Assembly: GCF_000147695.2 (NCBI RefSeq)
Contig: NC_015958.1
Span: forward strand, 1,790,001 to 1,854,000
DNA: 64,000 bases
Source: Thermoanaerobacter wiegelii Rt8.B1
Lineage (GTDB): Bacteria; Bacillota; Thermoanaerobacteria; Thermoanaerobacterales; Thermoanaerobacteraceae
Direction of reading: 5' to 3'
Shown here: positions 1-64,000 of the stretch, piece by piece
Numbering within the stretch: the stretch's first letter is position 1
Layout of the letters: each line of letters opens with the position of its first letter
Made by a program: the position numbers and the translations under genes
The notes under the pieces: generated by a model
Seen by the model: the letters and a program-made list of their open reading frames with translations, nothing else
What the model was told of the DNA's origin: nothing
Database searches by the model: none

Positions 1-562
1 TAACATACCCCTCATTGTATTTACCTTGATTAGCAATATGAGGGTCATAAGCAAGATAAAGTTTATAATCTTATACATTCCCTTTCAATGCTTCAAATGT
101 TGTCTTCATAATAACAGAATTCCTTCTAGGATCAGTGAATATCTCTTTTGTAATCCTATATCTTCCTTGTTTGTCAGTATTTATTAGTTTAAATGCTAAA
201 GACCTAGTGTTGAGTTTCTCCACTTTGCTCACTGTATCCTTTGTCTCATCAGAAACAAAACTTTTTCCGTCAGTTACTAAAAATTTTAAAAATTTGCTAT
301 TAGCCATATCAATCGTGGGATAGTAAACTTCTGATATTGCACCATGAGTCAAAGTAAACCATACCTTTGAAACATCATTATTTGCAGTTCCAATGCCTTG
401 TTTTTGAGCAGATGCCCAAGTGTCCTCTTTGCCAGGTGCCTGTGGTGCTTCATTAGCAGTTAAGTGCTGAATTTTTACATAAGAAACATCAGAAGAACAT
501 CCTGAAAAAATAGTTATTGAAAAAATTATTAAAAATAATATCGCTACAATTTTTCTATTCAT
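1..562 (-). pseudogene. cga: Glucoamylase (GH15) lipoprotein, 5' part, broken by an in-frame stop
   Basis: The first 163 codons encode a lipoprotein signal peptide (hydrophobic stretch ending in FSGC) followed by the N-terminal beta domain typical of bacterial glucoamylases, with motifs such as WASAQKQGIGTA, WFTLTHGAISEVYYP and ITKEIFTDP. A TAA stop at 71-73 ends the frame after EALKGNV. The same frame stays open beyond it to the window edge and reads DYKLYLAYDPHIANQGKYN, which continues the family pattern, so one codon (probably AAA) has become TAA. The ribosome site GGAGGTG lies 7 bases before the ATG. The catalytic domain lies outside the window. The enzyme would release glucose from starch ends outside the cell. 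Family call is confident; the nonsense mutation is read directly. Confidence 0.85.
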
Positions 563-589
563 CTAATAACACCTCCGTCTTATATCTCT

Positions 590-625
590 ATTTTATCTCA
601 AATCATAACTTTGTGCAAACGTTTG
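590..625 (-). promoter_or_regulatory. Glucoamylase promoter with CAAACGTTTG operator over the -35 box
   Basis: Reading the minus strand, a -35 box TTGCAC (613-618) and a -10 box TAAAAT (590-595) are 17 bases apart, just upstream of the glucoamylase gene. The perfect 10-base palindrome CAAACGTTTG (616-625) overlaps the -35 box. A central CG flanked by AAA/TTT is typical of LacI-family operators, including CcpA cre sites, so sugar-dependent repression is likely. The protein that binds is inferred. Confidence 0.5.
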
Positions 626-630
626 TTATG

Positions 631-665
631 AATAAAAAAGAAAAAATACACTTAGAAAGTGTATT
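631..665 (-). terminator. Intrinsic terminator of the dnaE-pfkA-pyk-thioesterase run
   Basis: The inverted repeat AATACACTT/AAGTGTATT (645-665, 3-base loop) is followed on the minus strand by a T-rich tract (plus-strand A run at 631-646). It lies about 70 bases after the stop codon of the thioesterase gene. Confidence 0.75.
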
Positions 666-737
666 GAGAAAAAATCGGTTACCCTATTATTTATTATAAC
701 TCATTTTAATAGTATTTTATACCATTTTTTATAAATT

Positions 738-1154
738 TTAATCACAGCATTTTGCAAGCATTTCATAAACTTCTGGCATTACTTTTTTTAAATTGATAGG
801 CTTTTTTTCAAGATTTGTAAAGGGATGCTCTGTATAACCTTGTGCTAAAAGTTTGTTATCCTCTTTGCGTATTATATCATATAAAAATTTAAGACGAGTT
901 CCTTTCACAAATTCTAATCGTGTTCGTATTATTATGAGGTCATCGTACAAAGCAGAAGAAAAATATTTACACTGAGCGTCAATTACAGGTAGCATTACAT
1001 TTTTTTCTTCTAAGCTTCTGTAGGACATCCCCAAAGAGCGAAAAAACTCCGTCCTGCCAATTTCAAACCAATTAAAATAATTGGAATAGTAAACTATACC
1101 CATTTTGTCCGTTTCTCCGTATCGAACCCTTACCTCGGCATCCCATACATGCAT
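738..1154 (-). CDS. Acyl-CoA thioesterase, YbgC/FadM-type hotdog fold
   Basis: A 138-residue protein of the 4-hydroxybenzoyl-CoA thioesterase family, the usual length for a single hotdog domain. The N-terminal motif VRYGETDKMGIVYYSNYFNWFE carries the active-site aspartate in the Y-x-E-T-D-x-M-G-x-V-Y pattern, and RTEFFRSLG follows. It probably hydrolyses short or medium acyl-CoA esters in the cytosol; the substrate cannot be read from sequence. It is the last gene of the run after pyk (52-base gap) and is followed by a terminator. Ribosome site GGAGTGA supports the ATG at 1154. Confidence 0.85.
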   Translation of the reverse strand: MHVWDAEVRVRYGETDKMGIVYYSNYFNWFEIGRTEFFRSLGMSYRSLEEKNVMLPVIDAQCKYFSSALYDDLIIIRTRLEFVKGTRLKFLYDIIRKEDNKLLAQGYTEHPFTNLEKKPINLKKVMPEVYEMLAKCCD

Positions 1155-1205
1155 AATTTAAATCACTCCTTAAAAAAACAAAGACAAGAGAAAATCTTGT
1201 CTTAT

Positions 1206-2957
<1,752 letters not shown>

Positions 2958-2979
2958 ACCTTCACTCCCTAAAATTTAT

Positions 2980-3945
2980 TTATATAGACAATATCTTGCT
3001 GAGCTCATAAAGTTTTCTGTTAAACTCCTTTTTCATGGAAAGGGCTTCATCTATATCATCGTCTACAATTTGATTGTTTCGTATACTTATTATCCTCTTA
3101 GTTTTATTTTCCAAAAGCAACTCCACTGCTCTTGCTCCCATTTGGCTTGCCAATACCCTATCCATCACTGTAGGAGCTCCACCTCTTTGAATGTGCCCCA
3201 AAATAGTATACCTTAAGTCTAATTTTGGTAGCCTTTCTTTAATCATTTTCGCTAGTTCTGGAGCGCTCATAACTCCTTCTGCAAGGACAATTATATGATG
3301 AAGCTTTCCTCTCTTTATCCCGTAAGTAATTTTATCGCAAAGTTCATCGATGCTCCATTCCACTTCAGGAAGTATAATCATCTCCGCTCCACCAGCTAGA
3401 CCAGCATACAAAGCAATGTAACCCGCATTTCTTCCCATCACTTCTATTATATTTGCTCTCTCATGGGAAGTAGCAGTATCCCTTATTTTATTTATTGCAT
3501 CAATAACAGTATTACAAGCTGTATCAAAACCTATTGTATAATCTGTACAAGGTATGTCATTGTCAATTGTACCTGGAATTCCAATTGTATTTACATTCCA
3601 TTCTTCACTCAAAAGCTGGGCTCCTCTAAAAGAGCCATCTCCTCCAATTACAACGAGACCTTCTATTCCATGTTTTTGAAGGGTTTCGTAAGCTTTTTTG
3701 CGCACCTCTTTTTTCTTAAATTCTTCACATCTAGCAGTTCTCAAAATAGTACCGCCTTTTTGCAATATATCTCCTACTGAAGAAAGATTTAAGTCAATAA
3801 CTTCATCCTCTACTAAGCCTGCATATCCCCTCATAATACCTTTTACTTTAAGCCCATAATAAATTCCTGTCCTCACCACAGCCCTTATAGCTGCGTTCAT
3901 CCCTGGTGCATCTCCACCACTCGTAAGTATACCAATTGTTTTCAT
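2980..3945 (-). CDS. pfkA: ATP-dependent 6-phosphofructokinase
   Basis: Phosphorylates fructose 6-phosphate to the 1,6-bisphosphate. The 321 residues match the usual bacterial PfkA length. Visible motifs are [17 protein letters not shown] at the N terminus, GGDGSFRGA at the ATP site, [20 protein letters not shown] containing the catalytic aspartate, and [12 protein letters not shown]. Glycine after GGD (GGDGS) marks the ATP-dependent type, not the pyrophosphate type. Ribosome site GAGGAGG lies 6 bases before the ATG. It is the gene before pyk. Confidence 0.97.
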
Positions 3946-4021
3946 ACTTTACCTCCTCATTTTATCCCACATGGACTTTACTTGTCCCATTTTCGTTAAA
4001 GCAGCCCTTTCGGGCAAAAAA

Positions 4022-4219
4022 TTATAAGCCATACTCAATAATAATGCTTTGCGCATCTTGAGCTTCTGCTTTTGGAACCAAAACCTCACAATAAGAACCT
4101 TTTTTGTCTATTTTTTTATTAAGTTGACGCAATTTTACCAAAAAACCTTCTTTTGTTAAAACGTCTTTGACCTTTTCTGCTGTCTCCATATCTTGTGCCA
4201 TGTATATTACCGTCCACAT
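4022..4219 (-). CDS. Small conserved protein, DUF2007-like signalling fold
   Basis: A 65-residue protein beginning MWTVIYMAQDMETAEKVKDVLTKEGFLVKLRQL and ending in VLVPKAEAQDAQSIIIEYGL. The pattern of a strand, a helix placed to tell two states apart, and a closing strand-helix pair resembles the ferredoxin-like fold of DUF2007 putative signal-transducing proteins. No catalytic residues are visible, and the function is unknown. It sits between dnaE and pfkA, with the ribosome site GGAGG about 8 bases before the ATG. Confidence 0.7.
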   Translation of the reverse strand: MWTVIYMAQDMETAEKVKDVLTKEGFLVKLRQLNKKIDKKGSYCEVLVPKAEAQDAQSIIIEYGL

Positions 4220-4302
4220 AAAACGGCCTCCTTAGTATTTCTAAATTATATTTTAATCTATTTTTTTGCAGTTATCAACTCAAAAATTTGCAAATGCTTA
4301 TT

Positions 4303-7300
4303 TCAAATTACTTTGACATTTTCCTCTCCTAAAACAACATACAGTTGTTTAATTAATTCCTTACTTCCATTTACCCACAAGTCTCTATTAGCCGCCAATA
4401 ATTTTTTACTATTAAGCTTTAAAACTACTGGCATATTACCAGGATTTTTACGTAATATTTGTTTAACAATCTCAATCTTTGTAGAATCCTGCAAATTAAG
4501 ATAAAGTTTTTTCACTATCGCTTGTGACAACAGCTTAATTTCATCGCATAAAATCTTAGGCTCTTCCTCTTCCTTTAAACTAACCTTTCCTCTCACTACA
4601 ACCGGGTTGTCTTCTTTTATTATACTGGAATACTTTTCATATACAGTTGGAAATACTATTACTTCTACAGTACCATATAAGTCCTCAATTGTGACAAAAG
4701 CCATCATATTGTTATTTTTGGTAAATTTAATTTTTTTTGTAGCTATAACTCCTGCTATCACTACTTCTTGGTTATCTTGCAATTTAGGCTGAAACATTTC
4801 CTCTTCGCTAACTTTAAAATCCAAAGTAGTGGCATTAGTAATTTTAGGAATATCCTCCATGTATTCTTCTAGAGGATGCCCACTTATATAAAGACCTAAA
4901 GTTTCTTTTTCCATGGACAACAATCTGTTTTTAGGAAATTCTTCTAAATCAGGAAATTCAAATTCCACCCCATGACTTTGTTCTACTTCTCCAAATAAAG
5001 AAATCTGCCCATTTAAATTATTATTTCTATTTTTCTTTATATTTTCCATTAATTTGTCATATACTGATAGAAGTTGAGAACGCCGCACTCCAAAAGAACT
5101 AAAAGCTCCTGCTTTAATTAAGCTTTCCACTGCTTTTTTATTTAATTGACTGTCCTGCATCCTCTCAAAAAAGTCGACTACAGATTTAAATTTCCCATTT
5201 CTTTCTCTTTCACTTACGATTTCCATTGTCATATTTAAACCAACATTTTTTACTGCACTAAGGCCAAACCTTATTTTATCCTCTACCACTGTAAAATATG
5301 AATCACTCTCATTTATATCTGGCGGTAGCACTTTTATACCCATTTTTTTACACACCTGAACATAAAAAGCAATCTTGTCCAAGTTATCTACAAAACTGTT
5401 TAAAAGAGCTGCCATAAATTCTACAGGATAATACCTTTTCAAATATGCAGTCTGATAAGCTATAACAGCATAAGCCGCAGCATGAGATTTATTAAAAGCA
5501 TAGTTTGCAAAATCTAGCATTTCGTCAAAAAGTTTATTAGCAGTTGCCTCGTCTAATCCATTTCTTAAAGCCCCTGGAACTATCACATTTCCCTCTTCAT
5601 CAACTATCCCATAGATAAAATTCTTTCTTTCTTGTTCCATTACATCCATTTTCTTTTTAGCCATAGCTCGTCTTACCAAGTCAGACCTGCCTAAAGAGTA
5701 ACCAGCGACATCTCTTACAATTTGCATAACTTGCTCCTGATACACCATGCAGCCATAAGTTACGTCTAAAATTGGCTTTAAAAGAGGATGGTCATAGACT
5801 ATACTCTCTGGGTGATTTCTATTTGCAAGATATCTTGGAATTTGGTCCATAGGTCCGGGGCGATAGAGAGAAATTCCTGCTATTATGTCCTCAAGGTTTT
5901 TAGGCTTTAATTCTGTCATAAACTGTTTCATTCCTGGAGACTCTAATTGAAAAACTCCTTCTGTTTCCCCTTTTGATATAAGTTCATAAACTTTAGGGTC
6001 ATCGTACTCCATAGAATCAAAGTCTATAATCACACCCTTGTTCTTTTTTACCATTTCAATTGTATCCCTTATAACCGTCAAAGTTCTCAGTCCCAAAAAG
6101 TCCATCTTCAAAAGTCCTAACTCTTCAAGGGTGGTCATCGGAAATTGGGTCACTATGGAATCCTCATTTTTTTGCAGTGGCACGTAGTTGACAAGGGGTT
6201 CTTTTGATATTACTACTCCCGCAGCATGAGTAGAGGCATGTCTAGGAAGGCCTTCTAAAGACCTGGAAATATCAATAAGCTGTTTTACTTTTTCTTCATT
6301 TTCGTATCGCGCTTTAAGTTCAGGGTTTAAAGATAAAGCTTTATCAATAGTCATTCCCAATTCAAAAGGAATCATTTTAGCTATTGTATCTACCTCTGCA
6401 TAGGGATAATTTAAAGCCCTTCCTACATCCCTTATAACCGCTCTCGCCGCCATTGTACCAAAAGTTATAATTTGAGCCACATTGTCCTTACCATATTTTT
6501 TTACAACGTAATCAATTACTTCTTGTCTTCTCTCATAACAAAAGTCTGAATCAATATCAGGCATGCTGACCCTCTCAGGGTTTAAAAACCTCTCAAAAAG
6601 AAGGTTGTATTTTATAGGATCTATGTTGGTTATTCCCAACGTATAGGCTACCAAACTACCTGCCGCAGAACCTCTTCCTGGTCCCGTCATAATCCCGTTG
6701 TCTTTTGCAAACTTTATAAAGTCCCACACTATGAGGAAATAATCCACATATCCCATTTGCTTTATCACAGAAAGTTCGTAATCTAATCTTTCAATCACTT
6801 CTTTGCTTGGATTTTTGTACCTCTTGTACAATCCTTCATAACATAAATTTCTCAAATATTCATAGGAATCAACGCCTTCTGGCAAATCGTATTTGGGCAA
6901 TTTCGTCTTATTAAACTCAAATTCTACATTGCACATGTCTGCAATCTTCTCAGTATTTTCAATGGCCTCTTTACAACAAGAAAAAAGATTCTCCATCTCT
7001 TCTGGAGATTTTAAATAAAATTCATCAGTTGGAAAAGACATGCGATCTTCATCATCAATTGTCTTCCCTGTTTGAATGCACAAAAGCACTTCATGAGCTT
7101 TTGCGTCTTTTTTTTCAAGATAGTGTACATCATTAGTAGCAACTAAAGGTATTCCTGTCTCTTTGGATAGTCTTATAAGCTCTTTATTTACCTTTTGCTG
7201 TTCTAAAATTCCATGGTCCTGCAGTTCTAAATAAAAATTCCCTCGTCCAAAAATAGAGTCGTAAAAAAGTGCTGCCTCTTTCGCTTTTTCATACTCACCT

Positions 7301-7740
7301 CTTAAGATATAAGAGGGAACTTCTCCTGCAAGGCAAGCACTTAAAGCGATTAGCCCCTCACTGTGCTCTTTTAAAAACTCTCTGTCAACTCGCGGTTTAT
7401 AATAAAAGCCCTCAATTGAAGCCACAGTCACTATCTTCATTAAATTTTTATACCCTGTCATATCTTTTGCCAGTAACACCAAGTGATAATTTTCATTATC
7501 AATCCCATATTCTCTATCCTGCATGCTTCGAGGGGCTACATAAATTTCACAGCCTATAATAGGTTTTATTCCTTGTGCTACTGCTTCTTTATAAAAATCT
7601 ATTGCGCCATACATCACTCCATGGTCTGTAATAGCTATGGCTTTCATGTTTAACTCTTTAGTTTTAGCAATTAAATCCTTGATTCTGCAAGAACCGTCAA
7701 GTAAACTGTATTCAGAATGAACGTGTAAATGGACAAACAT
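4303..7740 (-). CDS. dnaE: DNA polymerase III alpha subunit, DnaE type
   Basis: A replicative DNA polymerase subunit of 1145 residues, within the DnaE range. The N terminus is a PHP domain (HVHSEYSLLDGSCRI, ITDHGVMYGAIDFYKEA). The palm catalytic motif PDIDSDFCYERRQEVIDYV holds two of the acidic metal ligands, and GPGRGSAAGSLVAYTLGI lies just before it. Helix-hairpin-helix and OB-fold regions follow (for example VVIAGVIATKKIKFTKNNNMMAFVTIEDL). In low-GC Firmicutes this enzyme works beside PolC. Ribosome site TAGGTGAT precedes the ATG. The next gene upstream ends only 10 bases away. Confidence 0.97.
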   Translation of the reverse strand: MFVHLHVHSEYSLLDGSCRIKDLIAKTKELNMKAIAITDHGVMYGAIDFYKEAVAQGIKPIIGCEIYVAPRSMQDREYGIDNENYHLVLLAKDMTGYKNLMKIVTVASIEGFYYKPRVDREFLKEHSEGLIALSACLAGEVPSYILRGEYEKAKEAALFYDSIFGRGNFYLELQDHGILEQQKVNKELIRLSKETGIPLVATNDVHYLEKKDAKAHEVLLCIQTGKTIDDEDRMSFPTDEFYLKSPEEMENLFSCCKEAIENTEKIADMCNVEFEFNKTKLPKYDLPEGVDSYEYLRNLCYEGLYKRYKNPSKEVIERLDYELSVIKQMGYVDYFLIVWDFIKFAKDNGIMTGPGRGSAAGSLVAYTLGITNIDPIKYNLLFERFLNPERVSMPDIDSDFCYERRQEVIDYVVKKYGKDNVAQIITFGTMAARAVIRDVGRALNYPYAEVDTIAKMIPFELGMTIDKALSLNPELKARYENEEKVKQLIDISRSLEGLPRHASTHAAGVVISKEPLVNYVPLQKNEDSIVTQFPMTTLEELGLLKMDFLGLRTLTVIRDTIEMVKKNKGVIIDFDSMEYDDPKVYELISKGETEGVFQLESPGMKQFMTELKPKNLEDIIAGISLYRPGPMDQIPRYLANRNHPESIVYDHPLLKPILDVTYGCMVYQEQVMQIVRDVAGYSLGRSDLVRRAMAKKKMDVMEQERKNFIYGIVDEEGNVIVPGALRNGLDEATANKLFDEMLDFANYAFNKSHAAAYAVIAYQTAYLKRYYPVEFMAALLNSFVDNLDKIAFYVQVCKKMGIKVLPPDINESDSYFTVVEDKIRFGLSAVKNVGLNMTMEIVSERERNGKFKSVVDFFERMQDSQLNKKAVESLIKAGAFSSFGVRRSQLLSVYDKLMENIKKNRNNNLNGQISLFGEVEQSHGVEFEFPDLEEFPKNRLLSMEKETLGLYISGHPLEEYMEDIPKITNATTLDFKVSEEEMFQPKLQDNQEVVIAGVIATKKIKFTKNNNMMAFVTIEDLYGTVEVIVFPTVYEKYSSIIKEDNPVVVRGKVSLKEEEEPKILCDEIKLLSQAIVKKLYLNLQDSTKIEIVKQILRKNPGNMPVVLKLNSKKLLAANRDLWVNGSKELIKQLYVVLGEENVKVI

Positions 7741-7750
7741 AATATATCAC

Positions 7751-9058
7751 CTAAGCCATCTTTATTCTTTTAGAAAGCCTGACAGACATCAACGCCTTTG
7801 CAATTTCTTCTTTTTCATGAATGATTTGAATTTCCAACTTACTAAAATTATTACTAACCTCTATTATTTTTGCGAAAACTTCTATTACTTCTTCTGTGCG
7901 CATGGGTTTTATAAAATAAATTGAGAAATTATCCAAAACTGCATCATATCTTTTATTCTGCGTTATAGCAAAAATACCAGATTCACACATTAACATCATC
8001 AAGGCACTGCTACTTACTGTACCAAATTGGTTAATCATCATCGAAGGAATCTTACCTTTAAATTTTACTCCATTTTCTATTTTTTCCATATCAAAATCTT
8101 TAAAAATTGTATCTTGAATAGCTTCACTAATCTGGGGCTGTTTTGTCGTATAATGTAGGGCCTTAATTACATCTTCCCTGCTTATAAGTCCTATCAATTC
8201 TCTGCCACGAGTCACAGGTAGTATCTCTACATTCCACCATATCATCAGATGGGCTGCATAAGAGAGCGTAGTAGTATCCGTTACAAATACAGGGTTAGGA
8301 GTCATAATACTCCCAATTTTATCATCATCCGATGCAGTGGCAACATCTCTTGAAGTTACCATACCGACTAACATCCCTTTAGAATCAACAACGGGATATC
8401 TGGTATGTTTAGTCTCTGTATATAATTTTTTCCAATCTTTTACTGTTTGTTGAGGCGTCATATAGATTGGATTATATGTCATTACGTCGCTGACGTACAA
8501 AATCTTTTTTCGTGTCATACTTTCATTGATCGCCTTGTTTATAAGAGTCGCTACAGTAAAAGTGTCATAAGAAGTAGATATAAGCGGCAATGAAAGCTTA
8601 TCCGCCAGTTCTTTTATGTGAGGTAACGTATCAAAACCTCCTGTAATCATCACTGCTGCCCCTGCTTTCAAAGCCGCTTCCTGCGCATCTTCTCTATTTC
8701 CCAAAATTACAAGGTCCCCTGGAGTTATGTACTTCACCATTTCATCAATGGTCATGGCTCCAATTAGAAACTTGTGAAGTTCCATCCCCATTCCACCATG
8801 GCCGCCTAATACTGTCCCTTCTACTACATCTGTAATAACCTCATAAGTAAGACGGTCAAAAAATGGATCTTTTTGTTTCCTTCTTATAGTTCCCACTCTT
8901 GGAATCGTAGTCACAAGCATTAAATTTTCTGCATCCTTTATAGCTTTGTAAGCAGTACCTTCACTTATATGTAAAGCCTGTGCAAGACCTCTTACTGAAA
9001 TTTTTGTACCTTCAGGTAAATTTTTTATATATTCCAATACAATTTCATTTTTTTTCAT
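7751..9058 (-). CDS. HTH-DRTGG-CBS-hotdog regulatory protein, YtoI-like
   Basis: A 435-residue regulator with four parts in order: a GntR-like helix-turn-helix (ISVRGLAQALHISEGTAYKAIKDAEN), a DRTGG domain (about 70-190, including GDLVILGNREDAQEAALKAGAAVMITGGF), a CBS pair (about 195-310, VSDVMTYNPIYMTP and GLISREDVIKAL) and a C-terminal thioesterase-like hotdog domain. This matches Bacillus YtoI. CBS pairs usually bind adenine nucleotides, so it may couple energy or acyl-CoA state to transcription; its targets are not known. The second in-frame ATG at 9058 was chosen because AAAGG is 9 bases upstream; the first ATG overlaps that site. Confidence 0.85.
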   Translation of the reverse strand: MKKNEIVLEYIKNLPEGTKISVRGLAQALHISEGTAYKAIKDAENLMLVTTIPRVGTIRRKQKDPFFDRLTYEVITDVVEGTVLGGHGGMGMELHKFLIGAMTIDEMVKYITPGDLVILGNREDAQEAALKAGAAVMITGGFDTLPHIKELADKLSLPLISTSYDTFTVATLINKAINESMTRKKILYVSDVMTYNPIYMTPQQTVKDWKKLYTETKHTRYPVVDSKGMLVGMVTSRDVATASDDDKIGSIMTPNPVFVTDTTTLSYAAHLMIWWNVEILPVTRGRELIGLISREDVIKALHYTTKQPQISEAIQDTIFKDFDMEKIENGVKFKGKIPSMMINQFGTVSSSALMMLMCESGIFAITQNKRYDAVLDNFSIYFIKPMRTEEVIEVFAKIIEVSNNFSKLEIQIIHEKEEIAKALMSVRLSKRIKMA

Positions 9059-9076
9059 AACTATCATCCTTTATAC

Positions 9077-9106
9077 AAAAAAGGTTTCTAAAAAGAAACC
9101 TTTTTT
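9077..9106 (-). terminator. Intrinsic terminator after the HPr gene
   Basis: Perfect inverted repeat AAAAAAGGTTTCT/AGAAACCTTTTTT with a 4-base loop directly after the HPr stop codon. The T run on the minus strand makes it a strong terminator; the plus strand would read the same. Confidence 0.85.
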
Positions 9107-9108
9107 GT

Positions 9109-9375
9109 TTACTCCTCACCGAATTTTGATTCAATGAGGTCGACCAATGCTTTTATAGCAGCCTCTTCGTCGTCTCCTTCGGCACTCAATTTGACAACAT
9201 TGCCTTGTGAAACTCCAAGAGACATAATTCCCATTATACTTTTGGCATTTACTTTTTTGTTATCCTTCTCTACCCATATTTGTGAGGAAAATTTGCTAGC
9301 AGTTTGTACAAATAATGCTGCAGGTCTTGCATGAAGCCCCGTCTTATTTTTAATTTCAATCGTAACTTCTTTCAT
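9109..9375 (-). CDS. ptsH: HPr-family phosphocarrier protein with His15 and Ser46
   Basis: An 88-residue HPr. The active-site histidine is at position 15 (TGLHARPAA) and the regulatory serine at position 46 ([12 protein letters not shown]). The locus, directly after whiA, is where Bacillus carries crh, whose residue 15 is not a histidine. This protein keeps the histidine and so could act in sugar phosphorylation as well as in CcpA signalling through Ser46. No enzyme I gene is in the window. The gene overlaps the whiA stop by one base and has the ribosome site AGAGGAGAG. A crh-like role is inference from position. Confidence 0.9.
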
Positions 9376-10331
9376 TATTGAACTCTCCTCTCTTTCAATT
9401 TCTTTGAAATTTCTTCAATTTTCCTAAGTCTATGATTCACTCCTGACTTACCGACAGGAGGAACTAGCATTTGTCCTAATTCTTTTAAGCTCAGATCAGG
9501 ATAATTAATCCTGAGTTCCGCCACCTCTTTCAAATTAGGCGGCAAATAATCAAGTCCTACTGTCTCTTTAATGTAATTTATACTCTCTATTTGCCTTAAA
9601 GATGCATTAATAGTTTTTGTCAAATTTGCAGTTTCACAATTTACAATTCTATTTACATTGTTTCTCATTTCTTTGTATACTCGTATATTTTCCAAGTTCA
9701 AAAGAGCACTGTGGGCCCCCATTATATTTAAAACATCAACAATTTGCTCTCCTTCTTTTAAGTATACTACATAATTATTTTTTCTTGCAATAACCTTTGA
9801 ATTTAAGTCAAAAGAATTTATCAATTTGCTTAAATCTTTTCCGTGTTCTAAATTATGAGTAATAAACTCCATATGATAAGCTTTTTCAGGATCGCTTATT
9901 GAACCACCCCCTAAAAAAGCTCCTCTTAAATAAGCTTTTTTTGCTTTACTGTTTTTTACAATCTTTTTGTCTATCCCATAATTTAATTTTATATGACCTT
10001 TTTCATAATTCAATATCTTAACTTTACCCAAAATTTCTTCTACAATTTTTGTATCAGGTACAAATATGAGATAGGTTAAGGTTTTTTTAAGATACTTACC
10101 TCTTCTTACCATTGTCTCAGGAATTATCCCAAATAAATCTTTTATTAACTTAAAAACTAATCTCGCCACAGAGGCATTTTCTGTAGTAAAGGTTAAAGAA
10201 ATTTTCCTATTGCCATATATCGAAATGCTGCCTATCGTCCTAATCAAAGCAGCTAACTCTGCTATTTTACTTTCTTCATCTTCAGGATAAATCCTTGCTA
10301 ATTCGTCTTTTGTATCTGAAGAAAATGACAT
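9375..10331 (-). CDS. whiA: WhiA, sporulation/division DNA-binding protein
   Basis: A 318-residue WhiA protein. The N-terminal part is the LAGLIDADG-like fold (for example [24 protein letters not shown]), and the C terminus is a helix-turn-helix ([29 protein letters not shown]), which is the most conserved stretch of the family. WhiA affects division and chromosome segregation in Bacillus. In many Firmicutes it follows rapZ-yvcK; here those genes are about 11 kb away, so the cluster is split. Ribosome site GAGGTGATG precedes the ATG. Confidence 0.95.
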
Positions 10332-10377
10332 AAAGCATCACCTCAACAGGCTTATCTTTATTATACTACATTATTTC

Positions 10378-10420
10378 AAAAAAAACCCCTTTCAAAAACA
10401 AATGAATAAAAGGGGTTTTT
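10378..10420 (-). terminator. Intrinsic terminator after the small Trp/Tyr-rich gene
   Basis: Inverted repeat AAAAACCCCTTT (10381-10392) / AAAAGGGGTTTTT (10408-10420), followed on the minus strand by eight T residues. It ends the 80-residue gene just upstream. Confidence 0.8.
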
Positions 10421-10426
10421 ACACTT

Positions 10427-10669
10427 CTATAACAAACTACAATAATTTTTCTTTTCCCATTCAATATATTTAGGTGAATTTTTCCAATTATGTCTTTCTT
10501 CAGAATTACACCATTCCTTGAACTCTTTGTAATCTTTCCACTCTTCATATTCACTTGCTTCAACTAATTTTTTTAATGTGATAAGCTTTGTAATGTCGTA
10601 ACTTCCATACAATCTCTCATAATCCTTATAGTATTGATAATCTCTGCCATAGCGGGATGTATCTTTCAT
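10427..10669 (-). CDS. Small charged Tyr/Trp-rich protein of unknown function
   Basis: An 80-residue protein starting MKDTSRYGRDYQYYKDYERLYG. It is rich in tyrosine, tryptophan, lysine and glutamate, including EYEEWKDYKEFKEWCNSEERHNW. No signal peptide or membrane segment is seen. The repeated xEWxx pattern suggests short amphipathic helices. The start at 10669 is preferred to the longer frame because GGGGTGATGG lies just before it; the longer version would run through the upstream terminator hairpin. A terminator follows it. I do not recognise a function. Confidence 0.6.
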   Translation of the reverse strand: MKDTSRYGRDYQYYKDYERLYGSYDITKLITLKKLVEASEYEEWKDYKEFKEWCNSEERHNWKNSPKYIEWEKKNYCSLL

Positions 10670-10688
10670 ACCATCACCCCTGTTTTTT

Positions 10689-10716
10689 AAAAAATATAGG
10701 GGAATTTTCATTCCCC
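10689..10716 (-). terminator. Intrinsic terminator after cyclomaltodextrinase
   Basis: Hairpin GGGGAAT (10699-10705) / ATTCCCC (10710-10716), followed on the minus strand by TATATTTTTT. It separates the cyclomaltodextrinase gene from the small gene after it. Confidence 0.75.
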
Positions 10717-10759
10717 TTTATTTTTCTACCTTCATATTATTCACTTAAACTCAGATTGG

Positions 10760-12484
10760 TTACTTTAAAATATAGGCAGAGTTAGGTTGCAAATAAAGGA
10801 GATTTCCACTTCTTTTTAATTCCTTCATCTTTAAAATATCTTCTTTCCCTTCTGCTTCATTCAAAAATATCACTTCCTGCTTGCTACTGTTATTTAGTAC
10901 AACAATTATTGATTTACCTTTGTATTCCCTCTTAAAAGCAAACACCCTTCCTATAGCATATAAAGTACAGAAACTTCCGTATTTGAGCTCCTCATTTTCT
11001 CTCCTTATAGAAATCAACTTTTTATAGAAATTAAAAATACTTTTATTTTGCTTTTCCTCCTCCCATATCATGCATCTTCTGCAATCAGGGTCATAATCTC
11101 CCACCATTCCTACCTCGTCCCCATAGTAAATATATGGGATTCCAACAAAGGTAAATTGAAACACTAATGCTAACTTCATTCTCGCAACCATGCCATTAGC
11201 TAAAGTCAAAAACCTCTCAGTATCATGACTTCCTATTAAATTAAACATAACCCTATTTACACTATCCATATGCCTCATAAGTTGCTCTGTAATCATTGTA
11301 TTAAAGCGAGAAGCACTTATTTTCCTTTTTGCAAAAAAGTCCACAACCGCATTTCTAAAAGGATAGTTCATTACACTGTCAAACTGATCCCCTCTAAGCC
11401 AAGGAGAAGCATCATGCCAAACCTCTCCTACAATTATGGCCTCCGGTTTAGCTGCCTTTACAACTTCTCTAAACTTTCTCCAAAAATGGTGGTCTATCTC
11501 ATTAGCAACATCCAGCCTCCAGCCGTCTATGTCCACTTCTTTAATCCAATATTCCGCTACTTCCAATAAATACTTCTGTACTTCTGGATTTTTTGTCATA
11601 AGTTTTGGCATTCTCCATACAGTATCTGCAAAAGCTTCATAGGAAGGTTTTGGATGAGTTTTAATTGGCCATTCGTATATATTAAACCAATCCCAGTATT
11701 TTGATTTTTTACCATTTTTAATAACATCCTGAAATGCAAAAAAGTCATATCCGCAGTGATTAAAAACGGCATCAAATATAACTTTTATGCCATTGTCATG
11801 ACATTTTTGCACAAGTTCTCTCGCTTTTTGCGTATCACCAAAGTGGGGGTCAATTGTATAATAATCAGTAGTATCATATTTGTGGGTGGAAGGCGATAAA
11901 AATATGGGGGTTAGATAAATAGTATTTATACCCAAATCCTTTAAATAATCTATTTTATCTATTATTCCTTGCAAATCTCCTCCAAAGAAAGAATCTGCAG
12001 TAGGTTTTTCACCCCAGGGCTTTACATTTTCAGGGTCATTTGATTTATCACCGTTATTAAACCTTTCAGGAAATATCTGATACACCATGCAATCGCTTGT
12101 CCACTCTGGAGCAAAAAAAACATCCTTTTCTCCTATATACGGGTAATGGAAAAATCCCCAAAACTGATTTTCTGGCCTTTTTTTGTAAAATCCTGCTTCT
12201 GTATAATATAACTTCTCGCCCCCCTCAGCTACCAAATAGAAAAAATACACAAATTTTTTATTAAGCTCTAAAGTAGTCTCATAATAATCAAATAACTCGT
12301 TGGTATGAGTTAATACCATTGGTTTTATTTTGAATTTTCCCAGCCAATCGTATCTGTCTTTGTATAAAACATACACCCTATCTACATCAAATACAGCAGT
12401 CCTTAGTACTATCTTTAATTGATTTTCATTCAGTGGATATGCGAAAGGTATATCACTTTTATGAAATATAGCTTCTTTTATCAT
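10760..12484 (-). CDS. Cyclomaltodextrinase / neopullulanase-type GH13 enzyme
   Basis: A 574-residue cytosolic alpha-amylase-family enzyme with no signal peptide. An N-terminal CBM34-like domain (about 1-120) is followed by the GH13 barrel. Conserved regions are DAVFNHCG (region I), GWRLDVANEID with the nucleophile aspartate (region II), GEVWHD with the acid/base glutamate (region III) and NLIGSHDTERF (region IV). The MPKLMTKNPEVQ stretch and overall length fit cyclomaltodextrinases, which open cyclodextrins and cut short maltodextrins. It would process sugars imported by the MalEFG-type transporter encoded nearby. Exact specificity between cyclodextrin and pullulan cannot be settled by reading. 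Ribosome site AAAGGGG. Confidence 0.9.
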   Translation of the reverse strand: MIKEAIFHKSDIPFAYPLNENQLKIVLRTAVFDVDRVYVLYKDRYDWLGKFKIKPMVLTHTNELFDYYETTLELNKKFVYFFYLVAEGGEKLYYTEAGFYKKRPENQFWGFFHYPYIGEKDVFFAPEWTSDCMVYQIFPERFNNGDKSNDPENVKPWGEKPTADSFFGGDLQGIIDKIDYLKDLGINTIYLTPIFLSPSTHKYDTTDYYTIDPHFGDTQKARELVQKCHDNGIKVIFDAVFNHCGYDFFAFQDVIKNGKKSKYWDWFNIYEWPIKTHPKPSYEAFADTVWRMPKLMTKNPEVQKYLLEVAEYWIKEVDIDGWRLDVANEIDHHFWRKFREVVKAAKPEAIIVGEVWHDASPWLRGDQFDSVMNYPFRNAVVDFFAKRKISASRFNTMITEQLMRHMDSVNRVMFNLIGSHDTERFLTLANGMVARMKLALVFQFTFVGIPYIYYGDEVGMVGDYDPDCRRCMIWEEEKQNKSIFNFYKKLISIRRENEELKYGSFCTLYAIGRVFAFKREYKGKSIIVVLNNSSKQEVIFLNEAEGKEDILKMKELKRSGNLLYLQPNSAYILK

Positions 12485-12497
12485 CTCTTTCCCCTTT

Positions 12498-13298
12498 CTA
12501 TGTATGTATATTTATTGTAACTGGTGACGGTGTTTGCACTGTTGGTAGCTCCTCACCATCTACAGTTATTTTAACAGCTGGCGGATAACCCATCAAGATA
12601 GTAATACTATCTTTTACATCAAAAATTTTAGACATATCCTTTGTCATAAGGCCTTCATAAACGACATTTCCATCTACTTTTACACTAAACCAACATTTTT
12701 CACCAGGTACGCTTATTTCTACTTTATAACTTTCTCCAAAGGGAACAACTTTATATTCTATTTTTTTAGAAGTCTCTGCTATTTTTTCAATCGACGTCTT
12801 TACTGTAGATTGAGAAGCATTGCTTTCCTGTGAAGGATTTGTTTTGTCTTCCGAAATTGTTGAAGCTTCACTTTGATTTTGTTGTGGAATTGGTGCAAGT
12901 CCTTTTTTAACTTGATTTAGAAAATAGTAAAAACCGTATCCTATAATACCTATTATTAAAACAATAATTATTGCTTTTTTTAAAGTCAAAAAAAATTGTG
13001 AAAAATCTCTCCCCTCTTTTTTGTAAGATGTGGTCTCTATATTAGGCATGGCTTCCTCCTCTTTCTCCTGAAACAAATATTCATACTTTTTTACTAACTC
13101 ATTGCCATCTAACCCTAAAGCCTCAGCGTAACTTTTCACAAAGCCCTTGGCATATACAATGGCAGGCATTACGCTAAAATCTCCATCTTCAATAGCTTTC
13201 AAATAGCGTGTCCGTATTTTAGTTATTTCTTGAATTTCTTCAAGAGTCAATCCCTTCTTAATTCTTTCACTTTTTAAAAATTCTCCCAATTCATTCAT
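12498..13298 (-). CDS. RodZ-like membrane protein with N-terminal HTH
   Basis: A 266-residue protein with a cytoplasmic Xre-type helix-turn-helix at the N terminus (GEFLKSERIKKGLTLEEIQEITKIRTRYLKAIEDGDF), a basic linker, one membrane helix near residues 110-130 (IIVLIIGIIGYGFYYFL), a Ser/Gln-rich linker, and an extracytoplasmic DUF4115 beta domain (EISVPGEKCWFSVKVDGNVVYEGLM). That order is the RodZ/YmfM layout, a partner of MreB in rod-shape control. The start at 13298 has GGGGTGATAGG just upstream. It lies 13 bases before the cyclomaltodextrinase start, so the two are co-transcribed. Confidence 0.85.
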   Translation of the reverse strand: MNELGEFLKSERIKKGLTLEEIQEITKIRTRYLKAIEDGDFSVMPAIVYAKGFVKSYAEALGLDGNELVKKYEYLFQEKEEEAMPNIETTSYKKEGRDFSQFFLTLKKAIIIVLIIGIIGYGFYYFLNQVKKGLAPIPQQNQSEASTISEDKTNPSQESNASQSTVKTSIEKIAETSKKIEYKVVPFGESYKVEISVPGEKCWFSVKVDGNVVYEGLMTKDMSKIFDVKDSITILMGYPPAVKITVDGEELPTVQTPSPVTINIHT

Positions 13299-13375
13299 AC
13301 CTATCACCCCTTACTAACCATCCACTTATTATATATTCCACACAAAATACATTTTTCCTTCATTATTTTCGGAAA

Positions 13376-13421
13376 AATAAAAATTAAAAGGATGATTTCA
13401 GCAAATTACCTCCATCCTTTT
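13376..13421 (-). terminator. Probable terminator overlapping the end of the activase-related gene
   Basis: Arms AAAAGGATG (13386-13394) and CATCCTTTT (13413-13421) form a hairpin that includes the stop region of the upstream gene. A T-rich tract follows on the minus strand. Confidence 0.55.
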
Positions 13422-14474
13422 TCTATACAAAAGATCCACAAAAGCTTCCAAACGGGTTTGGTAACCTGCTTGCCCAGTGTTTTCATCATATACTAAAGAC
13501 ATTACTGGAATATTGTAATCTCGGCTAATTTTTGCAATTATTCCTTGAGCTACTATTTCAGGGGTGCAGGTAAAGGGAAGTATGTGAATCACACCATCAT
13601 AATTTAGTTTAGCATATTTTACGGTATTTGCAACAGTGTTCAGCCCATGTCCTCCTATATCTCTTTCTAAATATCCTCTTGCGTTTTTCTTAAACTCCAT
13701 CCTTTGAGGCAATTTAAAAGCGCTGTTAATTAAATAATCTGAAAGATATTCTGTTTTTGTAACTTCTACCCCTAATTCATTTAAAGATTTGCTGATATCC
13801 ATATTAGTAAAGGGTTCTAATAGCATATAAATTTCTCCCACTAGTGCTACTTTAAGCTGTATTTTCCTCCGTACATTTGCATTTTCCTTTATTTTTTTCA
13901 TAGCCTCTGATACTATTTTGTCCACTTCTTTGCCATTTTGGGCTTTTTCTAGCTTTTTCATATATTCTTCATATATTTTTGTAGTTACACCTGGTTTATC
14001 TTCATGGGCTCTGTATTTTAATAAAAACTTTTCTAATTTATCAGCCGCTATCATTTTTTTCACTGCAAATACAAAAGATTTTAAAGCCGTTTTTCCATCT
14101 ACATTAGGAAAATATGAAGCTAATTCTTTTAAAAAGTCTATTAACCTGCCATGGGGTGGATCAACAATTATCATTTTAAAGTCATAGCCCAAATCTTTTA
14201 ATATCTCTCTTTGCACCTGACCGTAATACCCAAATCTGCAGGGCCCAATTCCACCTAACATTATAATCGTATCTGCTCCCCTATCAAGAGCCTCAATAAA
14301 ATTTCCGACATTGATTTTAAAGGGTAAACATGCAAATTCATGAGAATTTCTAACTCCTAAGGTCAAGGTTTTATTAGTAGAAGGTGGTGGGTCTATCACT
14401 TCTACCCCGATTCCTTCAAACATCGTTTTTAAAATCATATTTAAAGAACCCATGTGGGGATAAGTAATTTTCAT
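13398..14474 (-). CDS. 2-hydroxyacyl-CoA dehydratase-related protein (DUF2229/activase-associated)
   Basis: A 358-residue protein starting MKITYPHMGSLNMILKTMFEGIGVEVI. Features include NSHEFACLPFKINVGNFIEALDRGADTIIMLGGIGPCRFGYYG and HILPFTCTPEIVAQGIIAKI, with cysteines spaced as possible iron-sulfur ligands. This pattern belongs to the acyl-CoA dehydratase activase-related family, found in pairs in clostridia. Biochemical function is not established; members are often linked to BadF/BcrAD ATPases. Its ATG overlaps the stop of the preceding related gene by four bases, so the two are translationally coupled. It is preceded by GGCGGTGATGG. Confidence 0.8.
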   Translation of the reverse strand: MKITYPHMGSLNMILKTMFEGIGVEVIDPPPSTNKTLTLGVRNSHEFACLPFKINVGNFIEALDRGADTIIMLGGIGPCRFGYYGQVQREILKDLGYDFKMIIVDPPHGRLIDFLKELASYFPNVDGKTALKSFVFAVKKMIAADKLEKFLLKYRAHEDKPGVTTKIYEEYMKKLEKAQNGKEVDKIVSEAMKKIKENANVRRKIQLKVALVGEIYMLLEPFTNMDISKSLNELGVEVTKTEYLSDYLINSAFKLPQRMEFKKNARGYLERDIGGHGLNTVANTVKYAKLNYDGVIHILPFTCTPEIVAQGIIAKISRDYNIPVMSLVYDENTGQAGYQTRLEAFVDLLYRKRMEVIC

Positions 14475-15459
14475 ACCATCACCGCCTTTTTATTAAATCT
14501 TAAAAGGTCTGTAAAGGCCTCCAACCTCGTCATAATGCCAGCCTCTCCAGAATGTTCATCAATTGTAATCAACATAAAGGGTACCTCCTTCGCTTTTTTG
14601 TACAGCCTCTCCAATAGTTCTTCTGTCATAGAATTAGGTCCACATCCAAAAGCAGAAACCATAATTACCCCATCTACATTCTTTTGTTTTAAAAAATACA
14701 ATCCCGCTCCCAAAATATCTCTTTCATAGTTCCAAAACATTTCTTTTGAAAGCATTGATGCTCCTTCTAATATTAGATCTTTCTGTAGCATTTCCATGGT
14801 ATAAACTTGTGCTCCCATGTTTTTTAGCTTCTCAATAATCCCCATACTTATGTATTCATCCATAATATCATAAGGATGAGCAATGATGGCTATTTTAAGG
14901 TCATAATTACTTTCTTCTTTTACCAAATTCTTTCCTTCCCAAACTTTTAAAGCTTCTAAATTGGTAAGACCTTTTTTCAACAAACTCTCGAACTTTTTTG
15001 TTGGTGGGTAGCCTCAAAATAGGCTTTTAAAGATTGGTCTTTAGTCTTCCCAAACATCCTACCAACTTTTATAAATTCATTTTGAGTAAATTCATCGTTA
15101 TTTTTATAATAATTAATCTCAATATCTATAATAGGTGGTAAATCACCAATTAAGCTTTTTATAAAATCTGGCAGTCCTAAAAACTTTGAACAAAGGTATT
15201 TTTTTCTTTCTACACTTACAATCCTCGGAATAAATATATAATCAACATCTTTTTCTTTTAAATTTATCACATGTCCTACATAAGTTTTAACAGGAAGACA
15301 AGCATCTTCAACACAGTTTTTTACTCCTTCATCAAGAATTTTTTTATTTGTATCCTGGGAAACCACTACTTTTGCTCCCACACCTTCAAAAAAAGTCTTC
15401 CACATTGGATAAAAATCGTAATATAAAAGTCCTTTAGGTATTCCTACAGTCTTGCTCAT
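14471..15459 (-). pseudogene. 2-hydroxyacyl-CoA dehydratase-related gene, single-base frameshift
   Basis: Two adjacent open frames (15459 to 14977 and 14983 to 14471) together make one protein of about 330 residues related to the next gene. The first holds GIPKGLLYYDFYPMWKTFFEGVGAKVV and VEDACLPVKTYVGHV. The second holds MVSAFGCGPNSMTEELLERL and DEHSGEAGIMTRLEAFTDLL. At the A6 run (14994-14999 on the minus strand) the first frame ends QQKSSRVC. Adding one A gives QQKKFESLLKKGLTNLEAL, which runs straight into the second frame. The second frame has only a weak TTG start of its own. This is either a real frameshift, slippage at the A run, or a sequencing error. Confidence 0.75.
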
Positions 15460-15518
15460 TTTTGACCTCCTTCAAAAACAAATACATATTTATTTTTGCC
15501 ATAAGTTTTTATTTATAT

Positions 15519-15552
15519 ACAAAAATAAAAATACCGGAAATAATCCGGTATT
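15519..15552 (-). terminator. Terminator of the amylase-malEFG operon
   Basis: Hairpin AATACCGGA (15530-15538) / TCCGGTATT (15544-15552) with a 5-base loop, followed on the minus strand by a T-rich run. It lies just after the malG stop codon. Confidence 0.85.
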
Positions 15553-15580
15553 TACAAATTGTTCCATGTGTAACAATTTT

Positions 15581-16474
15581 TTATCCTTTTACTGCACCTG
15601 CTGCAAGACCAGCTTGCAAATACCTCTGCAATACCATAAAGAGTATTACAAGAGGCAAAGATGCCATAACAGAGGCTGCCGCAAATTGAGTCCAGTGAGC
15701 CGAAAATTGGTTTTGAATAAACCTTTGAAGCCCTAACGCTATTGTGTAATTTTCAGGTGACTTTAGTACCGCACTGGACAAAATGAATTCACTGTATACT
15801 CCCATAAAGCTAAATAAGAATATAACTACAAGCATGGGAGTCGCCAAAGGAAGAATTATTTTCGTGAAAATTTGCCAATGAGTAGCTCCATCAACTAAAG
15901 CAGCTTCGTCCAACTCTTTTGGAAGACTATCAATATAGCCTTTTAAAAGCCATATACTAAAAGCGCTGCTACCTGCCATGACCAGCATAAGGGCATAGAG
16001 ATTATCCAGAAGGTTTAATTTTGCCATTATACCAAATATAGCAGGTAATGCCATAAACGTAGGAAACATCTGAAGTATTAAGAGAGTCTTTAAGCCATTT
16101 TTTCTTCCAGCAAACTTCATTCTACTGAAAGCATAAGCTGACGTAGCAGTCAAAAATAATTGAATAGTTGCTACACCAACGCTTAAAATCATACTATTTT
16201 TTATCCAAAGTAAAAAATTTGTTTTTTGCAATACATCAACATAATTTTGAAAGGTCATATGCTGTGGAAAAATAGAGCCAGAGAAAAAAGCATCTCCAGA
16301 CGCCATAGAGGCTCCTACTACCCAAGCCACAGGAAACATCATTATTGCAATTACAGCCCATATAATAAGTCGGCTAATCCAAAGAGATACTTTTTCATGG
16401 GGTTTTAATTTTTCCCTATAATAAATCTTTTTAGTCGTTTTTTTGTCACCAATTTTAACACTTGCATATTCCAC
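15581..16474 (-). CDS. Maltodextrin ABC transporter permease, MalG type
   Basis: A 297-residue inner-membrane permease of the sugar ABC family with six predicted membrane helices. The conserved cytoplasmic EAA loop is visible as LPKELDEAALVDGATHWQIFTKIILPLATPML. The GTG at 16474 is the probable start: it comes one base after the malF stop TAA and has AGGAGGTGG six to eight bases upstream; a longer frame starting inside malF is less likely. With MalF it forms the channel for maltose or maltodextrin uptake. It is the last gene of the operon and has a terminator after it. The ATPase subunit is not in the window. Confidence 0.9.
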   Translation of the reverse strand: MEYASVKIGDKKTTKKIYYREKLKPHEKVSLWISRLIIWAVIAIMMFPVAWVVGASMASGDAFFSGSIFPQHMTFQNYVDVLQKTNFLLWIKNSMILSVGVATIQLFLTATSAYAFSRMKFAGRKNGLKTLLILQMFPTFMALPAIFGIMAKLNLLDNLYALMLVMAGSSAFSIWLLKGYIDSLPKELDEAALVDGATHWQIFTKIILPLATPMLVVIFLFSFMGVYSEFILSSAVLKSPENYTIALGLQRFIQNQFSAHWTQFAAASVMASLPLVILFMVLQRYLQAGLAAGAVKG

Positions 16475-16475
16475 C

Positions 16476-17396
16476 TTAATCCACCTCCTCGAAAGCACGA
16501 GTCATCTTCATATTGATAAGGCTTAGTGTACCAATTATCAAGAATATAATTATAGACAAAGCTGCCGCCAAGTCATACCTATTAAACTGCATTGTCATTT
16601 TATAAGCTGAACTTACAAGCAAATCAGTATGACCTGCAAAAGAAGTATCTGTCCTTGGAGGTCCTCCTCCTGTAATTAAAAACGCTGCACCAAAATTGTT
16701 GAAATTATAAGCAAAAGATGAAATAATAAGTGGCAAAGTAGAAGATGTCAACATTGGTACTGTTATCATTCTAAACTTTTGAAACCACGTAGCACCATCA
16801 ATATCTGCAACTTCATAAAGTTCAGGTGGAATAGCCTGCAAAGCTCCTAATGAGGCATTCATCATAAAAGGATAACCCATCCACACACTGACAATTATAA
16901 TCGCAACTCTTGCCCAAAAAGGATCAAGAAGCCATGGTATCATGGGAAGGTGCAACTTTTGCAGTATCAGATTTATACCCCCATACTGCTGATTTAAAAG
17001 TCCTGTCCAGGTAAGTGCGGCAATTGTGCCAGGAAGTCCCCATGGAATAATCAATATTGCTCTATATAAATTTGTTTCCCACATATTTTTGTTATTCAAA
17101 ATAACCGCTAAAAGAAGGCCAATAATATAACTCAATAATGTAGCTGAAAGAGCAAAAATAACTGTCCACACAAATACAGGAGCAAAAACTACTTTGAAAG
17201 GGCCGGCAAGTATATCAACAAAATTTTTAAATCCTACAAATTGATAATTTTTAAAATGATATAAATTAAAGTTTGTAAAAGCAATATAAATAGTATACAA
17301 AATAGGGGCAAAACTTAATACAGTCATAGATAGTATAGCAGGAGACAAATAAGCATAAGGTCTTAATTTATCCCGCATAGTTTTGTTTGTTTTCAT
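16476..17396 (-). CDS. Maltodextrin ABC transporter permease, MalF type
   Basis: A 306-residue permease with about six membrane helices and the EAA motif in PPELYEVADIDGATWFQKFRMITVPML. It lacks the long periplasmic loop of the enterobacterial MalF, as is usual for Gram-positive homologues. It lies between malE and malG in the operon; a hairpin in the malE-malF gap (17417-17441) probably reduces its expression relative to malE. Ribosome site GGAGG is 8 bases before the ATG. Confidence 0.9.
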   Translation of the reverse strand: MKTNKTMRDKLRPYAYLSPAILSMTVLSFAPILYTIYIAFTNFNLYHFKNYQFVGFKNFVDILAGPFKVVFAPVFVWTVIFALSATLLSYIIGLLLAVILNNKNMWETNLYRAILIIPWGLPGTIAALTWTGLLNQQYGGINLILQKLHLPMIPWLLDPFWARVAIIIVSVWMGYPFMMNASLGALQAIPPELYEVADIDGATWFQKFRMITVPMLTSSTLPLIISSFAYNFNNFGAAFLITGGGPPRTDTSFAGHTDLLVSSAYKMTMQFNRYDLAAALSIIIFLIIGTLSLINMKMTRAFEEVD

Positions 17397-17416
17397 CTAG
17401 CAACCTCCTTCTCTAA

Positions 17417-17441
17417 AAAAAGGGGCTAAAAGCCCCTTTTT
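17417..17441 (-). terminator. Leaky terminator / stabilising hairpin between malE and malF
   Basis: Arms AAAAAGGGGCT (17417-17427) and AGCCCCTTTTT (17431-17441), loop of three, directly after the malE stop. On the minus strand a T run follows. Such intercistronic hairpins allow more binding protein than permease to be made. Confidence 0.75.
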
Positions 17442-17442
17442 G

Positions 17443-18687
17443 TTATTGCTGTGTTGCAATGCCTTGCTTGATTTGATTCACCATATCGTCAGCAGCTTTG
17501 TCAACTGGAACTTTTCCAGATGTAATAAGCTGTAATGCATTGCCTGCAGGAGTCCAGACTGCTGCCATTTGCGGTATATTAGGCATTGGAATAGCATGTG
17601 TAGCTTGCTCAGCAAATGCATTCAAAATCTCATTATTCTTAACTTCTGGATTGTCTAAGAGGGATTTAAGAGCTGGTATCCTGTTACCTGTTTCAAATAA
17701 TGGCAATCCTGTATTTTCAGCAAGATACTTCATTAAATCCCATGCTTCTTGTTGATGTTTTGAATTTGCACTTACAAAAGCAGCTTGCACACCTGCAAAG
17801 GAAGGCATTGGTTTACCATCAACCTGTGGTAGTGGAGCAACTTTGAATGGAACATTAGCTTTCTTGAAGCCATCCACATCCCATGGACCACTTATATACA
17901 AACCAGTCTTTCCACTTTGGAAGTTACCTTTTGCCATATCTCCATTTATATCTGCAGGCATGAATTTATACTTTGTCACAAAGTCTTTTATAAGTTCTAA
18001 GCCTTTCTTTGCACCATCGTTATTCAATCCTATATCGTTTGGATCAAGTCCACCGCCTGTATCCTTGAACACATAACCGCCATAAGCAGATATAAAGGCA
18101 AAGCTAAAATAGAAGTTATTTACATCGTATTGGAATCCTACTTCTTTGCCCAGCTTAATTAAATCATCAAGTGTTGCTGGTGGTGTTGGAACTTTCTCTG
18201 TATTGTAGAAAAGTGCATAAGTCTCCATTGAAATTGGTACAGCATACATTTTTCCATCATAGGATACTGCACTTATGCTCATTGGAACATAGTCGTCTTT
18301 GTTTATAACTCCGTCTGGTACTTCAGCTAAAAGTCCTGCCTTTTGGAAAGTACCCAAGTTATCGTGTGGTAAACCAAACATGATGTCTGGGCCCTTACCA
18401 CTTTGAGCAGCTGTTGAGAAAGCTTGGAAGTCACTCTGGTCTGCCAAAACTTTTACTTTGTTGCCAGTTTGCTCTGCCCACTTATTTGCAATCTCTTGAA
18501 CCTTTGCTATTTCAGGATCTGTTAAGTGTGACCATACTACAAGTTCTACAGGCTCTTTCTTTTGTTCTGTCTGACCTTGTGATGAAGTATTTTCGCTTGT
18601 CTTGCTGCCGCCACAACCTGTTAAAGCAGCTGACAAAACGAATACCATCACAGTCAGCAATGCAATTATTTTTGTGTACTTCTTCAT
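17443..18687 (-). CDS. Maltose/maltodextrin-binding lipoprotein, MalE type
   Basis: A 414-residue extracellular solute-binding protein family 1 member. The signal peptide MKKYTKIIALLTVMVFVLS ends in the lipobox LTGC, so it is a lipid-anchored receptor. Binding-protein motifs include ELVVWSHLTDPEIAKVQEIANKWAEQTG and GKTGLYISGPWDVDGFKKANV, and the WTPAGNALQLITSGKVPVDKA end is typical of maltose-type receptors. The start at 18687 has AGGAGGATTTGT before it; an upstream in-frame extension is not supported. It lies between the amylase and malF, so it probably captures maltodextrins released by that amylase. Confidence 0.93.
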   Translation of the reverse strand: MKKYTKIIALLTVMVFVLSAALTGCGGSKTSENTSSQGQTEQKKEPVELVVWSHLTDPEIAKVQEIANKWAEQTGNKVKVLADQSDFQAFSTAAQSGKGPDIMFGLPHDNLGTFQKAGLLAEVPDGVINKDDYVPMSISAVSYDGKMYAVPISMETYALFYNTEKVPTPPATLDDLIKLGKEVGFQYDVNNFYFSFAFISAYGGYVFKDTGGGLDPNDIGLNNDGAKKGLELIKDFVTKYKFMPADINGDMAKGNFQSGKTGLYISGPWDVDGFKKANVPFKVAPLPQVDGKPMPSFAGVQAAFVSANSKHQQEAWDLMKYLAENTGLPLFETGNRIPALKSLLDNPEVKNNEILNAFAEQATHAIPMPNIPQMAAVWTPAGNALQLITSGKVPVDKAADDMVNQIKQGIATQQ

Positions 18688-18743
18688 ACAAATCCTCCTC
18701 TTAATTTTTAATTTTATTATAATTTTGGGAAAAACCCAAAATC

Positions 18744-20324
18744 TTATTTCACTTTTACATTTGTCCATATGCTTACACTGTCTTTAGGTAAAGTTATACT
18801 TAAAATGTTGTTTTCACTATCTCCTCTTTCAACTTTTAAATTAACTCCTTCTAATAAACCCTTTAAATAATCACTGTATTTGCCTTTTCGAAGAGAAGTC
18901 TCTATATTTTTTATAGTAGTCTCTTCTCCTTTATTTATTGCAACTACAACTATGTCTTTCCCATATTGCCTCTCATAGATGTAAACATCATTACTAACAT
19001 ACCTTGCCACAGTCTTCCCATACTGTAACGCCTGTGTAGCCTTGCGCAAGTTTGACAATTCTCTAATTAAAACATAAGCCGTAGTATTCTCATCAAACTT
19101 TTCCATCATTGGCCTATTGTAAGGGTCATTTCCGCCATTTGTGTCATTATGCAAATACTGTTCTGTCCCATAATATATAGCCGGAATCCCACGAGATGTC
19201 ATTATAAACGCAATAGCTTCATGCAATTTGTTCTTATCATCATTGACTGATAAAAACCTCGGCATATCGTGATTGTCCACAAAAGTAACCAACTTATAAG
19301 GATTATCATAATCTTTATTTGTCTCTTCAATAGTATCATTCAATCTGTCAAAGCCATAACCTTTTTCAAAAACATCCTTTATCGCATTGTTGAGCATAAA
19401 ATCCAATACAGAAAAACCACTCATATTGGCAAATTGAATATTATAACCGTACAAAGGATCAGTGGGACCGTTTAACATCCACTCGCCAAAAAGAATAGCA
19501 TCTTTTTTAACGCCGTATATGGTATCAGCAAAACTTTTTACCCATTCCATAGGCATATGCTTTACTGCATCTAGCCTTACCCCATCAATTTCATGACTAA
19601 ACCATAACTTGATAGAATCCTTTAAATACTTGTCAACAATAGGATTACTTTGATCAAGGTCCGCAAGGTCAAACAAATTTTTATCCTGCAAGTCCTTTAA
19701 ATTATTCCAGTTGGTAATTCCACCATTATGATGAAAAAGTTTATTGACATCATTGCTATAAGTTCCCAATAATTTCCCATCGCCATAAAGTGCACCGTTT
19801 TCAGCAAAGTCAGGATTGTTTTCATCTGCAGGACTCGTATGATTTGGAGCAAAATCTAGTATAACTTTTATCCCATTAGCATGAGCAGTCTTTACAAAAC
19901 TGTCAAAGTCCTCCCATGTACCAAAATGTTCTTCTACTCTTTTAAAGTCCCTTGCCCAATATCCGTGATAAGGTGCATTTATTTCGCCATTATATATTGC
20001 CGGTTTGTTGATGTTGTCTACAACAGGAGAAATCCAAATAGCTGTTACTCCCATCCCTTTTATATAAGGAATTTTTTCTGTCAAACCTTTTAAATCTCCA
20101 CCCCAATACATCCTCCAATTAGTATGTGTTGGATCAAACATACCTTTACTTACTTCCGGGTCATCGTTGGACTTATCCCCATTGTAAAACCTATCTATCA
20201 TAACCTGATATATTACATCCGATTCAGCGGAATTATTAGAACTAGTCTCTTTAATACCACAACTGGTCAGCAATAAAGAAAAGACTAAAATTATTGCCGC
20301 AAATAGCTTTACATTCTTTCCCAT
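18744..20324 (-). CDS. Extracellular alpha-amylase-family (GH13) lipoprotein
   Basis: A 526-residue secreted amylase. The signal peptide ends in the lipobox LTSC, so it is anchored to the cell surface. GH13 regions are DFAPNHTSP (I), GVRLDAVKHMP with the nucleophile aspartate (II), LFGEWML with the acid/base glutamate (III) and FVDNHDMPRF (IV). The N-terminal stretch DRFYNGDKSNDDPEVSKG and WGGDLKGLTEKIPYIKGMGVTAIWISP resembles cyclodextrin glucanotransferases and related amylases, but the protein lacks the later C, D and E domains of a full CGTase. It is the first gene of the amylase-malEFG operon. Exact product pattern is unknown. Confidence 0.9.
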   Translation of the reverse strand: MGKNVKLFAAIILVFSLLLTSCGIKETSSNNSAESDVIYQVMIDRFYNGDKSNDDPEVSKGMFDPTHTNWRMYWGGDLKGLTEKIPYIKGMGVTAIWISPVVDNINKPAIYNGEINAPYHGYWARDFKRVEEHFGTWEDFDSFVKTAHANGIKVILDFAPNHTSPADENNPDFAENGALYGDGKLLGTYSNDVNKLFHHNGGITNWNNLKDLQDKNLFDLADLDQSNPIVDKYLKDSIKLWFSHEIDGVRLDAVKHMPMEWVKSFADTIYGVKKDAILFGEWMLNGPTDPLYGYNIQFANMSGFSVLDFMLNNAIKDVFEKGYGFDRLNDTIEETNKDYDNPYKLVTFVDNHDMPRFLSVNDDKNKLHEAIAFIMTSRGIPAIYYGTEQYLHNDTNGGNDPYNRPMMEKFDENTTAYVLIRELSNLRKATQALQYGKTVARYVSNDVYIYERQYGKDIVVVAINKGEETTIKNIETSLRKGKYSDYLKGLLEGVNLKVERGDSENNILSITLPKDSVSIWTNVKVK

Positions 20325-20360
20325 CACTTTCCCCCTTACAAGTTATTGCTAATATATTAC

Positions 20361-20471
20361 AGCAATCGCTTTCTTGAACTGTATTTTTTAAAAGCGCCCA
20401 ATTGCAACAGTGTTGCAATCGCTTGCGCTTGCTTTCAATATTATTGTATATCTTAATTTAACAAATGTCAA
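20361..20471 (-). promoter_or_regulatory. Amylase-malEFG promoter with three operator-like boxes
   Basis: A consensus -35 box TTGACA (20466-20471) and -10 box TACAAT (20443-20448) are 17 bases apart on the minus strand. Downstream lie TGCAATCGCTTGCG (20414-20427) and AGCAATCGCTTTCT (20361-20374), both close to the CcpA cre pattern, and the 17-base palindrome TTGCAACA-g-TGTTGCAA (20402-20418). All three boxes are after the predicted start point, suiting roadblock repression by CcpA or a MalR-like LacI protein. Which protein binds is inference. Confidence 0.65.
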
Positions 20472-20508
20472 TATGTTTTTTTGTACAACATAGACTAAAA
20501 TTCCTCGT

Positions 20509-21483
20509 TTACTTAAGCAGGCTTACAATTACTTCTGCAAGCTTTTGCTCATCGTGCCTTATAAATTCCTTTTTTAAAGCTACTAAATTTTCCTCTACCA
20601 CTTTAATTCCCATACTTTCTAACTGATTTTTATCGTATTCAACAGGTTGTGACATGTCTTTTATATAGCGCTCCATATAATCATGGGGAATTTCGCCATT
20701 GTTGACAATAATGTAATCTAGAGATTTAAGCCCATGTTCAAAAAGAGCCTTCACATGGTCACAAGCAGTATAGCCCAAAGTCTCTCCTGGCTGTGTCATG
20801 ATATTGCAAACATAAACTTTAACCGCTTTGGAAGCTTCAATGGCGTCACACACTCCATCTACCAAAAGATTAGGAATTACACTCGTATATAAACTTCCAG
20901 GACCTAATACAATGGCATCAGCATTTAATATATCCACTAACACTTCTTCAAAAGGCTCTGCATGAGAAGGTTCAATATATATTCTCTTTATCTTACTGTT
21001 TTCTTTTTGCTGTACAACAGGAATTTGCGATTCCCCTTTAATGATAGTTCCGTTTTCAAGCTCTGCTACAAGCCTTACATCATCAAGAGTTACAGGAATA
21101 ACTTTTCCTGATACAGCAAGCACATCACTCATCTTTTTTACAGCTTCTTCAAAATTTTTAGAAATACCTATCATGGCTGCCAAAAACAAATTCCCAAAAT
21201 TTTGGCCTTTTAACATTCCCTCAGTAAACCTGTACTGCAAAAGTTGTTCCATTGTAGGCTCTGTATTTGCTAAAGCCAGTATACAATTTCTTATATCTCC
21301 AGGCGGCAGTATCCCTAAATCCTGTCTTAGGATTCCCGAGCCGCCGCCATCATCTGCTACTGTAACTACCGCAGTAATATTGGTTGTATAAAGTTTTAAT
21401 CCTCTTAGCATAGTAGAAAGCCCTGTACCTCCACCAATAGCAACAATATGAAGTCCCCCTTTAGAATTATTTTTCATAATCAT
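20509..21483 (-). CDS. yvcK: YvcK-type gluconeogenesis factor
   Basis: A 324-residue member of the YvcK/CofD-like family. The N terminus is GLHIVAIGGGTGLSTMLRGLKLYTTNITAVVTVADDGGGSG, the nucleotide-binding part, followed by PPGDIRNCILALAN and LNADAIVLGPGSLYTSVIPNLLV. In Bacillus YvcK binds UDP-sugars and links carbon flux to cell wall synthesis and shape. It directly follows rapZ with a one-base gap, a conserved pair. The first ATG, with GGAG five bases upstream, was kept. Confidence 0.93.
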   Translation of the reverse strand: MIMKNNSKGGLHIVAIGGGTGLSTMLRGLKLYTTNITAVVTVADDGGGSGILRQDLGILPPGDIRNCILALANTEPTMEQLLQYRFTEGMLKGQNFGNLFLAAMIGISKNFEEAVKKMSDVLAVSGKVIPVTLDDVRLVAELENGTIIKGESQIPVVQQKENSKIKRIYIEPSHAEPFEEVLVDILNADAIVLGPGSLYTSVIPNLLVDGVCDAIEASKAVKVYVCNIMTQPGETLGYTACDHVKALFEHGLKSLDYIIVNNGEIPHDYMERYIKDMSQPVEYDKNQLESMGIKVVEENLVALKKEFIRHDEQKLAEVIVSLLK

Positions 21484-21484
21484 A

Positions 21485-22339
21485 TTACTCCTCTCCTATA
21501 TCTCTATGGTGCAAAATAACAGAATAATCTTCTTTTTTTAGAAACTCATAAAGGGCATTTGCAATAGTAACAGACCTATGCTTTCCTCCTGTGCATCCAA
21601 TAGCTATAACAAGTTGAGATTTACCTTCTCTTATATAATACGGGATTAAAAATTTAATCATGTCCCCTAATTTCTTTAAAAACTCCTTTGCTTCCTCCCA
21701 CTTCATCACGTACTCTTTTACCTTATCATCATTTCCTGTTAAAGGTCTTAATTCTTCAATATAAAAAGGATTAGGCAAAAACCTCACATCAAATACAAGG
21801 TCAGCATCAAGAGGTATTCCATATTTATATCCAAAAGACATAATATCTATTATGATTCCTTTAAACTTTTTCCCTTTTAAAAAGATATTAGACAATTCCT
21901 CTTTTAACTGAGAAGAAGTTAAATTAGAAGTATCTATTATGCTATTGGCAATTTTCCTTATTTCTGCAAGTCTCTTTCTTTCCTCATTTATTCCATCAAC
22001 TATTCTACCTTCCTCAGAGAGAGGATGTTTTCTTCTGGTTTCTTTAAACCTCTTTATCAAAACCTCGTCAGAAGCTTCCAAAAAAACTATTTCGTAATCG
22101 TAGTTGTTTTTTTTCAAAAACTCAAGGCTAGAATAGATGTCCTCAAAAAACTGGCCACCTCTTAAATCCATGCCAAGGGCTACCTTATCAACATTTTTTG
22201 AGTGATAAAAAAGGTCAGCAAGTTTTGGAAGAAGAGCAGGTGGAAAATTGTCTATACAAAAAAAGCCCATATCCTCCATAGCCTTCAATGCCTGTGTTTT
22301 TCCAGCACCAGAAAGCCCTGTTATTATTACAAACCTCAT
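21485..22339 (-). CDS. rapZ: RapZ/YvcJ nucleotide-binding protein
   Basis: A 284-residue P-loop protein with the Walker A motif GLSGAGKTQ at the N terminus, and the family signatures ALGMDLRGG, FLEASDEVLIKRFKETRRKHPL and IAIGCTGGKHRSVTIANAL. In enterobacteria RapZ controls glucosamine-6-phosphate synthase through a small RNA. In Firmicutes the YvcJ homologue is an ATP/GTP-binding protein linked to competence and wall metabolism. Neighbours yvcK and murB fit a cell-envelope role. Ribosome site AAAGGGGTGAT. Confidence 0.93.
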   Translation of the reverse strand: MRFVIITGLSGAGKTQALKAMEDMGFFCIDNFPPALLPKLADLFYHSKNVDKVALGMDLRGGQFFEDIYSSLEFLKKNNYDYEIVFLEASDEVLIKRFKETRRKHPLSEEGRIVDGINEERKRLAEIRKIANSIIDTSNLTSSQLKEELSNIFLKGKKFKGIIIDIMSFGYKYGIPLDADLVFDVRFLPNPFYIEELRPLTGNDDKVKEYVMKWEEAKEFLKKLGDMIKFLIPYYIREGKSQLVIAIGCTGGKHRSVTIANALYEFLKKEDYSVILHHRDIGEE

Positions 22340-22346
22340 AAAAATA

Positions 22347-23078
22347 TCACCCCTTTGCGTTTATTATATCTTCTTCTGTTAGTCCTGCCTCTTTTGCAAT
22401 TTCTATTCCTCTTTCAAAGTCTCCTACTTTATGAGGCGTATGGGCATCGCTGTTTATTACAAATTTGCACCTCTCTTTTTTAGCTATCTTTACATATTCA
22501 ACTGTCATATAACCGTGACTAGAATTAATTTCAAGAGCCGTTCCTTTCTCTTTTGCTGCCTTTGCAAGCTTTTGTGTATCAATGTCTATTTTAGCCCCTG
22601 GGTGTGTTATTATGTCAATTTTGTACTTTTTTATAGCATTAATCATCGCTTGAGTATTTTTTTCTCTCATCTCTTCCCGCAAGGAAATAAAATATTTACT
22701 TGCCATGTTCTTACCAAAAAGCTGTAAAGCACTTCTAAAGTCTTTAGGCATAACTCCTTCATGATATCCCATAAGCAAAATATCTAAATATTTCATAAGT
22801 TCATCTGGAACATCAATATCCCCTTCTAAGCTGATTAAATTAGCTTCTACTCCCATCAGCACTTTAATTTGGGGATATTTTTCATTAATCTTATCTATTT
22901 CTTCTCTCATTTTTTTGAAATCCCCTTTTCTTAAGCCATAAAATACATGAGCTGGTCCATGGTCAGTGATTGCAATCTCCTCAAGCCCAATTTCTATCGC
23001 CCTTTTTACATTATCTTCTATTGTGCCTTTCCCATGACTGTATACCGTATGGGTGTGATAATCAGCAAAAATTTTCAT
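22347..23078 (-). CDS. PHP-domain phosphatase, YcdX-like
   Basis: A 243-residue PHP-family metallohydrolase. Metal ligands are visible as DYHTHTVYSHG near the N terminus, ITDHGPAHVFYG around residue 38, GVEAN, DIITHPG, and NSDAHTPHKVGDFE near the C terminus. YcdX-type enzymes bind three zinc ions and hydrolyse phosphate esters; the substrate of this one is not known. It lies between rapZ and murB with gaps of 7 and 12 bases, so all are one operon. Ribosome site AGGTGATT. Confidence 0.85.
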   Translation of the reverse strand: MKIFADYHTHTVYSHGKGTIEDNVKRAIEIGLEEIAITDHGPAHVFYGLRKGDFKKMREEIDKINEKYPQIKVLMGVEANLISLEGDIDVPDELMKYLDILLMGYHEGVMPKDFRSALQLFGKNMASKYFISLREEMREKNTQAMINAIKKYKIDIITHPGAKIDIDTQKLAKAAKEKGTALEINSSHGYMTVEYVKIAKKERCKFVINSDAHTPHKVGDFERGIEIAKEAGLTEEDIINAKG

Positions 23079-23090
23079 TTGTCAAATCAC

Positions 23091-23996
23091 CTATTTCTCT
23101 CCTATTATTCTTATTTCTGGTACAAGTTCCACTCCAAACTTTTCTTTTACTACTTTTTGTATATGCTCAATCAAATTTAAAACATCGTAAAAAGTTGCAT
23201 TGCCAGTATTTATAATAAATCCCGAATGCTTTTCAGAAACTTTAGCTCCTCCAATTGAATAGCCTTTAAGTCCTGCTTCCTCAATCAATTTTCCAGCATA
23301 ATATCCAGGTGGCCTTTTAAAAGTACTTCCGGCACTGGGATACTCTAAAGGTTGTTTTTCCTTCCTTTTTGCATTTAGTTCTTCCATTTTGCTTTTTATC
23401 TCTTCGTATTTCCCTTTTGTTAAACTAAGCCACGCTCTTAAAACAATCCAATCCTTTTCTTGAATAATGCTATGTCTATAGGAAAAATTCATTTCTTCAT
23501 TTGATAAAATCAATATATTGCCTTCTCCATCTAAAACCTCTACTTTTTCTACCACGTCCTTCATTTCAGGCCCATAAGCTCCTGCGTTCATCACTATTGC
23601 TCCACCTAAAGTGCCAGGAATCCCGCTAGCAAATTCAAATCCCGCAAGTTCATGTACAAGTGCCACATTGGCAATATAGGAAAGAGGCGCTCCTGCTTCA
23701 GCGATTATCCTATTACCCTCTACAATTACATTTCTCAAAGAGGATAATTTTATTACAACTCCTCTTATACCTTTTTCACTTACTAATAGATTAGTGCCAT
23801 TTCCTAGTATAAAAAAAGGTATGTTTTCTCGTTTCAACAAAGATATGGCTTCCAATAATTCTTTTCGATTATTTGGCACAACTAACACATCTGCAGGTCC
23901 ACCTATTTTAAAAGAAGTGTGTCTTTTCATGGGCTCGTTTAAATACAATTTCCCTTCTCTAAGGATATCCTTCAATTTGTCAACTATCTCAATCAC
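23091..23996 (-). CDS. murB: UDP-N-acetylenolpyruvoylglucosamine reductase
   Basis: Reduces UDP-GlcNAc-enolpyruvate to UDP-MurNAc in peptidoglycan synthesis, using FAD and NADPH. The 301 residues fit the type II MurB found in Firmicutes. Motifs include NEPMKRHTSFKIGGPADVLV, ILGNGTNLLVSEKGIRGVV, FASGIPGTLGGAIVMNAGAYG in the FAD site and YPSAGSTFKRPPGYYAGKLIE with the catalytic serine. The start is GTG, with AAGGAG seven bases before it. First gene of the murB-PHP-rapZ-yvcK run. Confidence 0.96.
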   Translation of the reverse strand: MIEIVDKLKDILREGKLYLNEPMKRHTSFKIGGPADVLVVPNNRKELLEAISLLKRENIPFFILGNGTNLLVSEKGIRGVVIKLSSLRNVIVEGNRIIAEAGAPLSYIANVALVHELAGFEFASGIPGTLGGAIVMNAGAYGPEMKDVVEKVEVLDGEGNILILSNEEMNFSYRHSIIQEKDWIVLRAWLSLTKGKYEEIKSKMEELNAKRKEKQPLEYPSAGSTFKRPPGYYAGKLIEEAGLKGYSIGGAKVSEKHSGFIINTGNATFYDVLNLIEHIQKVVKEKFGVELVPEIRIIGEK

Positions 23997-24116
23997 TGTA
24001 CCACTCCTTAAAATTTAAAGTTAATTAATTATTCCATCTATAGTCTATCAATAATATATTGTTTTCATTCCAAAATGAAACTTTATATGCAATTTTATAA
24101 TATCACTTTTTTTTCA

Positions 24117-24143
24117 CAAAATAAATAGAGGGGACTACCCCTC
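24117..24143 (-). terminator. Terminator after the zinc-ribbon gene
   Basis: Perfect hairpin GAGGGG (24128-24133) / CCCCTC (24138-24143) immediately after the stop, followed on the minus strand by TATTTATTTTG. Confidence 0.75.
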
Positions 24144-24145
24144 CT

Positions 24146-24316
24146 TTATGCATTGTAACAAACTTTAAATCTCTTGCTTATGCAACCCTCCGAATCATAC
24201 ATGCTCACAACAGCTGTACACTTTTTTATCTTTATCTCGCAATTGCAATCCCTGCAAAAATACAGGTTATTCCCTATTTTGCCCACATTCGTACTTTTGC
24301 AATTAGGGCATTCCAC
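24146..24316 (-). CDS. Small zinc-ribbon protein (56 residues)
   Basis: A short gene with a GTG start, a GAGGTGATT ribosome site, and its own terminator. It reads MECPNCKSTNVGKIGNNLYF, then CRDCNCEIKIKKCTAVVSMY, then DSEGCISKRFKVCYNA. Two knuckles, CPNC and CRDC, 15 residues apart, would bind one zinc ion as in rubredoxin-like or transcription-factor ribbons, and three further cysteines follow. It is too short for standard length filters but has clean signals at both ends. Function is unknown. A nine-codon mini-ORF with a strong ribosome site lies just upstream. Confidence 0.7.
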   Translation of the reverse strand: MECPNCKSTNVGKIGNNLYFCRDCNCEIKIKKCTAVVSMYDSEGCISKRFKVCYNA

Positions 24317-24340
24317 GGCAATCACCTCTTCATTAGCTGC

Positions 24341-24370
24341 TTACACTCTAAAACTATCAAAAGGAAACAT
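24341..24370 (-). CDS. Nine-codon mini-ORF MFPFDSFRV, possible leader peptide
   Basis: The minus strand has AGGAGGTGTA directly before an ATG, then codons for MFPFDSFRV and a TAA. The ribosome site is among the strongest in the window. A perfect 9-base inverted repeat, AGCTGCTTA (24335-24343) and TAAGCAGCT (24402-24410), brackets it. The zinc-ribbon gene starts 24 bases after the stop. It could be a leader peptide that controls that gene, or a very small protein; neither is proven. Confidence 0.4.
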   Translation of the reverse strand: MFPFDSFRV

Positions 24371-24720
24371 TACACCTCCTGTAATTAGTTTTATTCCAGT
24401 CTAAGCAGCTTTTGATTTGTGCATTAAATAATCTCAAAATTTTGAATATTTTATGTACCCGTCAAGATTCTTTCTATTCCAATTTTTATTATACCACAAC
24501 GAAAGAAATCGGATATAGCTTGAAATTCCCTTATATCTTCTAATATTTTGAATTTTTCCTTATATTTATTCAATATTTCTCCCTTTATCAAAAAAAATAT
24601 CCGTTTTTCTATGTTTTTTGCTAAAACTTAGAGCATAATTATATGAGATGTTCAATATGATTTTTAAAGCTATAAAAGTATTTTCCGTTCCTTTTTTCAC
24701 ATCAATGGGGGTTGTTTATT
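24371..24720. other. Gene-free stretch upstream of the zinc-ribbon gene
   Basis: About 350 AT-rich bases. On the minus strand the sequence GTGGTATAATAAAAATTGG near 24480-24500 could be an extended -10 box for the mini-ORF and zinc-ribbon genes, but no good -35 box was found. The 24520-24720 part shows short runs only, and I see no gene or strong hairpin there. Confidence 0.35.
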
Positions 24721-25584
24721 CTATACTTCCAGTTCTCTCTTTATTCTCCAAACAATAGAATCGGCAGCTTCAAATCCCATATTTATGCATTTTCCCGCCT
24801 GGTCAAACCTATACCAGCGAATATTATTAACATTAGGTTTTATTGTATAGACTTTTTTACCCCTCTCTGTTTTTTCGGAATTTTTGTTAGAGCTGTCTTT
24901 TAATAACTTCATAGTTGTAGCTGTAATGGATATAATTTCAGGCGCTGTCCTTTTTAAATTGAAATATTTTTTTAGAGGCAGCAACTTATCACTATTAGCT
25001 AAAGAATAAAAGGTTTTTTCAAAAACTCCCATATCTATGCTAGAGCTCACATCACATTCTATAATTATGTCTGCACCCAATTTAGCTGCTAATTCTATTG
25101 CCTCAGAATCAACAATTGACCCATCAACTAACTTGGTTCCATTGTACTCCACGGGTTCAAAAAAGACGGGGATAGAAATGCTTGCCCTTATAGCTTTTAT
25201 CAAGTCTCCCTCTGAAAATACTACTCCCTTTCCTGTTTGAATATCAGTAGCCACAATATACAGAGGGACATTAAGTTCCTCAAAACTTTCTTTTACATAA
25301 CCCCGCAAGTATTTCTCTATTTTTTCACCCTTTACCAAACCGGTTTGTGAGGCTTTAAAATCCAATAAACTTAAAAATTTTAACATATTAATCTTTTTTG
25401 CATCATTTATAAGTTTGTCTACATTATGTCCTGAAGCATAGATTGCTCCTATTATCGCTCCCATACTTATGCCTATTATAAAATCAATAGGAATATTTTC
25501 TTCTTCAAATCTTTTTAGTATACCTAAGTGCGCATATCCTCTTGCTGCTCCACCGCCTAGTATAAGTCCTACTTTTGGTCTCAT
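24721..25584 (-). CDS. Patatin-like phospholipase, RssA/NTE family
   Basis: A 287-residue cytosolic or membrane-associated serine lipase. The oxyanion motif GLILGGGAARGYAHLG is at the N terminus, the nucleophile elbow is GISMGA (GXSXG) near residue 40, and the catalytic aspartate is in VDGSIVDSEAIE near residue 150. The family hydrolyses phospholipids or lysophospholipids by a Ser-Asp dyad; the true substrate is unknown. It is the last gene after the tetR-type regulator (15-base gap), so it may be part of that regulon. Ribosome site GGTGATGG. Confidence 0.88.
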   Translation of the reverse strand: MRPKVGLILGGGAARGYAHLGILKRFEEENIPIDFIIGISMGAIIGAIYASGHNVDKLINDAKKINMLKFLSLLDFKASQTGLVKGEKIEKYLRGYVKESFEELNVPLYIVATDIQTGKGVVFSEGDLIKAIRASISIPVFFEPVEYNGTKLVDGSIVDSEAIELAAKLGADIIIECDVSSSIDMGVFEKTFYSLANSDKLLPLKKYFNLKRTAPEIISITATTMKLLKDSSNKNSEKTERGKKVYTIKPNVNNIRWYRFDQAGKCINMGFEAADSIVWRIKRELEV

Positions 25585-25599
25585 TTTCCATCACCATTT

Positions 25600-26169
25600 T
25601 TACTCAAAAATAATTTGTGTGGCATTTAACGCATCCAAAATTTCATTTTCATTAGAATCTAAAATCACTTGAATTCCCGTACCAAACATTGCACCAAGTA
25701 TCATTCTCGCCACTGCTCGTGGAGAATAATTTTTAAAATTCTCTCCTAAAGCACTGTTACTTAGAATTTTTTCCTCAATCATTTTAGATAAGTCATTAAA
25801 TAAATCTTTTAATAAACTGTTAAAAGAAGAGGACCACATGGCTAAACCTGTAAAGTCGTACAACAGTTTAAAAAGTCCCGGATTATTTTTAAGCAGGTCT
25901 TTAAAAAATTTCACTAAGGATAGCATCTTATCCTTTGCAGTTTCTCCAACACTCAAAGCTTCATTTATTTCTTTTAAATATTTATCTATCATCATCTTTA
26001 TTACCTCCGTAAAAAGTCCTTCCTTACTGCCAAAATAATAATGCAATTGGCTTAATACAACACCAGCTTCCTCTGCAATGTCTCTTAAGGAAACATTAGC
26101 ATATCCTTTAGTTGAAATACACTTATATGCAGCATTTAATATTCTTTGCGATTGGTTTCTTTCTTCCAT
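25600..26169 (-). CDS. TetR-family transcriptional regulator
   Basis: A 189-residue regulator. The N-terminal helix-turn-helix reads ILNAAYKCISTKGYANVSLRDIAEEAGVVLSQLHYYFGSKEGLF, a textbook TetR DNA-binding domain; the rest is a helical ligand-binding domain. The ATG at 26169 is chosen because AAGGGG precedes it; a longer TTG-started frame overlapping the ubiB-like stop is possible. It follows the phasin-like and UbiB-like genes and probably controls their shared promoter, where a matching palindrome is seen (28261-28278). Confidence 0.85.
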   Translation of the reverse strand: MEERNQSQRILNAAYKCISTKGYANVSLRDIAEEAGVVLSQLHYYFGSKEGLFTEVIKMMIDKYLKEINEALSVGETAKDKMLSLVKFFKDLLKNNPGLFKLLYDFTGLAMWSSSFNSLLKDLFNDLSKMIEEKILSNSALGENFKNYSPRAVARMILGAMFGTGIQVILDSNENEILDALNATQIIFE

Positions 26170-26198
26170 CTTGGATTTCCCCTTTTGAAGTTTATTTA

Positions 26199-27875
26199 TC
26201 AAAGCCGCCCAGATCGGAAAATAGAAATTGCTAAACCTAAAACTATGACAAAAGCTATTGCTAAACCAATCTTTAAAATTATCACATTAAGCTTATACAT
26301 TTCTGCGCCAGCATTAGCACTCATTCCTGACCCTATTAAAATCCCGGCAATAACAATACTTAAAGCCAAAAGTATAATACTGGTGGAAAGTCGATTAAAT
26401 ACCTTATCAACGCGTTTCTCTAAACTTTCAAAGTCTCTTATTTTCAATTCTACAGCATAATTTTCTTCTTCTGTTTTCCTTAAAAAATTCAATAAAAATG
26501 ATGGCAACTCTTTTATCAATCTGCTATAATCCATCGTGGCATTTATTATCTCTTCTTTCATATGTTGAGTAGAAAACATTTTAGGTATCAACTGCTTTGC
26601 AATTGGTTTTGCCACTTCTAAAACGCTAATTTTGGGATTTAACTTTTCTACTATTCCCTCTAACGTTATAAGGCTTTTAGCCAGCATATTAAATTCATTG
26701 GGAATTACAATATTATACGAAAATACAAGGTCAAATACCCCATTGAGGACTTCCCCAACTTTGAGCTTTTCTAATGGTATTTCAACATATCTATTTCGCA
26801 AATTATTTATGTCTTTTTCTAGCTTTTTCATATTAACATTTAGAGTCACAGCATTTAAATCTATAATGCTTTCAGTAATCATCCTGCTATTTTTGTAAAC
26901 AATCCCCAACAACATTTTAGAAAACTGCCTTTTTCTTTCTGGGCTTAAGCTACCTACCATTCCAAAATCTAAAAATGCTATTGTCCCATCCCCTAGCACC
27001 ATAATATTTCCCGGATGAGGGTCTCCATGAAAAAAACCATCCCTTAAAATCTGATTCAATACAGATTTTGCAAGGTTTCTTGCAATTGCACCGCGGTCTA
27101 ATCCAGCCTCATCAATTGCATTAAAATCATTTAACGGAATGCCATCAATGTATTCCATCGTCAATACACGTCTTGTCGTATGGGTCCAGAGTATAGAAGG
27201 AATTTTGACTTTTTTGTCTTTTAAAAAATTCTTTTTGAACTTTTCTGCGTTTTCCCCCTCTATTCTAAAATCTAATTCCTCTTCCAATCTCTTTTTGAAG
27301 TCTTCTACCATTTTTGTAAAATTATATAGTTTGCCATATTTTGTACGATTATCAACAAATTTGGCAATATCTTCTAATATCCTCATATCTTGGGCTATGA
27401 TTTTTTCTATCCCTGGCCTTTGAACTTTGACAACAACAGTTTTGCCTGACCACAACTTAGCCATATGAACTTGTGCTATAGAAGCAGCCGCTAAAGGAGT
27501 AGGCTCAAATTCAGCATAGGCTTCCTCCAAACTTTCGCCAAATTCATTTTGTATAACTGATTTCACCTCATCAAAAGAAAAAGCAGGAACTTTGTCCTGT
27601 AATTTTTCCAATTCTTTTATAAGATCCTTTGGCAAAATGTCAGGCCTGGTACTTAAAATCTGCCCCATTTTTATAAAAGTAGGTCCTAATTCTTCAAGAG
27701 CAAGTCTTAATCTTTCTCCACGGGAAAGTTTCGCAATATTTTCATCATTTGTTTGCTTCAAGATTTTTCTTCTTACATTAATATGTTTTAGAATGCCAAT
27801 ATTGTCAATTATAGCACCAAACCCATATTTGATAAATACAAACACTATTTCTCTGTATCTTCTTAAATGTTGCAT
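26199..27875 (-). CDS. UbiB/ABC1-family atypical kinase
   Basis: A 558-residue protein of the AarF/UbiB family. Kinase-like motifs are KMGQILSTRPDILP (the KxGQ helix), AAASIAQVHMAKLWSGKTVVVKVQRPG with an A-rich nucleotide loop, FFHGDPHPGNIMV and AFLDFGMVGS. The C terminus has two membrane helices (IILLALSIVIAGILIGSG and IGLAIAFVIVLGLAIS). UbiB proteins support quinone or lipid metabolism in aerobes. In this quinone-poor anaerobe the role is unclear; lipid handling is plausible given the phasin-like and patatin neighbours. It lies between the phasin-like gene and tetR. Confidence 0.9.
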   Translation of the reverse strand: MQHLRRYREIVFVFIKYGFGAIIDNIGILKHINVRRKILKQTNDENIAKLSRGERLRLALEELGPTFIKMGQILSTRPDILPKDLIKELEKLQDKVPAFSFDEVKSVIQNEFGESLEEAYAEFEPTPLAAASIAQVHMAKLWSGKTVVVKVQRPGIEKIIAQDMRILEDIAKFVDNRTKYGKLYNFTKMVEDFKKRLEEELDFRIEGENAEKFKKNFLKDKKVKIPSILWTHTTRRVLTMEYIDGIPLNDFNAIDEAGLDRGAIARNLAKSVLNQILRDGFFHGDPHPGNIMVLGDGTIAFLDFGMVGSLSPERKRQFSKMLLGIVYKNSRMITESIIDLNAVTLNVNMKKLEKDINNLRNRYVEIPLEKLKVGEVLNGVFDLVFSYNIVIPNEFNMLAKSLITLEGIVEKLNPKISVLEVAKPIAKQLIPKMFSTQHMKEEIINATMDYSRLIKELPSFLLNFLRKTEEENYAVELKIRDFESLEKRVDKVFNRLSTSIILLALSIVIAGILIGSGMSANAGAEMYKLNVIILKIGLAIAFVIVLGLAISIFRSGRL

Positions 27876-27909
27876 TATTTCACACCTGTCATCAAAATTT
27901 TATAGTTAC

Positions 27910-28236
27910 TTATTTCTTTGTGTTTTGCATTTCCTCCAGCACTTTTTTAATTTCTTCACGAACAATATTTCTTATATCTTCTTTACTAACAATGTCCTCC
28001 TTTTTGGCGATGTTCATGTAATCTAACGTTTCAGCAACTGCGTCTTTAATCATTTTTCTCAATTCTTCCTTCTGTTCTTCACCTTTTTTTACTAAGTCTT
28101 TTACCATTTTTTGTGCATCTTCTCTTGCAACTTCTCCTCTATCTACAAGTTCTTCCACTATTTTTTCTATTTTCTCTCGCGATAATGCAAATAATCCCAA
28201 ACCAAAATTGATAGATTTTTCAAGCAAACTTGTCAT
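27910..28236 (-). CDS. Phasin/PhaF-like coiled-coil protein
   Basis: A 108-residue protein: MTSLLEKSINFGLGLFALSREKIEKIVEELVDRGEV followed by long charged helices rich in Lys and Glu (REDAQKMVKDLVKKGEEQKEELRKMIKDAV). This matches the phasin-superfamily proteins found beside UbiB kinases in Firmicutes. No catalytic residues are seen; it is likely a helical adaptor at membranes or lipid surfaces. The start has AAAGGGG about 8 bases upstream; an earlier in-frame start would lie in the operator. First gene of the UbiB-TetR-patatin run. Confidence 0.8.
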   Translation of the reverse strand: MTSLLEKSINFGLGLFALSREKIEKIVEELVDRGEVAREDAQKMVKDLVKKGEEQKEELRKMIKDAVAETLDYMNIAKKEDIVSKEDIRNIVREEIKKVLEEMQNTKK

Positions 28237-28260
28237 ATATATAACCCCTTTCAAAATTAA

Positions 28261-28319
28261 TTCGGACATCCGTCCTAATATCTCTATTAATATTATATAC
28301 TAAAATTTCCTAAAGTCAA
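28261..28319 (-). promoter_or_regulatory. Promoter and probable TetR operator of the phasin-ubiB-tetR operon
   Basis: On the minus strand, -35 TTGACT (28314-28319) and -10 TATAAT (28292-28297) are 16 bases apart. Just past the start point lies an 18-base imperfect palindrome, TTCGGACATCCGTCCTAA on the plus strand (28261-28278), with 7-base arms and one mismatch. Its place over the transcript start and the tetR gene in the same operon suggest autoregulation. Confidence 0.65.
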
Positions 28320-28331
28320 TATAGAATTTTA

Positions 28332-29078
28332 TTACTCCTCCAACAGCTCTTTTACAACTTCTATACCGTTTAATTTCATGTGATACAAAAACATGGTATG
28401 TATCAAATTGCCATCATGAGGCAGTATCTTGAGGGATTGAGCAGTTTTTACAGATGTATCATACGTTTCAACGCAATTTTCCGGTACAATTACATTTGCT
28501 TTAAGATTATTGGCATTTGCAATCATTTTTATAGACATAGCCGTCTGGTAAACGCATAAGTCAGTGCAATCTCCTACAACAATAAAAGTAGATTTTCCTT
28601 CCTTTATCATTTCAACAACTTTCTTCAAAAACTCATTCCCGCCTTCTAATTCCCCACCAAAAAACACATTTAATGAATTTTTCTCTACAATCACAGGTTC
28701 TCCTTCAACTACTTCTTTTAATTCGTCCACAATTTCACTTTCAAAAGTACCTTTTACACAATGAGGTGGAAATTCTCCAAATTCAACTGCATCTGAAGGA
28801 TGGGCGTCATTTAAAAAGAACACATTTTTTATCCCCATTCTGTAGCAGGCTTTCAATAAATTTTTTATGGGTTCTATTATGCCTGCAACTCTTGGACTTG
28901 CTAAAGGACCGCTTTTACAAAAACCGTTTAGCATATCTACAACCAAAACTGAAACCTTATCCTCTCCACCAGCATTGTATATCACACTGCTTAAACTTTT
29001 TTCTTCTAGGTTGCTATAAAAATCAAAAAGGTAATTTAAAAATGGCCTTGTGTTATACAAAAAACTGTCAAAATTCAT
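28332..29078 (-). CDS. Isochorismatase-family hydrolase, nicotinamidase-like
   Basis: A 248-residue cysteine hydrolase. The catalytic triad can be traced: Asp in LVVDMLNGFCKSG, Lys in VEKNSLNVFF, and the nucleophile Cys in VVGDCTDLCVYQTAMSI. Metal-site residues appear in FLNDAHPSDAVEFGEFPPHCVKGT. The layout resembles nicotinamidases (nicotinamide to nicotinate, NAD salvage), though the protein is longer than most and has an extra N-terminal segment. ATG at 29078 has AAGGGG eight bases upstream. It has its own unit between the phasin-like promoter and a phosphatase remnant. Confidence 0.82.
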   Translation of the reverse strand: MNFDSFLYNTRPFLNYLFDFYSNLEEKSLSSVIYNAGGEDKVSVLVVDMLNGFCKSGPLASPRVAGIIEPIKNLLKACYRMGIKNVFFLNDAHPSDAVEFGEFPPHCVKGTFESEIVDELKEVVEGEPVIVEKNSLNVFFGGELEGGNEFLKKVVEMIKEGKSTFIVVGDCTDLCVYQTAMSIKMIANANNLKANVIVPENCVETYDTSVKTAQSLKILPHDGNLIHTMFLYHMKLNGIEVVKELLEE

Positions 29079-29148
29079 AAAAAACACCCCTTTATATGTT
29101 TATTCTTACCAAAATTATACCATAAAAACAATTCTTAAACATAATGTA

Positions 29149-29367
29149 TTACATATTGAAAAAAGTTTCTCTAGCTACAGCCAAAAGTCTCCCCTCTAAG
29201 GCGTTCATAGAAGTCTTTTTACCCTTATCACCACCTATAAACCACTGAACCAACATAAGCATCCCATACAAAATTGGAGAATACACAACAATAAAAGTCA
29301 TAATCTTGTCCAAAAAAATATTATGGCCTACTAAGCCATTTATCATGTGAAAAAGTGTCAAATTCAT
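29149..29367 (-). pseudogene. PAP2/BcrC-type undecaprenyl-diphosphatase, N-terminal remnant
   Basis: A 72-residue open frame with the start of a BcrC-like membrane phosphatase: LINGLVGH-type opening (HMINGLVGHNIFLDKIM), VVYSPILYGMLMLVQWF as a membrane helix, and SMNALEGRLLAVA. Family members are about 180-200 residues and carry the phosphatase motifs in the second half. Here the frame ends at 29149, and no later motif is found in any frame before the next gene. The ribosome site and ATG remain intact. Confidence 0.6.
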
Positions 29368-29447
29368 GTTTCTTCACCTCACGAAATATTATAGAGGTGA
29401 AGTCTTAAAGGAAAATTAGATTTTCATTAAAAACAAATTAGAAAATC

Positions 29448-29769
29448 TTAAAAATCAATGCCCAAATTTTCTATAACAGATATAAATCCATCAACAACTT
29501 TGGGGTCAAACTGTTTTCCCGCATTTTTTCAATTCTTCAATAGCTTGAGCCATTGTAAATGAATCTCTGTAAGACCTTTTAGAAGTCATGGCATCAAAAC
29601 TGTCAGCCACAGCTATTATTCGTGAACCTAAAGGTATCTCTTTTCCTTTTAATCCATCGGAATAACCTTTGCCATCATATCTTTCGTGATGATGACGAAT
29701 TATCTTTGCGATATTTTCCATAACCTTCATCTTATTTATAATCTCATAACTCATAACCGGATGATCCAT
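29448..29769 (-). pseudogene. HD-GYP domain fragment with frameshift
   Basis: An 87-residue frame holds the second half of an HD-GYP phosphodiesterase domain: HHHERYDGKGYSDGLKGKEIPLGSRI and VADSFDAMTSKRSYR. It breaks at EELKKCGKTV. Shifting frame gives AGKQFDPKVVDGFISVIENLG and a stop at 29448-29450, which is the normal end of the family, so about two bases are missing near 29525. The HD half upstream is absent, replaced by a plus-strand kinase fragment. A dead relic of a cyclic-di-GMP phosphodiesterase. Confidence 0.75.
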
Positions 29770-29778
29770 TAAACTATT

Positions 29779-29922
29779 ATGATTCCAATTTTAATTGCAA
29801 TTGCAATTTTAGGAGGAATAATCATCTCAAACAAAGCATTAAACCCAATCAGTCATATGACTGAAGTAGCAACAGAAATAAGCGAAAGAATGAGTTTGGA
29901 CAATTCCAAACTCATTCCCTAA
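29779..29922 (+). pseudogene. Sensor histidine kinase fragment (second membrane helix and HAMP start)
   Basis: On the plus strand an uninterrupted frame reads MIPILIAIAILGGIIISNKA then LNPISHMTEVATEISERMSL. This is a membrane helix followed by the conserved P-[IL]-x-x-[ML]-T start of a HAMP linker, as in sensor kinases. It is cut on the left by the HD-GYP remnant and on the right it runs into the end of copA on the other strand. No kinase domain follows. A rearrangement scar. Confidence 0.5.
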
Positions 29923-32302
29923 ATCTTCTCAATCTCAAGGCATTTGATACAACTGATACTGAGCTAAATGCCATTGCGCCTCCTGCTATAGCTGGAGTTA
30001 AAAGGCCCATTGCGGCAAATGGTATGCCGATTGTATTGTATACAAAAGCCCAGGATAAATTTTGATATATATTTCTCATGGTAGCTTTGCTTAATTTTAT
30101 GGCGGTCACAATACCCATAAGATTACCACTTATCAACGTTATATCCGAGGTTTCTATCGCCACATCTGTACCTGTACCTATCGCTATGCCAACATCCGCA
30201 GTAGCTAAAGCAGGAGCATCATTAATACCATCTCCCACCATTGCAACTACTTTTCCCATTTTTTGAAGCTTCATAACCTCTTCAGCTTTATGTTCTGGCA
30301 ATACTTCTGCCACCACATTTTTTATACCAACTTGTTTTGCTATTGCCTCAGCAGTCCTTTTATTATCTCCCGTAATCATGTATACTTCGATACCCATAGC
30401 TTGTAACTCTTTAATAGCTTTTGCCGAGTCACTCTTTACGGTATCTGCAACAGCTATAATGCCATAAACTCTGTCGTGAGATGCCAATATCATTGCTGTT
30501 TTACCTTGTGATTCTAGTTCTGTGACCTTATCTTCAATTGACGTTATATCAATATTTTGTCTGTCCATGAGCCTTCTATTGCCAATATAAAATTCTTTTT
30601 CATTTATCGTAATGCATATACCGTAGCCTGGTATAGCCTCAAATTTTTCAGGATCTTCCAATATTTTGAATTTTTCTTTTGCTTTATTAACAATTGCTTG
30701 GCCCAATGGGTGCTCAGAATTTTTTTCTGCAATTCCCGCTATTTTTAGTATCTCATCTTCGGTGAAATCTCCAAAAGCTTCTATGTCTGTAACTTCCGGT
30801 TCTCCTTTTGTTATCGTCCCAGTCTTATCAAGCACTATTGTCGTTATTTTTCCTGCTTTCTGCAGTTGTTCTCCTCCTTTTATGAGTATACCATTTTCTG
30901 CTCCTTTTCCTGTCCCTACCATCACAGAGGTCGGAACTGCAAGTCCAAGGGCACACGGGCATGCAATTACAAGTACTGATACTGCATTTATTATGCCCGC
31001 ATTAAAATCTCCATGCACAAAATACCAAATTAAAAATGTGGTAGCAGCTATACCCATAACTGTGGGTACAAAAATACCAGAGACCTTATCAGCAATTTGT
31101 TGAATTGGCGCTTTTGATCCTTGGGCGTCTTCCACCATTTTAATAATTTGCGATAGTACCGTATCTTTACCCACTTTTGTCGCTTCAAATTTAAACGTTC
31201 CTGTTTTATTTATCGTAGCACCAATTACTTCATCACCAACGCCTTTTTCTACAGGAATAGATTCACCAGTTATCATAGATTCATCTATTGTGGAACTACC
31301 CTCAACTATTTTTCCGTCAACTGGTATTTTTTCACCCGGCCTTACAACAACGATATCCCCAACTTTGACTTCTTCAATAGGTATATCTAATTCTTGCCCA
31401 TCCCTTATCACTCTTGCGGTCTTTGCTTGTAGTCCCATAAGGTTTTTTATTGCTTCAGATGTTTTCCCCTTGGCTGTAGCTTCAAGCAGTTTACCCAATG
31501 TTACAAGCGTTATAATAACTGCTGATGCCTCAAAATACAAGTAATTGTGTATCTCATGAGAGGGTTTGGTAAATACATTGTACAAACTATAAAAATACGC
31601 TGCAGATGTTCCCATCGCTACCAAAGTATCCATATTTGCCGTCATATTTTTTAAATTGTTCCACGCACCCTTATAATATCTAAAACCTACGATAAACTGA
31701 ACAGGTGAAGATAAAAATACCTGTAACCACGGATTATCAAGTATTCCTCCTGAAATTTTAAACATTCTAAAAACCATTGATATTACTAACGACACAGTTA
31801 AAATCGCTGAATATATTACAAGTTTCCTTAATGTATTTATTTCTCTCTCCTTTATCTCTTTTCCTGTATCAATACCTACTCTAGTTTTTTCCTTTGCATC
31901 ATATCCTATATCTTTTATCGCTTTAATCATTTTTTCTGTATCAACTTCATTTGAATCATATTCGACAATTGCTGTCTCAGTCGCAAAATTAACTGATGCA
32001 TTGCTTACACCAGGCAGGTTTTTTAAGGTTTTTTCGATTTTGGCAGCGCATGATGCGCAGGACATACCCACAAGTGCAAGCTCTGCTTTATCTTTTATTA
32101 CACCATATCCTATATCTTCTATTTTTTTCTCAATATCGCATATGTTAATTTTATCTGGATCATATATAACCGTTGCTTTTTCAATCGCAAGATTTACATT
32201 TGCATCTAAAACTCCATCTAAGCTTTTAAGCCCTTTTTCTATTTTTGTTGCACAAGCTGCACAAGACATCCCTGTTATTTTTAAATTAGCTTTTTCGGCC
32301 AT
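29912..32302 (-). CDS. copA: Copper-exporting P-type ATPase with two HMA domains
   Basis: A 796-residue P1B-type ATPase. Two N-terminal metal-binding domains carry [10 protein letters not shown] and [10 protein letters not shown] (CxxC). Then come eight membrane helices, the actuator TGES, the transport-site CPC ([15 protein letters not shown]), the phosphorylation site [15 protein letters not shown], and [13 protein letters not shown] plus two HMA domains marks a Cu(I) exporter. The chaperone copZ is encoded about 4.5 kb away, not next to it. No CsoR-type palindrome was found in front of it. Ribosome site AGAGGAGATG. Confidence 0.96.
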
Positions 32303-32373
32303 ATTTTCATCTCCTCTTCATCTCTCAGTATTTTTATAGGAAATTCTTCCACATAAAAGGAGATTCCGAAATT

Positions 32374-33468
32374 TTATCTAACTTTTCTTTCTATTGTTCC
32401 CCCTCCTACAACAATATCTCCATCATAAAAAACTACTGACTGCCCTGGTGTAATAGCCCTTTGTGGATTGTCAAATTTCACAAAAACCCTCCCATCTTCA
32501 AGTGGTCGTATTACTGCATCCTGCTCTTTTGCAGTGTACCGTATCTTTGCTTTTACTCTCATCTCTCCTTCAAGTTTGTCAATTGAAATAAAGTTGTTAT
32601 TATAGGAAATGAGTTCATCCCCAAATACTTCGTCACCGTATCCTAATACTACCACATTATTTTCTGCATCAATATCGACAACATAGAGGGGTTTGCCAAC
32701 AGAAATTCCTAAACCTTTCCGTTGTCCTATTGTATAATGTATAATCCCTTTATGATAACCTAAAAATCTACCTCTCGTATCGCGGAATTCTCCTGGTTTT
32801 ATCTCTTCTTTGGCATTTTCTCTAATAAATTTTCCATAATCATTATCAGTTACAAAACAAATTTCTTGACTGTCTGGCTTTGATGCAACCGGAAGACCTA
32901 AATTTTGGGCCAATTTTCTAACTTCATCTTTTTTATATTTACCCAGTGGAAACAAAATATGCTCAAGCTGAGTCTGAGTAAGATTATATAGTACATACGT
33001 CTGGTCTTTTGAAGTATCTACAGACTTCTTTAATAAATACCTTCCTCTTTCTTCATCGTACTCTTTAATCGCATAATGGCCCGTCGCTACGTAATACGCA
33101 TCTATCATCCAGGCTCTTTTCAAAAGTTCTTCAAATTTTATATATTTATTGCAAGCAATACAGGGATTGGGAGTCCTACCTTTCAAATATTCATCTACAA
33201 AATAATCTATTACTTTTTCCTTAAAAACATCTTTAAAATTCATTACATAATATTTAATGCCAATCTTATTCGCTACTCTTCTAGCGTCATTAACAGCACT
33301 TAATGAACAACAGCCGCCTTCAACTCTTACTGCTTCCTCATCTTTGTCCTGCCATATTTGCATCGTAACACCTATAACCTCATATCCCTGTTCTTTTAAA
33401 AGATATGCTGCAACAGAGCTATCAACACCTCCGCTCATTCCCACAACTACTCTGTTGTTTTTCTGCAT
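32374..33468 (-). CDS. mnmA: tRNA 2-thiouridylase
   Basis: Thiolates U34 of tRNA-Lys, -Glu and -Gln using persulfide from a cysteine desulfurase. A 364-residue protein with the ATP-PPi motif [15 protein letters not shown], the first catalytic cysteine in [12 protein letters not shown] and the second in [15 protein letters not shown]. The desulfurase gene nifS overlaps just upstream (its stop lies 33 bases before this ATG), so the sulfur donor and user are co-expressed. The ATG at 33468 is preferred, though a strong AGGAGG lies 15 bases away; the start is less certain than the call. Confidence 0.93.
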
Positions 33469-33500
33469 AGATAAATTCTCTAACCTCCTTGTAGATTCTA

Positions 33501-34655
33501 TCATACAATCTGTGACATTGACCTTAATCTTTTAATAATTTGTGGAAGTACTTCTAAAACCTTGTCTATATCGCTCTCTGTGTTATCTTTACCAATTGTA
33601 AGTCTTAACGACCCTCGAGCTAATTCCCTTGATTGCCCAATTGCCAGAAGCACATGAGAGGGCTCAAGTGAGCCAGAAGTGCATGCTGACCCACTGGAAG
33701 CACATATTCCAGCCATATCTAAGTTTAAAATAAGGGATTCGCCATCTATTAATTCAAATGATACATTAACATTGCCTGGAAGCCTTTTTGTTGGATGCCC
33801 GTTTAACCTCGTATAAGGTATTTTTTCTAATATTCCATTTATAAGTTTATCTCTTAAAAATGTAAGTTTATTTATATGAGAATCTAAATCTTTCGTTATA
33901 AGTTCTATCGCTTCCCCCAATCCTACTATTCCTGGAACATTTTCTGTACCTGCTCTTCTATTACTTTCCTGTGTTCCACCTTGTATAAACGAATGAAGCT
34001 TTACTCCCTTCTTTATATACAATGCTCCTACACCTTTAGGTCCATATATTTTATGGGCAGAGAGAGATAACAAATCTACATCTAATTTTTTTACATCTAT
34101 CGGTATATTCCCAACTGCTTGCACAGCATCAGTATGAAAATATATGTTTTTTTCATGAGCTATTTTGACAAGCTCCTCAATTGGCTCTATCGTACCTATC
34201 TCATTGTTAGCATACATGATAGAAACAAGGATTGTTTTGTCTGTAATTGCTTTTTTTAAATCCTCGGGCTTTACAAGTCCATATTCATCAACAGGAAGAT
34301 ATGTTACTTTAAAGCCTTCTTTTTCAAGATACTGACAAGTATGAAGTACTGCATGATGTTCAATTTCCGTTGTAATAATGTGATTTCCCCTATCTTTTAA
34401 TGCATATGCTACACCTTTTAATGCCCAATTATCAGACTCAGATCCTCCACTAGTAAAATATATTTCCTCAGCATCTGCCCCCAGCGCTTTTGCTACTTTT
34501 TCCCTCGCTTCTTCAATAGCTTTTTTCGCCTCTTGACCATGTGAATGCAAAGAAGATGGATTTCCAAAAATGTCGCTATAATATGGCAGCATCGCCTCTA
34601 ATACATTTTTGTCGACTGGAGTAGTTGCCGCATTATCTAAATAAATTTTCTCCAC
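33501..34655 (-). CDS. nifS: Cysteine desulfurase, NifS/IscS type
   Basis: A 384-residue PLP enzyme that takes sulfur from cysteine for tRNA thiolation and Fe-S assembly. Motifs: [12 protein letters not shown] at the N terminus, [12 protein letters not shown], the PLP lysine in [14 protein letters not shown], and the active-site cysteine in [18 protein letters not shown]. The short loop with [11 protein letters not shown] is typical of NifS/IscS group I enzymes. It lies between cysK (69-base gap) and mnmA. The start is GTG, with AGAGGCGA upstream. Confidence 0.95.
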
Positions 34656-34724
34656 AAAAATCGCCTCTTTCTATTGTTTTTTACGTCTTAGTATATGTTC
34701 TGCATTTTTTATTCACAAGGGAGT

Positions 34725-35663
34725 TCAATATTCAAAAAGTTTGTGCATACTTAAATATCTTTCCCCAGTATCAGGCAACACAGTTACAACTCGTTTTCCT
34801 TTCCCGAGGCGATTTGCAACTTCAATTGCCGCAAAAACATTTGCTCCTGAGGAAATACCACAAAGAATTCCTTCCAGTTTTGCAAGTTTCATTGACATTA
34901 AAAAAGCATCTTTCTCTTTTACTTTTATAATTTCATCGATAACGTCAAGATTTAGTGTATCAGGAACAAATCCAGCTCCTATTCCTTGTATCTTGTGAGG
35001 CCCAGGTTTGCCGCCTGACAATACAGGAGATTCTTCCGGTTCTACTGCAAAAATCTTTATATCTTTGTTATATTGCTTTAAAATCTTTCCTACTCCAGAT
35101 ATCGTCCCACCTGTGCCTACTCCGGCCACAAATGCATCTATTTCTCCATTTGTATCTTTTAATATTTCTTTTGCCGTTGTAAGTTCATGTATTTTTGGAT
35201 TCGCAGGATTTTTAAACTGATCTAACATTATATAGTCAGGGTTAGATTCTAAAATTTCTTGCGCCTTTTTTATAGCCCCTTTCATGCCTTCAGCACCGGG
35301 TGTTAAAACAAGCTCTGCTCCATATGACAAAAGTAAATTTCTTCGTTCTATACTCATCGTATCAGGCATTACAAGAATCAACTTATACCCTTTTACAGCA
35401 CTTACCATTGCAAGGCCAATGCCAGTATTTCCACTGGTAGCTTCAATAATTGTCCCACCAGGTTTTAATCTCCCTTCTTCTTCAGCCCTTTTTATCATAT
35501 TTAATGCAATTCTGTCTTTAACACTTCCACCTGGGTTAAAAGACTCTAATTTTACTATGACCTCTGATGCATCTTCTGGAACAATTCTATTTAACCTAAC
35601 CATAGGTGTATTGCCTATAAGCTGGGTTATATCCTCATAAATTTTGTCTTCTCTTTCAGACAT
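34725..35663 (-). CDS. cysK: Cysteine synthase A
   Basis: Makes cysteine from O-acetylserine and sulfide using PLP. A 312-residue protein with [18 protein letters not shown] containing the PLP lysine, the phosphate loop [13 protein letters not shown], and [12 protein letters not shown]. First gene of cysK-nifS-mnmA: cysteine made here can feed the desulfurase and then tRNA thiolation. Ribosome site AAAAGGAGG. A promoter with tandem ATTCCGA boxes lies upstream. Confidence 0.95.
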
Positions 35664-35682
35664 AATTTTTTGCCTCCTTTTA

Positions 35683-35752
35683 ATTCCGAGTATTCCGATA
35701 AGAATTATAAATTTCCTCTTTTTAAGGTATCACAATCTTATATCAATGTCAA
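35683..35752 (-). promoter_or_regulatory. cysK promoter with tandem ATTCCGA boxes
   Basis: A -35 box TTGACA (35747-35752) is followed 17 bases later by TACCTT (35724-35729), a weak -10 box. Between it and the ribosome site the plus strand has ATTCCGA twice (35683-35689 and 35692-35698). GGAAT-type half-sites are typical of Rrf2-family sulfur and iron-sulfur regulators such as CymR and IscR; assignment to that family is inference. Confidence 0.4.
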
Positions 35753-35802
35753 TAGGTTCATTTACGTATCTAAATTGTCATGTTATTAAACATTGTCTGT
35801 AA

Positions 35803-36060
35803 GTTGAAGTAATACATTCGCAAAGAAAGGTTCAATATTGTCATCCACCCGCAAGTGTTCATGTAGTAAAACAACTGCTTCATGACTTTAAGTCAGTCAA
35901 AAAACACAAAGATTTCTGGATAAAGATGAGTAACAAATATGTATTTATAAGGTATTTCGCTATAAGAGATAAAAGTGGCGAATACATGGGGACTTTAGAG
36001 GTGACACAAGATATTGCTCCTATAAAAGCAATAGAAGGGGAAAAACGACTTATATCTTAG
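35803..36060 (+). pseudogene. DUF438 / PAS domain C-terminal remnant
   Basis: On the plus strand, in an open frame without a plausible start, RKVQYCHPPASVHVVKQLL is followed by FWIKMSNKYVFIRYFAIRD and GEYMGTLEVTQDIAPIKAIE, ending GEKRLIS and a stop at 36058-36060. This is the conserved C-terminal PAS domain of DUF438 hemerythrin-like sensor proteins, including the CHPP motif. The N-terminal 300 or more residues are missing. Only the last 80 codons survive, so it is a relic. Confidence 0.75.
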
Positions 36061-36252
36061 CCTTTATCAAACTTAATGGGCGGTACAAGCCGCTCAAATA
36101 TCTTTTCCTTAGTCAGAGCAAATCATTTAGTAAAGTTAACACAGATATTTCATAAGTTCCACAAAACATCCTGTTATTTTGTTTATAAAAAAGTATAATA
36201 AAATAATATATGCAAATACTATTTTTTGATAATAAAAAGTGAGGTGTGTTAC

Positions 36253-36405
36253 ATGTCAGCAGAAAATGTAGTTAAATGTTCAGTAAATACTTGTAGTTAC
36301 TGGAAAGATATGAAATGTCATGCTCCATCGATTGAAATAAATTCAAAAGTAATGTCTGCAAAAACTAGTGCAGAAACAGAATGCACAACATTTAAACCAA
36401 GATAA
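36253..36405 (+). CDS. DUF1540 small cysteine-rich protein
   Basis: A 50-residue protein: MSAENVVKCSVNTCSYWKDM then KCHAPSIEINSKVMSAKTSA then ETECTTFKPR. The pattern CsVntCxYw...kChA...I.....A..s..TeC.tF is the DUF1540 family, with four conserved cysteines likely to bind a metal. The function is unknown. Members are common in spore-forming clostridia. The ribosome site is GTGAGGTG with the ATG at 36253. Its terminator hairpin (36415-36440) has been split from its T tract by a repeat element. Confidence 0.8.
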   Translation: MSAENVVKCSVNTCSYWKDMKCHAPSIEINSKVMSAKTSAETECTTFKPR

Positions 36406-36414
36406 CGCAAAGAA

Positions 36415-36440
36415 AAGCATTGATATTCTATTCAATGCTT
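36415..36440 (+). terminator. Terminator hairpin of the DUF1540 gene, left duplicate
   Basis: Arms AAGCATTGA and TCAATGCTT around an 8-base loop, ten bases after the DUF1540 stop. The hairpin is followed by CAG (the start of the repeat element), not by its T tract. The same 26 bases recur exactly at 36769-36794, where the T-rich tail is still present. Confidence 0.75.
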
Positions 36441-36768
36441 CAGTTTGTTGACAAAGTTAAAAAATATTCAAAGGAGATATTTTGCATCGTCGCTCCGATG
36501 TTCCAAAGCGACAAAACTAAAGCTCGACCTTCAGGCTCCGGCAGGGTACCGGGCACAATCGGCATCCATGCCTTAAGGTGCCCGCCTCCGCCATCCCTGG
36601 CTTCGGCCCTGCCTACGCCCTCGGTCTTGCTAAGTTTCCCGGCAAGTAAGTAAGCTTGTTTTTTCTATTTTTGCTTTATCAAACTCTCTTACTTGAGTGC
36701 CGGGTTGCTTTGTAACAAGTCGCTCCTTATGCAAAATATCTCCTTTACGAAAGTTTGTCTACAGTCTG
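36441..36768 (+). mobile_element. GC-rich structured repeat element, copy 1 (328 bp)
   Basis: A non-coding element with terminal inverted repeats: GGAGATATTTTGCAT near the left end (about 36473) and its complement near the right end (about 36728-36743), plus outer GACAAAG/CTTTGTC-like ends. The core is GC-rich and folds into stems, including GTCGCT/AGCGAC, CGGGCAC/GTGCCCG, GCAGGG/CCCTGC and GGCAT/ATGCC. A second copy on the other strand is at 50287-50550. Copy 1 holds about 60 extra bases that form the hairpin CCCGGCA...TGCCGGG (about 36638-36707). Exact 26-base terminator duplicates flank it. No protein is encoded, so it must be moved by others. Confidence 0.75.
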
Positions 36769-36794
36769 AAGCATTGATATTCTATTCAATGCTT
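36769..36794 (+). repeat. Right duplicate of the 26-base terminator hairpin
   Basis: Exact copy of 36415-36440. Here the hairpin is followed by TTCTTTC, so it is the working end of the original terminator. The pair is best read as a target duplication made when the 328-bp repeat was inserted. Confidence 0.75.
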
Positions 36795-36823
36795 TTCTTT
36801 CACTTTAAATTTTTTAATTTGTA

Positions 36824-37048
36824 TTACACTTCATATCCTGTATCAATAATTGCTTTTTTCATATCATCTACAGAAACTTTGGAAGGATCATATGTTACCG
36901 TAACATCACCTTTGTCAAGATCAACAACAGCTTTCGATACCCCATTTAACTTCTTTAGTGCGTTTTCAACAGACATTTTGCAATGGTTGCATGTCATCCC
37001 TTTAACATTTATGACAATAGTCTCACCTTTAGTTCCAAACCAGCCCAT
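36824..37048 (-). CDS. copZ: Copper chaperone, HMA-domain protein
   Basis: A 74-residue single heavy-metal-associated domain: VINVKGMTCNHCKMSVENAL has the CxxC site, and the rest has the beta-alpha-beta layout ending in AIIDTGYEV. It carries Cu(I) to CopA. The short N-terminal extension MGWFGTKGET is unusual. The ATG at 37048 is chosen, with AAAGGGG 10 bases before it; an upstream in-frame extension has no ribosome site. It lies apart from copA. Confidence 0.85.
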   Translation of the reverse strand: MGWFGTKGETIVINVKGMTCNHCKMSVENALKKLNGVSKAVVDLDKGDVTVTYDPSKVSVDDMKKAIIDTGYEV

Positions 37049-37134
37049 AATCCATATTCCCCTTTCATAAAATTTAAAATATATTAAATATATTATATCG
37101 AAGCAGCACACATTTTATCAAAAAACTTCCTGCA

Positions 37135-37770
37135 TCAACGTTTTTTCCTTTTTAAAAAGCTTACAATTGCGGGTATTAACGATATGACAATTATCGCAAT
37201 TGTCACCAATCCAAAATGGTCTCTCACTATTTGCAAATTCCCAAAATAGTACCCACCTAAAGTAAAAAGTAAAACCCACAGCGTTCCTCCTAATGCATTG
37301 TAAAATAAAAACTTAAAATATCTCATTTGTCCAATACCCGCTACAAAAGGGACAAAAGTTCTAATAATTGGTATAAATCTTCCTACAACAATAGTAATAG
37401 AACCATACTTTTCATAAAAGTCACGAGCTTCCAGCAAATGCTCTCTTTTTATTAACCGTAGGTTTTCTCTTTCATAAATTTTTCCCCCCACAAATTTCCC
37501 TATATGATAGTTTATTGTATCTCCTAATATGGCAGCAAAGGCCAAAAGTATAACGACATAAAATATATTTAAACTGCCAATTGCTGCAAAAGTCCCTGCT
37601 GCAAAGAGAAGAGAATCTCCAGGCAAAAAAGGCGTCACCACAAAGCCAGTCTCAAGGAAAATAATAAAAAACAAAATGCTGTAAGTATATGTGCCATAAG
37701 TTTGAATAACACTGCCTAAATACTTATCAAGATGCAATACAATATCAATGAAGTTTTTTATAAGGTCCAT
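37135..37770 (-). CDS. DedA-family membrane protein
   Basis: A 211-residue inner-membrane protein with several hydrophobic segments and the family motifs FLETGFVVTPFLPGDSLLFAAG and GRFIPIIRTFVPFVAGIGQM, including the conserved E, R and G residues. DedA proteins are thought to flip lipid carriers such as undecaprenyl phosphate across the membrane. The end KRKKR is strongly basic. A long perfect inverted repeat lies over its promoter and ribosome site. Confidence 0.9.
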   Translation of the reverse strand: MDLIKNFIDIVLHLDKYLGSVIQTYGTYTYSILFFIIFLETGFVVTPFLPGDSLLFAAGTFAAIGSLNIFYVVILLAFAAILGDTINYHIGKFVGGKIYERENLRLIKREHLLEARDFYEKYGSITIVVGRFIPIIRTFVPFVAGIGQMRYFKFLFYNALGGTLWVLLFTLGGYYFGNLQIVRDHFGLVTIAIIVISLIPAIVSFLKRKKR

Positions 37771-37779
37771 TTACTTCAT

Positions 37780-37838
37780 CCTTTCATATATATAGTAACT
37801 CTTATTCACAGCATTAATTATACTATATATATGAAAGG
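37780..37838 (-). promoter_or_regulatory. dedA leader: promoter inside an 18-base perfect inverted repeat
   Basis: Arms CCTTTCATATATATAGTA (37780-37797) and its exact complement (37821-37838) surround a 23-base loop. On the minus strand TATAAT spans the junction of the upstream arm and the loop, and the downstream arm carries GAAAGG, the dedA ribosome site. The repeat could be an operator or a recombination relic. Confidence 0.5.
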
Positions 37839-37871
37839 TTTTGTAAAAAAATATGAAAATTTAATAGAATT

Positions 37872-38228
37872 TTAATCTTCTCCACCCCAGTGGCCATGTC
37901 TATGTCGCATACCTCTATGACCTCTTTGCTCTTCTTCATAAACTCTGTAATTTCCACCTTCCACTCTTATCGCTTTACCATTAACCAAAGCATCTGCCAC
38001 TTTTTGTCTAGCAGAATTGATTATTCTAAAAAAGGTAGGTCTCGACACCTTCATCATATCAGCACATTCTTCTTGCTCTAAACCTTCTAAATCCTTAAGC
38101 CTTATAGCTTCTAATTCCTCTACTGTTAGTATAACTTCATCTAACATAGACATAGGCACGCCTACTGGTTTAAAATGAGTTACATTTGGTTCACTTCTAA
38201 CCCATCTGCATTTTGGAGGTCTTGGCAT
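37872..38228 (-). CDS. DUF134 (UPF0251) DNA-binding protein
   Basis: A 118-residue protein starting MPRPPKCRWVRSEPNVTHFKPVGVPM, the DUF134 opening. A sigma-70 region 4-like helix-turn-helix follows: EAIRLKDLEGLEQEECADMMKVSRPTFFRIINSARQKVADAL. The C-terminal tail is His- and Gly-rich (RHRHGHWGGED), a possible metal-binding end. DUF134 genes often occur near NifX-like and MinD-like Fe-S genes such as those at 59.6-63.8 kb, so it may regulate them; that link is inference. It precedes dedA. Confidence 0.88.
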   Translation of the reverse strand: MPRPPKCRWVRSEPNVTHFKPVGVPMSMLDEVILTVEELEAIRLKDLEGLEQEECADMMKVSRPTFFRIINSARQKVADALVNGKAIRVEGGNYRVYEEEQRGHRGMRHRHGHWGGED

Positions 38229-38295
38229 TTTATCACACCCTATTGTTTAATAAATGACGATTACTTTAATATTTTATACTTTTTAAAGAAAAATA

Positions 38296-41100
38296 TCAAT
38301 CCTTCATAAAGGCTAAAAATTTTTCAACAAGAATAGGGTCAAATTGTATCCCCGCCATCTTTCTAATCTCTTTTAGCGCTTGCTCTTTAGAAAGCCCCTT
38401 CTCTTCTTCATCTATCATCTGCACATAAGCATCTACTATAGCCAAAATTCTGCATTCATAAGGAATATCTTCTCCTTTTACACCAAGTGGATAACCTTGT
38501 CCATTCCACCATTCATGGTGCATTAAAATCATATCTGCAAGGTGAGCTAAATCAGGGGAAGACATAGCAATTCTATAACCTATTTCACAATGCTTTTGAA
38601 ATTCAAGTTTTTCTTCTTCATTTAAGTTATCTATATTACTTAGTATTTTATCTGAAATTCCTATCATTCCAATATCATGAAACTCAGCCAAAAGTTCTAA
38701 ATTTTTTATACGTACTCGAGAAAGTTTTAAATATTCAGCAAAATTCACTAAAACTTCTTTGACGCCCTTTAGGTGCTTTTGTAATCTCGGCTGTCGAATT
38801 TCAAACATCTTTAAGATAGAATCTAATACCTTTCTATAGCTGCTTCTTTTGTGAAACAATTTTTCTCTATACATATTATTATCTGCTTCTTTAAAAACTT
38901 CCTCCATTTTATCAAAACTATTATTTTTCACAGCATATCCTATTGACATGTTCAAAGCTATGTTGTAGTTCTCAATAGTGAATTTGCTATTTTCAATCAC
39001 TTTTTTTATTCTGCTAACAATTTTCTCTACAATATCGCTGCTTGTATGAGGCAGTATAATTGCAAATTCATCCCCTCCGATCCTTGCTAAAATGTCCTGC
39101 CCTCTAAAGCACTTTCTTAACACTTCAGCCGCTGTTTTTAACAACATATCTCCCGCTTTGTGTCCCATTGTATCGTTGACAAGCTTTAGACCATCTACAT
39201 CGCATACTATGATTACTGTTGGTATGATATTGTTTTTCTCTATAAATGACATTTTTTCTTCGAAAAAGTTCCTATTATAAAGGCCTGTCAAAATATCGTG
39301 AGTACCCATGTGTTCAAGCTTCTCTTCCGCTAATTTCCTTTCTGTTATATCTCTTATTATCGTCATAATAAGCTTTTCATTTTCAAAATCGACACTTACT
39401 ATATTAGCCTCTACATAAAACTTGCTGCCGTTCTTTCTCTTATGTTGTAAGTTCAGTAAAACCCCCTTTTCAGCTTCAACATCTAACAATTGAGTTAACT
39501 CCTCTTTATCACAATTACAAAGCTCAAAAATATCCATATTTAAAAGTTCTTCCATTTCATAGCCATATGCCTCCATTGCAGCTTTATTTACCTCTATAAT
39601 CTTGCCATTCTCATATTTTGCAAATAAAATTATGTCATTTATATTGTCAAAAAGCAGTTTATATCTTCTTAAAATTTGTTCAGCTTTTTTATTCTCTGTT
39701 ATATCGTGAGAGATAAAAGATACACCAACATATCTACCTAATTCGTCTTTTAACGCCGCAATTGAAACGAACACATTTATGAATTTCCCATCTTTTCTAA
39801 TCCTTATTCCCTCATAACTTTTTACTTCTTCTCCTTTCATTAAACTTTTTAAAATATTTTCCATTTTTTCTTTTTCAAAATCTGGAATCAGAGTGTATAT
39901 GCTCTTACCTATTATTTCCTCGGCTTTATAACCGTATATTTTTTCACAACCTTTATTCCAGGTTTGAATAATACCTTCTAAATTAAAACTTCCTATTCCT
40001 TCCGCAGAAGACTTTACAATAAACTCGTATTGCTTTAATAGCTTTTCATACTCTCTTTTATCGCTTATGTCTCTAAAAACCATCACCGTACCTATGACGT
40101 TTCCTTTCTCATCTTTTATTGGAGCAGCAGAATCAGCAATAGAAATAACTTGCCCATTTTTTGATATTAAGGCAGTATGATTTGCAAGTCCTGTAATCTC
40201 ACCAGTTTTTAGAACTTTTTCTATTGGAATTTCTGCCTTCTCTTTTGTATCTTCATTGATTATATTAAAAATCTCATCAATTTTCTTACCTAATACCTCT
40301 TCTTCCTTATACCCTGTAAGCTTTTCGGCTGTAGGATTCATAAATTCTATATTGCCATAAGAATCTGTAGCAATAACTCCGTCTCCAATACTCATTAATG
40401 TAACCCGAAGCCATTCTTTTTCTTTATTTAAAGATTTCATAAGTTCTTCTTGTTTGTGAAAAATAATAGCTAATATATTGCTTGCAATTTCATAAAATTG
40501 CATTAATAAAACAATTGCTAATATAACTTTTAAGGAATACAAAAGGTCAAAGTCAACTAGATAATTTGTCAAATTAAAGTGTTTTATAAGAGGAAAAGTA
40601 GCCTCACGAACGCCCATTAAAATAAGTAATATTCCTATTACAAAACTAGAAATCACTTTTGAGGATTTGAAATTTTTAAATATCAACGTACCAGCAAATA
40701 TACTCATAACCCCTAAAAAAATATACATTGGAATCACAGCCATATAATTACTGCTTCCTAAAATTTTATTTACTGCATACCATCCTAAACTTAGTGAAAT
40801 AATCCATAAACTCTTTTGCAAAAAATTTACTTCAAAAAAAGATTGAAAACCATAAGTAAACAATATAGAACTTATTACAAGCAAACCATATATTATCATC
40901 TGTGACAAAATTGTATTAGGCAAATCCCCATATTCTATTGCATATTCCATGACATATCTTATTAAATCAAAGCCCCATGCACTTCCCCAAAAAAGAATAT
41001 ATTTTTCCTTTTCTGCATTATGCACTAATAAATAAAATATTGCTAAAATCAACAAAATTAATATCTGGTAATTTATTGAAATATTTATATTGCTAACCAT
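38296..41100 (-). CDS. Membrane PAS-GGDEF-HD-GYP cyclic-di-GMP enzyme
   Basis: A 934-residue signalling protein. Residues 1-215 hold about seven membrane helices. Three PAS domains follow (about 235-350, 355-480 and 485-605; for example VIATDSYGNIEFMNPTAEKLTGY). Next is a GGDEF cyclase domain with an intact ARIGGDEFAIIL (about 605-765) and a C-terminal HD-GYP phosphodiesterase domain (EFHDIGMIGI, MLMHHEWWNGQGYPLGVKGEDIP). Both catalytic motifs look intact, so it could make and break cyclic di-GMP, or one domain may be regulatory. It is the only intact HD-GYP gene here; two others are decayed. Start ATG with AGAGAGG. Confidence 0.9.
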   Translation of the reverse strand: MVSNINISINYQILILLILAIFYLLVHNAEKEKYILFWGSAWGFDLIRYVMEYAIEYGDLPNTILSQMIIYGLLVISSILFTYGFQSFFEVNFLQKSLWIISLSLGWYAVNKILGSSNYMAVIPMYIFLGVMSIFAGTLIFKNFKSSKVISSFVIGILLILMGVREATFPLIKHFNLTNYLVDFDLLYSLKVILAIVLLMQFYEIASNILAIIFHKQEELMKSLNKEKEWLRVTLMSIGDGVIATDSYGNIEFMNPTAEKLTGYKEEEVLGKKIDEIFNIINEDTKEKAEIPIEKVLKTGEITGLANHTALISKNGQVISIADSAAPIKDEKGNVIGTVMVFRDISDKREYEKLLKQYEFIVKSSAEGIGSFNLEGIIQTWNKGCEKIYGYKAEEIIGKSIYTLIPDFEKEKMENILKSLMKGEEVKSYEGIRIRKDGKFINVFVSIAALKDELGRYVGVSFISHDITENKKAEQILRRYKLLFDNINDIILFAKYENGKIIEVNKAAMEAYGYEMEELLNMDIFELCNCDKEELTQLLDVEAEKGVLLNLQHKRKNGSKFYVEANIVSVDFENEKLIMTIIRDITERKLAEEKLEHMGTHDILTGLYNRNFFEEKMSFIEKNNIIPTVIIVCDVDGLKLVNDTMGHKAGDMLLKTAAEVLRKCFRGQDILARIGGDEFAIILPHTSSDIVEKIVSRIKKVIENSKFTIENYNIALNMSIGYAVKNNSFDKMEEVFKEADNNMYREKLFHKRSSYRKVLDSILKMFEIRQPRLQKHLKGVKEVLVNFAEYLKLSRVRIKNLELLAEFHDIGMIGISDKILSNIDNLNEEEKLEFQKHCEIGYRIAMSSPDLAHLADMILMHHEWWNGQGYPLGVKGEDIPYECRILAIVDAYVQMIDEEEKGLSKEQALKEIRKMAGIQFDPILVEKFLAFMKD

Positions 41101-41219
41101 CCCATTTCCTCTCTCCCTATAAAAACAAATGTTTCTAAATACATTATAAATCCATTTTTAATTTATGTCCATTATCAAGTTCATTTTTCCGAAAAACAAA
41201 AAAGAGAGAGGTACCTCTC

Positions 41220-41906
41220 TCATTCTCTTATTAATATCTCACCAAATTTTCCATTCAGTTTTTCTTTTATTTTTTTCAAAAAGTTAATATCACAATCTTG
41301 AATTCCACTTTTTTCCTTATCCAATATACTTTCAGCATACTTGTACCTTTGCAAAGCATATCTTTTTGCAGGAGAAATCCAATCAGCTAAAGCCTCAAAA
41401 TCTTCTAAAGTAAGTAGTTTGTCATTTACAGTAGTTCTAAATTCGTAATCTATATGAGAATTTTTAATTATCTCTACACTTTTTTGAATATTATCTATAT
41501 CTTTTTTATTTTTCAAAAATATGCCATATTTTTCTATTGGAGCTTTTATGTCCATAGCTATATAATCAACAAGCTCTCCTTTTATCAAATCTTCTAAAAC
41601 CTGTGGCCTTGAACCATTAGTGTCTAATTTGACACTGAAATGTAAATCTTTTATATTTTTTATAAAATTTTTTAATCCTCTCCAAAGAGTAGGTTCCCCT
41701 CCTGTGATACATACACCCTCTATGAGGTTTGCTCTTTTTTTAAGATAATTAAAAAAATCTTTTTCACTCCGTATACCTTCTCTTATAGGAATTAGATAAC
41801 TGTTGTGGCAATAAGGACACTTAAAATTGCAGCCACTTATAAAAACAGTGGCTGCAATTTTTCCTGGGAAATCAATAAAAGAAACAGGCATAAAATCGTA
41901 TATCAT
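41220..41906 (-). CDS. nrdG: Anaerobic ribonucleotide reductase activating enzyme
   Basis: A radical SAM protein of 228 residues that places the glycyl radical on NrdD. The cluster motif is in SGCNFKCPYCHNSYLIP (CX3CX2C), with GVCITGGEPTLW after it. Its start overlaps the last four bases of nrdD, so the two are translationally coupled. It is controlled through the cobalamin riboswitch upstream of nrdD. Confidence 0.95.
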   Translation of the reverse strand: MIYDFMPVSFIDFPGKIAATVFISGCNFKCPYCHNSYLIPIREGIRSEKDFFNYLKKRANLIEGVCITGGEPTLWRGLKNFIKNIKDLHFSVKLDTNGSRPQVLEDLIKGELVDYIAMDIKAPIEKYGIFLKNKKDIDNIQKSVEIIKNSHIDYEFRTTVNDKLLTLEDFEALADWISPAKRYALQRYKYAESILDKEKSGIQDCDINFLKKIKEKLNGKFGEILIRE

Positions 41907-43981
41907 ACAACAAATTCCTTTCTGTCCTTGAACTCTTTTTTCTTACCTTCATTCCAATTCTTAACTGGTCTGTAGTAGCCAACAACTCGACTGTAAACTT
42001 CACATTCTTTCCCACAATATGGGCACTCAAAATGTTCTCCTGATATATAACCATGGTCCTCACAAATTGAAAAGGTTGGAGTTATCGTGTAATAGGGAAG
42101 TCTGTAATTATAAGCTATTTTTTTGACTAAAGCCTTACAAGTAGCTACATCGTTTATACTCTCTCCAATGAACCCATGAAATACCGTACCTCCTGTGTAT
42201 TTTGTTTGTAACTCTTCTTGCAAGTCTAAAGCAGTAAATATATCTTCAGTAAAGTCCACAGGAAGCTGGGTGGAATTAGTATAGTAAGGCACATCGCTAC
42301 CAGCAGTTATTATATCTGGGAATAATTCTTTATCTTTTTTAGCTAATCTGTAGGAAGCTCCTTCTGCAGGAGAAGCTTCTAAATTGTACATCATATTTGA
42401 TTCTAATTGATATTGTTCTAATTTGTGCCTCATAAAATCTAATACTTCAAGAGCAAATTTTCTTCCTTCTTCAGTAGCTATGCTTACTCCCATGAAATTT
42501 AATAGCGCTTCATTCATGCCAATAAGTCCTATTGTGTTAAAATGATTTTGCCAGTAATAACCGAATCTTTTCTTTATATCCCTTAAGTAAAATTTCGAAT
42601 AAGGATAAAGTCCCATTTCAGTCATTTTTTCTAACACTTCTCTTTTTATTTCAAGGCTTGTCTTAGCTATATCCATGAGCCTTTCTAACCTTTTGAAAAA
42701 TTCCTCTTTTGATTTTGATAAATACCCAATCCTAGGCATATTTATTGTTACGACACCTATTGAACCCGTCAAAGGATTTGCACCAAAAAGTCCTCCCCCT
42801 CTTTTTCTCAGCTCTCTGTTGTCCAACCTGAGGCGACAGCACATACTGCGAACATCATTTGGATCCAAATCGCTATTTACAAAATTGCTAAAGTAAGGAA
42901 GACCATACTTTGCAGTCATTTCCATTATTTTATCTGCTACAGGGCTATCCCAGTCAAAATTTTTAGTTATATTATAAGTGGGTATTGGAAAAGTGAATAT
43001 CCTGCCGCTGGCATCTCCCTCCATCATGACTTCTGCAAAAGCCATATTTAGCATATCCATTTCTTTTTGAAATTCTTTGTAAGTTTTGTCCATCAATTGA
43101 CCGCCAATTATGACAGGTTCATCTGCCATAATCTCCGGTACCACCAAGTCCATAGTTATGTTTGTAAAAGGGGTTTGAAATCCTACTCTTGTAGGCACAT
43201 TTATATTAAATATAAATTCCTGCAAAGCCTGTTTTACCTCTTTGTAGGAAAGATTATCATAATATATAAAAGGCGCTAAATAAGTATCAAAGTTGGAAAA
43301 AGCCTGAGCTCCTGCTGCTTCCCCTTGAAGTGTATAGAAAAAGTTGACAATCTGCCCAAGAGCAGACCTAAAGTGCTTTGGAGGTTTGCTTTGAACTTTT
43401 CCTTCTACTCCTGTAAATCCAGAAAGCAGTAAATCTCTTAAATCCCATCCACAGCAATATACAGATAAAAGCCCTAAGTCATGAATGTGCAAATCTCCAT
43501 TTACGTGGGCATCTCTAACTTCTGGAGGGTATATTTTATTTAACCAGTAATGGGCCGTTATCGTACTGGAAATATGGTTATTTAAGCCTTGAAGAGAATA
43601 ACTCATATTGCTATTTTCATTTACTCTCCAGTCCTGTTTTCCTATGTATTCATCCACCATTCTTTCAATATCCATAAACATCTTTTTGAATTCTCTTATG
43701 TCTTGATGCTGCTTTCTGTATAAAATATAAGCTTTTGCTGCTTTGGCATGACCATATTTTATCAAATATTGCTCTACAATATCTTGAATCTGTTCTACAG
43801 TGGCTATCCCTTCAAAATGCTTTTCAACATAGTCTGTAACTTCATCAGCTATTTGCACTGCTTGCTCATACTCCCCTTCTCCTACTGCCTTAAAAGCCTT
43901 ATATATAGCATTCGCAATTTTAGACTTATCAAATTCAACTTCATTTCCATTCCTTTTTATAACTTTCATAGCAATTTTCAT
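41903..43981 (-). CDS. nrdD: Anaerobic (class III) ribonucleoside-triphosphate reductase
   Basis: A 692-residue glycyl-radical enzyme that makes dNTPs without oxygen. An N-terminal ATP-cone (MKVIKRNGNEVEFDKSKIANAIYKAF, residues 5-95) gives allosteric control. The catalytic body has MCCRLRLDN and GVVTINMPRIGY, a C-terminal zinc site (CEDHGYISGEHFECPYCGKEC) and the glycyl loop RVVGYYRPVKNW near the end. The first ATG has GGAGG nine bases upstream. A terminator and a cobalamin riboswitch precede the gene: when B12 is plentiful this enzyme is expected to be switched off, which implies a B12-dependent class II reductase elsewhere in the genome. Confidence 0.96.
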   Translation of the reverse strand: MKIAMKVIKRNGNEVEFDKSKIANAIYKAFKAVGEGEYEQAVQIADEVTDYVEKHFEGIATVEQIQDIVEQYLIKYGHAKAAKAYILYRKQHQDIREFKKMFMDIERMVDEYIGKQDWRVNENSNMSYSLQGLNNHISSTITAHYWLNKIYPPEVRDAHVNGDLHIHDLGLLSVYCCGWDLRDLLLSGFTGVEGKVQSKPPKHFRSALGQIVNFFYTLQGEAAGAQAFSNFDTYLAPFIYYDNLSYKEVKQALQEFIFNINVPTRVGFQTPFTNITMDLVVPEIMADEPVIIGGQLMDKTYKEFQKEMDMLNMAFAEVMMEGDASGRIFTFPIPTYNITKNFDWDSPVADKIMEMTAKYGLPYFSNFVNSDLDPNDVRSMCCRLRLDNRELRKRGGGLFGANPLTGSIGVVTINMPRIGYLSKSKEEFFKRLERLMDIAKTSLEIKREVLEKMTEMGLYPYSKFYLRDIKKRFGYYWQNHFNTIGLIGMNEALLNFMGVSIATEEGRKFALEVLDFMRHKLEQYQLESNMMYNLEASPAEGASYRLAKKDKELFPDIITAGSDVPYYTNSTQLPVDFTEDIFTALDLQEELQTKYTGGTVFHGFIGESINDVATCKALVKKIAYNYRLPYYTITPTFSICEDHGYISGEHFECPYCGKECEVYSRVVGYYRPVKNWNEGKKKEFKDRKEFVV

Positions 43982-44019
43982 AGTTTAAAACCTCCATTTT
44001 TTAACAATTCTTTGGTTAA

Positions 44020-44056
44020 TAATTAAACCTCTTAACTCCTACGGCCAGTTAAGAGG
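44020..44056 (-). terminator. Regulatory terminator of the cobalamin riboswitch
   Basis: Perfect arms CCTCTTAACT (44028-44037) and AGTTAAGAGG (44047-44056), followed on the minus strand by TTTAATTA. It lies between the B12 aptamer and nrdD and is probably the switchable off-structure. Confidence 0.75.
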
Positions 44057-44106
44057 TATACAAAGGTACCTCACCTCCTCTATACACCGTAGAGAAGTGG
44101 TAACAA

Positions 44107-44301
44107 ATACAGGCAGGTCTCCTGACTTAGGCTCATCACTCTTTACGCCTTCCCACCCTTCAAACATCGGGGACGGTTCCTTTTGTTTGAACAGGCAGTG
44201 GCATAATGTAAAGAGCTCACCATCACAGTGGCGGGACCGTGCAGGACTTTCACCTGCTTCCCTTTTAACCCAATTTTAGCTTCCAAATTGGGCACCTGTA
44301 T
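44107..44301 (-). promoter_or_regulatory. Cobalamin (B12) riboswitch upstream of nrdDG
   Basis: Minus-strand landmarks of the cobalamin aptamer in order: GAAGCAGGTGAAAGTCCTGC, ACGGTCCCGCCACTGTGAT, the B12 box GCCACTG, and AGTCAGGAGACCTGCC. The closing stem pairs ATACAGG (44107-44113) with CCTGTAT (44295-44301). A variable stem TTCAAACA/TGTTTGAA carries AAGGAACCGTCCCC in its loop, a short motif seen again at 51844. A terminator follows, so binding of B12 probably stops transcription into nrdD. Confidence 0.93.
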
Positions 44302-44361
44302 CTGAGAATATTAATTTTTCTACAAAATATAGTGTATAAAAATATTTATAACTCAATATTT

Positions 44362-44390
44362 AGTATATCATCCCCTTATAAACTTGTCAA
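44362..44390 (-). promoter_or_regulatory. Promoter of the riboswitch-nrdDG transcript
   Basis: Minus strand: consensus -35 TTGACA (44385-44390), 17-base spacer, -10 TATACT (44362-44367). It is placed about 60 bases before the aptamer. Confidence 0.75.
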
Positions 44391-44442
44391 CAATAAATAT
44401 TTTTTTAACATCCTCTGTTGTAAAGTGTAGAAAATACCATAA

Positions 44443-44467
44443 ATGAAAACGGCAGGATTTTCCTGCC
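44443..44467 (-). terminator. Terminator of the Fur-family gene
   Basis: Perfect hairpin GGCAGGA/TCCTGCC with a three-base loop (44451-44467), followed on the minus strand by GTTTTC. It lies about 30 bases after the gene's stop. Confidence 0.75.
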
Positions 44468-44497
44468 TTCTCCTAAAAATTATTAATTTCGCCAATA

Positions 44498-44971
44498 TTA
44501 ATGTTTCTCATTTTTTGGAGTTTTTTTGCATTTACTACATATTCCATAAAAATTTAATTCTCCATAATATACGTCGAAATCATATTTTTTATCTATCATT
44601 TTTATATACTTAATCAAATCAGGACTGTAATATTCGTCTATATTACCACAATATTTGCAAATTAAATGAGCGTGAATCTTTTTCTTGTTAAACATTTTAA
44701 GCTCATAGTACTTTTTGGTTCCTATTATATTTTCTGATAATATTCCTTTGTCTACAAAAATTTTTAAATTCCTATAAAGAGTTGCTACACCATAATGGGA
44801 CCATTCTTTCTTTGCTTCTTGGTAAAGGGTGTCAAAGTCAAAATGTGTATCGGGATTTTTTAAAAACACATTTAGTAAGATTTGTCGCTTTTCAGTTATT
44901 TTTAAACCATTTGCTTTCAAAGCCTTTATTAAAAGAGACATTAAATCATTTTTACTTTTAATATCATTCAT
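44498..44971 (-). CDS. Fur-family metal- or redox-sensing regulator
   Basis: A 157-residue repressor. The winged helix includes LKITEKRQILLNVFLKNPDTHFDFDTLYQEA and HYGVATLYRNLKIFVDKGIL. The dimer domain has HAHLICKYCGNIDEYY with a CxxC, and a second pair in ICSKCKKT, together a structural zinc site. Whether it senses iron, zinc, manganese or peroxide cannot be settled by reading. Its promoter has two CATATG-centred boxes that also occur before the NifX/MinD operon at 63.8 kb, so it probably controls itself and that operon. Ribosome site GGTGATT. Confidence 0.88.
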   Translation of the reverse strand: MNDIKSKNDLMSLLIKALKANGLKITEKRQILLNVFLKNPDTHFDFDTLYQEAKKEWSHYGVATLYRNLKIFVDKGILSENIIGTKKYYELKMFNKKKIHAHLICKYCGNIDEYYSPDLIKYIKMIDKKYDFDVYYGELNFYGICSKCKKTPKNEKH

Positions 44972-44989
44972 AATGAATCACCAAATTTC

Positions 44990-45038
44990 AAACATATGTT
45001 CAATTTAAATATACACCTTTTATTGACATATGTCAATA
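44990..45038 (-). promoter_or_regulatory. Promoter of the Fur-family gene with twin CATATG boxes
   Basis: Box 1 is the perfect 18-base palindrome TATTGACATATGTCAATA (45021-45038). On the minus strand it supplies the -35 box TTGACA (45031-45036). The -10 box TATATT is at 45008-45013, 17 bases away. Box 2, TTGAACATATGTTTGAA (about 44988-45004), lies downstream of the start point. The same layout is present at 63792-63850. Confidence 0.7.
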
Positions 45039-45039
45039 A

Positions 45040-45416
45040 CTATTTGTACATTTTTCTCCACTTATCCCACAATATTTCATCTATTTCCTCCACTAATACC
45101 GGATCAAACTGTGTACCTTTATTGAAAATGATTTCTTCTCTTATCTCTCCCCAATCTAGCGGGCTTCTATAAGGTCTTTTGGAAGCCATGGCATCTATAC
45201 TGTCACAGATAGCAATTATTCTTGCTCCCAAAGGAATAGTTAAACCTTTTAATCCTTCAGGATATCCCTTCCCATCCCAGCGCTCATGATGATAAAGAAC
45301 TATTCTAGCGATTTCTTTAAGTCTACTGGATCTGGTTAGAATATTGTAACCTATCACAGGGTGAGTCTTTATAATCTCAAATTCATGAGGCAATAGTTTA
45401 CCTTTTTTATTTAATA
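45040..45416 (-). pseudogene. HD-GYP gene, 3' part, split by an insertion sequence
   Basis: The C-terminal half of an HD-GYP phosphodiesterase: KLLPHEFEIIKTHPVIGYNIL, LYHHERWDGKGYPEGLKGLTIPLGARI and CDSIDAMASKRPYR. The start is missing. It joins exactly in frame to the 5' part at 47073-47289 if the insertion sequence and one copy of the 13-base target repeat are removed, giving SDQILNKKGKLLPHEF. The element cut the gene in two. Confidence 0.85.
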
Positions 45417-47059
45417 GGGATGTGCAAAATTAATAAAAATAGTCACGACAAAAAACCAAAATATGTATGACATACAATATATAGTAATCAACACTGACAA
45501 TTAAACATAAAGGAAGTGGTAAGGGAAAAGAAAAGACAAAAAGAGGGCTAAAAAAGGGTATAAATATCCTGTAGAAGTCAAATGTTAAAAAATGACATGA
45601 ACTAGATTCAGTAAAAGTTAAGCCGATTGCATCAAAGCAACGAGAGATCTAAACTCATCATATTTGCCCAATTTAATAGCTACAATAGCGACAGTGAGTA
45701 AAGTAATATGGCCAAAAGTATTAAGGTTGCTCACAGAATTAATATTTCTAACATAAGCCTTTTCAAAATCCAGAGCTTTAAAGCTAAATTTATCTTTCTG
45801 ATTCAATTCTCAATCTATAGACAGCTTTAAAATATAGGGAGTCTCTATTAATAGAAGACCTATAATCAGAAGATATAATAGCATACTTAGTACAGCCTCT
45901 ATGCTTTTTGCCATTAAAATATTTAGGATGCTTTATAGGGCAGGCAGAGTCATCTTTAGAATTACAGAACTTGCAAACAAATTTTTGCTTAATAAAACCA
46001 TCAAAATACTGCTTGCCGTCTTTGAGCATTTTAATACCTGCTTCACAAACCATATAACCATCATCAGTCAGTGGGGGACTTTTAGAATTACGCTTGTTAA
46101 GAGGAATAAAACAATGACCATGGAGAGTATCTCTAACAAAATTATAAACTCTCTTAACATCATACCCCTTATCGGCAATAAAATTAACATACTTAAGGTT
46201 AAACCACTTATTAGTCTTTTCAAGTAAAGACAAAGCAACTTCAAAAATCAGGGACATCAGCGGGAGTAGTAGTTTCAGCGATAGGTAATCCAGAGATAGC
46301 ATCAACAATAATATGATTTTTATAGCCCCAATAAAACTTATAACGTTTATTAGAAGAATCATTAGAAGCAGAATAAACGCCTAATTTACAATCCTTATCA
46401 GACTTAGGCTGATTATCTTTAGAGAATTTATTTTTAGAAAAAGACTTAGGGTTATTTAACTTAGTGTTAGCTTTAATAGGGGTAGAGTCCATGGAAATAA
46501 ACTCACCAGAGATAATGCCCATATTTTTGAGGATATTGACTTGATTTTGAAAGATAGAGGTCAAATAATCATGAGAGAACTCATTAATAAAACGGCGGAA
46601 AGTCCAATAAGAAGGAAGAGGTTTAAGGATGTTAAAGCCACAAAGATGAGCAATGATAAGATTATTGCGGAGATAATCTAAAAGGTCAGAAATTGTACCG
46701 AATCTTTCAGCTTTCATAACAATAAAAGCTCTAAACATTGCATGATGAGAATAACCCTTACGGCCAGGACTAGAGGAAGGGAATTCAGGTATTGAAGACA
46801 AGTCTAGATTTTTAAACATAGAAGAATAGAAATCAATTTTAGACAGAGAAGTAAAGAGTTCAGGTATATTTAAAAGTAATTGAAGCTGGTACATGTAGGA
46901 TTTCCCCCTCCTTAAAAAATATTTTCATGCGGTATATATAATAATTCGACAAATGGGAGGGGAAATCCTACATAAAAGATAAAAAATTCAAGAGTGATAG
47001 GGAAAAAATATGTCTGCAAAGTGGCTTAAATGAAGGCTTTTGAATTTTGCACAAGTCTA
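45417..47059 (-). mobile_element. Insertion sequence of about 1.64 kb with 13-base target duplication
   Basis: The ends share GTGCAAAATT in inverted orientation (near 45422 and 47042-47051). The 13 bases TTTTTATTTAATA are present on both sides (45404-45416 and 47060-47072). The element holds one DDE-type transposase gene that is frameshifted, so it is probably no longer active alone. The transposase N terminus has the DUF772-like domain found in IS5/IS1182-type elements. Confidence 0.8.
45618..46894 (-). pseudogene. DDE transposase (IS5/IS1182-like), two frameshifts
   Basis: Three frames in sequence make one transposase. The first (46894 to about 46250) has FPSSSPGRKGYSHHAMFRAFIVMKAERFG and SMDSTPIKANTKLN with a catalytic aspartate. 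It ends at a five-T run near 46245; with one T fewer it reads on as EVALSLLEKTNKWFNLKYVNFIADKGYD, which holds the second catalytic aspartate. The second frame stops after RLRIESER near 45790, and the third continues NQKDKFSFKALDFEKAYVRN to 45618. Two single-base shifts disable it. Confidence 0.8.
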
Positions 47060-47072
47060 TTTTTATTTAATA

Positions 47073-47289
47073 TTTGATCTGAAATGCCAATTTTCCCTAT
47101 GTCATGTAAATGGGCAGCGATATGTACTTTCTCAAGTTCTTTACCTCTGAGTCATATTTTTCGCGCTAAATCTTCTGTCATATCAGCAACTCTTGTAGAA
47201 TGCCCCTTTGTATAAACATCTCTTGCTTCTAATGCAGCAATTAAGCACTCAACAATATCATGGTAGAACTTATTTGTTTTTCTAAACAT
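47073..47289 (-). pseudogene. HD-GYP gene, 5' part, with in-frame stop
   Basis: Starts MFRKTNKFYHDIVECLIAAL with GGAGG just upstream, then EARDVYTKGHSTRVADM carries the conserved GHS of the HD domain. A TGA at 47152-47154 stops it after ARKI; the frame then continues KELEKVHIAAHLHDIGKIGISDQILN with the HD pair intact. So this gene has both a nonsense mutation and the insertion sequence that separates it from 45040-45416. Confidence 0.8.
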
Positions 47290-47314
47290 TTATTTTCCTC
47301 CTTTGTTAAATTTC

Positions 47315-47348
47315 AAAAAAAGCAATCCCATTATAAATTGGGATTGCT
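47315..47348 (-). terminator. Terminator of the feo operon
   Basis: Arms AGCAATCCCA (47321-47330) and TGGGATTGCT (47339-47348), followed on the minus strand by TTTTTTTG. The hairpin overlaps the last codons of the FeoC-like gene. Confidence 0.85.
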
Positions 47349-47513
47349 TCTTTTGAGTATATACTCTATATTTTTTACAGGGCAGTTGCCGCAAGAATTC
47401 TTGTAATTAGAACAATATGCACATGACTTCGAACTAAGCTGTTTTTTTAACTCTTTATATATCACAAAAACAGATAAAACACCCAGTAAACCTAAAACAA
47501 TTGTTTCTACCAT
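47331..47513 (-). CDS. FeoB-associated Cys-rich membrane protein
   Basis: A 60-residue protein: one N-terminal membrane helix (IVLGLLGVLSVFVIY) followed by a cytoplasmic tail with five cysteines in SKSCAYCSNYKNSCGNCPV. This is the small protein commonly found after feoB in Firmicutes, in the place of FeoC. It may carry an Fe-S cluster that senses or aids iron transport; direct evidence is lacking. It lies 20 bases after feoB and just before the operon's terminator. Confidence 0.85.
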   Translation of the reverse strand: MVETIVLGLLGVLSVFVIYKELKKQLSSKSCAYCSNYKNSCGNCPVKNIEYILKRSNPNL

Positions 47514-47533
47514 ACAAATCTATCCTTTCAAAA

Positions 47534-49579
47534 TCAATTAAGTCCTAAAAGTTTTCCACCTTGATACACAATCACAGCCATAAGCCATCCCAACACAAGG
47601 GTGTATCCAACTGCGAAAGCAGTCCATTTCCAGGAATTTGTTTCTCTTTTAATAGCTCCAATTGTTGCAACACAAGGAATATAAATCAAGGTCATTACCA
47701 TAAAGGCATATGCAGAAAGTGGGGTAAAGTTTTGGCGGATTGCCTCTGTTAGTGCAGCCCCTTCAGCTCCATATACAACCCCAAAAGTTCCAACAACTAC
47801 TTCTTTTGCCAAAATGCCAAATATAAGGGCTGATGCCGCTTCCCACTTTCCAAAACCGGCTGGCTTTAAAATTGGCGCAATCAAAGACCCTATTCGGCCT
47901 ATTAAGCTGTTTTCACTGGCATATTCCACTCCAACAGGTAAATTTGAAAGTACCCATATAAGGATTACAACGCTCACAATTATCGTACCTGCTTTTTTAA
48001 TAAACTCACTTCCTCTTTCCCACATGTGAATAAAAAGCCCTTTTAAAGTAGGAATTCTATATGGAGGCAACTCCATAACAAAATGAGAAGTTTTTCCTTT
48101 AAAAAGGTATTTTTTAAACAATTTTGCTACTATTATTGCAAGAACAATTCCCAATAAATATATAGAAAATACTACCAATCCTTGATTTGCAGTAAAAAAC
48201 GCCCCAGCAAATAACACATAAACAGGAAGCCTAGCAGTACAGGACATTAACGGATTTATCAAAATAGTTATAAGCCTATCTTCTTTGTTTTCTAATGTCC
48301 TTGTAGCCATTATACCTGGCACATTACATCCAAAACCTATAATCATAGGAATAAAAGACTTCCCATGTAAACCAAGTGCATTCATTAATCTGTCCATCAC
48401 ATAAGCTGCACGAGCCATATATCCACTGTCTTCTAAAATAGATATAGCAAAAAACAGTAAAAATATTGGAGGTATAAATACAAGAACTGAACCTATACCA
48501 CCTATAAGCCCATCAGTTATAAAAGAAGCCACTACCTCTGGAACTCCAATATTTGCTAATACAGTATTTGTAACTTCTCCCAACCACCCAAAAAATGTCT
48601 CTATCCAGCCTACTAAAGGATCTCCAATAACAAAGGTAAATTGGAAAACTCCCCACATTGCCAGTAGAAAAATGGGTATCCCTAAATAACGATTTGTAAC
48701 AATTTTATCAATTTTATCCGAAAGGGTATACCTGTCTTCTACTGTATAGTGTTTTCTTACGCATTCTTTTATAATGCCAGATATAAAACCGTATCTTTTG
48801 TCAGCTATAAGAATTTCTGCATCTTCTCCCAATACCTCTTCTAAATACTTTTTGCTCTCTTTTAATTGAGACAAAATATCTTTATAATTTTCTATCTCTT
48901 TTATGATGTTTTCATCATTTTCTAATAATTTTACAGCCAACCAGCGTGCCAAAAATCTTTTTGTTAAATTTTCTTCTTTCTCAATCAATTTTTTTAACTT
49001 ATCAATTTCTTCTTCTATCTCTTTTCCATAATCAACTTTATAAACCTCTTTTTCTTTGCTTTCATAAACTTTCAAAACAGCTTGTAAAAGCTCCTTTATC
49101 CCTACATTCTTTGTCGCAACAGTAGGGATAACAGGTATTTTTAAAAGTTTTGATAGTTTCTCCACATCTATTTGGATGCCTTTAGCTTTTGCCTCGTCAT
49201 ACATGTTTAATGCTAGTACCACATTAGCATTCATTTCTAAAAGCTGCATTGTCAAATACAGATTTCTCTCTAAATTAGTAGCATCAACTACATTTACAAC
49301 CACATCGGGCTTATCGTAAATAATAAAATTGCGAGCTACGACTTCATCTTCTGTATAAGCTCCTAAACTATAGGTACCAGGAAGGTCTACAACATTGATA
49401 TCTACACCCTCAAATTTTAATTTCCCTTCCTTCTTCTCTACTGTAACTCCTGGCCAATTCCCAACATGTTGCCTTGAGCCAGTCAAATCGTTGAATAAAG
49501 TTGTTTTACCTGAATTAGGATTGCCAGCTAAAGCAATTACAAGCTCCCTTCTTCCCTGCAAGGTAGATACCTCTCCCAT
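47534..49579 (-). CDS. feoB: Ferrous iron transporter B
   Basis: A 681-residue Fe(II) transporter. The N-terminal G domain has [34 protein letters not shown] (G1 and G2), DLPGTYSLG (G3) and NMYDE (G4 variant). A helical spacer and the membrane core follow, with the Cys-containing gate [14 protein letters not shown] and [13 protein letters not shown]. Feo systems import ferrous iron in anaerobic conditions. It is preceded by two feoA genes. Ribosome site GGAGG. Confidence 0.97.
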
Positions 49580-49593
49580 CCTTATCCTCCTTT

Positions 49594-49836
49594 TTATCTT
49601 TCTTCCACCATAATTTTTTGAGCCATTCCAAAGCCTAAAACCATTCTACTTTCACCTAATGCTACAATAAGAGGCCCGATATCATTTTTTATTACTCGTA
49701 TAACAGCTCCTCTAATAAGCCCCATATCCGTAAGCCTTCTTCTAATGCTTTCTCCTCCAACAACATCCACAATAACAGCATTCTTTCCTGCTGGAAGCAT
49801 GGCTAATGGCACTATTATCCCTTCTTTCCCTATCAA
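49594..49836 (-). CDS. feoA: FeoA-type SH3-like protein, second copy
   Basis: An 80-residue FeoA domain: [63 protein letters not shown]. The pattern RRRLxDMGLixG...plg.pl.v...g..l.L is the FeoA signature. The start is TTG with GAGGTGATG upstream, one base after the first feoA. FeoA regulates or assists FeoB. Confidence 0.9.
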
Positions 49837-49837
49837 T

Positions 49838-50080
49838 TTACATCACCTCTACTTCTATCAAAGCTACTTCACTCTTTCTAAGACTTAAACGATAGCCCAA
49901 AACTGTAACTTCTATTGGGTCTCCTAAGGGTGCAACGCCTTCTACTTTCAGTTCAGTCCCTAGAATGACTCCCATGTCTGTAAGCCTTCTCCTTAAATCT
50001 CCTTTAGCTGCAATTTTAACAACTATTGCTTTTGTACCTATTGGCAATTTATTTAAGGTAGTTACATTTTGAGTCCCCAT
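49838..50080 (-). CDS. feoA: FeoA-type SH3-like protein, first copy
   Basis: An 80-residue FeoA domain: [69 protein letters not shown]. It is closer to the family standard than the second copy, with an intact APLGDP. First gene of the feoA-feoA-feoB-feoC-like operon; the Fur box is about 105 bases upstream. Ribosome site GAGGCGG. Confidence 0.92.
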   Translation of the reverse strand: MGTQNVTTLNKLPIGTKAIVVKIAAKGDLRRRLTDMGVILGTELKVEGVAPLGDPIEVTVLGYRLSLRKSEVALIEVEVM

Positions 50081-50185
50081 AATTTCCGCCTCTTTTCCTA
50101 TGGTTTATCTGTTTTAATAAATTACTTGAACAATCACTTTTTCAAAAGCAATTATGTATGAAACATGTTGAAAATTAATTACAAA

Positions 50186-50248
50186 TGATATTGATAATAT
50201 TTCTCATTATCTATATAAAAGATTACCACATATCTTACTTTAAGTCAA
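50186..50248 (-). promoter_or_regulatory. feo promoter with Fur-box-like operator
   Basis: Minus strand -35 TTGACT (50243-50248), 17-base spacer, -10 TAATCT (50220-50225). Starting a few bases past the predicted start point is TGATATTGATAAT...CATTATC (50186-50211), close to the Fur consensus GATAATGATAATCATTATC. Iron repression through a Fur protein is likely. Confidence 0.6.
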
Positions 50249-50251
50249 TAT

Positions 50252-50286
50252 AAAAAAGACACCCGCACATCTTCTGCGGATGTCCC
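50252..50286 (-). terminator. Terminator of the DUF1847 gene, outer duplicate
   Basis: Hairpin with arms GACACCCGCA/TGCGGATGTC (50258-50284, one wobble pair), followed on the minus strand by TTTTTT. The gene it serves ends at 50597, and the repeat element lies between them. A second, variant hairpin sharing the same 17 bases TCTTCTGCGGATGTCCC is at 50551-50577. Confidence 0.75.
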
Positions 50287-50550
50287 AGACTATAGACAAA
50301 CTTTCGGAAAGTAGATATTTTGCATAAGGAGTGACTTGTGACAAAGCGTTAACAAAACTTAGCGAGACCGAGGATGGAGGCAGGGCCGCAACCTTGTGAT
50401 GGCGGAGGCGGGCACCTGAGACAGGATGTCGAATGTGCCCGGGACCCTGCCGAAATCCGAAGGTCGAGCTTTAGCTTTGTCGCTTTGGAACTCCGGAGCG
50501 ACGATGCAAAATATCTGCTTTTAAAAATTTTTGACTTTGTCAAAAAGCTG
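50287..50550 (-). mobile_element. GC-rich structured repeat element, copy 2 (about 264 bp)
   Basis: Reverse complement of the element at 36441-36768, without that copy's extra hairpin. The ends hold AGATATTTTGCAT and its complement. The core stems GTCGCT/AGCGAC, CGGGCAC/GTGCCCG and GCAGGG/CCCTGC are all kept. An inner stem reads GACA/TGTC here and GGCA/TGCC in copy 1, a paired change that keeps the pairing. As in copy 1, it sits in sense orientation inside the terminator of the preceding gene, with a hairpin on each side. It encodes no protein. Confidence 0.75.
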
Positions 50551-50577
50551 AGACAGCCGTCTTCTGCGGATGTCCCG
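50551..50577 (-). repeat. Inner duplicate of the DUF1847 terminator hairpin
   Basis: GACAGCCG...CGGATGTC forms a hairpin with one mismatch, and it shares TCTTCTGCGGATGTCCC with the outer terminator at 50252-50286. It has no T tract on the minus strand, since the repeat element follows directly. Best read as one side of a diverged target duplication. Confidence 0.6.
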
Positions 50578-50596
50578 TTTTTTATAAACCCTAGTG

Positions 50597-51199
50597 TTAT
50601 ACATTAACAGCTTCTAATCCTTTTACAGGACAATGGGAGTATTTTCTATCCTTTGCTACTAAAGTTGTTACTAATCCTTTAGAATATTTATTAAAAAGTA
50701 TGTCATGCCCTACGCAAAGTCCTATCACTACATTAAGTTCTGTATTTTCTTGGTTCATTATCTCTGCCTGTGTTATAGGATTGCAAGTAGCAACAAATCC
50801 CTCTTTATCTTTTTGAATGTCTATATCTTCTATATCAATAGAACCGACTTTACAGCAAACAGGAACAATTTTTAAATCATATTGTTCTAATAATTTTACA
50901 AATTGTTTCGCTTCTTTACTCGTAGAATAACAAAATGCAACGCCAATAGTTTTAAATCCCATCTGCTTAATAAACTCTATTATTTCTTCTGCCCTACTTC
51001 TCAATTCTCCATTTTCCTTCTTAGGAAGAGTATTGGCGAAGTTCATTATCTTATGAACCATTTCATCTTGTTTGTATATCGCAACTGACTGTTCTACAAT
51101 ATCTCTTTTTTCAATAGTAGGACAATTTTTAGGAAAATTCCCCTCCCCTTTAGCACAAGGCTTTTTTGGACATACTCCACAGGTATAAATTGACTTCAT
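50597..51199 (-). CDS. DUF1847 cysteine-rich protein
   Basis: A 200-residue protein starting MKSIYTCGVCPKKPCAKGEG with a CxxC-x4-C cluster, then NCPTIEKRDIVEQSVAIY, GFKTIGVAFCYSTSKEAKQF, VPVCCKVGSID, CNPITQAEIMN, GLCVGHDILFNKYS and KDRKYSHCPVKGLEAV. Many cysteines in conserved places suggest bound metal or an Fe-S cluster, as in the DUF1847 family of anaerobes; its role is unknown. The start at 51199 follows GAGGTG; upstream in-frame codons run through the operator. A strong promoter with a 17-base palindrome drives it. Confidence 0.8.
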   Translation of the reverse strand: MKSIYTCGVCPKKPCAKGEGNFPKNCPTIEKRDIVEQSVAIYKQDEMVHKIMNFANTLPKKENGELRSRAEEIIEFIKQMGFKTIGVAFCYSTSKEAKQFVKLLEQYDLKIVPVCCKVGSIDIEDIDIQKDKEGFVATCNPITQAEIMNQENTELNVVIGLCVGHDILFNKYSKGLVTTLVAKDRKYSHCPVKGLEAVNV

Positions 51200-51211
51200 T
51201 TTATTCACCTC

Positions 51212-51271
51212 TTGTATACTGTATACAATATTCGCTAAAAAAATTATAGCATATCCCTCTCCCCTGTGCAA
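51212..51271 (-). promoter_or_regulatory. DUF1847 promoter with GntR-like palindrome
   Basis: Minus strand -35 TTGCAC (51266-51271), 17-base spacer, -10 TATAAT preceded by TGC (51243-51248). A few bases past the start point is the near-perfect 17-base palindrome TTGTATACAGTATACAA (51212-51228), ending close to the ribosome site. TTGTATAC-type arms are common for GntR-family repressors. No GntR gene is in the window. Confidence 0.65.
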
Positions 51272-51276
51272 GGGGG

Positions 51277-51354
51277 TTATTCTTCAAAGCAATCTATACA
51301 GACCTTTTTCCCGTCTTTAAATCTTATCTCATTCTCCGCAGCGTATTGCCACAT
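51277..51354 (-). pseudogene. FmdE-type zinc-ribbon C-terminal remnant
   Basis: A 25-codon frame reads MWQYAAENEIRFKDGKKVCIDCFEE. The part AENEIRFKDGKKVCIDCF is the C-terminal zinc ribbon of FmdE-family proteins (E-x-x-R-x-x-x-G-K-x-x-C-x-x-C-F), and TGTGGC in another frame just before it would give the usual CG. The rest of the gene is absent. FmdE genes are often next to metal ABC transporters like the one at 51.9-54.9 kb. Confidence 0.5.
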
Positions 51355-51378
51355 ATTTTAACTGTATTGAAGGGTATA

Positions 51379-51795
51379 TTACAATGTATCCTCTGGACCT
51401 TTTATGCTGTCAAGTTCATAAACATAAGGCTTTATATCCAGTATAGGACTTCCATCTAAGGCATCCACACCTTTTACATAAAGTTTATTTCCTTCAATTT
51501 TTACAAGGTCAGCCACACAAAAAGCTATAGGGTTTGGCCTTGAAGGAGAACGAGTGGCAAATACTCCTTTTATCTCTGGCCCCCATGGAGTGGCAGTTTT
51601 TATGACATCTCTTTTCCCTAAATGGCACCAGTAAAGAACTATTATGTGCTTTTTACTCTCTATATCCTGAAGCCCTTCTTGAAACTCAGGATATATTTCC
51701 AACACTGCTTCCTTATCGCTCACCCTTCCTTGATGAGGCGCTTCCCCTCTCTTTTTATAGGGACTGTGTATCACACCTATAGGTATCAATTCCAC
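51379..51795 (-). CDS. trmO: tRNA N6-methyladenosine methyltransferase, TrmO/TsaA family
   Basis: A 138-residue protein with the TsaA fold. Conserved parts are LIPIGVIHSPYKKRGEAPHQGR at the N terminus, VLYWCHLGKRDV, and ATRSPSRPNPIAFCVADLVKIEGNKLYVKGVDALDGSPILDIKPY. TrmO methylates t6A37 in some tRNAs using SAM; genes of this family also cluster with metal-uptake loci, so another role is possible. The start is GTG with GGAAGGG upstream. Its 5' flank has a fragment of a second copy of the same gene. Confidence 0.85.
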   Translation of the reverse strand: MELIPIGVIHSPYKKRGEAPHQGRVSDKEAVLEIYPEFQEGLQDIESKKHIIVLYWCHLGKRDVIKTATPWGPEIKGVFATRSPSRPNPIAFCVADLVKIEGNKLYVKGVDALDGSPILDIKPYVYELDSIKGPEDTL

Positions 51796-51835
51796 GTCAA
51801 TTATCCCTTCCTTTCCGTTAAAGTGGAATGAAAGT

Positions 51836-51908
51836 TCAGACGGAAGGAACCGTCCCCCTTGTCTGTATAAGGACTGTGAATAATTCCTATTGGTATTAAA
51901 TCCAAGCT
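51836..51908 (-). pseudogene. Fragment of a second tsaA-like gene joined to a short repeat
   Basis: Minus strand reads LDLIPIGIIHSPYTDK (51858-51905), almost the same as the first residues of the intact gene (MELIPIGVIHSPYKKR), and is preceded by AAGGGG as a ribosome site. It then runs into GGGGACGGTTCCTT, the 14-base motif also found in the loop of the cobalamin riboswitch (44169-44182), and the similarity stops. Confidence 0.6.
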
Positions 51909-51928
51909 AAACTACCCCTTTCTACAAT

Positions 51929-52681
51929 TTAGAGCGGTATAACTATTGGTATATTACGGCATTTTTCTACTGCAACAGGTATACCATAAACAGCTTCTAT
52001 ATTTTCCTCAGTCATGACTTCCATTCCACCATAGGCAAAAATGGTATTATCTTTTAAAAGTAAAAATTTATCAGAAAATCTAAGTGCCAAATTTAAATCG
52101 TGGCTTATAACAATTGCTGCTATATTTTGCTCTTTCACCGTCTCTTTTATAATTCTCAAAACCTCGATTTGGTTTTTCAAATCCAAATTATTTGTCGGCT
52201 CATCCAAAAGCATTACAATAGGTTGCTGTGCTAAAGCCCTCGCTATGACTACCTTTTGCAATTCTCCTCCACTTAACTCATTTAAATAGCACAGTGATAA
52301 TTTTTCTAAATCAAATTTTTTTAACACCTCATTTACAATCTTTATATCCCTTTCAGTCACATCCCACTTTATATGAGGTTTTCTTCCTAAAAGTACCGCA
52401 TCAAATACAGTAAATCGACCATTCTCATTCCTTTGCGCCACATATCCTATTCTTTTAGCTACCTCTATTCTACTTAATTTTGAAATTTCATCTTTTTCGA
52501 TATATATTGCTCCTTTGTGAGGTTTTAGAATTTTATTTATACACTTCAAAAGAGTAGATTTCCCCGCCCCATTGTTTCCTAAAATAGAAAGTAACTCCCC
52601 TCTTTGAAGATTAAATTTAACATCTTTTAAAACGGGTACACTGGTATAACTGAATTCAATACCATCTATATCTAAAATCAT
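51929..52681 (-). CDS. ABC transporter ATPase, FecE/BtuD type
   Basis: A 250-residue ATP-binding subunit: Walker A GNNGAGKSTLLKCI, signature LSGGELQKVVIARALAQQP, Walker B IVMLLDEPTNNLDLKNQ and the switch VISHDLN. FecE/BtuD proteins power uptake of iron-siderophores, haem, B12 or oxyanions such as molybdate. Its start overlaps the permease stop by four bases. The likely substrate is discussed under the binding protein. Confidence 0.93.
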   Translation of the reverse strand: MILDIDGIEFSYTSVPVLKDVKFNLQRGELLSILGNNGAGKSTLLKCINKILKPHKGAIYIEKDEISKLSRIEVAKRIGYVAQRNENGRFTVFDAVLLGRKPHIKWDVTERDIKIVNEVLKKFDLEKLSLCYLNELSGGELQKVVIARALAQQPIVMLLDEPTNNLDLKNQIEVLRIIKETVKEQNIAAIVISHDLNLALRFSDKFLLLKDNTIFAYGGMEVMTEENIEAVYGIPVAVEKCRNIPIVIPL

Positions 52682-53742
52682 CTCTTATACCCCCTTGAAA
52701 GCACATAGAGGAAAACCGGTGCTCCCAAAAAGGAGGTTATAGCGCCCACAGGTAATACTACCGGTGAAATAATAGTTCTGCCTAAAGTGTCTGATGCTAA
52801 AAGTATTAAACCTCCCATTACAGAAGAAGCAGGAATCAAAAATCTATGGTCTCCTCCAATTAATCTCCTCATTATGTGAGGTCCAACAAGTCCAATAAAG
52901 CCTATAATTCCTACAAAAGAGGTAATAACGGCAGCAATTAAAGAAGAGACAAACATGCCCAATAATCTTACTCTTTCCACGTCAACTCCAAGACCTTTTG
53001 CCGTTTCTTCTCCACTGTCTAAAGCATTATAGTTCCATCTGTTAAACATAAAATATATCAGAGAAATACCTACAACTACAGACATTATACCTAAATCTTT
53101 CCATGATGCCCTTCCTATATCTCCAAATGTCCAAAAAACTACAGAAGCCACTTTTACATCATCAGCAAAATACTGCAAAATCATAGTAACAGCTGAAAAC
53201 AAAGACCCTAAAGCTACTCCTGCCAAAACCATCGCTTCAGGAGTTACTCTAAAGCTTTTTGCCAACATCAATACAACTACTGTCGAACCCATTGAACCCA
53301 AAAAAGCAAAAAGGACTACTAAATATGGATTATTTATAATTACAGAATCAGGGTTTGTAGTACTACCTGCTCCAAATGCAATGATAGCTACTGCCGCTCC
53401 AAAAGCAGCCCCTTGGGAAATACCTAAAGTAAAAGGAGAAGCTAGGGGGTTTCTCAGAATGCTTTGGGTTACACATCCTGCAACAGATAAACCAATTCCC
53501 GCCACAATTGCTGATAAAATTCTTGGCAACCTAATGTTCCAAACTATGATATGAAATCTCTCTTCTCCCTTACCTAATAACGCTTTTATGACATCATAAG
53601 TACCAATACCAGCAGAGCCTGCATTTATAGCATATATTACAAGTACAAGTATAACCAAAGCTGTTAAAGATATAATCAATATTTTTCTTTTTATATATTT
53701 GTTATAACTATCCGGTACAGTATCTACAAATGACTGTCTCAA
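52678..53742 (-). CDS. ABC transporter permease, FecCD/BtuC type
   Basis: A 354-residue permease with about ten membrane helices. Family motifs: RLPRILSAIVAGIGLSVAGCVTQSILRNPLASPFTLGISQGAAFGAA, VGLVGPHIMRRLIGGDHRFLIPAS and LPVGAITSFLGAPVFLYVL. Probable start is TTG with AAGGGG upstream; the nearby ATG runs into a stop. Middle gene of a three-gene transporter operon. Confidence 0.93.
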   Translation of the reverse strand: MRQSFVDTVPDSYNKYIKRKILIISLTALVILVLVIYAINAGSAGIGTYDVIKALLGKGEERFHIIVWNIRLPRILSAIVAGIGLSVAGCVTQSILRNPLASPFTLGISQGAAFGAAVAIIAFGAGSTTNPDSVIINNPYLVVLFAFLGSMGSTVVVLMLAKSFRVTPEAMVLAGVALGSLFSAVTMILQYFADDVKVASVVFWTFGDIGRASWKDLGIMSVVVGISLIYFMFNRWNYNALDSGEETAKGLGVDVERVRLLGMFVSSLIAAVITSFVGIIGFIGLVGPHIMRRLIGGDHRFLIPASSVMGGLILLASDTLGRTIISPVVLPVGAITSFLGAPVFLYVLSRGYKR

Positions 53743-53799
53743 GGCTTCATCCCCTTATCTTTGTAATTCCCCGCTTTTAGTGGAGGAATTTATTTTACA

Positions 53800-54942
53800 C
53801 TAAAATTTAATTTTTTCAAAGCCACCGTACACTTCTTTCATCTTATCATAAACACTTTTTCCAGCTTCTCCAAAGAATAAGGTGTAAATTTCCTTAGCCT
53901 TTTCTACAGGGTCAATATCTTTAAATTGTTCAGGATAAAGGACTTTTCCTACCCAATAAGAATCTGCTAAAGCTGTATCAATATTTGTATTATACTGATT
54001 GTACGGCAAAATGCCGTATACATTGCCATTTTTTATTGCCTTTAAGCTTTTATAAAAGATAGGATTCTTCTGATAATCCTGTTTTACCAAGTCAAAATTT
54101 CCTTCATCAATGAACATTATATCAGGATTCCAAGCCAATAATTTCTCTCTTTCTATCATAACGCTTCCTTTTTGCCCTAAAGTATCAGCTACATTTTTTA
54201 CATTTACATCCATAAAAGGAGGATAATTACTTTGTGTACTCTCTATGCCATGGTCACCTTTAAATCCTAACGCACCTATATAGACAGATGGCTTTTTATC
54301 CTCTGGTATATTCTTCGTTCTATCCTGTAACTCTTTTTGAACTCCTTTTATGTAGTCCACTACTTCTTTGGCTCTATCCTCTTTTCCCATAATCTTTCCT
54401 ATAATCTCTAGCGAGGTATATACATCCTCTTCAAAAGTCCCGAGTTTCCCATAGCTTAAAACTACCACAGGAATTCCTGTTTTAGCTTGTAAATTGTCAG
54501 CTTTGGCTTTGTCGAGCAAAGATATCACAAAAATAACATCTGGATTTACTTCCACTAATTTTTCTGCGTCTGGCGTAGAATCAGGACCTCCTTGCCCAAT
54601 AGTTGGAAGTTGTACTAATTTCTCTTGAAAAATCATGTTGTAGGCTCTACCATTTACAACTTTTTTATCTATGTTTTCTACTCCTACGACTCTATCAATC
54701 CCATCTATATAGGTTATAAGTCTTAAAGCTCCTGGACCTATACCTACTACTTTATGTACTGGAGTCTTTATCTCTACATGTCTTCCGATTAAATCTGTAA
54801 CTGTAATTGTTTGAACTGTTCCCTTGGAAGTTTGAGAAGTTTGAAATTGATTTTGTGAAGCTTTACTACAAGCTGTCAAAGAAATGACAATCGCTAACAA
54901 AATAGCAACTATCCCATTAAATTTCTTTAATTGTTTTGACAC
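53800..54942 (-). CDS. ABC transporter substrate-binding lipoprotein, cobalamin/Fe(III)/oxyanion type
   Basis: A 380-residue lipoprotein (signal peptide ending LTAC). The fold is the long-helix class III type: TVTDLIGRHVEIKTPVHKVVGIGPGALRLITYI, GQGGPDSTPDAEKLVEVNPDVIF, YIGALGFKGDHGIESTQSNYPPF and NPDIMFIDEGNFDLV. The sequence alone does not tell haem, siderophore, B12 or molybdate/tungstate. An FmdE remnant and trmO lie in the same neighbourhood, as often seen near molybdate or tungstate uptake, so an oxyanion is plausible but unproven. The start is GTG with GGAGGGG. Confidence 0.88.
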   Translation of the reverse strand: MSKQLKKFNGIVAILLAIVISLTACSKASQNQFQTSQTSKGTVQTITVTDLIGRHVEIKTPVHKVVGIGPGALRLITYIDGIDRVVGVENIDKKVVNGRAYNMIFQEKLVQLPTIGQGGPDSTPDAEKLVEVNPDVIFVISLLDKAKADNLQAKTGIPVVVLSYGKLGTFEEDVYTSLEIIGKIMGKEDRAKEVVDYIKGVQKELQDRTKNIPEDKKPSVYIGALGFKGDHGIESTQSNYPPFMDVNVKNVADTLGQKGSVMIEREKLLAWNPDIMFIDEGNFDLVKQDYQKNPIFYKSLKAIKNGNVYGILPYNQYNTNIDTALADSYWVGKVLYPEQFKDIDPVEKAKEIYTLFFGEAGKSVYDKMKEVYGGFEKIKF

Positions 54943-55119
54943 TAATTACCCCTCCCTCTATTATCTTTTATTTTCTCTTAATATCTTAGTTTTTCTTTAA
55001 ATTTCTCATTACAACAAGAGCATCTCATGGCTTATATTATCATTTATTACTTATTTAACCATTAAATAGGTAAGTTTAATAAACCTCATATCTTATTTCC
55101 ATATTATGGCGGGATAGCT

Positions 55120-55465
55120 CCACTTATCTCATGGGGTTTACCCTCCCATGTCTCACTGGATCTCTGTCCTTAATTCCTTCGTTCTACCTGCCATGAGGTG
55201 GATGTCATTTCTGCTCCATTGCAGGGTCTTTGCCCGTATGGTGATTATTCTTGTATGACAATTCCCGCTCTTGTTGTCAATATCCCATCTCTTGATTACT
55301 TGTTTTTATTTTATTCCTTCCGTTACCTTTTATATAACGTCGTTCATACTTTCGCTTTCCCTAAAAATTGATTTCTTCTTAAGGGTCAGCTCTTTAGATG
55401 TGATTAAGTTAAAGCTGAAGAAAAGATGATTAACCCTTAATTGATTTGATAGTATATTGCACTTT
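55120..55465 (-). other. Structured non-coding end of the IS110 element, possible bridge RNA
   Basis: The region after the transposase has several hairpins: TTAAGGGT/ACCCTTAA (55379-55386 and 55433-55440) with an inner CAGCT/AGCTG stem, and CATGGG/CCCATG (55130-55135 and 55145-55150). IS110-family elements encode a bridge RNA in a non-coding end that guides the recombinase to its target; in the IS1111 group it lies downstream of the transposase, as here. The RNA's limits and guide loops were not worked out. Confidence 0.4.
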
Positions 55466-56749
55466 TTATGCAACTTCCTGTAATGCTGGCCTCTTTATGT
55501 CCTTCATCATCTTGATTGGGTCATATTTTACTCCTTTCTTTAATATGACATAAAATATCCTTATTAGTTTGTTGCCCAATACTATTAATGATTGCTTCTT
55601 TTTTAGCGGGTTTTGCGCTCTGGTAGTGTAATATTTGTGAAGTTCACGAAATTCTTCGTTTTTTGCCACCAAAGCCATTACTGCAGTAAATAGTACTCTC
55701 CTCAATCGCTTCCTCCCTCTTTTACTTATTGTCGTTTCTCCTTTATGCTTACCAGAGCTATTCTCTACTAGGTTTAATCCTCCTAGTTTTTGTATCTGTT
55801 TCGGATGTTCATATTTTTCAATATCTCCTACTTCTGCAATAAAACCTGCTACTGTATTTACTCCTATCCCTTTGATTCCTAGCAGTTCTTTAACCCCTGG
55901 TATCTCAACTATTAATTCTTCTATCTTCTTCTCTATTTCCTCAATTTGTTTTTTAAAAAATTCGTATTGTTCAATGAGGGTCTTTATCTCATATTCTGCC
56001 ATCTTCATTCCCTGCTTCTTCCCTATGCTCTTCCTCGCAGTTTCTATTAGCTTTATAGCCCTTTTTTCTCCTACCCCCCTTTGTACTTCTTTCTTCCATA
56101 TCGATAGGATTTCTCCACTGCTTTTTTCTGCTATCTTCTCTGGTGTTGGAATTTCTTTTAATGTGATAAGTGCTGCTTTCCCTTCCCAGTCTGAAAATAC
56201 GCTGTTAAACTCTGGAAAGTATATGTCTATCCATCTTGTTATTTGATTCTTTATCATCCCTATTTGTTTGTTCAACCTGTCTTTTATGTCCATCGCTATC
56301 CTTAATTCTGCATATACTCCTTCAGGTATTGTCGGTTCTACATATCTCCCATCTTTTACTAGCATTGCTATTGTTTTTGGGTCTTTTCTATCGCTTTTTG
56401 TGGGAGAATTGTCATCTAATTCTTTGCTCCTCTTTACATGAAATGGATTAACCATTACTACCTTTATGTTATTGTCTTTAAGGTATTGGACTAAACATAC
56501 CCAATATTGTCCTGTCGGTTCCATCCCTACTATTAGTTTGTTTTTCTTATGTCTCTCCATCAAGTCTTTCGCCCATTTAGAAAATTTTGTCATACCTTCT
56601 CTATTGTTCTCAAATCTTAGGTATTTCCCATATTCTACTCCTCTGTAGTCAAATGCTCTGGCATAATGGCTTTCTTTTGCTATGTCTACTCCTACAATTA
56701 ATGTGTCTTCTGTTACTTGCAAAATCTTTTCATTTTGTGTATACTTCAT
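55466..56749 (-). CDS. IS110-family DEDD transposase/recombinase
   Basis: A 427-residue recombinase. The RuvC-like N-terminal half has VGVDIAKESHYARAF, LIVGMEPTGQYWVCLV and NSPTKSDRKDPKTIAMLV, giving the D-E-D-D set. A coiled coil (about 230-290) follows, then the C-terminal Tnp20 domain with IPGVKELLGIKGIGVNTVAGFIAEVGDIEKY and SSGKHKGETTISKRGRKRLRRVLF, which carries the serine nucleophile region. Length and motifs look intact, so the element may be active. The ribosome site AGGAGG is buried in a hairpin (56756-56824). Confidence 0.93.
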   Translation of the reverse strand: MKYTQNEKILQVTEDTLIVGVDIAKESHYARAFDYRGVEYGKYLRFENNREGMTKFSKWAKDLMERHKKNKLIVGMEPTGQYWVCLVQYLKDNNIKVVMVNPFHVKRSKELDDNSPTKSDRKDPKTIAMLVKDGRYVEPTIPEGVYAELRIAMDIKDRLNKQIGMIKNQITRWIDIYFPEFNSVFSDWEGKAALITLKEIPTPEKIAEKSSGEILSIWKKEVQRGVGEKRAIKLIETARKSIGKKQGMKMAEYEIKTLIEQYEFFKKQIEEIEKKIEELIVEIPGVKELLGIKGIGVNTVAGFIAEVGDIEKYEHPKQIQKLGGLNLVENSSGKHKGETTISKRGRKRLRRVLFTAVMALVAKNEEFRELHKYYTTRAQNPLKKKQSLIVLGNKLIRIFYVILKKGVKYDPIKMMKDIKRPALQEVA

Positions 56750-56755
56750 TTTAGG

Positions 56756-56824
56756 TACCTCCTGTTTATTTTGATAATTCGAGGTAAGTTCTTAAACTTA
56801 CACTCTGTATTTTATCAGGAGGTA
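56756..56824 (-). promoter_or_regulatory. Hairpin that sequesters the IS110 transposase ribosome site
   Basis: On the minus strand TACCTCCTG (56816-56824) is the exact complement of CAGGAGGTA (56756-56764), which is the ribosome site just before the ATG. Between them lies a second perfect hairpin, GTAAGTT/AACTTAC (56784-56790 and 56795-56801). A transcript reading in from outside would fold and hide the site, as known for some other insertion sequences. Confidence 0.7.
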
Positions 56825-56987
56825 CTTATTTTTTCAAAGTCCATTCTTCTTTATTTTTTATTCATTACAGGAATGCTCCATTAATAAATTTTTATTATCG
56901 ATCCATGTATAAGGTATACGAATAGCGCAATATGGTGTTACTTTTTTAAAAATTATAACACGAAAAAAAGAAGAAAACAATAGTCAT

Positions 56988-57019
56988 AAAAAAACAGACC
57001 AAATTTGGTCTGTTTTTTT
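56988..57019 (-). terminator. Terminator after the CoA-disulfide-reductase-like gene
   Basis: Perfect 32-base palindrome: AAAAAAACAGACC, AAATTT centre, GGTCTGTTTTTTT. It lies 13 bases after the gene's stop and can act in both directions. Confidence 0.9.
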
Positions 57020-57032
57020 ATTCTTAAAATTC

Positions 57033-58376
57033 TCATATTTTTGACATAGCATCTAAAGCCGCTGAATTTATTGGGTATGACACAGGAGAAGATGTGAGTA
57101 GTGGATGTGTCGCCACTTGGAAGGTATTTAATTCTGACGCTGTTGTTCCTTTTTGTATTGCAAGACTTAAAATATTTATCATTTCACCAACATTTTCTCC
57201 ACCTGCTATTTGAGCTCCTAATATGACTCCAGAATATCTAGAAAAAATCAATTTTATCTTCACACTCTTTGCATTAGGCAAAGTTCCAGGATGTTTGTCC
57301 ATTGTGCTAAATTCTCCGATTACTATATCAAAGCCTTCAGCTTTTGCTTGCGTTTCTGTAAGACCTGCAGCAGCAAAAACAGTATTGTATATCTTTGTAG
57401 AAAAAGCACTTATTGTGCCTTTATTTTCCCTAACCAATCTTAATTGAAATACATTTACACCTGCAATTTTTGCTTCATTAGCAGCAATTGAGGCAAGAAG
57501 TATAGGTACATTCTTTCTTGTGAAAAAACATTTCTTTTCTGCACAGTCACCAACAGCAAATATGTCTGGATCGTTAGTTCTCATGTATTCATCAACTGTT
57601 ATTGCTCCTCTTTCATTGAGTTTTATACCTGCAGCTTCAGCTAACTTAGTATTTGGTTTCACTCCCATAGCTAATATGACAACGTCAGCTTTTATTCTTT
57701 CACCTGTATGCAGTTCTACTTCTTTTACTTTTGTATCCCCTATAAGTTTTGTAACTTTTGTATTTGTTTTTATTGTTATACCATGTTCTTTTAATGTAGC
57801 TTCTGCCATATCACTGTATTCAGGGTCAAAGGCTTGCCACAAAAGCTTGTCAGCAACCTCAATTATTGTTACATTTTTGCCAAGAAGTTGCACCTGCTCT
57901 GCCATTTCAACACCAATAAATCCACCGCCAATTACTACAACATCCTGAGCCTCGTTAATCTTTTGCTGAACAAATTTTAAGTATTCTTCGTCTTTTTTTA
58001 TTGTAAATACATTTTCTAAGTCATGCCCTGGTATAAAAGTAGGAACTATTGGCAAAGAACCTGTCGCTAAAATTAGTTTTTTGTAGGAAATTTCTCCACT
58101 CTTTTTAGCATTAACTTTTTTGTTTTCCCTATCAATTGAAAGAACTTCATCTATTATTAAATCAATACCAGCATTGGTAAGCATTGCATCGGGTATAACA
58201 TTTTTAGATGTGTCTTTTAATGTTCCAAAAATGTACGGAATACCGCAAGGAACCATTACCCGTTCTCCCATTCTTACAACAGTAACTTTCTTATCTTTGT
58301 AAGTTTTTTTAGCAGATAAAGCTGCTAAAATTCCACCTGCGCTTCCTCCAATGACCAAAACATCAGTTTCCATCAC
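57033..58376 (-). CDS. CoA-disulfide / persulfide reductase-like flavoprotein (NADH oxidase family)
   Basis: A 447-residue FAD- and NAD(P)H-binding oxidoreductase. The N terminus VLVIGGSAGGILAALSAKK is the FAD fold, VVVIGGGFIGVEMAEQ the NAD(P)H fold, and ADVVILAMGVKPNTKLAEAAG and DIFAVGDCAE complete the FAD site. The single active-site cysteine is in VMVPCGIPYIFG (near residue 44), typical of CoA-disulfide reductases and NADH-dependent persulfide reductases. A CsoR/CstR-like palindrome follows its promoter, which supports a link to sulfane sulfur or copper stress. GTG start with AGGAGG. Confidence 0.85.
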   Translation of the reverse strand: MMETDVLVIGGSAGGILAALSAKKTYKDKKVTVVRMGERVMVPCGIPYIFGTLKDTSKNVIPDAMLTNAGIDLIIDEVLSIDRENKKVNAKKSGEISYKKLILATGSLPIVPTFIPGHDLENVFTIKKDEEYLKFVQQKINEAQDVVVIGGGFIGVEMAEQVQLLGKNVTIIEVADKLLWQAFDPEYSDMAEATLKEHGITIKTNTKVTKLIGDTKVKEVELHTGERIKADVVILAMGVKPNTKLAEAAGIKLNERGAITVDEYMRTNDPDIFAVGDCAEKKCFFTRKNVPILLASIAANEAKIAGVNVFQLRLVRENKGTISAFSTKIYNTVFAAAGLTETQAKAEGFDIVIGEFSTMDKHPGTLPNAKSVKIKLIFSRYSGVILGAQIAGGENVGEMINILSLAIQKGTTASELNTFQVATHPLLTSSPVSYPINSAALDAMSKI

Positions 58377-58420
58377 TTCTATTACCTCCTATATTTTGCA
58401 TTTTGCTAGAAACTACCCCC

Positions 58421-58474
58421 TACCCTGTAGGGTACCTCTACGTAAATTATAGGATTATAATAAACTTATGTCAA
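58421..58474 (-). promoter_or_regulatory. Promoter with CsoR/CstR-like palindrome
   Basis: Minus strand: consensus -35 TTGACA (58469-58474), 17-base spacer, consensus -10 TATAAT (58446-58451). Downstream of the start point is TACCC-TGTA-GGGTA (58421-58434, plus strand). Palindromes with TACCC and GGGTA arms around four bases are typical of CsoR-family repressors, including the persulfide sensor CstR. No such repressor gene is in the window. Confidence 0.6.
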
Positions 58475-58517
58475 TAAAATATCAAAAATTTGTTAAGAAA
58501 ATAGTTTAACAATTTTA

Positions 58518-58547
58518 TTGATTTTTTATTAACAATTGTTTTATACT
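58518..58547 (+). promoter_or_regulatory. hydE promoter with Rex-like box
   Basis: Plus strand -35 TTGATT (58518-58523) and -10 TATACT (58542-58547), 18 bases apart. TTGATTTTTTATTAACAA (58518-58535) fits the spacing of the Rex site TTGTTAAnnnnTTAACAA but only its right half is good. A second pair of half-sites, TTGTTAA and TTAACAA (58490-58512), has the wrong spacing. Redox control by Rex is possible, not shown. Confidence 0.35.
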
Positions 58548-58573
58548 AATTAGGGAAAGAGAGAGTGATATTC

Positions 58574-59623
58574 ATGATAAAAGAAAAAGATATTGATGCG
58601 TTAATTGAAAAATTAGAAACACATCACAACATTGATAAAGAAGAACTTGTAACACTTTTAGCTTTAGAAGACCCTTCCAAGATTTATCAAGCTGCGGATA
58701 GAGTTAGAAAAAAATATGTAGGAGATGAAGTACATTTAAGAGGTCTCATAGAATTCAGTAACTACTGCAGCAACACTTGTTTTTATTGTGGCCTTCGAGG
58801 TCCTAACAGGACAATTAAACGATACAGAATGGAACCCGAAGAAATCTTACAATGTGTAAAATATGGAGCATCAGTTGGACTAAAAACAATAGTCCTTCAA
58901 AGCGGTGAGGATAAATATTTTAAAATAACTACTTTATGTAAAATAATAGAAGAAATTAAAAAATTAGATATTGCAGTAACTTTAAGTATTGGAGAACTTT
59001 CCACTAAAGACTACGCTGAATTAAAAAAAGCAGGAGCCGATAGATATCTACTTCGCATTGAAACTACAAACAAAGAGCTTTATCAAAAATTACATCCCGG
59101 CATGAGTTATGAAAATCGCGTAAGGTGCCTTATGGATTTAAGAGAATTAGATTATGAAGTCGGAACAGGAAGCCTGATAGGCCTCCCGGGACAAACTTTA
59201 GAAATGCTGGCACAAGATCTCATATTTTTTAAAAAAATAGATGCAGATATGCTAGGAATAGGTCCTTTTATACCTTGCGAAAACACACCTTTAGAAAGGG
59301 AAAAAGGCGGCAATGTGGAAATTGTATTAAAAATGTTGGCTTTATCAAGACTACTATTGCCTGACATTAACATACCTGCTACTACTGCTTTGGCTGTTAA
59401 AGACAAAGCAGGTTATATTAAAGGACTAAAGTGTGGAGCTAATGTAATAATGCCAAATATAGGTATAGATGAGTATAAAAAATTATATAAACTTTATCCT
59501 GGAAAAGTACCTGACAATCCCTCTGAAGCTGTAAATAGCCTTGAAAATATCAAAAAGCTTATTTTATCCCAAAATAGGACAATTGGAAAAGATAAAGGCT
59601 ATCGTAAAAAAATATTAAATTGA
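58574..59623 (+). CDS. hydE: [FeFe]-hydrogenase maturase HydE, radical SAM
   Basis: A 349-residue radical SAM enzyme needed to build the H-cluster of [FeFe]-hydrogenase. The cluster motif is in EFSNYCSNTCFYCGLRG (CX3CX2C). Other HydE-type stretches are TIVLQSGEDKYF, RIETTNKELYQKLHPGMSYENR, TGSLIGLPGQTLEML, GIGPFIPCENTPL and CGANVIMPNIG. HydE works with HydF and HydG, which are not in the window. The ATG at 58574 was chosen; a GTG nine bases earlier is less likely. One of the few plus-strand genes, with its own promoter and terminator. Confidence 0.94.
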   Translation: MIKEKDIDALIEKLETHHNIDKEELVTLLALEDPSKIYQAADRVRKKYVGDEVHLRGLIEFSNYCSNTCFYCGLRGPNRTIKRYRMEPEEILQCVKYGASVGLKTIVLQSGEDKYFKITTLCKIIEEIKKLDIAVTLSIGELSTKDYAELKKAGADRYLLRIETTNKELYQKLHPGMSYENRVRCLMDLRELDYEVGTGSLIGLPGQTLEMLAQDLIFFKKIDADMLGIGPFIPCENTPLEREKGGNVEIVLKMLALSRLLLPDINIPATTALAVKDKAGYIKGLKCGANVIMPNIGIDEYKKLYKLYPGKVPDNPSEAVNSLENIKKLILSQNRTIGKDKGYRKKILN

Positions 59624-59640
59624 TGTGCGATAGCCTTTTT
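59594..59640 (+). terminator. hydE terminator
   Basis: Arms AAAGGCTATCG (59594-59604) and CGATAGCCTTT (59628-59638) with a long loop, followed by Ts. The first arm is inside the end of hydE. Confidence 0.75.
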
Positions 59641-59641
59641 T

Positions 59642-60106
59642 CTATGAAATCGCTCCTACAGGGCAAATATCAATACATCTGCCACAGTCTCTGCACTTAT
59701 TAGGATCTATATATGCAATTCCATCTTTCAACTCTATAGCATCAAAAGGACATACTCTCACGCAATTACCACACCCAATGCAGACCGATTCATCCACTTT
59801 AGGTTTAAGTGGTTTTGTATATTTTAGGCCACTTTCTTTTTTCTCTTCTGCCACAGGATTATTAGTGTTAGTAGTAGGAAAATTCTGATAAGATACATTA
59901 TAGCCTGCAGCTTTTCTTATCATTGGCCCGCCGCATACAGGGCACCTTAGTGTATAACAAGGTACACCTCTTTGATGAGGAATCTCATGGCCACAGTTTT
60001 CACACACACAGCTACCATCAGGTCCGAAACCTGCTCCTCTTCCAAAGCCACCTCCTCCGCCAAATCCTCCACCTCTACCTCCAAATCCTCTTCCAAAACC
60101 AGGCAT
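59642..60106 (-). CDS. Gly-rich two-ferredoxin protein with zinc-ribbon
   Basis: A 154-residue protein in three parts: a Gly/Phe/Arg-rich N terminus (GFGRGFGGRGGGFGGGGGFG), a rubredoxin-like ribbon (CVCENCGHEIPHQRGVPCYTLRCPVCGGPM), and a C-terminal 2x[4Fe-4S] ferredoxin (CIGCGNCVRVCPFDAIEL and CRDCGRCIDICPVGAI). The ATG at 60106 follows GGGAGG; a longer GTG start is less likely. Last gene of the NifX/MinD operon, so it may pass electrons or clusters for the ATPases. Confidence 0.85.
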   Translation of the reverse strand: MPGFGRGFGGRGGGFGGGGGFGRGAGFGPDGSCVCENCGHEIPHQRGVPCYTLRCPVCGGPMIRKAAGYNVSYQNFPTTNTNNPVAEEKKESGLKYTKPLKPKVDESVCIGCGNCVRVCPFDAIELKDGIAYIDPNKCRDCGRCIDICPVGAIS

Positions 60107-60123
60107 AACAATTGTTCCTCCCT

Positions 60124-60459
60124 TCACAAATATTTTTGTGAATAAAATTTTATAGCCTCTTCCACAGTATCTACATCCTTTACAACTATAGGAGTTTTAT
60201 TCCATTCCTCTTTTATTCTCCTTTGGCTCTCTTTACCCATTGCCTTGCCAATAAAAACTTGACAGTCCTTTAAAACTTCCATTATCTCATCTGTCTCAGC
60301 ATGTTTATGTTTATCTCCCCCATAGGGATTTTCCCTTTCTTCAACTTTTTTGTAGCTATTATTTTCATCTACTTCAAAGATTATAAAATACTTGCTCATG
60401 CCAAAATGCTTATCTGATAAATGCACCTTATCATTAGTTCCAATTGCAACTTTAATCAA
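60124..60459 (-). CDS. NifX/NifB-type Fe-S cofactor-binding protein
   Basis: A 111-residue protein of the dinitrogenase iron-molybdenum cofactor family: IKVAIGTNDKVHLSDKHFGMSKYFIIFEV at the N terminus and VLKDCQVFIGKAMGKESQRRIKE later. Unlike the two other copies in the operon it lacks a His-rich C terminus. The family binds Fe-S or Fe-Mo clusters or their precursors. The start is TTG with GAGGAGG upstream. No nitrogenase genes are seen, so it is unlikely to be for nitrogen fixation. Confidence 0.82.
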   Translation of the reverse strand: MIKVAIGTNDKVHLSDKHFGMSKYFIIFEVDENNSYKKVEERENPYGGDKHKHAETDEIMEVLKDCQVFIGKAMGKESQRRIKEEWNKTPIVVKDVDTVEEAIKFYSQKYL

Positions 60460-60496
60460 AACAAATGCCTCCTCTTATGTTAAACTTATTAAGGTT

Positions 60497-61315
60497 TTAA
60501 ACAATAATGGAAGAACTCGTAGTTAAATAGGACAGTTTGTCTTTTAGCACTGATTTTAAAATCCCATATTCGTCTATTCCCGTGCAATGACCTGTATATA
60601 TTTTCTTTATTCCATAGCTATCTATTTTTTTGGCTATTTCTATGATTTCTTCTTCTGGCATACCTCTTAAATGAAAACCTCCAATTAATGACTTGAGAGA
60701 ACTTCCTTCAAAACGCCTTTTTGCCGTTCCCAAAATATTTAATATACCTGCATGGGAACATCCCGTAATTACATTAATTCCATCTTCCTCTTTTACTACC
60801 ACAAAAACCTCATCTAAAAAATTATCCTTTATTTTTTCTCCTTTTTCTTCAATTAAAAAATTCTTAGTAGTGAATTCATTGTCATAAACTATGTCAGTGC
60901 TTGTGATCACAAAAAAATCTTTTTCTACTTCTGTATCTTCCTCTATTAGCACAAAATTATTTTTGTATTTATTGTAAATTGCTAAGTTAAAACCTATCTC
61001 ATCTATATTTCCATTTTTCCTCAATGCATATTTTTTATCTAAAATCCGCTTATGAGCATATATTTTTACATTGGGATTCTTTTCAAGCAAACCTTTGAGC
61101 CCACCAATATGGTCATAATGCCCATGGGTGAGAACCACTTTTTGCATTCTTTCTACCTCTATACCCATTAAACCACAATTTTTTATAAAGTTTTCACTCT
61201 GGCCGGTATCCACCAAAACTTCTTTATCATCTTTTTTTACTAAAATTGATAATCCATGTTCTGCTACAAAATTTTTATTAAAAACCACATTTTCTATAAG
61301 CACTTGTATTTCCAA
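60497..61315 (-). CDS. Metallo-beta-lactamase-fold hydrolase
   Basis: A 272-residue metallohydrolase. Metal ligands: LTHGHYDHIGGLKGLL (HxHxDH), VITGCSHAGILNI, and IYTGHCTGIDEYG. The sequence resembles the group including the beta-RFA-P-synthase-like proteins. The reaction is unknown. TTG start with GGGAGGAGAG. Its position in the NifX/MinD operon is conserved in related anaerobes as I recall it; this was not checked. Confidence 0.82.
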   Translation of the reverse strand: MEIQVLIENVVFNKNFVAEHGLSILVKKDDKEVLVDTGQSENFIKNCGLMGIEVERMQKVVLTHGHYDHIGGLKGLLEKNPNVKIYAHKRILDKKYALRKNGNIDEIGFNLAIYNKYKNNFVLIEEDTEVEKDFFVITSTDIVYDNEFTTKNFLIEEKGEKIKDNFLDEVFVVVKEEDGINVITGCSHAGILNILGTAKRRFEGSSLKSLIGGFHLRGMPEEEIIEIAKKIDSYGIKKIYTGHCTGIDEYGILKSVLKDKLSYLTTSSSIIV

Positions 61316-61334
61316 TTATTCTCTCCTCCCTTCT

Positions 61335-61679
61335 TTAATGATGATGTTCGTGTTTTTCACAAGGACTGTTAGAAGATATCAAAGTACCATTGATGTACTT
61401 CTCTGCCACTTCTGTAGCATTTCCTTCAGCGCCAGTTATTACATCTATTCCATAACTATTAAAAAGCTCAATAGCACTAGTCCCCATTCCTCCAGAAATT
61501 ATACAATCAACTCCTTTGTCTTTTAAAAACTCTGGGAGAAATCCTGGTCTATGACCGGGATTAGGTAAAAAAGTAGAGTCTTTTATCTTACCATCCTCCA
61601 CATCAAAAATCCAAAAACCTTCACAATGTCCAAAATGCATTGAAACTTCTTCGCCTTCTGAAGCAACAGCAATTTTCAT
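61335..61679 (-). CDS. NifX-type Fe-S cofactor-binding protein with His-rich tail
   Basis: A 114-residue protein: KIAVASEGEEVSMHFGHCEGFWIFDVEDG and GVDCIISGGMGTSAIELFNSYGIDVITG are the family core. The C terminus CEKHEHHH is a possible metal-binding tail. Its ATG overlaps the stop of the MinD-like gene by four bases, so it is coupled to that gene. Confidence 0.85.
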   Translation of the reverse strand: MKIAVASEGEEVSMHFGHCEGFWIFDVEDGKIKDSTFLPNPGHRPGFLPEFLKDKGVDCIISGGMGTSAIELFNSYGIDVITGAEGNATEVAEKYINGTLISSNSPCEKHEHHH

Positions 61680-62551
61680 TTACTTTCCACCCCTTCATCT
61701 AAAATTTCTTTAATCCTAAGCCACATTTTATAAATTTGCTGGTAAGCAGTGCTGTCAGGATAACTACTTAAGCTTTGTAAATTTTTTAAAGCTTTTACAA
61801 CTGTTTCATCAAAATCTATTTTCCCAACAACCACAATGTTGTTTTCCTCACAATATTTTTCTATTTGTTGTGATACTTCTTTATTTAAATCCCATTTATT
61901 GACACACACCACGGAAGGAATTTTAAAGCTTTCTATCGCTGACAATACTCTCTTCATGTCAGCAAAACCAGAAAGTGTAGGTTCTGTAACAATTAATACC
62001 AAATCTACACCCGTAGCAGAAGCAAGGACAGGACATCCTATTCCTGGAGTTCCATCAATTATCAAATACTCATCGTTGTCATCACTTACTTCCTTCGCCT
62101 TCTTTCTCACCTCTGTCACCAATTTTCCTGAACCATCTGCTCCAGGAAAAAGCTCTGCATACACTACTTTTTCTTCCGACTTTGTCTTGGCATATATTAC
62201 ATGGCCTGTTTTTTCCTCTACCAATTTAATCGCTTCAACAGGGCATTTATACATGCAAAGGCCACAACCTTCACAATAATAAGGATATACCTCAAAATTT
62301 GAAATAGCGTCAAACCTACAAAGTTCTTCGCAAAGTCCACATTCAATACATTTGTCTCTATCTATAACCGCCGTCTCTTTTCCATAAAAGTCTTGTTTTT
62401 CTATTATTTCCCCCTGCAAAACTATATTTAGGTTAGGAGCTTCTACGTCACAATCTGCCATAATCTTATTTTTAACAATGGTGCTCAAAGTAGTGGCAAC
62501 TGTGGTCTTCCCTGTACCACCTTTCCCGCTTAAAATTGCTAACTGCTTCAT
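61676..62551 (-). CDS. MinD/Mrp-type ATPase with ferredoxin insert, second copy
   Basis: A 291-residue P-loop ATPase: Walker A SGKGGTGKTTVATTL at the N terminus, then an inserted ferredoxin domain (CIECGLCEELCRFDAI and CEGCGLCMYKCPVEAI, about residues 65-110), then YLIIDGTPGIGCPVLAS and VLIVTEPTLSGFADMKR. Members couple ATP hydrolysis to Fe-S cluster or metal handling. It overlaps the next gene by four bases and the preceding MinD-like gene by four. Confidence 0.9.
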   Translation of the reverse strand: MKQLAILSGKGGTGKTTVATTLSTIVKNKIMADCDVEAPNLNIVLQGEIIEKQDFYGKETAVIDRDKCIECGLCEELCRFDAISNFEVYPYYCEGCGLCMYKCPVEAIKLVEEKTGHVIYAKTKSEEKVVYAELFPGADGSGKLVTEVRKKAKEVSDDNDEYLIIDGTPGIGCPVLASATGVDLVLIVTEPTLSGFADMKRVLSAIESFKIPSVVCVNKWDLNKEVSQQIEKYCEENNIVVVGKIDFDETVVKALKNLQSLSSYPDSTAYQQIYKMWLRIKEILDEGVESK

Positions 62552-63396
62552 TTTTTTATCAACTCCAATGCATCAGTTGTCAACTTCTCAAATATTTCTT
62601 TTGCCTCTTCATCAACCTCAATCAATAATTTTCCTTTTGAATAGGCCTCTGCAAACTCTTTTTTAAAAGGAATCTTCGCTAAAACTTTTATCCCTTCTTT
62701 TTCGCAGTATTCCTCGATAATATTGTCCCCTTCCCCAGCTTTATTAATGACAGCGGCCATAGGAATGCCCATCTGCTTTACAAGCTGTACAGCTAAATCA
62801 AAGTCGTGCAAACCATAAGGAGTAGGTTCTGTAACCAGAATACACAAATCACTTCCTTCAATAGAATGTATAACTGGGCAAGAAGTCCCGGGAGGGCTAT
62901 CCACTATTACAGGTTTATCTGCATTCTCAATCAATTTATTAATCTCTTTTAAAATAGGCACTCCAGTGGCCTCTCCATAATTTAATTTTCCGTCTATAAA
63001 ATCTATGCTTTGGGCTTTGCCCTTCCTTATCGTACCAATAGGTTTATATTTTTCTACTATGGCATCATAAGGGCACATCTCAAAACAAGCTCCGCAGGAA
63101 TGACATAAATGGTCAAATACAAGAATTTTTTTGATTAATTTTGTCAATGCTCCAAATCTACACGCTTTTACACACTCACCACATAAAGTGCATTTGTCGT
63201 TGTTTATTTCAGGTATTATGACTTCAACAGTTTTGTCCTCTTCTATTTGAGGATTTAAAAACAAATAGCCGTTGGGCTCTTCTACATCGCAATCAACATA
63301 CACGCTATTATTAAAAGTTTTCGCAAGGTTGACAGAAACGGTTGTTTTCCCTGTCCCACCTTTACCGCTCAATACAGAAATTTTGACTCTTCTCAT
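62548..63396 (-). CDS. MinD/Mrp-type ATPase with ferredoxin insert, first copy
   Basis: A 282-residue paralogue of the next gene: SGKGGTGKTTVSVNLAK, the ferredoxin insert (CTLCGECVKACRFGAL and CHSCGACFEMCPYDAI), VIVDSPPGTSCPVIHSI and CILVTEPTPYGLHDF. Both copies keep complete Walker and cluster motifs, so they may form a heterodimer. The ATG at 63396 is preferred to a TTG two codons earlier because GGAG is eight bases before it. Confidence 0.9.
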   Translation of the reverse strand: MRRVKISVLSGKGGTGKTTVSVNLAKTFNNSVYVDCDVEEPNGYLFLNPQIEEDKTVEVIIPEINNDKCTLCGECVKACRFGALTKLIKKILVFDHLCHSCGACFEMCPYDAIVEKYKPIGTIRKGKAQSIDFIDGKLNYGEATGVPILKEINKLIENADKPVIVDSPPGTSCPVIHSIEGSDLCILVTEPTPYGLHDFDLAVQLVKQMGIPMAAVINKAGEGDNIIEEYCEKEGIKVLAKIPFKKEFAEAYSKGKLLIEVDEEAKEIFEKLTTDALELIKK

Positions 63397-63410
63397 CTTC
63401 AATGCTCCTT

Positions 63411-63773
63411 TTAGTGATGATGATGTCCTTGATTTGTCGCTTCTGTTATCTTTTCAAGACTTCCATTTTTAAAAAGCTCTATGTTTGTTTTTACATCTCC
63501 TTCTACTGCTTTATAAACTGGAATTTCTGCTGCTTTAAATACTTCCATAGCGTTTGGTCCTACATTACTTGAGATAAGAACTTGCACGCCTTCATCTATA
63601 AGAGTCTGTGCCGCTTTAGTTCCCGCACCACTGCTTTGGGCTACTGCAGCGTTGTCAATAACTTTATAATCCATCGTCTCACTATCAACTATAATAAAAT
63701 ATTGAGCTCGTCCAAATCTTGAATCCACCTTAGCTTCAAGAGTTTTTCCTTCTGAGGAAATAGCTATTTTCAT
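63411..63773 (-). CDS. NifX-type Fe-S cofactor-binding protein, first gene of operon
   Basis: A 120-residue protein: KIAISSEGKTLEAKVDSRFGRAQYFIIVDSE, GVQVLISSNVGPNAMEVFKAAEIPVYK, and a His-rich end (NQGHHHH). First gene of the seven-gene operon. The ribosome site is GGAGGATGC and the promoter carries twin CATATG boxes shared with the Fur-family gene at 44.5 kb. Confidence 0.87.
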   Translation of the reverse strand: MKIAISSEGKTLEAKVDSRFGRAQYFIIVDSETMDYKVIDNAAVAQSSGAGTKAAQTLIDEGVQVLISSNVGPNAMEVFKAAEIPVYKAVEGDVKTNIELFKNGSLEKITEATNQGHHHH

Positions 63774-63791
63774 ATTGCATCCTCCATTTCA

Positions 63792-63850
63792 TTATTGACA
63801 TATGTTACTTACATTAATTAATATATTATTATTTTTGTCATATGTCAATA
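63792..63850 (-). promoter_or_regulatory. Promoter of the NifX/MinD operon with twin CATATG boxes
   Basis: Box 1, TATTGACATATGACA on the minus strand (63836-63850), supplies -35 TTGACA (63843-63848). The -10 TATATT is at 63820-63825, 17 bases away. Box 2, AACATATGTCAAT (63795-63807), lies near the ribosome site. The same order, -35 and -10 sequences are found in front of the Fur-family gene (44990-45038). Confidence 0.7.
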
Positions 63851-64000
63851 AATTTATAAAGCAAGATAGTATCAAGATACTGTAGGATAATTTTTAGTGA
63901 TAGTGACAATCATTTTAGCAAAATTTTCGTAACAATATAAAATATAGTATGTATAAAGTTAACATTTTGCACAGCTTGCTCCGGTGACAGAGCAGGCTAA
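63851..64000. other. Gene-free end of the window
   Basis: Contains a small perfect hairpin AGTATC/GATACT (63868-63881). The last 40 bases have TTTTGCACAGC followed by the stem TTGCTC/GAGCAG and CTAA. TTTTGCA followed by a GC-rich hairpin and CTAA recalls the start of the structured repeats at 36441 and 50550, but the sequence is cut off. No gene is seen. Confidence 0.3.

Follow-up and report, generated by a model that had tools for sequence, protein, structure and literature searches.

The window, that is, the whole stretch of 64,000 nucleotides that was analysed, holds between two convergent genes a 328-bp non-autonomous element (36441-36768) abutted at both ends by a copy of the same hairpin (Table 1). 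The hairpin sequence, AAGCATTGATATTCTATTCAATGCTT, is found at 36415-36440 and again at 36769-36794, a spacing of 354 nt, and the exact recurrence of the 26-base terminator hairpin claimed in the original prediction thus holds at 26 of 26 positions. The 64-kb window contains no other exact 26-mer pair at a distance of up to 400 nt, and an origin by chance was rejected because none of 100 first-order surrogates contained such a pair. Each copy has a 9-bp stem and an 8-nt loop. The right copy is followed by TTCTTT, the original T-rich tract, as had been expected; the companion claim, that the left copy had lost its T tract to the element, goes too far, since the element end that follows this copy, CAGTTTGTTG, still scores as a terminator in a lenient scan of the + strand, so that the left tract is better described as weakened than as wholly lost. 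The element is bounded by the imperfect terminal repeats CAGTTTGTTGACAAA and CAGACTGTAGACAAA and folds far better than its shuffles on both strands (z about -13); it matches no Rfam family at the gathering cutoff, and promoter-like matches around it are near the shuffled expectation. The window's only Rfam match at that cutoff is a cobalamin riboswitch (RF00174, 123 bits) at 44095-44314 on the - strand.

Table 1. Features of the locus and of the second copy of the element in the window.
Feature	Position	Strand	Evidence
DUF1540 gene, 50 aa, upstream of the terminator	36253..36405	+	Pfam PF07561, 51.8 bits (cutoff 22.1)
Left terminator hairpin copy (26-bp target-site duplication)	36415..36440	.	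Exact repeat; single in the empty sites of three relatives
MITE, 328 bp, without transposase gene	36441..36768	+	70 BLAST matches in the genome; orthologous locus in G002, G005 and G007 without the element
Terminal repeat, A end, CAGTTTGTTGACAAA	36441..36455	+	15 nt identical to one end of the full IS1182 element
Inner inverted repeat, left arm, 18 bp, perfect	36470..36487	.	
Inner inverted repeat, right arm	36729..36746	.	
Terminal repeat, B end, CAGACTGTAGACAAA	36754..36768	-	14/15 identical to the other end of the full IS1182 element
Right hairpin copy of the duplication	36769..36794	.	Exact repeat
T-rich tract TTCTTT of the original terminator, retained at the right copy	36795..36800	+	
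Heavy-metal-associated domain protein gene, 74 aa, convergent	36824..37048	-	Pfam PF00403, 72.4 bits
Second copy, left hairpin, 29 nt	50257..50285	.	
Second copy of the element, 265-bp form, reverse orientation	50286..50550	-	
Second copy, right hairpin, 25 nt (4 nt shorter than the left)	50551..50575	.	

The original prediction held that a site lacking the element should have one hairpin and one T tract, and this is the state of the orthologous DUF1540 locus in three of eight relatives from the genus (G002, G005 and G007), where AAAGAA:TTCTTT pairing brings the stem of the empty site to 15 bp. Among the remaining relatives, G003 and G004 gave the right flank only and G001 could not be placed, and in G006 the site is occupied by a 264-bp form in the opposite orientation, again with the hairpin duplicated, which is an independent hit on the DUF1540 terminator. 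The site in G008 (L063) holds what by eye is a decayed, different element; there, as at L041:1025, a short element with similar CAGACTG-type ends and a different interior lies, again as judged by eye, beside hairpins. When the flanks of 17 other sites (11 MITE, four full insertion sequences and two intron-bearing MITEs), joined so as to leave a single hairpin between them, were searched in the eight relatives, an uninterrupted match with a single hairpin was obtained for 15, of which 13 were realigned, several of them gapless at 97-100% identity, and two (L045 and L090) rest on the search table. For the second window copy (L018) and for L049, the search of the eight relatives yielded no full match to an empty site. 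Conversely, G001, G007 and G004 carry the element at a terminator where the genome studied here lacks it. Since hairpins adjoin nearly every copy, one might suppose that they belong to the element, or that the locus already had two of them before insertion; we put the probability of this close to nil, as the hairpin sequences vary from site to site and the empty sites hold one hairpin, which refutes this reading for the sites tested.

The 70 matches mentioned above come from a host genome of one contig (2,785,056 bases), and the element comes in forms of 328 or about 265 bp. The roughly 62 additional bases of the 328-bp form (approximately element positions 203-264) match the opposite strand of some other copies, as if this segment were invertible or an inserted repeat. 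Both ends could be placed in 27 of 40 own-genome loci examined and not in the other 13, and 24 of these 27 resolved copies have a flanking direct repeat whose score exceeds the 99th percentile obtained from 702 pairs of mismatched flanks. Of the three that do not, L037 looks decayed, while L011 and L013, in which a group II intron lies within the A end, were rejected as exceptions once discounting the intron restored their hairpin duplication. In the eight congeneric genomes, from which 66 copies were fetched and all except two resolved, 48 of 64 exceed the null. The 16 below it include L126-L130, and most of the others look decayed or have misplaced ends. These five are near-identical MITEs in the draft genome G006 with one common left flank. 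Eight other genomes contain this flank once, G006 contains it nine times and always on the reverse strand; we suspect an assembly artefact. Most resolvable copies elsewhere are therefore flanked by duplicated hairpins, as the first reading of the locus required. At four places, L093, L120 and L125 in relatives and L047 in the own genome, the ends of an element adjoin the hairpin copy of another element, which suggests repeated insertion into hairpins that had already been duplicated.

The same genome contains four copies of a full insertion sequence whose transposase (494 aa at L045 and at L046; 518 aa, by reading through, at L049) belongs to the IS1182 family, with a match to NF033551 at 490.4 bits against a cutoff of 270 and further matches to Pfam transposase domains. 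All four copies have the ends CAGACTGTTGACAAA and CAGTTTGTTGACAAA expected of the family as terminal inverted repeats around one transposase gene, one end of each being interrupted by an intron, and all four lie between duplicated hairpins, of 26, 21, 23 and 23 bp. The A end of the miniature element is identical to its counterpart in the full insertion sequence at 15 of 15 positions and the B end at 14 of 15, the resemblance being confined to these ends; short, without a transposase and with ends in common with an autonomous element of the same genome, it is properly a MITE. Because the ends and the target rule are common to both, it is probably mobilised in trans by the IS1182 transposase. 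The transposase family and the choice of hairpins are also those of IS1272-type stem-loop replacement (PMC4923244, PMC5678879), in which the target hairpin is removed and nothing is duplicated. Here a hairpin is found on both sides of the element and the empty sites hold one, making a replacement of this type extremely improbable at these loci.

The geometry of the duplication was evaluated on 75 cases, 27 from the own genome and 48 from the relatives. The own-genome sites were hand-picked (21 MITE, two intron-bearing MITEs and four IS copies), with L014, L020, L021 and L024 kept despite scores under 14, the cutoff used for the relatives, and with L018 entered by its right copy; L017, L036, L037 and L038, and L126-L130, are outside the set. 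For most DDE transposases the length of the duplication is constant and reflects how far apart the active sites lie. The duplications seen here have a median of 24 bp and range from 18 to 32 bp, apart from one case of 41 bp (L133), a doubtful value from an off-axis gapped alignment. A stem score of at least 7 with the dyad no more than 1 base from the centre of the duplication was found in 66 of the 75, compared with 19 of 2000 control windows. After removal of orthologous repeats, 63 distinct sites remain, and in 49 of them the centre of the duplication coincides exactly with the dyad of the hairpin, in 57 within 0.5 base; the six that are further off axis are probably due to decay or misread boundaries. 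The stem often extends a few bases past the duplication, which means that some joints lie inside the outermost pair. At nine of the 75 sites both a T tract and an A tract are missing by the cutoff of this analysis, and some of the targets are thus not clear terminators. Eleven terminators, counted likewise with L126-L130 set aside, are occupied in at least two genomes, and at five of these the element is found in opposite orientations; as the forms differ by about 60 bp in three of the five, inversion in place cannot alone account for this.

It might be argued that insertion is random and that selection has spared only the insertions at terminators, which are a harmless landing place, and most copies do lie beside T-rich or A-rich tracts. 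Selection of this kind, however, does not set both joints symmetrically about the dyad to within 0.5 base at 57 of 63 sites, nor does it send the element into five common terminators in both orientations, and we regard this explanation as very unlikely. A more serious case can be made for a transposase that recognises the inverted repeat in its ordinary duplex form, one subunit on each half-site, and cuts outside it with no extrusion. Such a reading would likewise yield a dyad-symmetric duplication, and the duplications mostly start with A (60/75) and end with T (63/75). Yet the half-site sequences vary between sites and the spacing of the joints is not fixed, so that the pair of subunits, on straight DNA, would need to accept every helical phase and nearly every sequence; we think it rather unlikely, at perhaps a minor share of the probability.

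The scenario we prefer, and in which we have considerable confidence, is that the miniature element is a relative of the IS1182-family insertion sequence of this genome, probably moved in trans, that targets hairpins, usually terminators, most likely by way of a cruciform, and duplicates them. The transposase would choose DNA hairpins, usually intrinsic terminators, and not a sequence; that the duplication is centred on the dyad and has no fixed length suggests that it reads the folded hairpin and attacks the two 5' feet. Let the hairpins be extruded on opposite strands, forming a cruciform. The element would then most likely be joined to the two 5' feet of the cruciform's hairpins, and gap repair would copy the whole hairpin on both sides; the duplication would therefore have about the length of the hairpin and be centred on its dyad. 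Since the 5' feet of a cruciform are close to each other whatever the length of the hairpin, attack at this position would make the length of the duplication track that of the hairpin. A fixed stagger on straight DNA predicts neither the dyad centring nor the reuse of terminators in opposite orientation. The outer hairpin on each side would keep the original T or A tract, so that each of the two convergent genes should retain a terminator at its end. Judging from the arrangement of the sequence, it is plausible that termination is spared by the insertion, as originally proposed.

A group II intron of about 660 nt lies inside one element end in all four full IS1182 copies and in two MITE copies (L045, L046, L048, L049, L090 and L091, all in the own genome outside the window), at the 3' end of the transposase gene in L045 and L046 and at its 5' end in L048 and L049. 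The insertion point, CAGNNTGT^TGACAAA, is directly behind the flanking hairpin and splits the terminal repeat. Matches to RF02001, RF01998 and RF00029 identify group II catalytic RNA behind a terminator hairpin, and seventeen further intron copies lie behind ordinary terminators, with a hairpin and a T-rich tract in the 5' flank as judged by eye. We take these introns to be of subclass C (group IIC). Introns of this group, in this genome as elsewhere, land directly behind the same kind of hairpins as the element; unlike the element, they are retroelements and insert behind the hairpin without duplicating it.

The pattern extends beyond the genus. From other genomes and plasmids 45 IS1182 loci were chosen (34 of 73 genome loci and 11 of 60 listed plasmid matches among 1163 records), two of which were unusable, and 20 of the remaining 43 are flanked on either side by a hairpin direct repeat, a pattern given by 0 of 1806 mismatched pairs. 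The foreign loci include Alkalihalophilus, Evansella, Paenibacillus, Enterococcus faecium, Providencia and Rhizobium; L307, where the pattern is apparent by eye, is outside the 20. At the loci of the five most distant transposases (27-30% identity, L310-L314) there are no hairpin repeats. Seventeen of the 20, all except L195, L212 and L230, were entered in the centring analysis, and all 17 are centred exactly, for duplications taken without flanks and partly trimmed by hand. One may then venture a broader proposal, to which we give about an even chance: the IS1182 branch with CAG...TGACAAA ends would have no fixed stagger and would instead measure the four-way junction of the extruded hairpin, so that the duplication is whatever hairpin is present; it would act across Firmicutes and some Proteobacteria, while the IS1272 branch would join the other feet and lose the hairpin; and in the genome studied here it would also build landing pads for terminator-seeking group II introns, which split the IS ends.

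Dozens of natural insertions here record a duplication whose length follows the target's own fold, and it becomes understandable how repeats can fill terminators without obvious damage. The hypothetical pathway drawn for IS1272 in 2017, in which a whole stem-loop is duplicated (PMC5678879), thereby becomes directly testable in a harmless thermophile. The element ends are also candidate sequences for IS1182-driven rearrangements such as TnCO-1 of Thermoanaerobacter kivui, a circular megatransposon in which an IS1182-like element takes part and for which the authors found a degenerate right-end sequence (PMC12056078). That element is of the same genus and transposase family as ours; the study, in the portion available, concerns the megatransposon and does not analyse terminators as targets. 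No description of this Thermoanaerobacter MITE was found in the literature searched, the coverage of which leaves out most subscription journals.

The original prediction called a 26-base duplication covering a whole hairpin unusual. This is true with respect to insertion sequences generally; it is less surprising than first thought because members of the IS1182 family, presumably one branch of it, are known to behave in this way, as the palindromic repeats of ISBma2, the terminator targeting of ISCbo5 and the hypothetical route drawn for IS1272 already record. ISBma2 of Burkholderia (2010) has direct repeats of 18-26 bp, the printed examples of which are palindromes, such as ACCGCAGCGAAGGCTGCGGT, and its ends, CAGATTGCTGACAAACCC and GGGTTCGTCAGCAGTCTG, resemble those described here, where the direct repeats are likewise palindromes of variable length; the available part of that report does not term the repeats hairpins or terminators and has no miniature element (PMC2877748). 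For ISCbo5 of Clostridium botulinum group III and C. novyi (2011), all sites except one were gene-end hairpins, described as transcription stop signals, and some positions look re-used; in contrast to the present account, the part of the report at hand does not spell out the duplication of the hairpin and mentions no miniature element (PMC3098183). IS1272 and TnSha1 of staphylococci, also of the IS1182 family, target stem-loops without sequence specificity, often terminators and in both orientations, and, as far as these accounts go, remove or partly delete the hairpin with no duplication, whereas here it is duplicated (PMC4923244, PMC5678879). What is new here is the miniature element, the proof from empty sites, the centring on the dyad and the group II introns nested in the element ends, and, relative to what the available parts of the ISBma2, ISCbo5 and IS1272 accounts present, the evidence for the rule is stronger in the present system.

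Follow-up and report, generated by a model that had tools for sequence, protein, structure and literature searches.

The repeat that occurs twice in the window (by which is meant the whole 64,000-nucleotide stretch of DNA analysed) is best explained as an IS1182-ended MITE that duplicates transcription terminators and carries a TwoAYGGAY-like RNA, with mobilisation in trans and CsrA binding added by inference; taken as a whole, this explanation is considered likely. The parts that sequence comparison has been able to demonstrate are the common terminal 15-mers, the targeting of terminators, the duplication of the whole hairpin, a covarying core and its homology to TwoAYGGAY. An earlier note, which described the two copies, missed the terminator hairpin on both sides, the roughly 40 copies in the genome, and the position of the RNA-like structure on the opposite strand.

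Copies of the element in the window and in the genus

The features concerned are the following, in window positions.

36415 to 36440, no strand: left duplicate of the terminator hairpin AAGCATTGATATTCTATTCAATGCTT at copy 1, equal to 36769-36794 and single in L106 and L109
36441 to 36768, plus strand: MITE copy 1, long form with nested palindrome, 328 bp, ends CAG...CTG, flanked by an exact 26-bp hairpin duplication, with an empty site in relatives
36514 to 36637, RNA-like strand minus: TwoAYGGAY-like structured core of copy 1 (R1 model match on the plus strand, 124.9 bits)
36561 to 36572, minus strand: copy 1 hairpin GGC-AUGGAU-GCC with ANGGAN loop (from sequence and loop statistics)
36590 to 36601, minus strand: copy 1 hairpin GCC-AGGGAU-GGC with ANGGAN loop (from sequence and loop statistics)
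36638 to 36704, no strand: nested palindrome CCCGGCA...TGCCGGG of copy 1, found in a minority of copies and in either orientation
36769 to 36794, no strand: right duplicate of the terminator hairpin at copy 1, followed by TTCTTT
44095 to 44314, minus strand: cobalamin riboswitch (Rfam, 123 bits)
50258 to 50285, no strand: second terminator-hairpin duplicate beside copy 2, GGACATCCGCAGAAGATGTGCGGGTGTC on the minus strand (L018)
50286 to 50550, minus strand: MITE copy 2, 265 bp, inverted-repeat ends partly decayed
50336 to 50493, plus strand: TwoAYGGAY-like core of copy 2 (RF01731 positions 1-168, 24.7 bits, E 0.11; R1 model 145.1 bits)
50551 to 50576, no strand: decayed terminator-hairpin duplicate beside copy 2, GGGACATCCGCAGAAGACGGCTGTCT on the minus strand (L018, a 25-bp stretch with 6 mismatches)
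63964 to 64000, plus strand: third, divergent copy that begins at the right edge of the window and is cut there (G000:1853964-1854122, 79% identity)

The limits proposed earlier for copy 1, 36441-36768 on the plus strand, were exact; for copy 2 the location and the minus strand held, the start being 50286 and not 50287, so that the copy is 1 base longer. The GC-rich core said to be common to both is seen in their alignment, and the element has no transposase gene, the lists of reading frames giving only chance ones of 64-77 aa within or across it. Pairwise alignment places a nested palindrome of ~67 bp (36638-36704) in copy 1 that is missing from copy 2. Such palindromes, of 62-67 bp (CCCGGCACTCAAGTAAG...), occupy one fixed place in either orientation and also occur in L003, L019, L021, L036 and L054; their reading as an independent repeat was rejected, the matches in the own genome falling within or beside element copies. 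At gathering score, the cobalamin riboswitch is the sole Rfam match across the window.

Searching Thermoanaerobacter genomes with both copies, as had been proposed, revealed a multicopy family. In the DNA search the element appears as a dispersed repeat of ~265 bp, with 38-45 matches in the genome of the window (a single contig of 2.79 Mb), and is present in 10/10 congeneric genomes; a structure model counts 13-84 copies per genome in these congeners. The 127 copies that were located measure 250-333 bp and are scattered over unrelated sites, starting with CAGTTTGTTGACAAAG and finishing with AGTTTGTCTACAGTCTG (ends overall CAGNNTGTNGACAAA). The element thus has the properties by which a MITE is recognised, being short, devoid of a transposase gene, multicopy at unrelated sites, and bounded by terminal inverted repeats and a target-site duplication. 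RUP, Correia and MITEAba12 are MITEs moved in trans by IS transposases; the present element resembles them in its shortness, lack of a transposase gene, inverted ends, target duplication and high copy number, and differs in its strict terminator targeting, hairpin-length duplication and covarying RNA-like core. Two half copies (L025, L026) were considered as transposase carriers; no transposase was found in them and they are regarded as truncations. The draft genome G006 (e.g. L142, L143, L423-L448) has ~20 copies with equal search scores and no intact IS1182 gene assembled, perhaps a recent burst whose transposase was lost or is unassembled. No report on this repeat was found in the open-access library.

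Duplicated terminator hairpins and IS1182-type ends

Among all fetched copies, the same intrinsic-terminator hairpin, of 17-33 bp, stands on both flanks of the element at 81 distinct sites, exactly so at 50. Complementarity holds for the six outermost pairs of this stretch in 87% of cells, versus 18-40% with one side shifted by 1-6 bases; since the stretch is symmetric and complementary about the hairpin, what is duplicated is the hairpin itself, longer hairpins giving longer duplications. Copy 1 has a 26-bp hairpin on each side, and its site is empty, with one hairpin only, in two related genomes (L106, L109). A same-species genome carries a different copy in that very hairpin, in opposite orientation and with its own duplication, which is an independent event, and the copy 1 terminator is an insertion hot spot. 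For copy 2 no clean empty site was found in relatives, because their downstream gene order differs. In L107 and L110, from two other genomes, the terminator of copy 1 holds a different, decayed element with a CAGACTTTAG... end.

Orphan ends in the genome led to insertion sequences that share 15-bp ends with the MITE and lie in the same genomes. Their 493-aa transposase belongs to the IS1182 family (NF033551, 490 bits against a cut-off of 270), with the Pfam domains DUF772 and DDE_Tnp_1_6. Copies of this IS in congeners, 1560-1570 bp long, are also flanked by duplicated hairpins, and the same signature, with repeats of 16-35 bp, marks IS1182 relatives with ends like CAGRCTGTTGA in Bacilli, Alkalihalophilus, Evansella, Paenibacillus, Thermotalea, an Atribacteria MAG and others. 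That the element is a MITE with IS1182-type ends is held with very little doubt; its mobilisation in trans by the IS1182 transposase is inferred, not shown. The previous suggestion of a non-autonomous mobile element or mobile non-coding RNA is thereby supported, the MITE combining IS1182-family ends with a structured core.

Within the IS1182 family, IS1272 and TnSha1 have been reported to target terminator hairpins, with loss of the hairpin and without duplication (PMC5678879, PMC4923244). They have in common with the present element the transposase family and the choice of terminator hairpins without a sequence consensus; however, they remove or delete the hairpin, whereas the element described here duplicates it. 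Hairpin duplication has been drawn only as a hypothetical 'pathway b' (PMC5678879), which the present data fit.

In this genome a group II intron interrupts one end of each of the four IS1182 copies, so that their own movement may be blocked; it is inferred that these copies, unable to move themselves, may yet supply transposase. The intron lies inside MITE and IS1182 ends alike, 8 nt past the duplicated hairpin (hairpin-CAGTTTGT|GTGCGCCC...), extending from 836 to ~1500 in L011 and L013 and found near 1331-1500 in L074, L084, L093 and L101; that of L013 matches RF02001, RF01998 and RF00029. An IS1182-like end (CAGGCTGTAGACAAG) adjoining a hairpin, with an unrelated interior, was also observed in L061 (1200-1340) and is possibly a second MITE family.

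The structured core and TwoAYGGAY RNA

Compared with shuffled sequences, single-strand folding of the two window copies gave z = -8.8 and -7.9. The structure comprises 75 pairs, and in 34 copies less than 97% identical 95.8% of cells are paired, versus 37-49% with the partner slid by 1-3 columns. Compensatory changes occur at 22 pairs (76 cells), a result matched by 0/500 shuffles, and the covariation score is 0.126 versus 0.027-0.062 for slid controls; the shuffle control leaves relatedness uncorrected and the slid controls preserve it. The inner-stem change on which the earlier note relied (GGCA/TGCC to GACA/TGTC) is real: among the 34 copies the pair is GC in 16, AU in 15, UA in 2 and CG in 1, all four Watson-Crick combinations occurring, and it is never broken. 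Selection on structure, as then proposed, is supported by this covarying core and its homology to TwoAYGGAY. Helix 9 is disrupted by a block change in L012, L022, L027 and L159; the duplications there are still near-exact, so helix 9 is not required for mobility. One loop of window copy 2 no longer has its GGA.

On the strand opposite to that considered earlier, the core presents two apical hairpins with A-N-GGA-N loops, both at the tip of the rod in single-strand folds of the RNA-like strand. In the first loop (109 distinct elements) A is found in 108, the second base is T in 53, A in 31, C in 22 and G in 3, and the GGA positions are kept in 108, 107 and 109, followed mostly by T; in the second loop (96 elements) A is found in all 96, the second base is A in 49, T in 45 and G in 2, and the GGA positions are kept in 94, 96 and 96, followed by T in 61, G in 31, A in 3 and C in 1. 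These counts omit elements with shorter or altered loops. The second base is a pyrimidine, as AYGGAY would have it, in 75/109 and 45/96, respectively.

TwoAYGGAY RNA corresponds to Rfam RF01731 (Weinberg 2010 PMC2864571), with a gathering score of 43 bits. A permissive scan of diverse copies returned full-length matches in the genus at 40.1, 38.8, 37.1, 32, 30.8 and 29.2 bits, and one in a sister genus at 40.6 bits; in G022/G023, from another family of the order, TwoAYGGAY is found above the cut-off, at 49.7 and 53.7 bits. The window copies miss the cut-off (24.7 bits for copy 2, the best genus copy among those scored reaching 40.1), and for copy 1, searched against Rfam at E up to 10, TwoAYGGAY was not listed and no relevant weak match appeared; by the Rfam cut-off criterion the window copies are therefore not filed as members. 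Conversely, the R1 model, built from MITE and sister-genus copies alone without any accepted TwoAYGGAY member, matches accepted members full length in many distant genomes (E 3e-16 to 1e-5), and also recovers the repeat family of G023; these reciprocal matches make common descent with TwoAYGGAY well supported. The core shares with this RNA the full-length match (1-168) on one strand, the two GGA-loop hairpins and the long closing stems; it departs from it in the scores of the genus copies (at most 40.1 bits among those scored), in loops that are A-N-GGA-N and not strictly AYGGAY, and in being carried by a MITE that reaches 84 copies. On the evidence of these alignments and models, it is regarded as very probable that the core, read on the strand other than the one first proposed, is homologous to TwoAYGGAY. 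It had been stated that a match to a known IS end or Rfam family would undo the novelty of the repeat. This condition is fulfilled in part: the IS end is known in kind, and the Rfam match of the window copies stays below the curated cut-off. What is new is then no longer an RNA without a family but the mobility of a candidate RNA already described.

For Clostridia, CsrA binding by TwoAYGGAY has been put forward as an untested prediction (Gardner and Eldai 2014 PMC4333381); Bacillaceae-1 RNA (RF01690), which has two GGA hairpins and is likewise a candidate for binding CsrA (PMC4333381), was unmatched here and is compared by name only. The A-N-GGA-N loop with its free N is the shape of a CsrA site, in the absence of binding data. 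Among the genomes searched, csrA is present in all that bear the element, and the two genomes without csrA also lack the element; as csrA is present in 35/37 genomes this co-occurrence is not significant, and its near universality in the class makes it weak evidence for a CsrA role. Paired GGA-loop hairpins together with csrA in the hosts searched are what is expected of a CsrA-binding RNA, the csrA part counting for little. Genes that read into the element from one side only follow the TwoAYGGAY strand at 31 sites and the opposite strand at 15 (binomial p = 0.026), a bias that is suggestive, though modest, being one of several tests on sites that are not fully independent. A CsrA-binding role for the core is inferred without RNA-seq or binding data and stays tentative, somewhat short of an even chance.

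Origin of the element, its mobilisation and their significance

TwoAYGGAY was found in 51/398 genomes of the phylum, with matches reaching at least 5-6 in many of them (only six candidates were scored per genome). Copies are dispersed and bounded by inverted repeats in G153, G322, G384, G093, G210 and G275. In G153, a distant genome, the ends are again CAGACTGTAGACAAA and a terminator hairpin flanks the element on either side, cleanly in L299 and L301 and less so in L300 and L298; the repeats of the other five have different ends and showed no clear hairpin duplication, G153 being the only clear case. No report of TwoAYGGAY mobility was found in the open-access library.

Several other accounts of the element have to be weighed. 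It is possible, if short of probable, that an RNA useful to the host came first and that functional TwoAYGGAY was repeatedly made the cargo of different miniature transposons, as the IS1182-type ends in G153 and this genus and the different terminal repeats in the other five genomes would suggest. The sister genus points the same way: six species have a single core beside a glycerate-kinase-like gene, always in the same intergenic region and lacking both MITE ends and a duplication, and this fixed copy is 95-98% identical versus 76-89% for the kinase gene, the exception being one close pair with the kinase at 97% and the cores 95% identical and oppositely oriented. This suggests a constraint apart from mobility; yet the core is dispensable in that genus, one species having half a core and two having none (G016-G018), and these losses, with the occurrence of both orientations, indicate that the sister-genus copy is either dispensable or an old MITE remnant. 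Upstream of the glycerate-kinase-like gene (L171-L176) the core is inverted in 2/6 species with colinear flanks, the borders being GACAATTTTGA/TCAAAATTGTC.

A purely selfish MITE, whose rod is kept as a DNA hairpin or inverted repeat aiding transposition or replication and whose likeness to TwoAYGGAY implies no RNA function, appears unlikely. It would agree with the folding of the entire element as a single rod, insertion in both orientations, the continued mobility of copies with helix 9 broken and the inverted sister-genus copy. However, invariant A_GGA loops with a free second base are hard to derive from selection on a DNA hairpin, the core is common to elements with quite different ends, and the sister-genus copy, without ends or duplication, is more conserved than its flanking genes in most species pairs.

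It is still less likely that the MITE is moved by some transposase other than the 493-aa IS1182 enzyme, one that is extinct or unsampled. Only ~15 bp are common to MITE and IS, and the draft assemblies of G006 and G009 hold many, often identical, MITE copies and only broken IS1182 genes; against this, IS and MITE occur in the same genomes with identical ends and an identical, unusual target signature. A group IIC intron or other retroelement can hardly be entertained: such introns target terminators too, and a real group II intron sits in the ends of some copies, but the core matches no Rfam intron family, neither window copy gives an intron match, the intron of L011/L013 entered the MITE end separately and later, 8 nt from its edge, and group IIC introns leave the target hairpin unduplicated, so that the duplicated hairpin rules out this identity.

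For the preferred explanation, an IS1182-ended MITE carrying a TwoAYGGAY-like RNA, the following course is inferred. The IS1182-type DDE transposase would act in trans on the MITE and recognise the terminator hairpin, probably as a cruciform; on each strand the enzyme would link a 3' end of the element to the hairpin's 5' foot, and the ensuing repair would duplicate the hairpin. Insertion would thereby be placed after the stop codon with an intact terminator left downstream, and the element would be transcribed within the 3' region of host genes, an inference made without expression data. The two A-N-GGA-N loops may then bind CsrA and either titrate it or recruit it to the messenger, which is the weakest step of the explanation. 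The explanation also has to contend with a MITE-IS similarity limited to ~15 bp, and with window copies below the TwoAYGGAY cut-off, broken IS1182 genes in G006/G009, intron-interrupted IS ends and mobile copies in which helix 9 is broken.

The hairpin duplication at 81 sites, together with the empty sites, constitutes strong sequence evidence for a structure-directed choice of target, which, with duplication, had previously only been drawn as a possibility for the IS1182 transposase family; terminators would be safe landing sites, as one working copy survives the insertion. A broader conjecture, which may prove right but cannot be favoured at present, is that TwoAYGGAY RNAs are generally the cargo of terminator-seeking or other miniature transposons that spread a CsrA-binding structure to the 3' regions of dozens of genes, and that the transposase duplicates whole hairpins because it reads DNA shape and not sequence. 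If true, Clostridia would possess a CsrA sponge that moves, or a CsrA regulon open to rewiring. Transposition spreads an RNA that has been a regulatory candidate of unsettled function since 2010, so that its copy number, context and function are to be re-read, and some 80 insertions offer a natural set for testing.

Follow-up and report, generated by a model that had tools for sequence, protein, structure and literature searches.

The site recognized by regulators of the Fur, Zur and PerR type is a 7-1-7 inverted repeat, and the orange protein (orp) clusters of Desulfovibrio carry genes for proteins of the NifX and MinD types, as does the operon that we describe below. In Desulfovibrio vulgaris, the available text of one report places the orp operons under the control of sigma-54, the activator DVU2106 and IHF (PMC3897727). 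The DeoR operator of Bacillus subtilis reads ATTGAACAAAATTTCAATTACCAATTTACATATGTTCAA, and the available portion of the source gives base contacts in TTGAACA as well as base contacts by R34 and R39 (PMC11229326). In the papers searched, those listed as naming DUF134, UPF0251 or COG1342 among them, we found neither a function nor a target or DNA site described for that protein family; the available portion of one report on adapted rex-deletion strains of Thermoanaerobacterium saccharolyticum lists, among secondary mutations, a UPF0251 gene possibly hit by a transposon, and ascribes no function to it (PMC5886521). When the literature was searched with the letters of the box described here, no title among the matches listed concerned a twin-box regulator.

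The window that we analysed is a stretch of 64,000 nucleotides, bases 1790001-1854000 of the 2.785-Mb genome of a heat-loving anaerobe; family, class and phylum below are those of this host organism, and genomes and loci carry G and L numbers where they must be told apart. Two promoters in the window, one before a Fur-family gene (fur) and one before an operon of NifX-type and MinD-type genes (NifX/MinD), are laid out on a single plan (Table 1). A sequence-only reading had drawn attention to this plan, and we confirmed it on reading both promoters: a TTGACATATG box that supplies the -35 element, a 17-base spacer, a TATATT -10 element and a second CATATG, whose centre is 34 bp (fur) or 40 bp (NifX/MinD) from that of the first. 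We consider it likely that a DUF134 protein uses this twin box as its operator to repress metal-cluster genes, with fur among its targets.

Table 1. Features of the two twin-box promoters, their genes and the proposed regulator (window positions).
Feature	Position	Strand	Details
DUF134 (UPF0251) protein, 118 aa	37872-38228	minus	proposed regulator; ~7 kb from fur
Fur-family regulator gene (fur), 157 aa	44498-44971	minus	probable target of the twin-box element
fur box 2, CATATG	44993-44998	minus	AACATATGTT; just 3' of the predicted start site
fur -10, TATATT	45013-45008	minus	17-base spacer from the -35
fur -35, TTGACA	45036-45031	minus	supplied by the left half of box 1
fur box 1	45020-45039	minus	perfect 20-bp palindrome TTATTGACATATGTCAATAA; read from the sequence
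Ferredoxin-like protein	59642-60127	minus	domain search
NifX-type protein 3	60124-60459	minus	domain search
Metallo-beta-lactamase fold protein	60497-61315	minus	PF00753; same gene run as NifX/MinD
NifX-type protein 2	61335-61679	minus	PF02579
MinD-type P-loop NTPase 2, ferredoxin insert	61676-62551	minus	domain search
MinD-type P-loop NTPase 1, 4Fe-4S ferredoxin insert	62548-63402	minus	CbiA, ParA, Fer4
NifX-type protein (Nitro_FeMo-Co), operon gene 1	63411-63773	minus	PF02579
NifX/MinD box 2	63792-63804	minus	reads TTATTGACATATG on the plus strand
NifX/MinD -10, TATATT	63825-63820	minus	17-base spacer from the -35
NifX/MinD -35, TTGACA	63848-63843	minus	sequence
NifX/MinD box 1	63835-63851	minus	TTGACATATGACAA; sequence

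The fur product lies above the cut-off for PF01475 (E=1.6e-24; 86.8 bits, cut-off 23.1), and every NCBIfam equivalog that it matched scores far under its own cut-off, so that none of them gives it a subtype; close relatives among named records are found in a Clostridia MAG (90% identity) and in Thermoanaerobacter sp. A7A (85%). The box over its promoter is a palindrome of even length, with no base at its centre, and does not follow the 7-1-7 arrangement, in agreement with the earlier statement that it is not a standard Fur, Zur or PerR sequence. Within the NifX/MinD gene run, NifX-type protein 2 shows similarity to the C-terminal portion of MrpORP (110 bits).

Several features surround the fur promoter. 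The gene is followed by nrdD and nrdG for the anaerobic ribonucleotide reductase (41220-44971, fur included), an order that recurs in G017 and G001. The gene 5' of fur (45040-45393) looks truncated, and beyond it lie the ORFs of a possible insertion element (45790-46894) and then FeoB (47534-49579). A near-copy of the entire fur promoter, with both boxes and the -10 element, is present at position 5444 of L128 (G010:C7:210400-210443); no fur gene is labelled downstream of that copy, and a FeoB-like gene is nearby.

By itself, CATATG occurs in the window at chance level (18 occurrences against 16.5 expected), and we rejected it as a signal; the full box, TTATTGACATATGYYCATAA, is longer and has CATATG as its core. 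The window contains four exact matches to TTGACATATG, all of them within the fur and NifX/MinD promoters. The genome has 12 exact occurrences: these four, two ahead of SLAC1-family transporter genes that are paralogues of each other, one in the interval separating suf from groES-like genes, and five inside ORFs. A genome search for the box had been suggested as a means of listing the regulon; the exact occurrences could be enumerated in this way, but searches that allowed mismatches were too noisy (322 forward matches against 203 in the control for a 14-mer with up to 3 mismatches; 107 and 111 against 82 and 72 for the 13-mer with up to 2), and we therefore claim no full regulon. The consensus of 70 sites outside the class reads TTATTGACATATG, followed mostly by (C/T)(C/T)CATAA, and is biased towards the palindrome, since a site was selected only if it agreed with the palindrome at 15 or more of 20 positions.

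The two SLAC1-family anion transporter genes belong to paralogous clusters at genome positions 361735 and 1558133 (L074, L075), which also encode ArsR, NifX-like and ferredoxin proteins and are both conserved in G002. Each transporter gene is preceded by a promoter of its own, in which one TTGACATATG box, rather than a pair, serves as the -35 element. The box between the groES-like and suf genes (2694247; L073) contains TTATTGACATATG and is kept in G002 and G003; it is weakly palindromic, overlaps an apparent Fur-type sequence, and is a possible member of the twin-box regulon.

The element is conserved in the family at both promoters. A Fur orthologue (48-100% identity) is present in 14 of the 20 family genomes, and all 14 of its promoters carry TTGACATATG, with box 2 as CATATG in 13 and as CATACG in one. 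Among the others, G013 has only a fragment of the orthologue, and G004, G007, G009, G015 and G018 contain no more than distant Fur paralogues. In 17 of the 20 genomes the NifX/MinD operon is represented by its first MinD gene, each time with TTGACATATG as box 1; here box 2 is CATATG in 11, CGTATG in four and degenerate in two (G007 and G001). When the two promoters are pooled, box 2 is kept in one of these three forms in 29 of 31 cases. The sequence-only reading had depended on conservation of the box in relatives, and box 1 was kept in every one of these promoters. A conserved, operator-like element is common to the fur gene and the NifX/MinD operon, which are probably co-regulated.

Across the class, the two-box pattern TTGACATATGN{18,38}RYRTATG was present in 35 of 37 genomes (absent from G007 and G026), against 1 of 37 for the reversed control, so the element exceeds chance. 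In the class genomes inspected outside the family it precedes NifX, DUF5320 and DUF134 genes: the order is site, NifX, DUF134 in G020 and G032, and site, DUF5320, DUF134 in G033 and G034, while two sites flank DUF134, NifX and MinD in G035 and G036. Four sites lie within ~15 kb around fur in G012 and G016; among the products of the genes downstream of them are an NTPase of the NBP35/Mrp type and a substrate-binding protein. A pattern scan of the phylum returned 30 loci, of which 23 were strict (with a full TTATTGACATATG half) and seven loose; DUF134, NifX, MinD or DUF5320 genes adjoin 20 of the 23 strict loci and one of the seven loose ones. The spacing is narrow, in that 19 of 28 CATATG pairs 8-120 bp apart outside the class, taken without a similarity filter, are separated by 34-41 bp. 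Because this range has no fixed helical phase, we do not argue for cooperativity.

The distribution of the element follows that of DUF134. The DUF134 protein of the host has PF02001 as its sole domain (E=2.3e-27; 95.9 bits, cut-off 27). In the host family the DUF134 gene and its proposed targets are in separate operons, and there is no CATATG near the host gene in the window, which has no box of its own. DUF134 was found in 36 of the 37 class genomes, the sole miss (G015) being 89% complete and in ~610 contigs, as well as in 266 of the 398 genomes sampled from the phylum. In its extended form TTATNNNCATATGNNNATAA, searched as an exact pattern with zero mismatches allowed, the box occurs in 69 of the 266 phylum genomes with DUF134 and in four of the 132 without it (Fisher p=1e-9, a value that overstates the certainty since genomes of the same family are not independent); the reversed control gave 6 of 266 and 1 of 132. 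These 73 box-positive genomes span 42 families. The four without a DUF134 match are G120, where the site is loose, and G181, G282 and G318, which are draft assemblies of 90-93% completeness.

CATATG is also enriched before DUF134 genes themselves. In the 200 bp 5' of 81 such genes, which were chosen by HMM score and contig quality rather than at random, CATATG occurs before 21, against 5.2 expected and at most 10 in 200 shuffles, and it ranks first of the 64 palindromic hexamers (z=7.9; next 3.0); the other 60 genes have no CATATG within this distance. CATATG again comes first among the 64 palindromic hexamers when 40 neighbourhoods of DUF134 from outside the class are compared for an excess of intergenic pairs, with six loci against 0.22 expected and at most one in 50 shuffles. 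Three genes encode fusions of DUF134 with a NifX (Nitro_FeMo-Co) domain (L212 6970-7632, L224 6993-7787 and L188 1498-2247). The box begins at most 50 bp from the domain start in L212 and L224, and ~0.9 kb upstream in the third case, in G335. Such a fusion is a natural sensor-plus-DNA-binder arrangement.

An AlphaFold2 model built from an alignment of 58 DUF134 sequences has a helix-turn-helix core (mean pLDDT 84.8) with helices at residues 36-47, 52-58 and 63-83. In that alignment, which contains an SRPT motif, S62 and R63 are nearly invariant and T65 is invariant. A sequence profile of DUF134 aligns with the DNA-binding domain of DeoR over 38 residues (E=1.8e-5, in the region IEAARL...SRPTVSRLL), with SRPTVSR aligned to SRPTFxR. 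By Foldseek and VIA-align, sigma region 4, response regulators and the DeoR domain rank close together for the model; the best Foldseek E-value is 0.034, with none below 0.001, and Z is at most 7.2, with sigma region 4 equally high. Fold comparison does not separate these candidates, and the putative link to DeoR comes from the sequence profile. The five-residue spacing between R34 and R39 of DeoR suggests that they are the two arginines of SRPTVSR, and both positions are also arginine in the DUF134 consensus. The consensus tail of the family bears CxxC and CPxC pairs and is often Cys-rich; the host protein is without the Cys-rich tail and ends in a His-rich stretch.

From these computed patterns we infer how the element may work. 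A DUF134 dimer would grip the palindrome TTATTGACATATGYYCATAA through its DeoR-like helix-turn-helix. A site just downstream of the transcription start is usual for a repressor; with box 1 over the -35 element and box 2 just past the predicted start, occupation of both would exclude RNA polymerase, and DUF134 therefore most likely acts as a repressor. The regulon would comprise the NifX/MinD (orange-protein-like) metal-cluster genes and, within the host family, the Fur-like gene close by; for many relatives, DUF134 itself would be a further member. The signal is likely to be metal or metal-cluster status, since DUF134 is sometimes fused to NifX and often has a Cys-rich tail.

The sequence-only reading had assigned these roles otherwise, proposing that the Fur-family protein binds the boxes and represses both itself and the NifX/MinD operon. 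The shared conserved element, the probable co-regulation and a geometry that fits a repressor all survive from that proposal, but we rejected Fur as the main binder and regard this part of it as improbable. In its favor, the host fur promoter has the perfect palindrome, the element is present at all 14 orthologue promoters, and Fur-like genes near DUF134 elsewhere have a full box (L206 and L207). The element nevertheless persists where the gene does not. A host-type Fur gene is found in only 14 of the 37 class genomes, and the two-box element is kept in 21 that lack it, five in the family (G004, G009, G013, G015 and G018) and 16 outside; G004, G009 and G015 keep both NifX/MinD boxes, and G007 keeps box 1. 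For the 17 class genomes outside the family, 16 of which have the element, the best Fur match reaches at most 85 bits and 39% identity to the host protein, so that only distant paralogues are available. In G002, fur is split over two frames and probably broken, with its boxes intact. Nor do Fur promoters carry the box as a rule: of 23 promoters belonging to the closest homologues from outside the class, one has CATATG and none has the full box, the same CATATG control gives 3 of 44 for Fur paralogues of the class, and no Fur gene adjoins any of the 30 phylum loci. Fur-like genes inside DUF134 loci had CATATG in three of seven cases, two of them with the full box; such genes are recurrent targets rather than carriers of the motif. 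DUF134 fits both the tracking and the Fur-homologue promoter tests better than Fur.

Just as improbable, in our estimation, is that some third regulator travelling with NifX, of the ArsR, SorC/DeoR or another type, binds the box and that DUF134 is a fellow traveller. DUF134 and NifX genes do co-occur, ArsR genes lie within the SLAC1-transporter clusters, in G013 and G018 an ArsR gene is found downstream of one box pair, and a sequence similar to the box, ACATATGTTCAA, is contained in the B. subtilis DeoR operator as given in the available text (PMC11229326). However, ArsR genes are beside none of the 30 phylum box loci, whereas 10 of the 23 strict loci have DUF134 as a neighbour, and genes that consist of a DUF134-NifX fusion carry the box. 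That the palindrome is simply a strong conserved promoter, a -35 element with its flank and no dedicated regulator, we find barely credible. Some conservation is expected from this cause, since TTGACA is the -35 consensus, but box 2 lies 3' of the predicted start, a place in which a promoter requires no element, and it has been conserved within a narrow range of spacings; moreover, the flanks of the box carry the palindrome beyond the -35 element, and the twin box is tied to few gene families.

The reading of the twin box as a DUF134 operator extends, more tentatively, to a general proposal, for which we would put the chances at somewhat short of even: that, throughout the phylum, DUF134 serves as a one-component regulator of the anaerobic metal-cluster genes (NifX/MinD/orange-protein), acting through paired TTATTGACATATGYYCATAA boxes 34-41 bp apart and sensing metal or cluster status through a NifX-type partner or fused domain. 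If this is true, the promoter would learn of cluster status from the cofactor carrier itself. An operator, a target list and an autoregulatory pattern turn DUF134 into a testable repressor family, and the twin box offers a direct route to testing its role, as well as a way into the control of the NifX/MinD genes of metal-cluster biology in anaerobes. If DUF134 controls fur, it would stand higher in the regulatory hierarchy than a metal regulator of a known kind.

Like autoregulated Fur, Zur and PerR genes, the locus has a Fur-family gene with a palindrome over its own promoter; unlike theirs, the palindrome has a CATATG core and an even number of bases and does not follow Fur genes. The orp operons of D. 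vulgaris, as far as the available text describes them, are likewise anaerobe-specific gene clusters, but they use sigma-54, whereas the host promoters resemble the ordinary sigma-A type with a paired operator (PMC3897727). DeoR of B. subtilis, a member of the SorC family, appears from the profile match to be related to DUF134 in its helix-turn-helix, with the same SRPT..R motif; in the portion of the source available, its TTGAACA half-sites resemble the TTGACA/TTGAACA of the twin box, and its operator, in two halves that overlap the promoter, has the similar sequence cited above in its right half (PMC11229326). The twin box differs in consisting of two separate palindromes 34-41 bp apart. The C-terminal, sugar-phosphate effector domain of SorC proteins is absent from DUF134, which has PF02001 only in its 118 residues, and DeoR targets nucleoside genes, whereas the proposed DUF134 targets are metal-cluster genes. 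To the DUF134/UPF0251 family itself, the proposed regulator clearly belongs.
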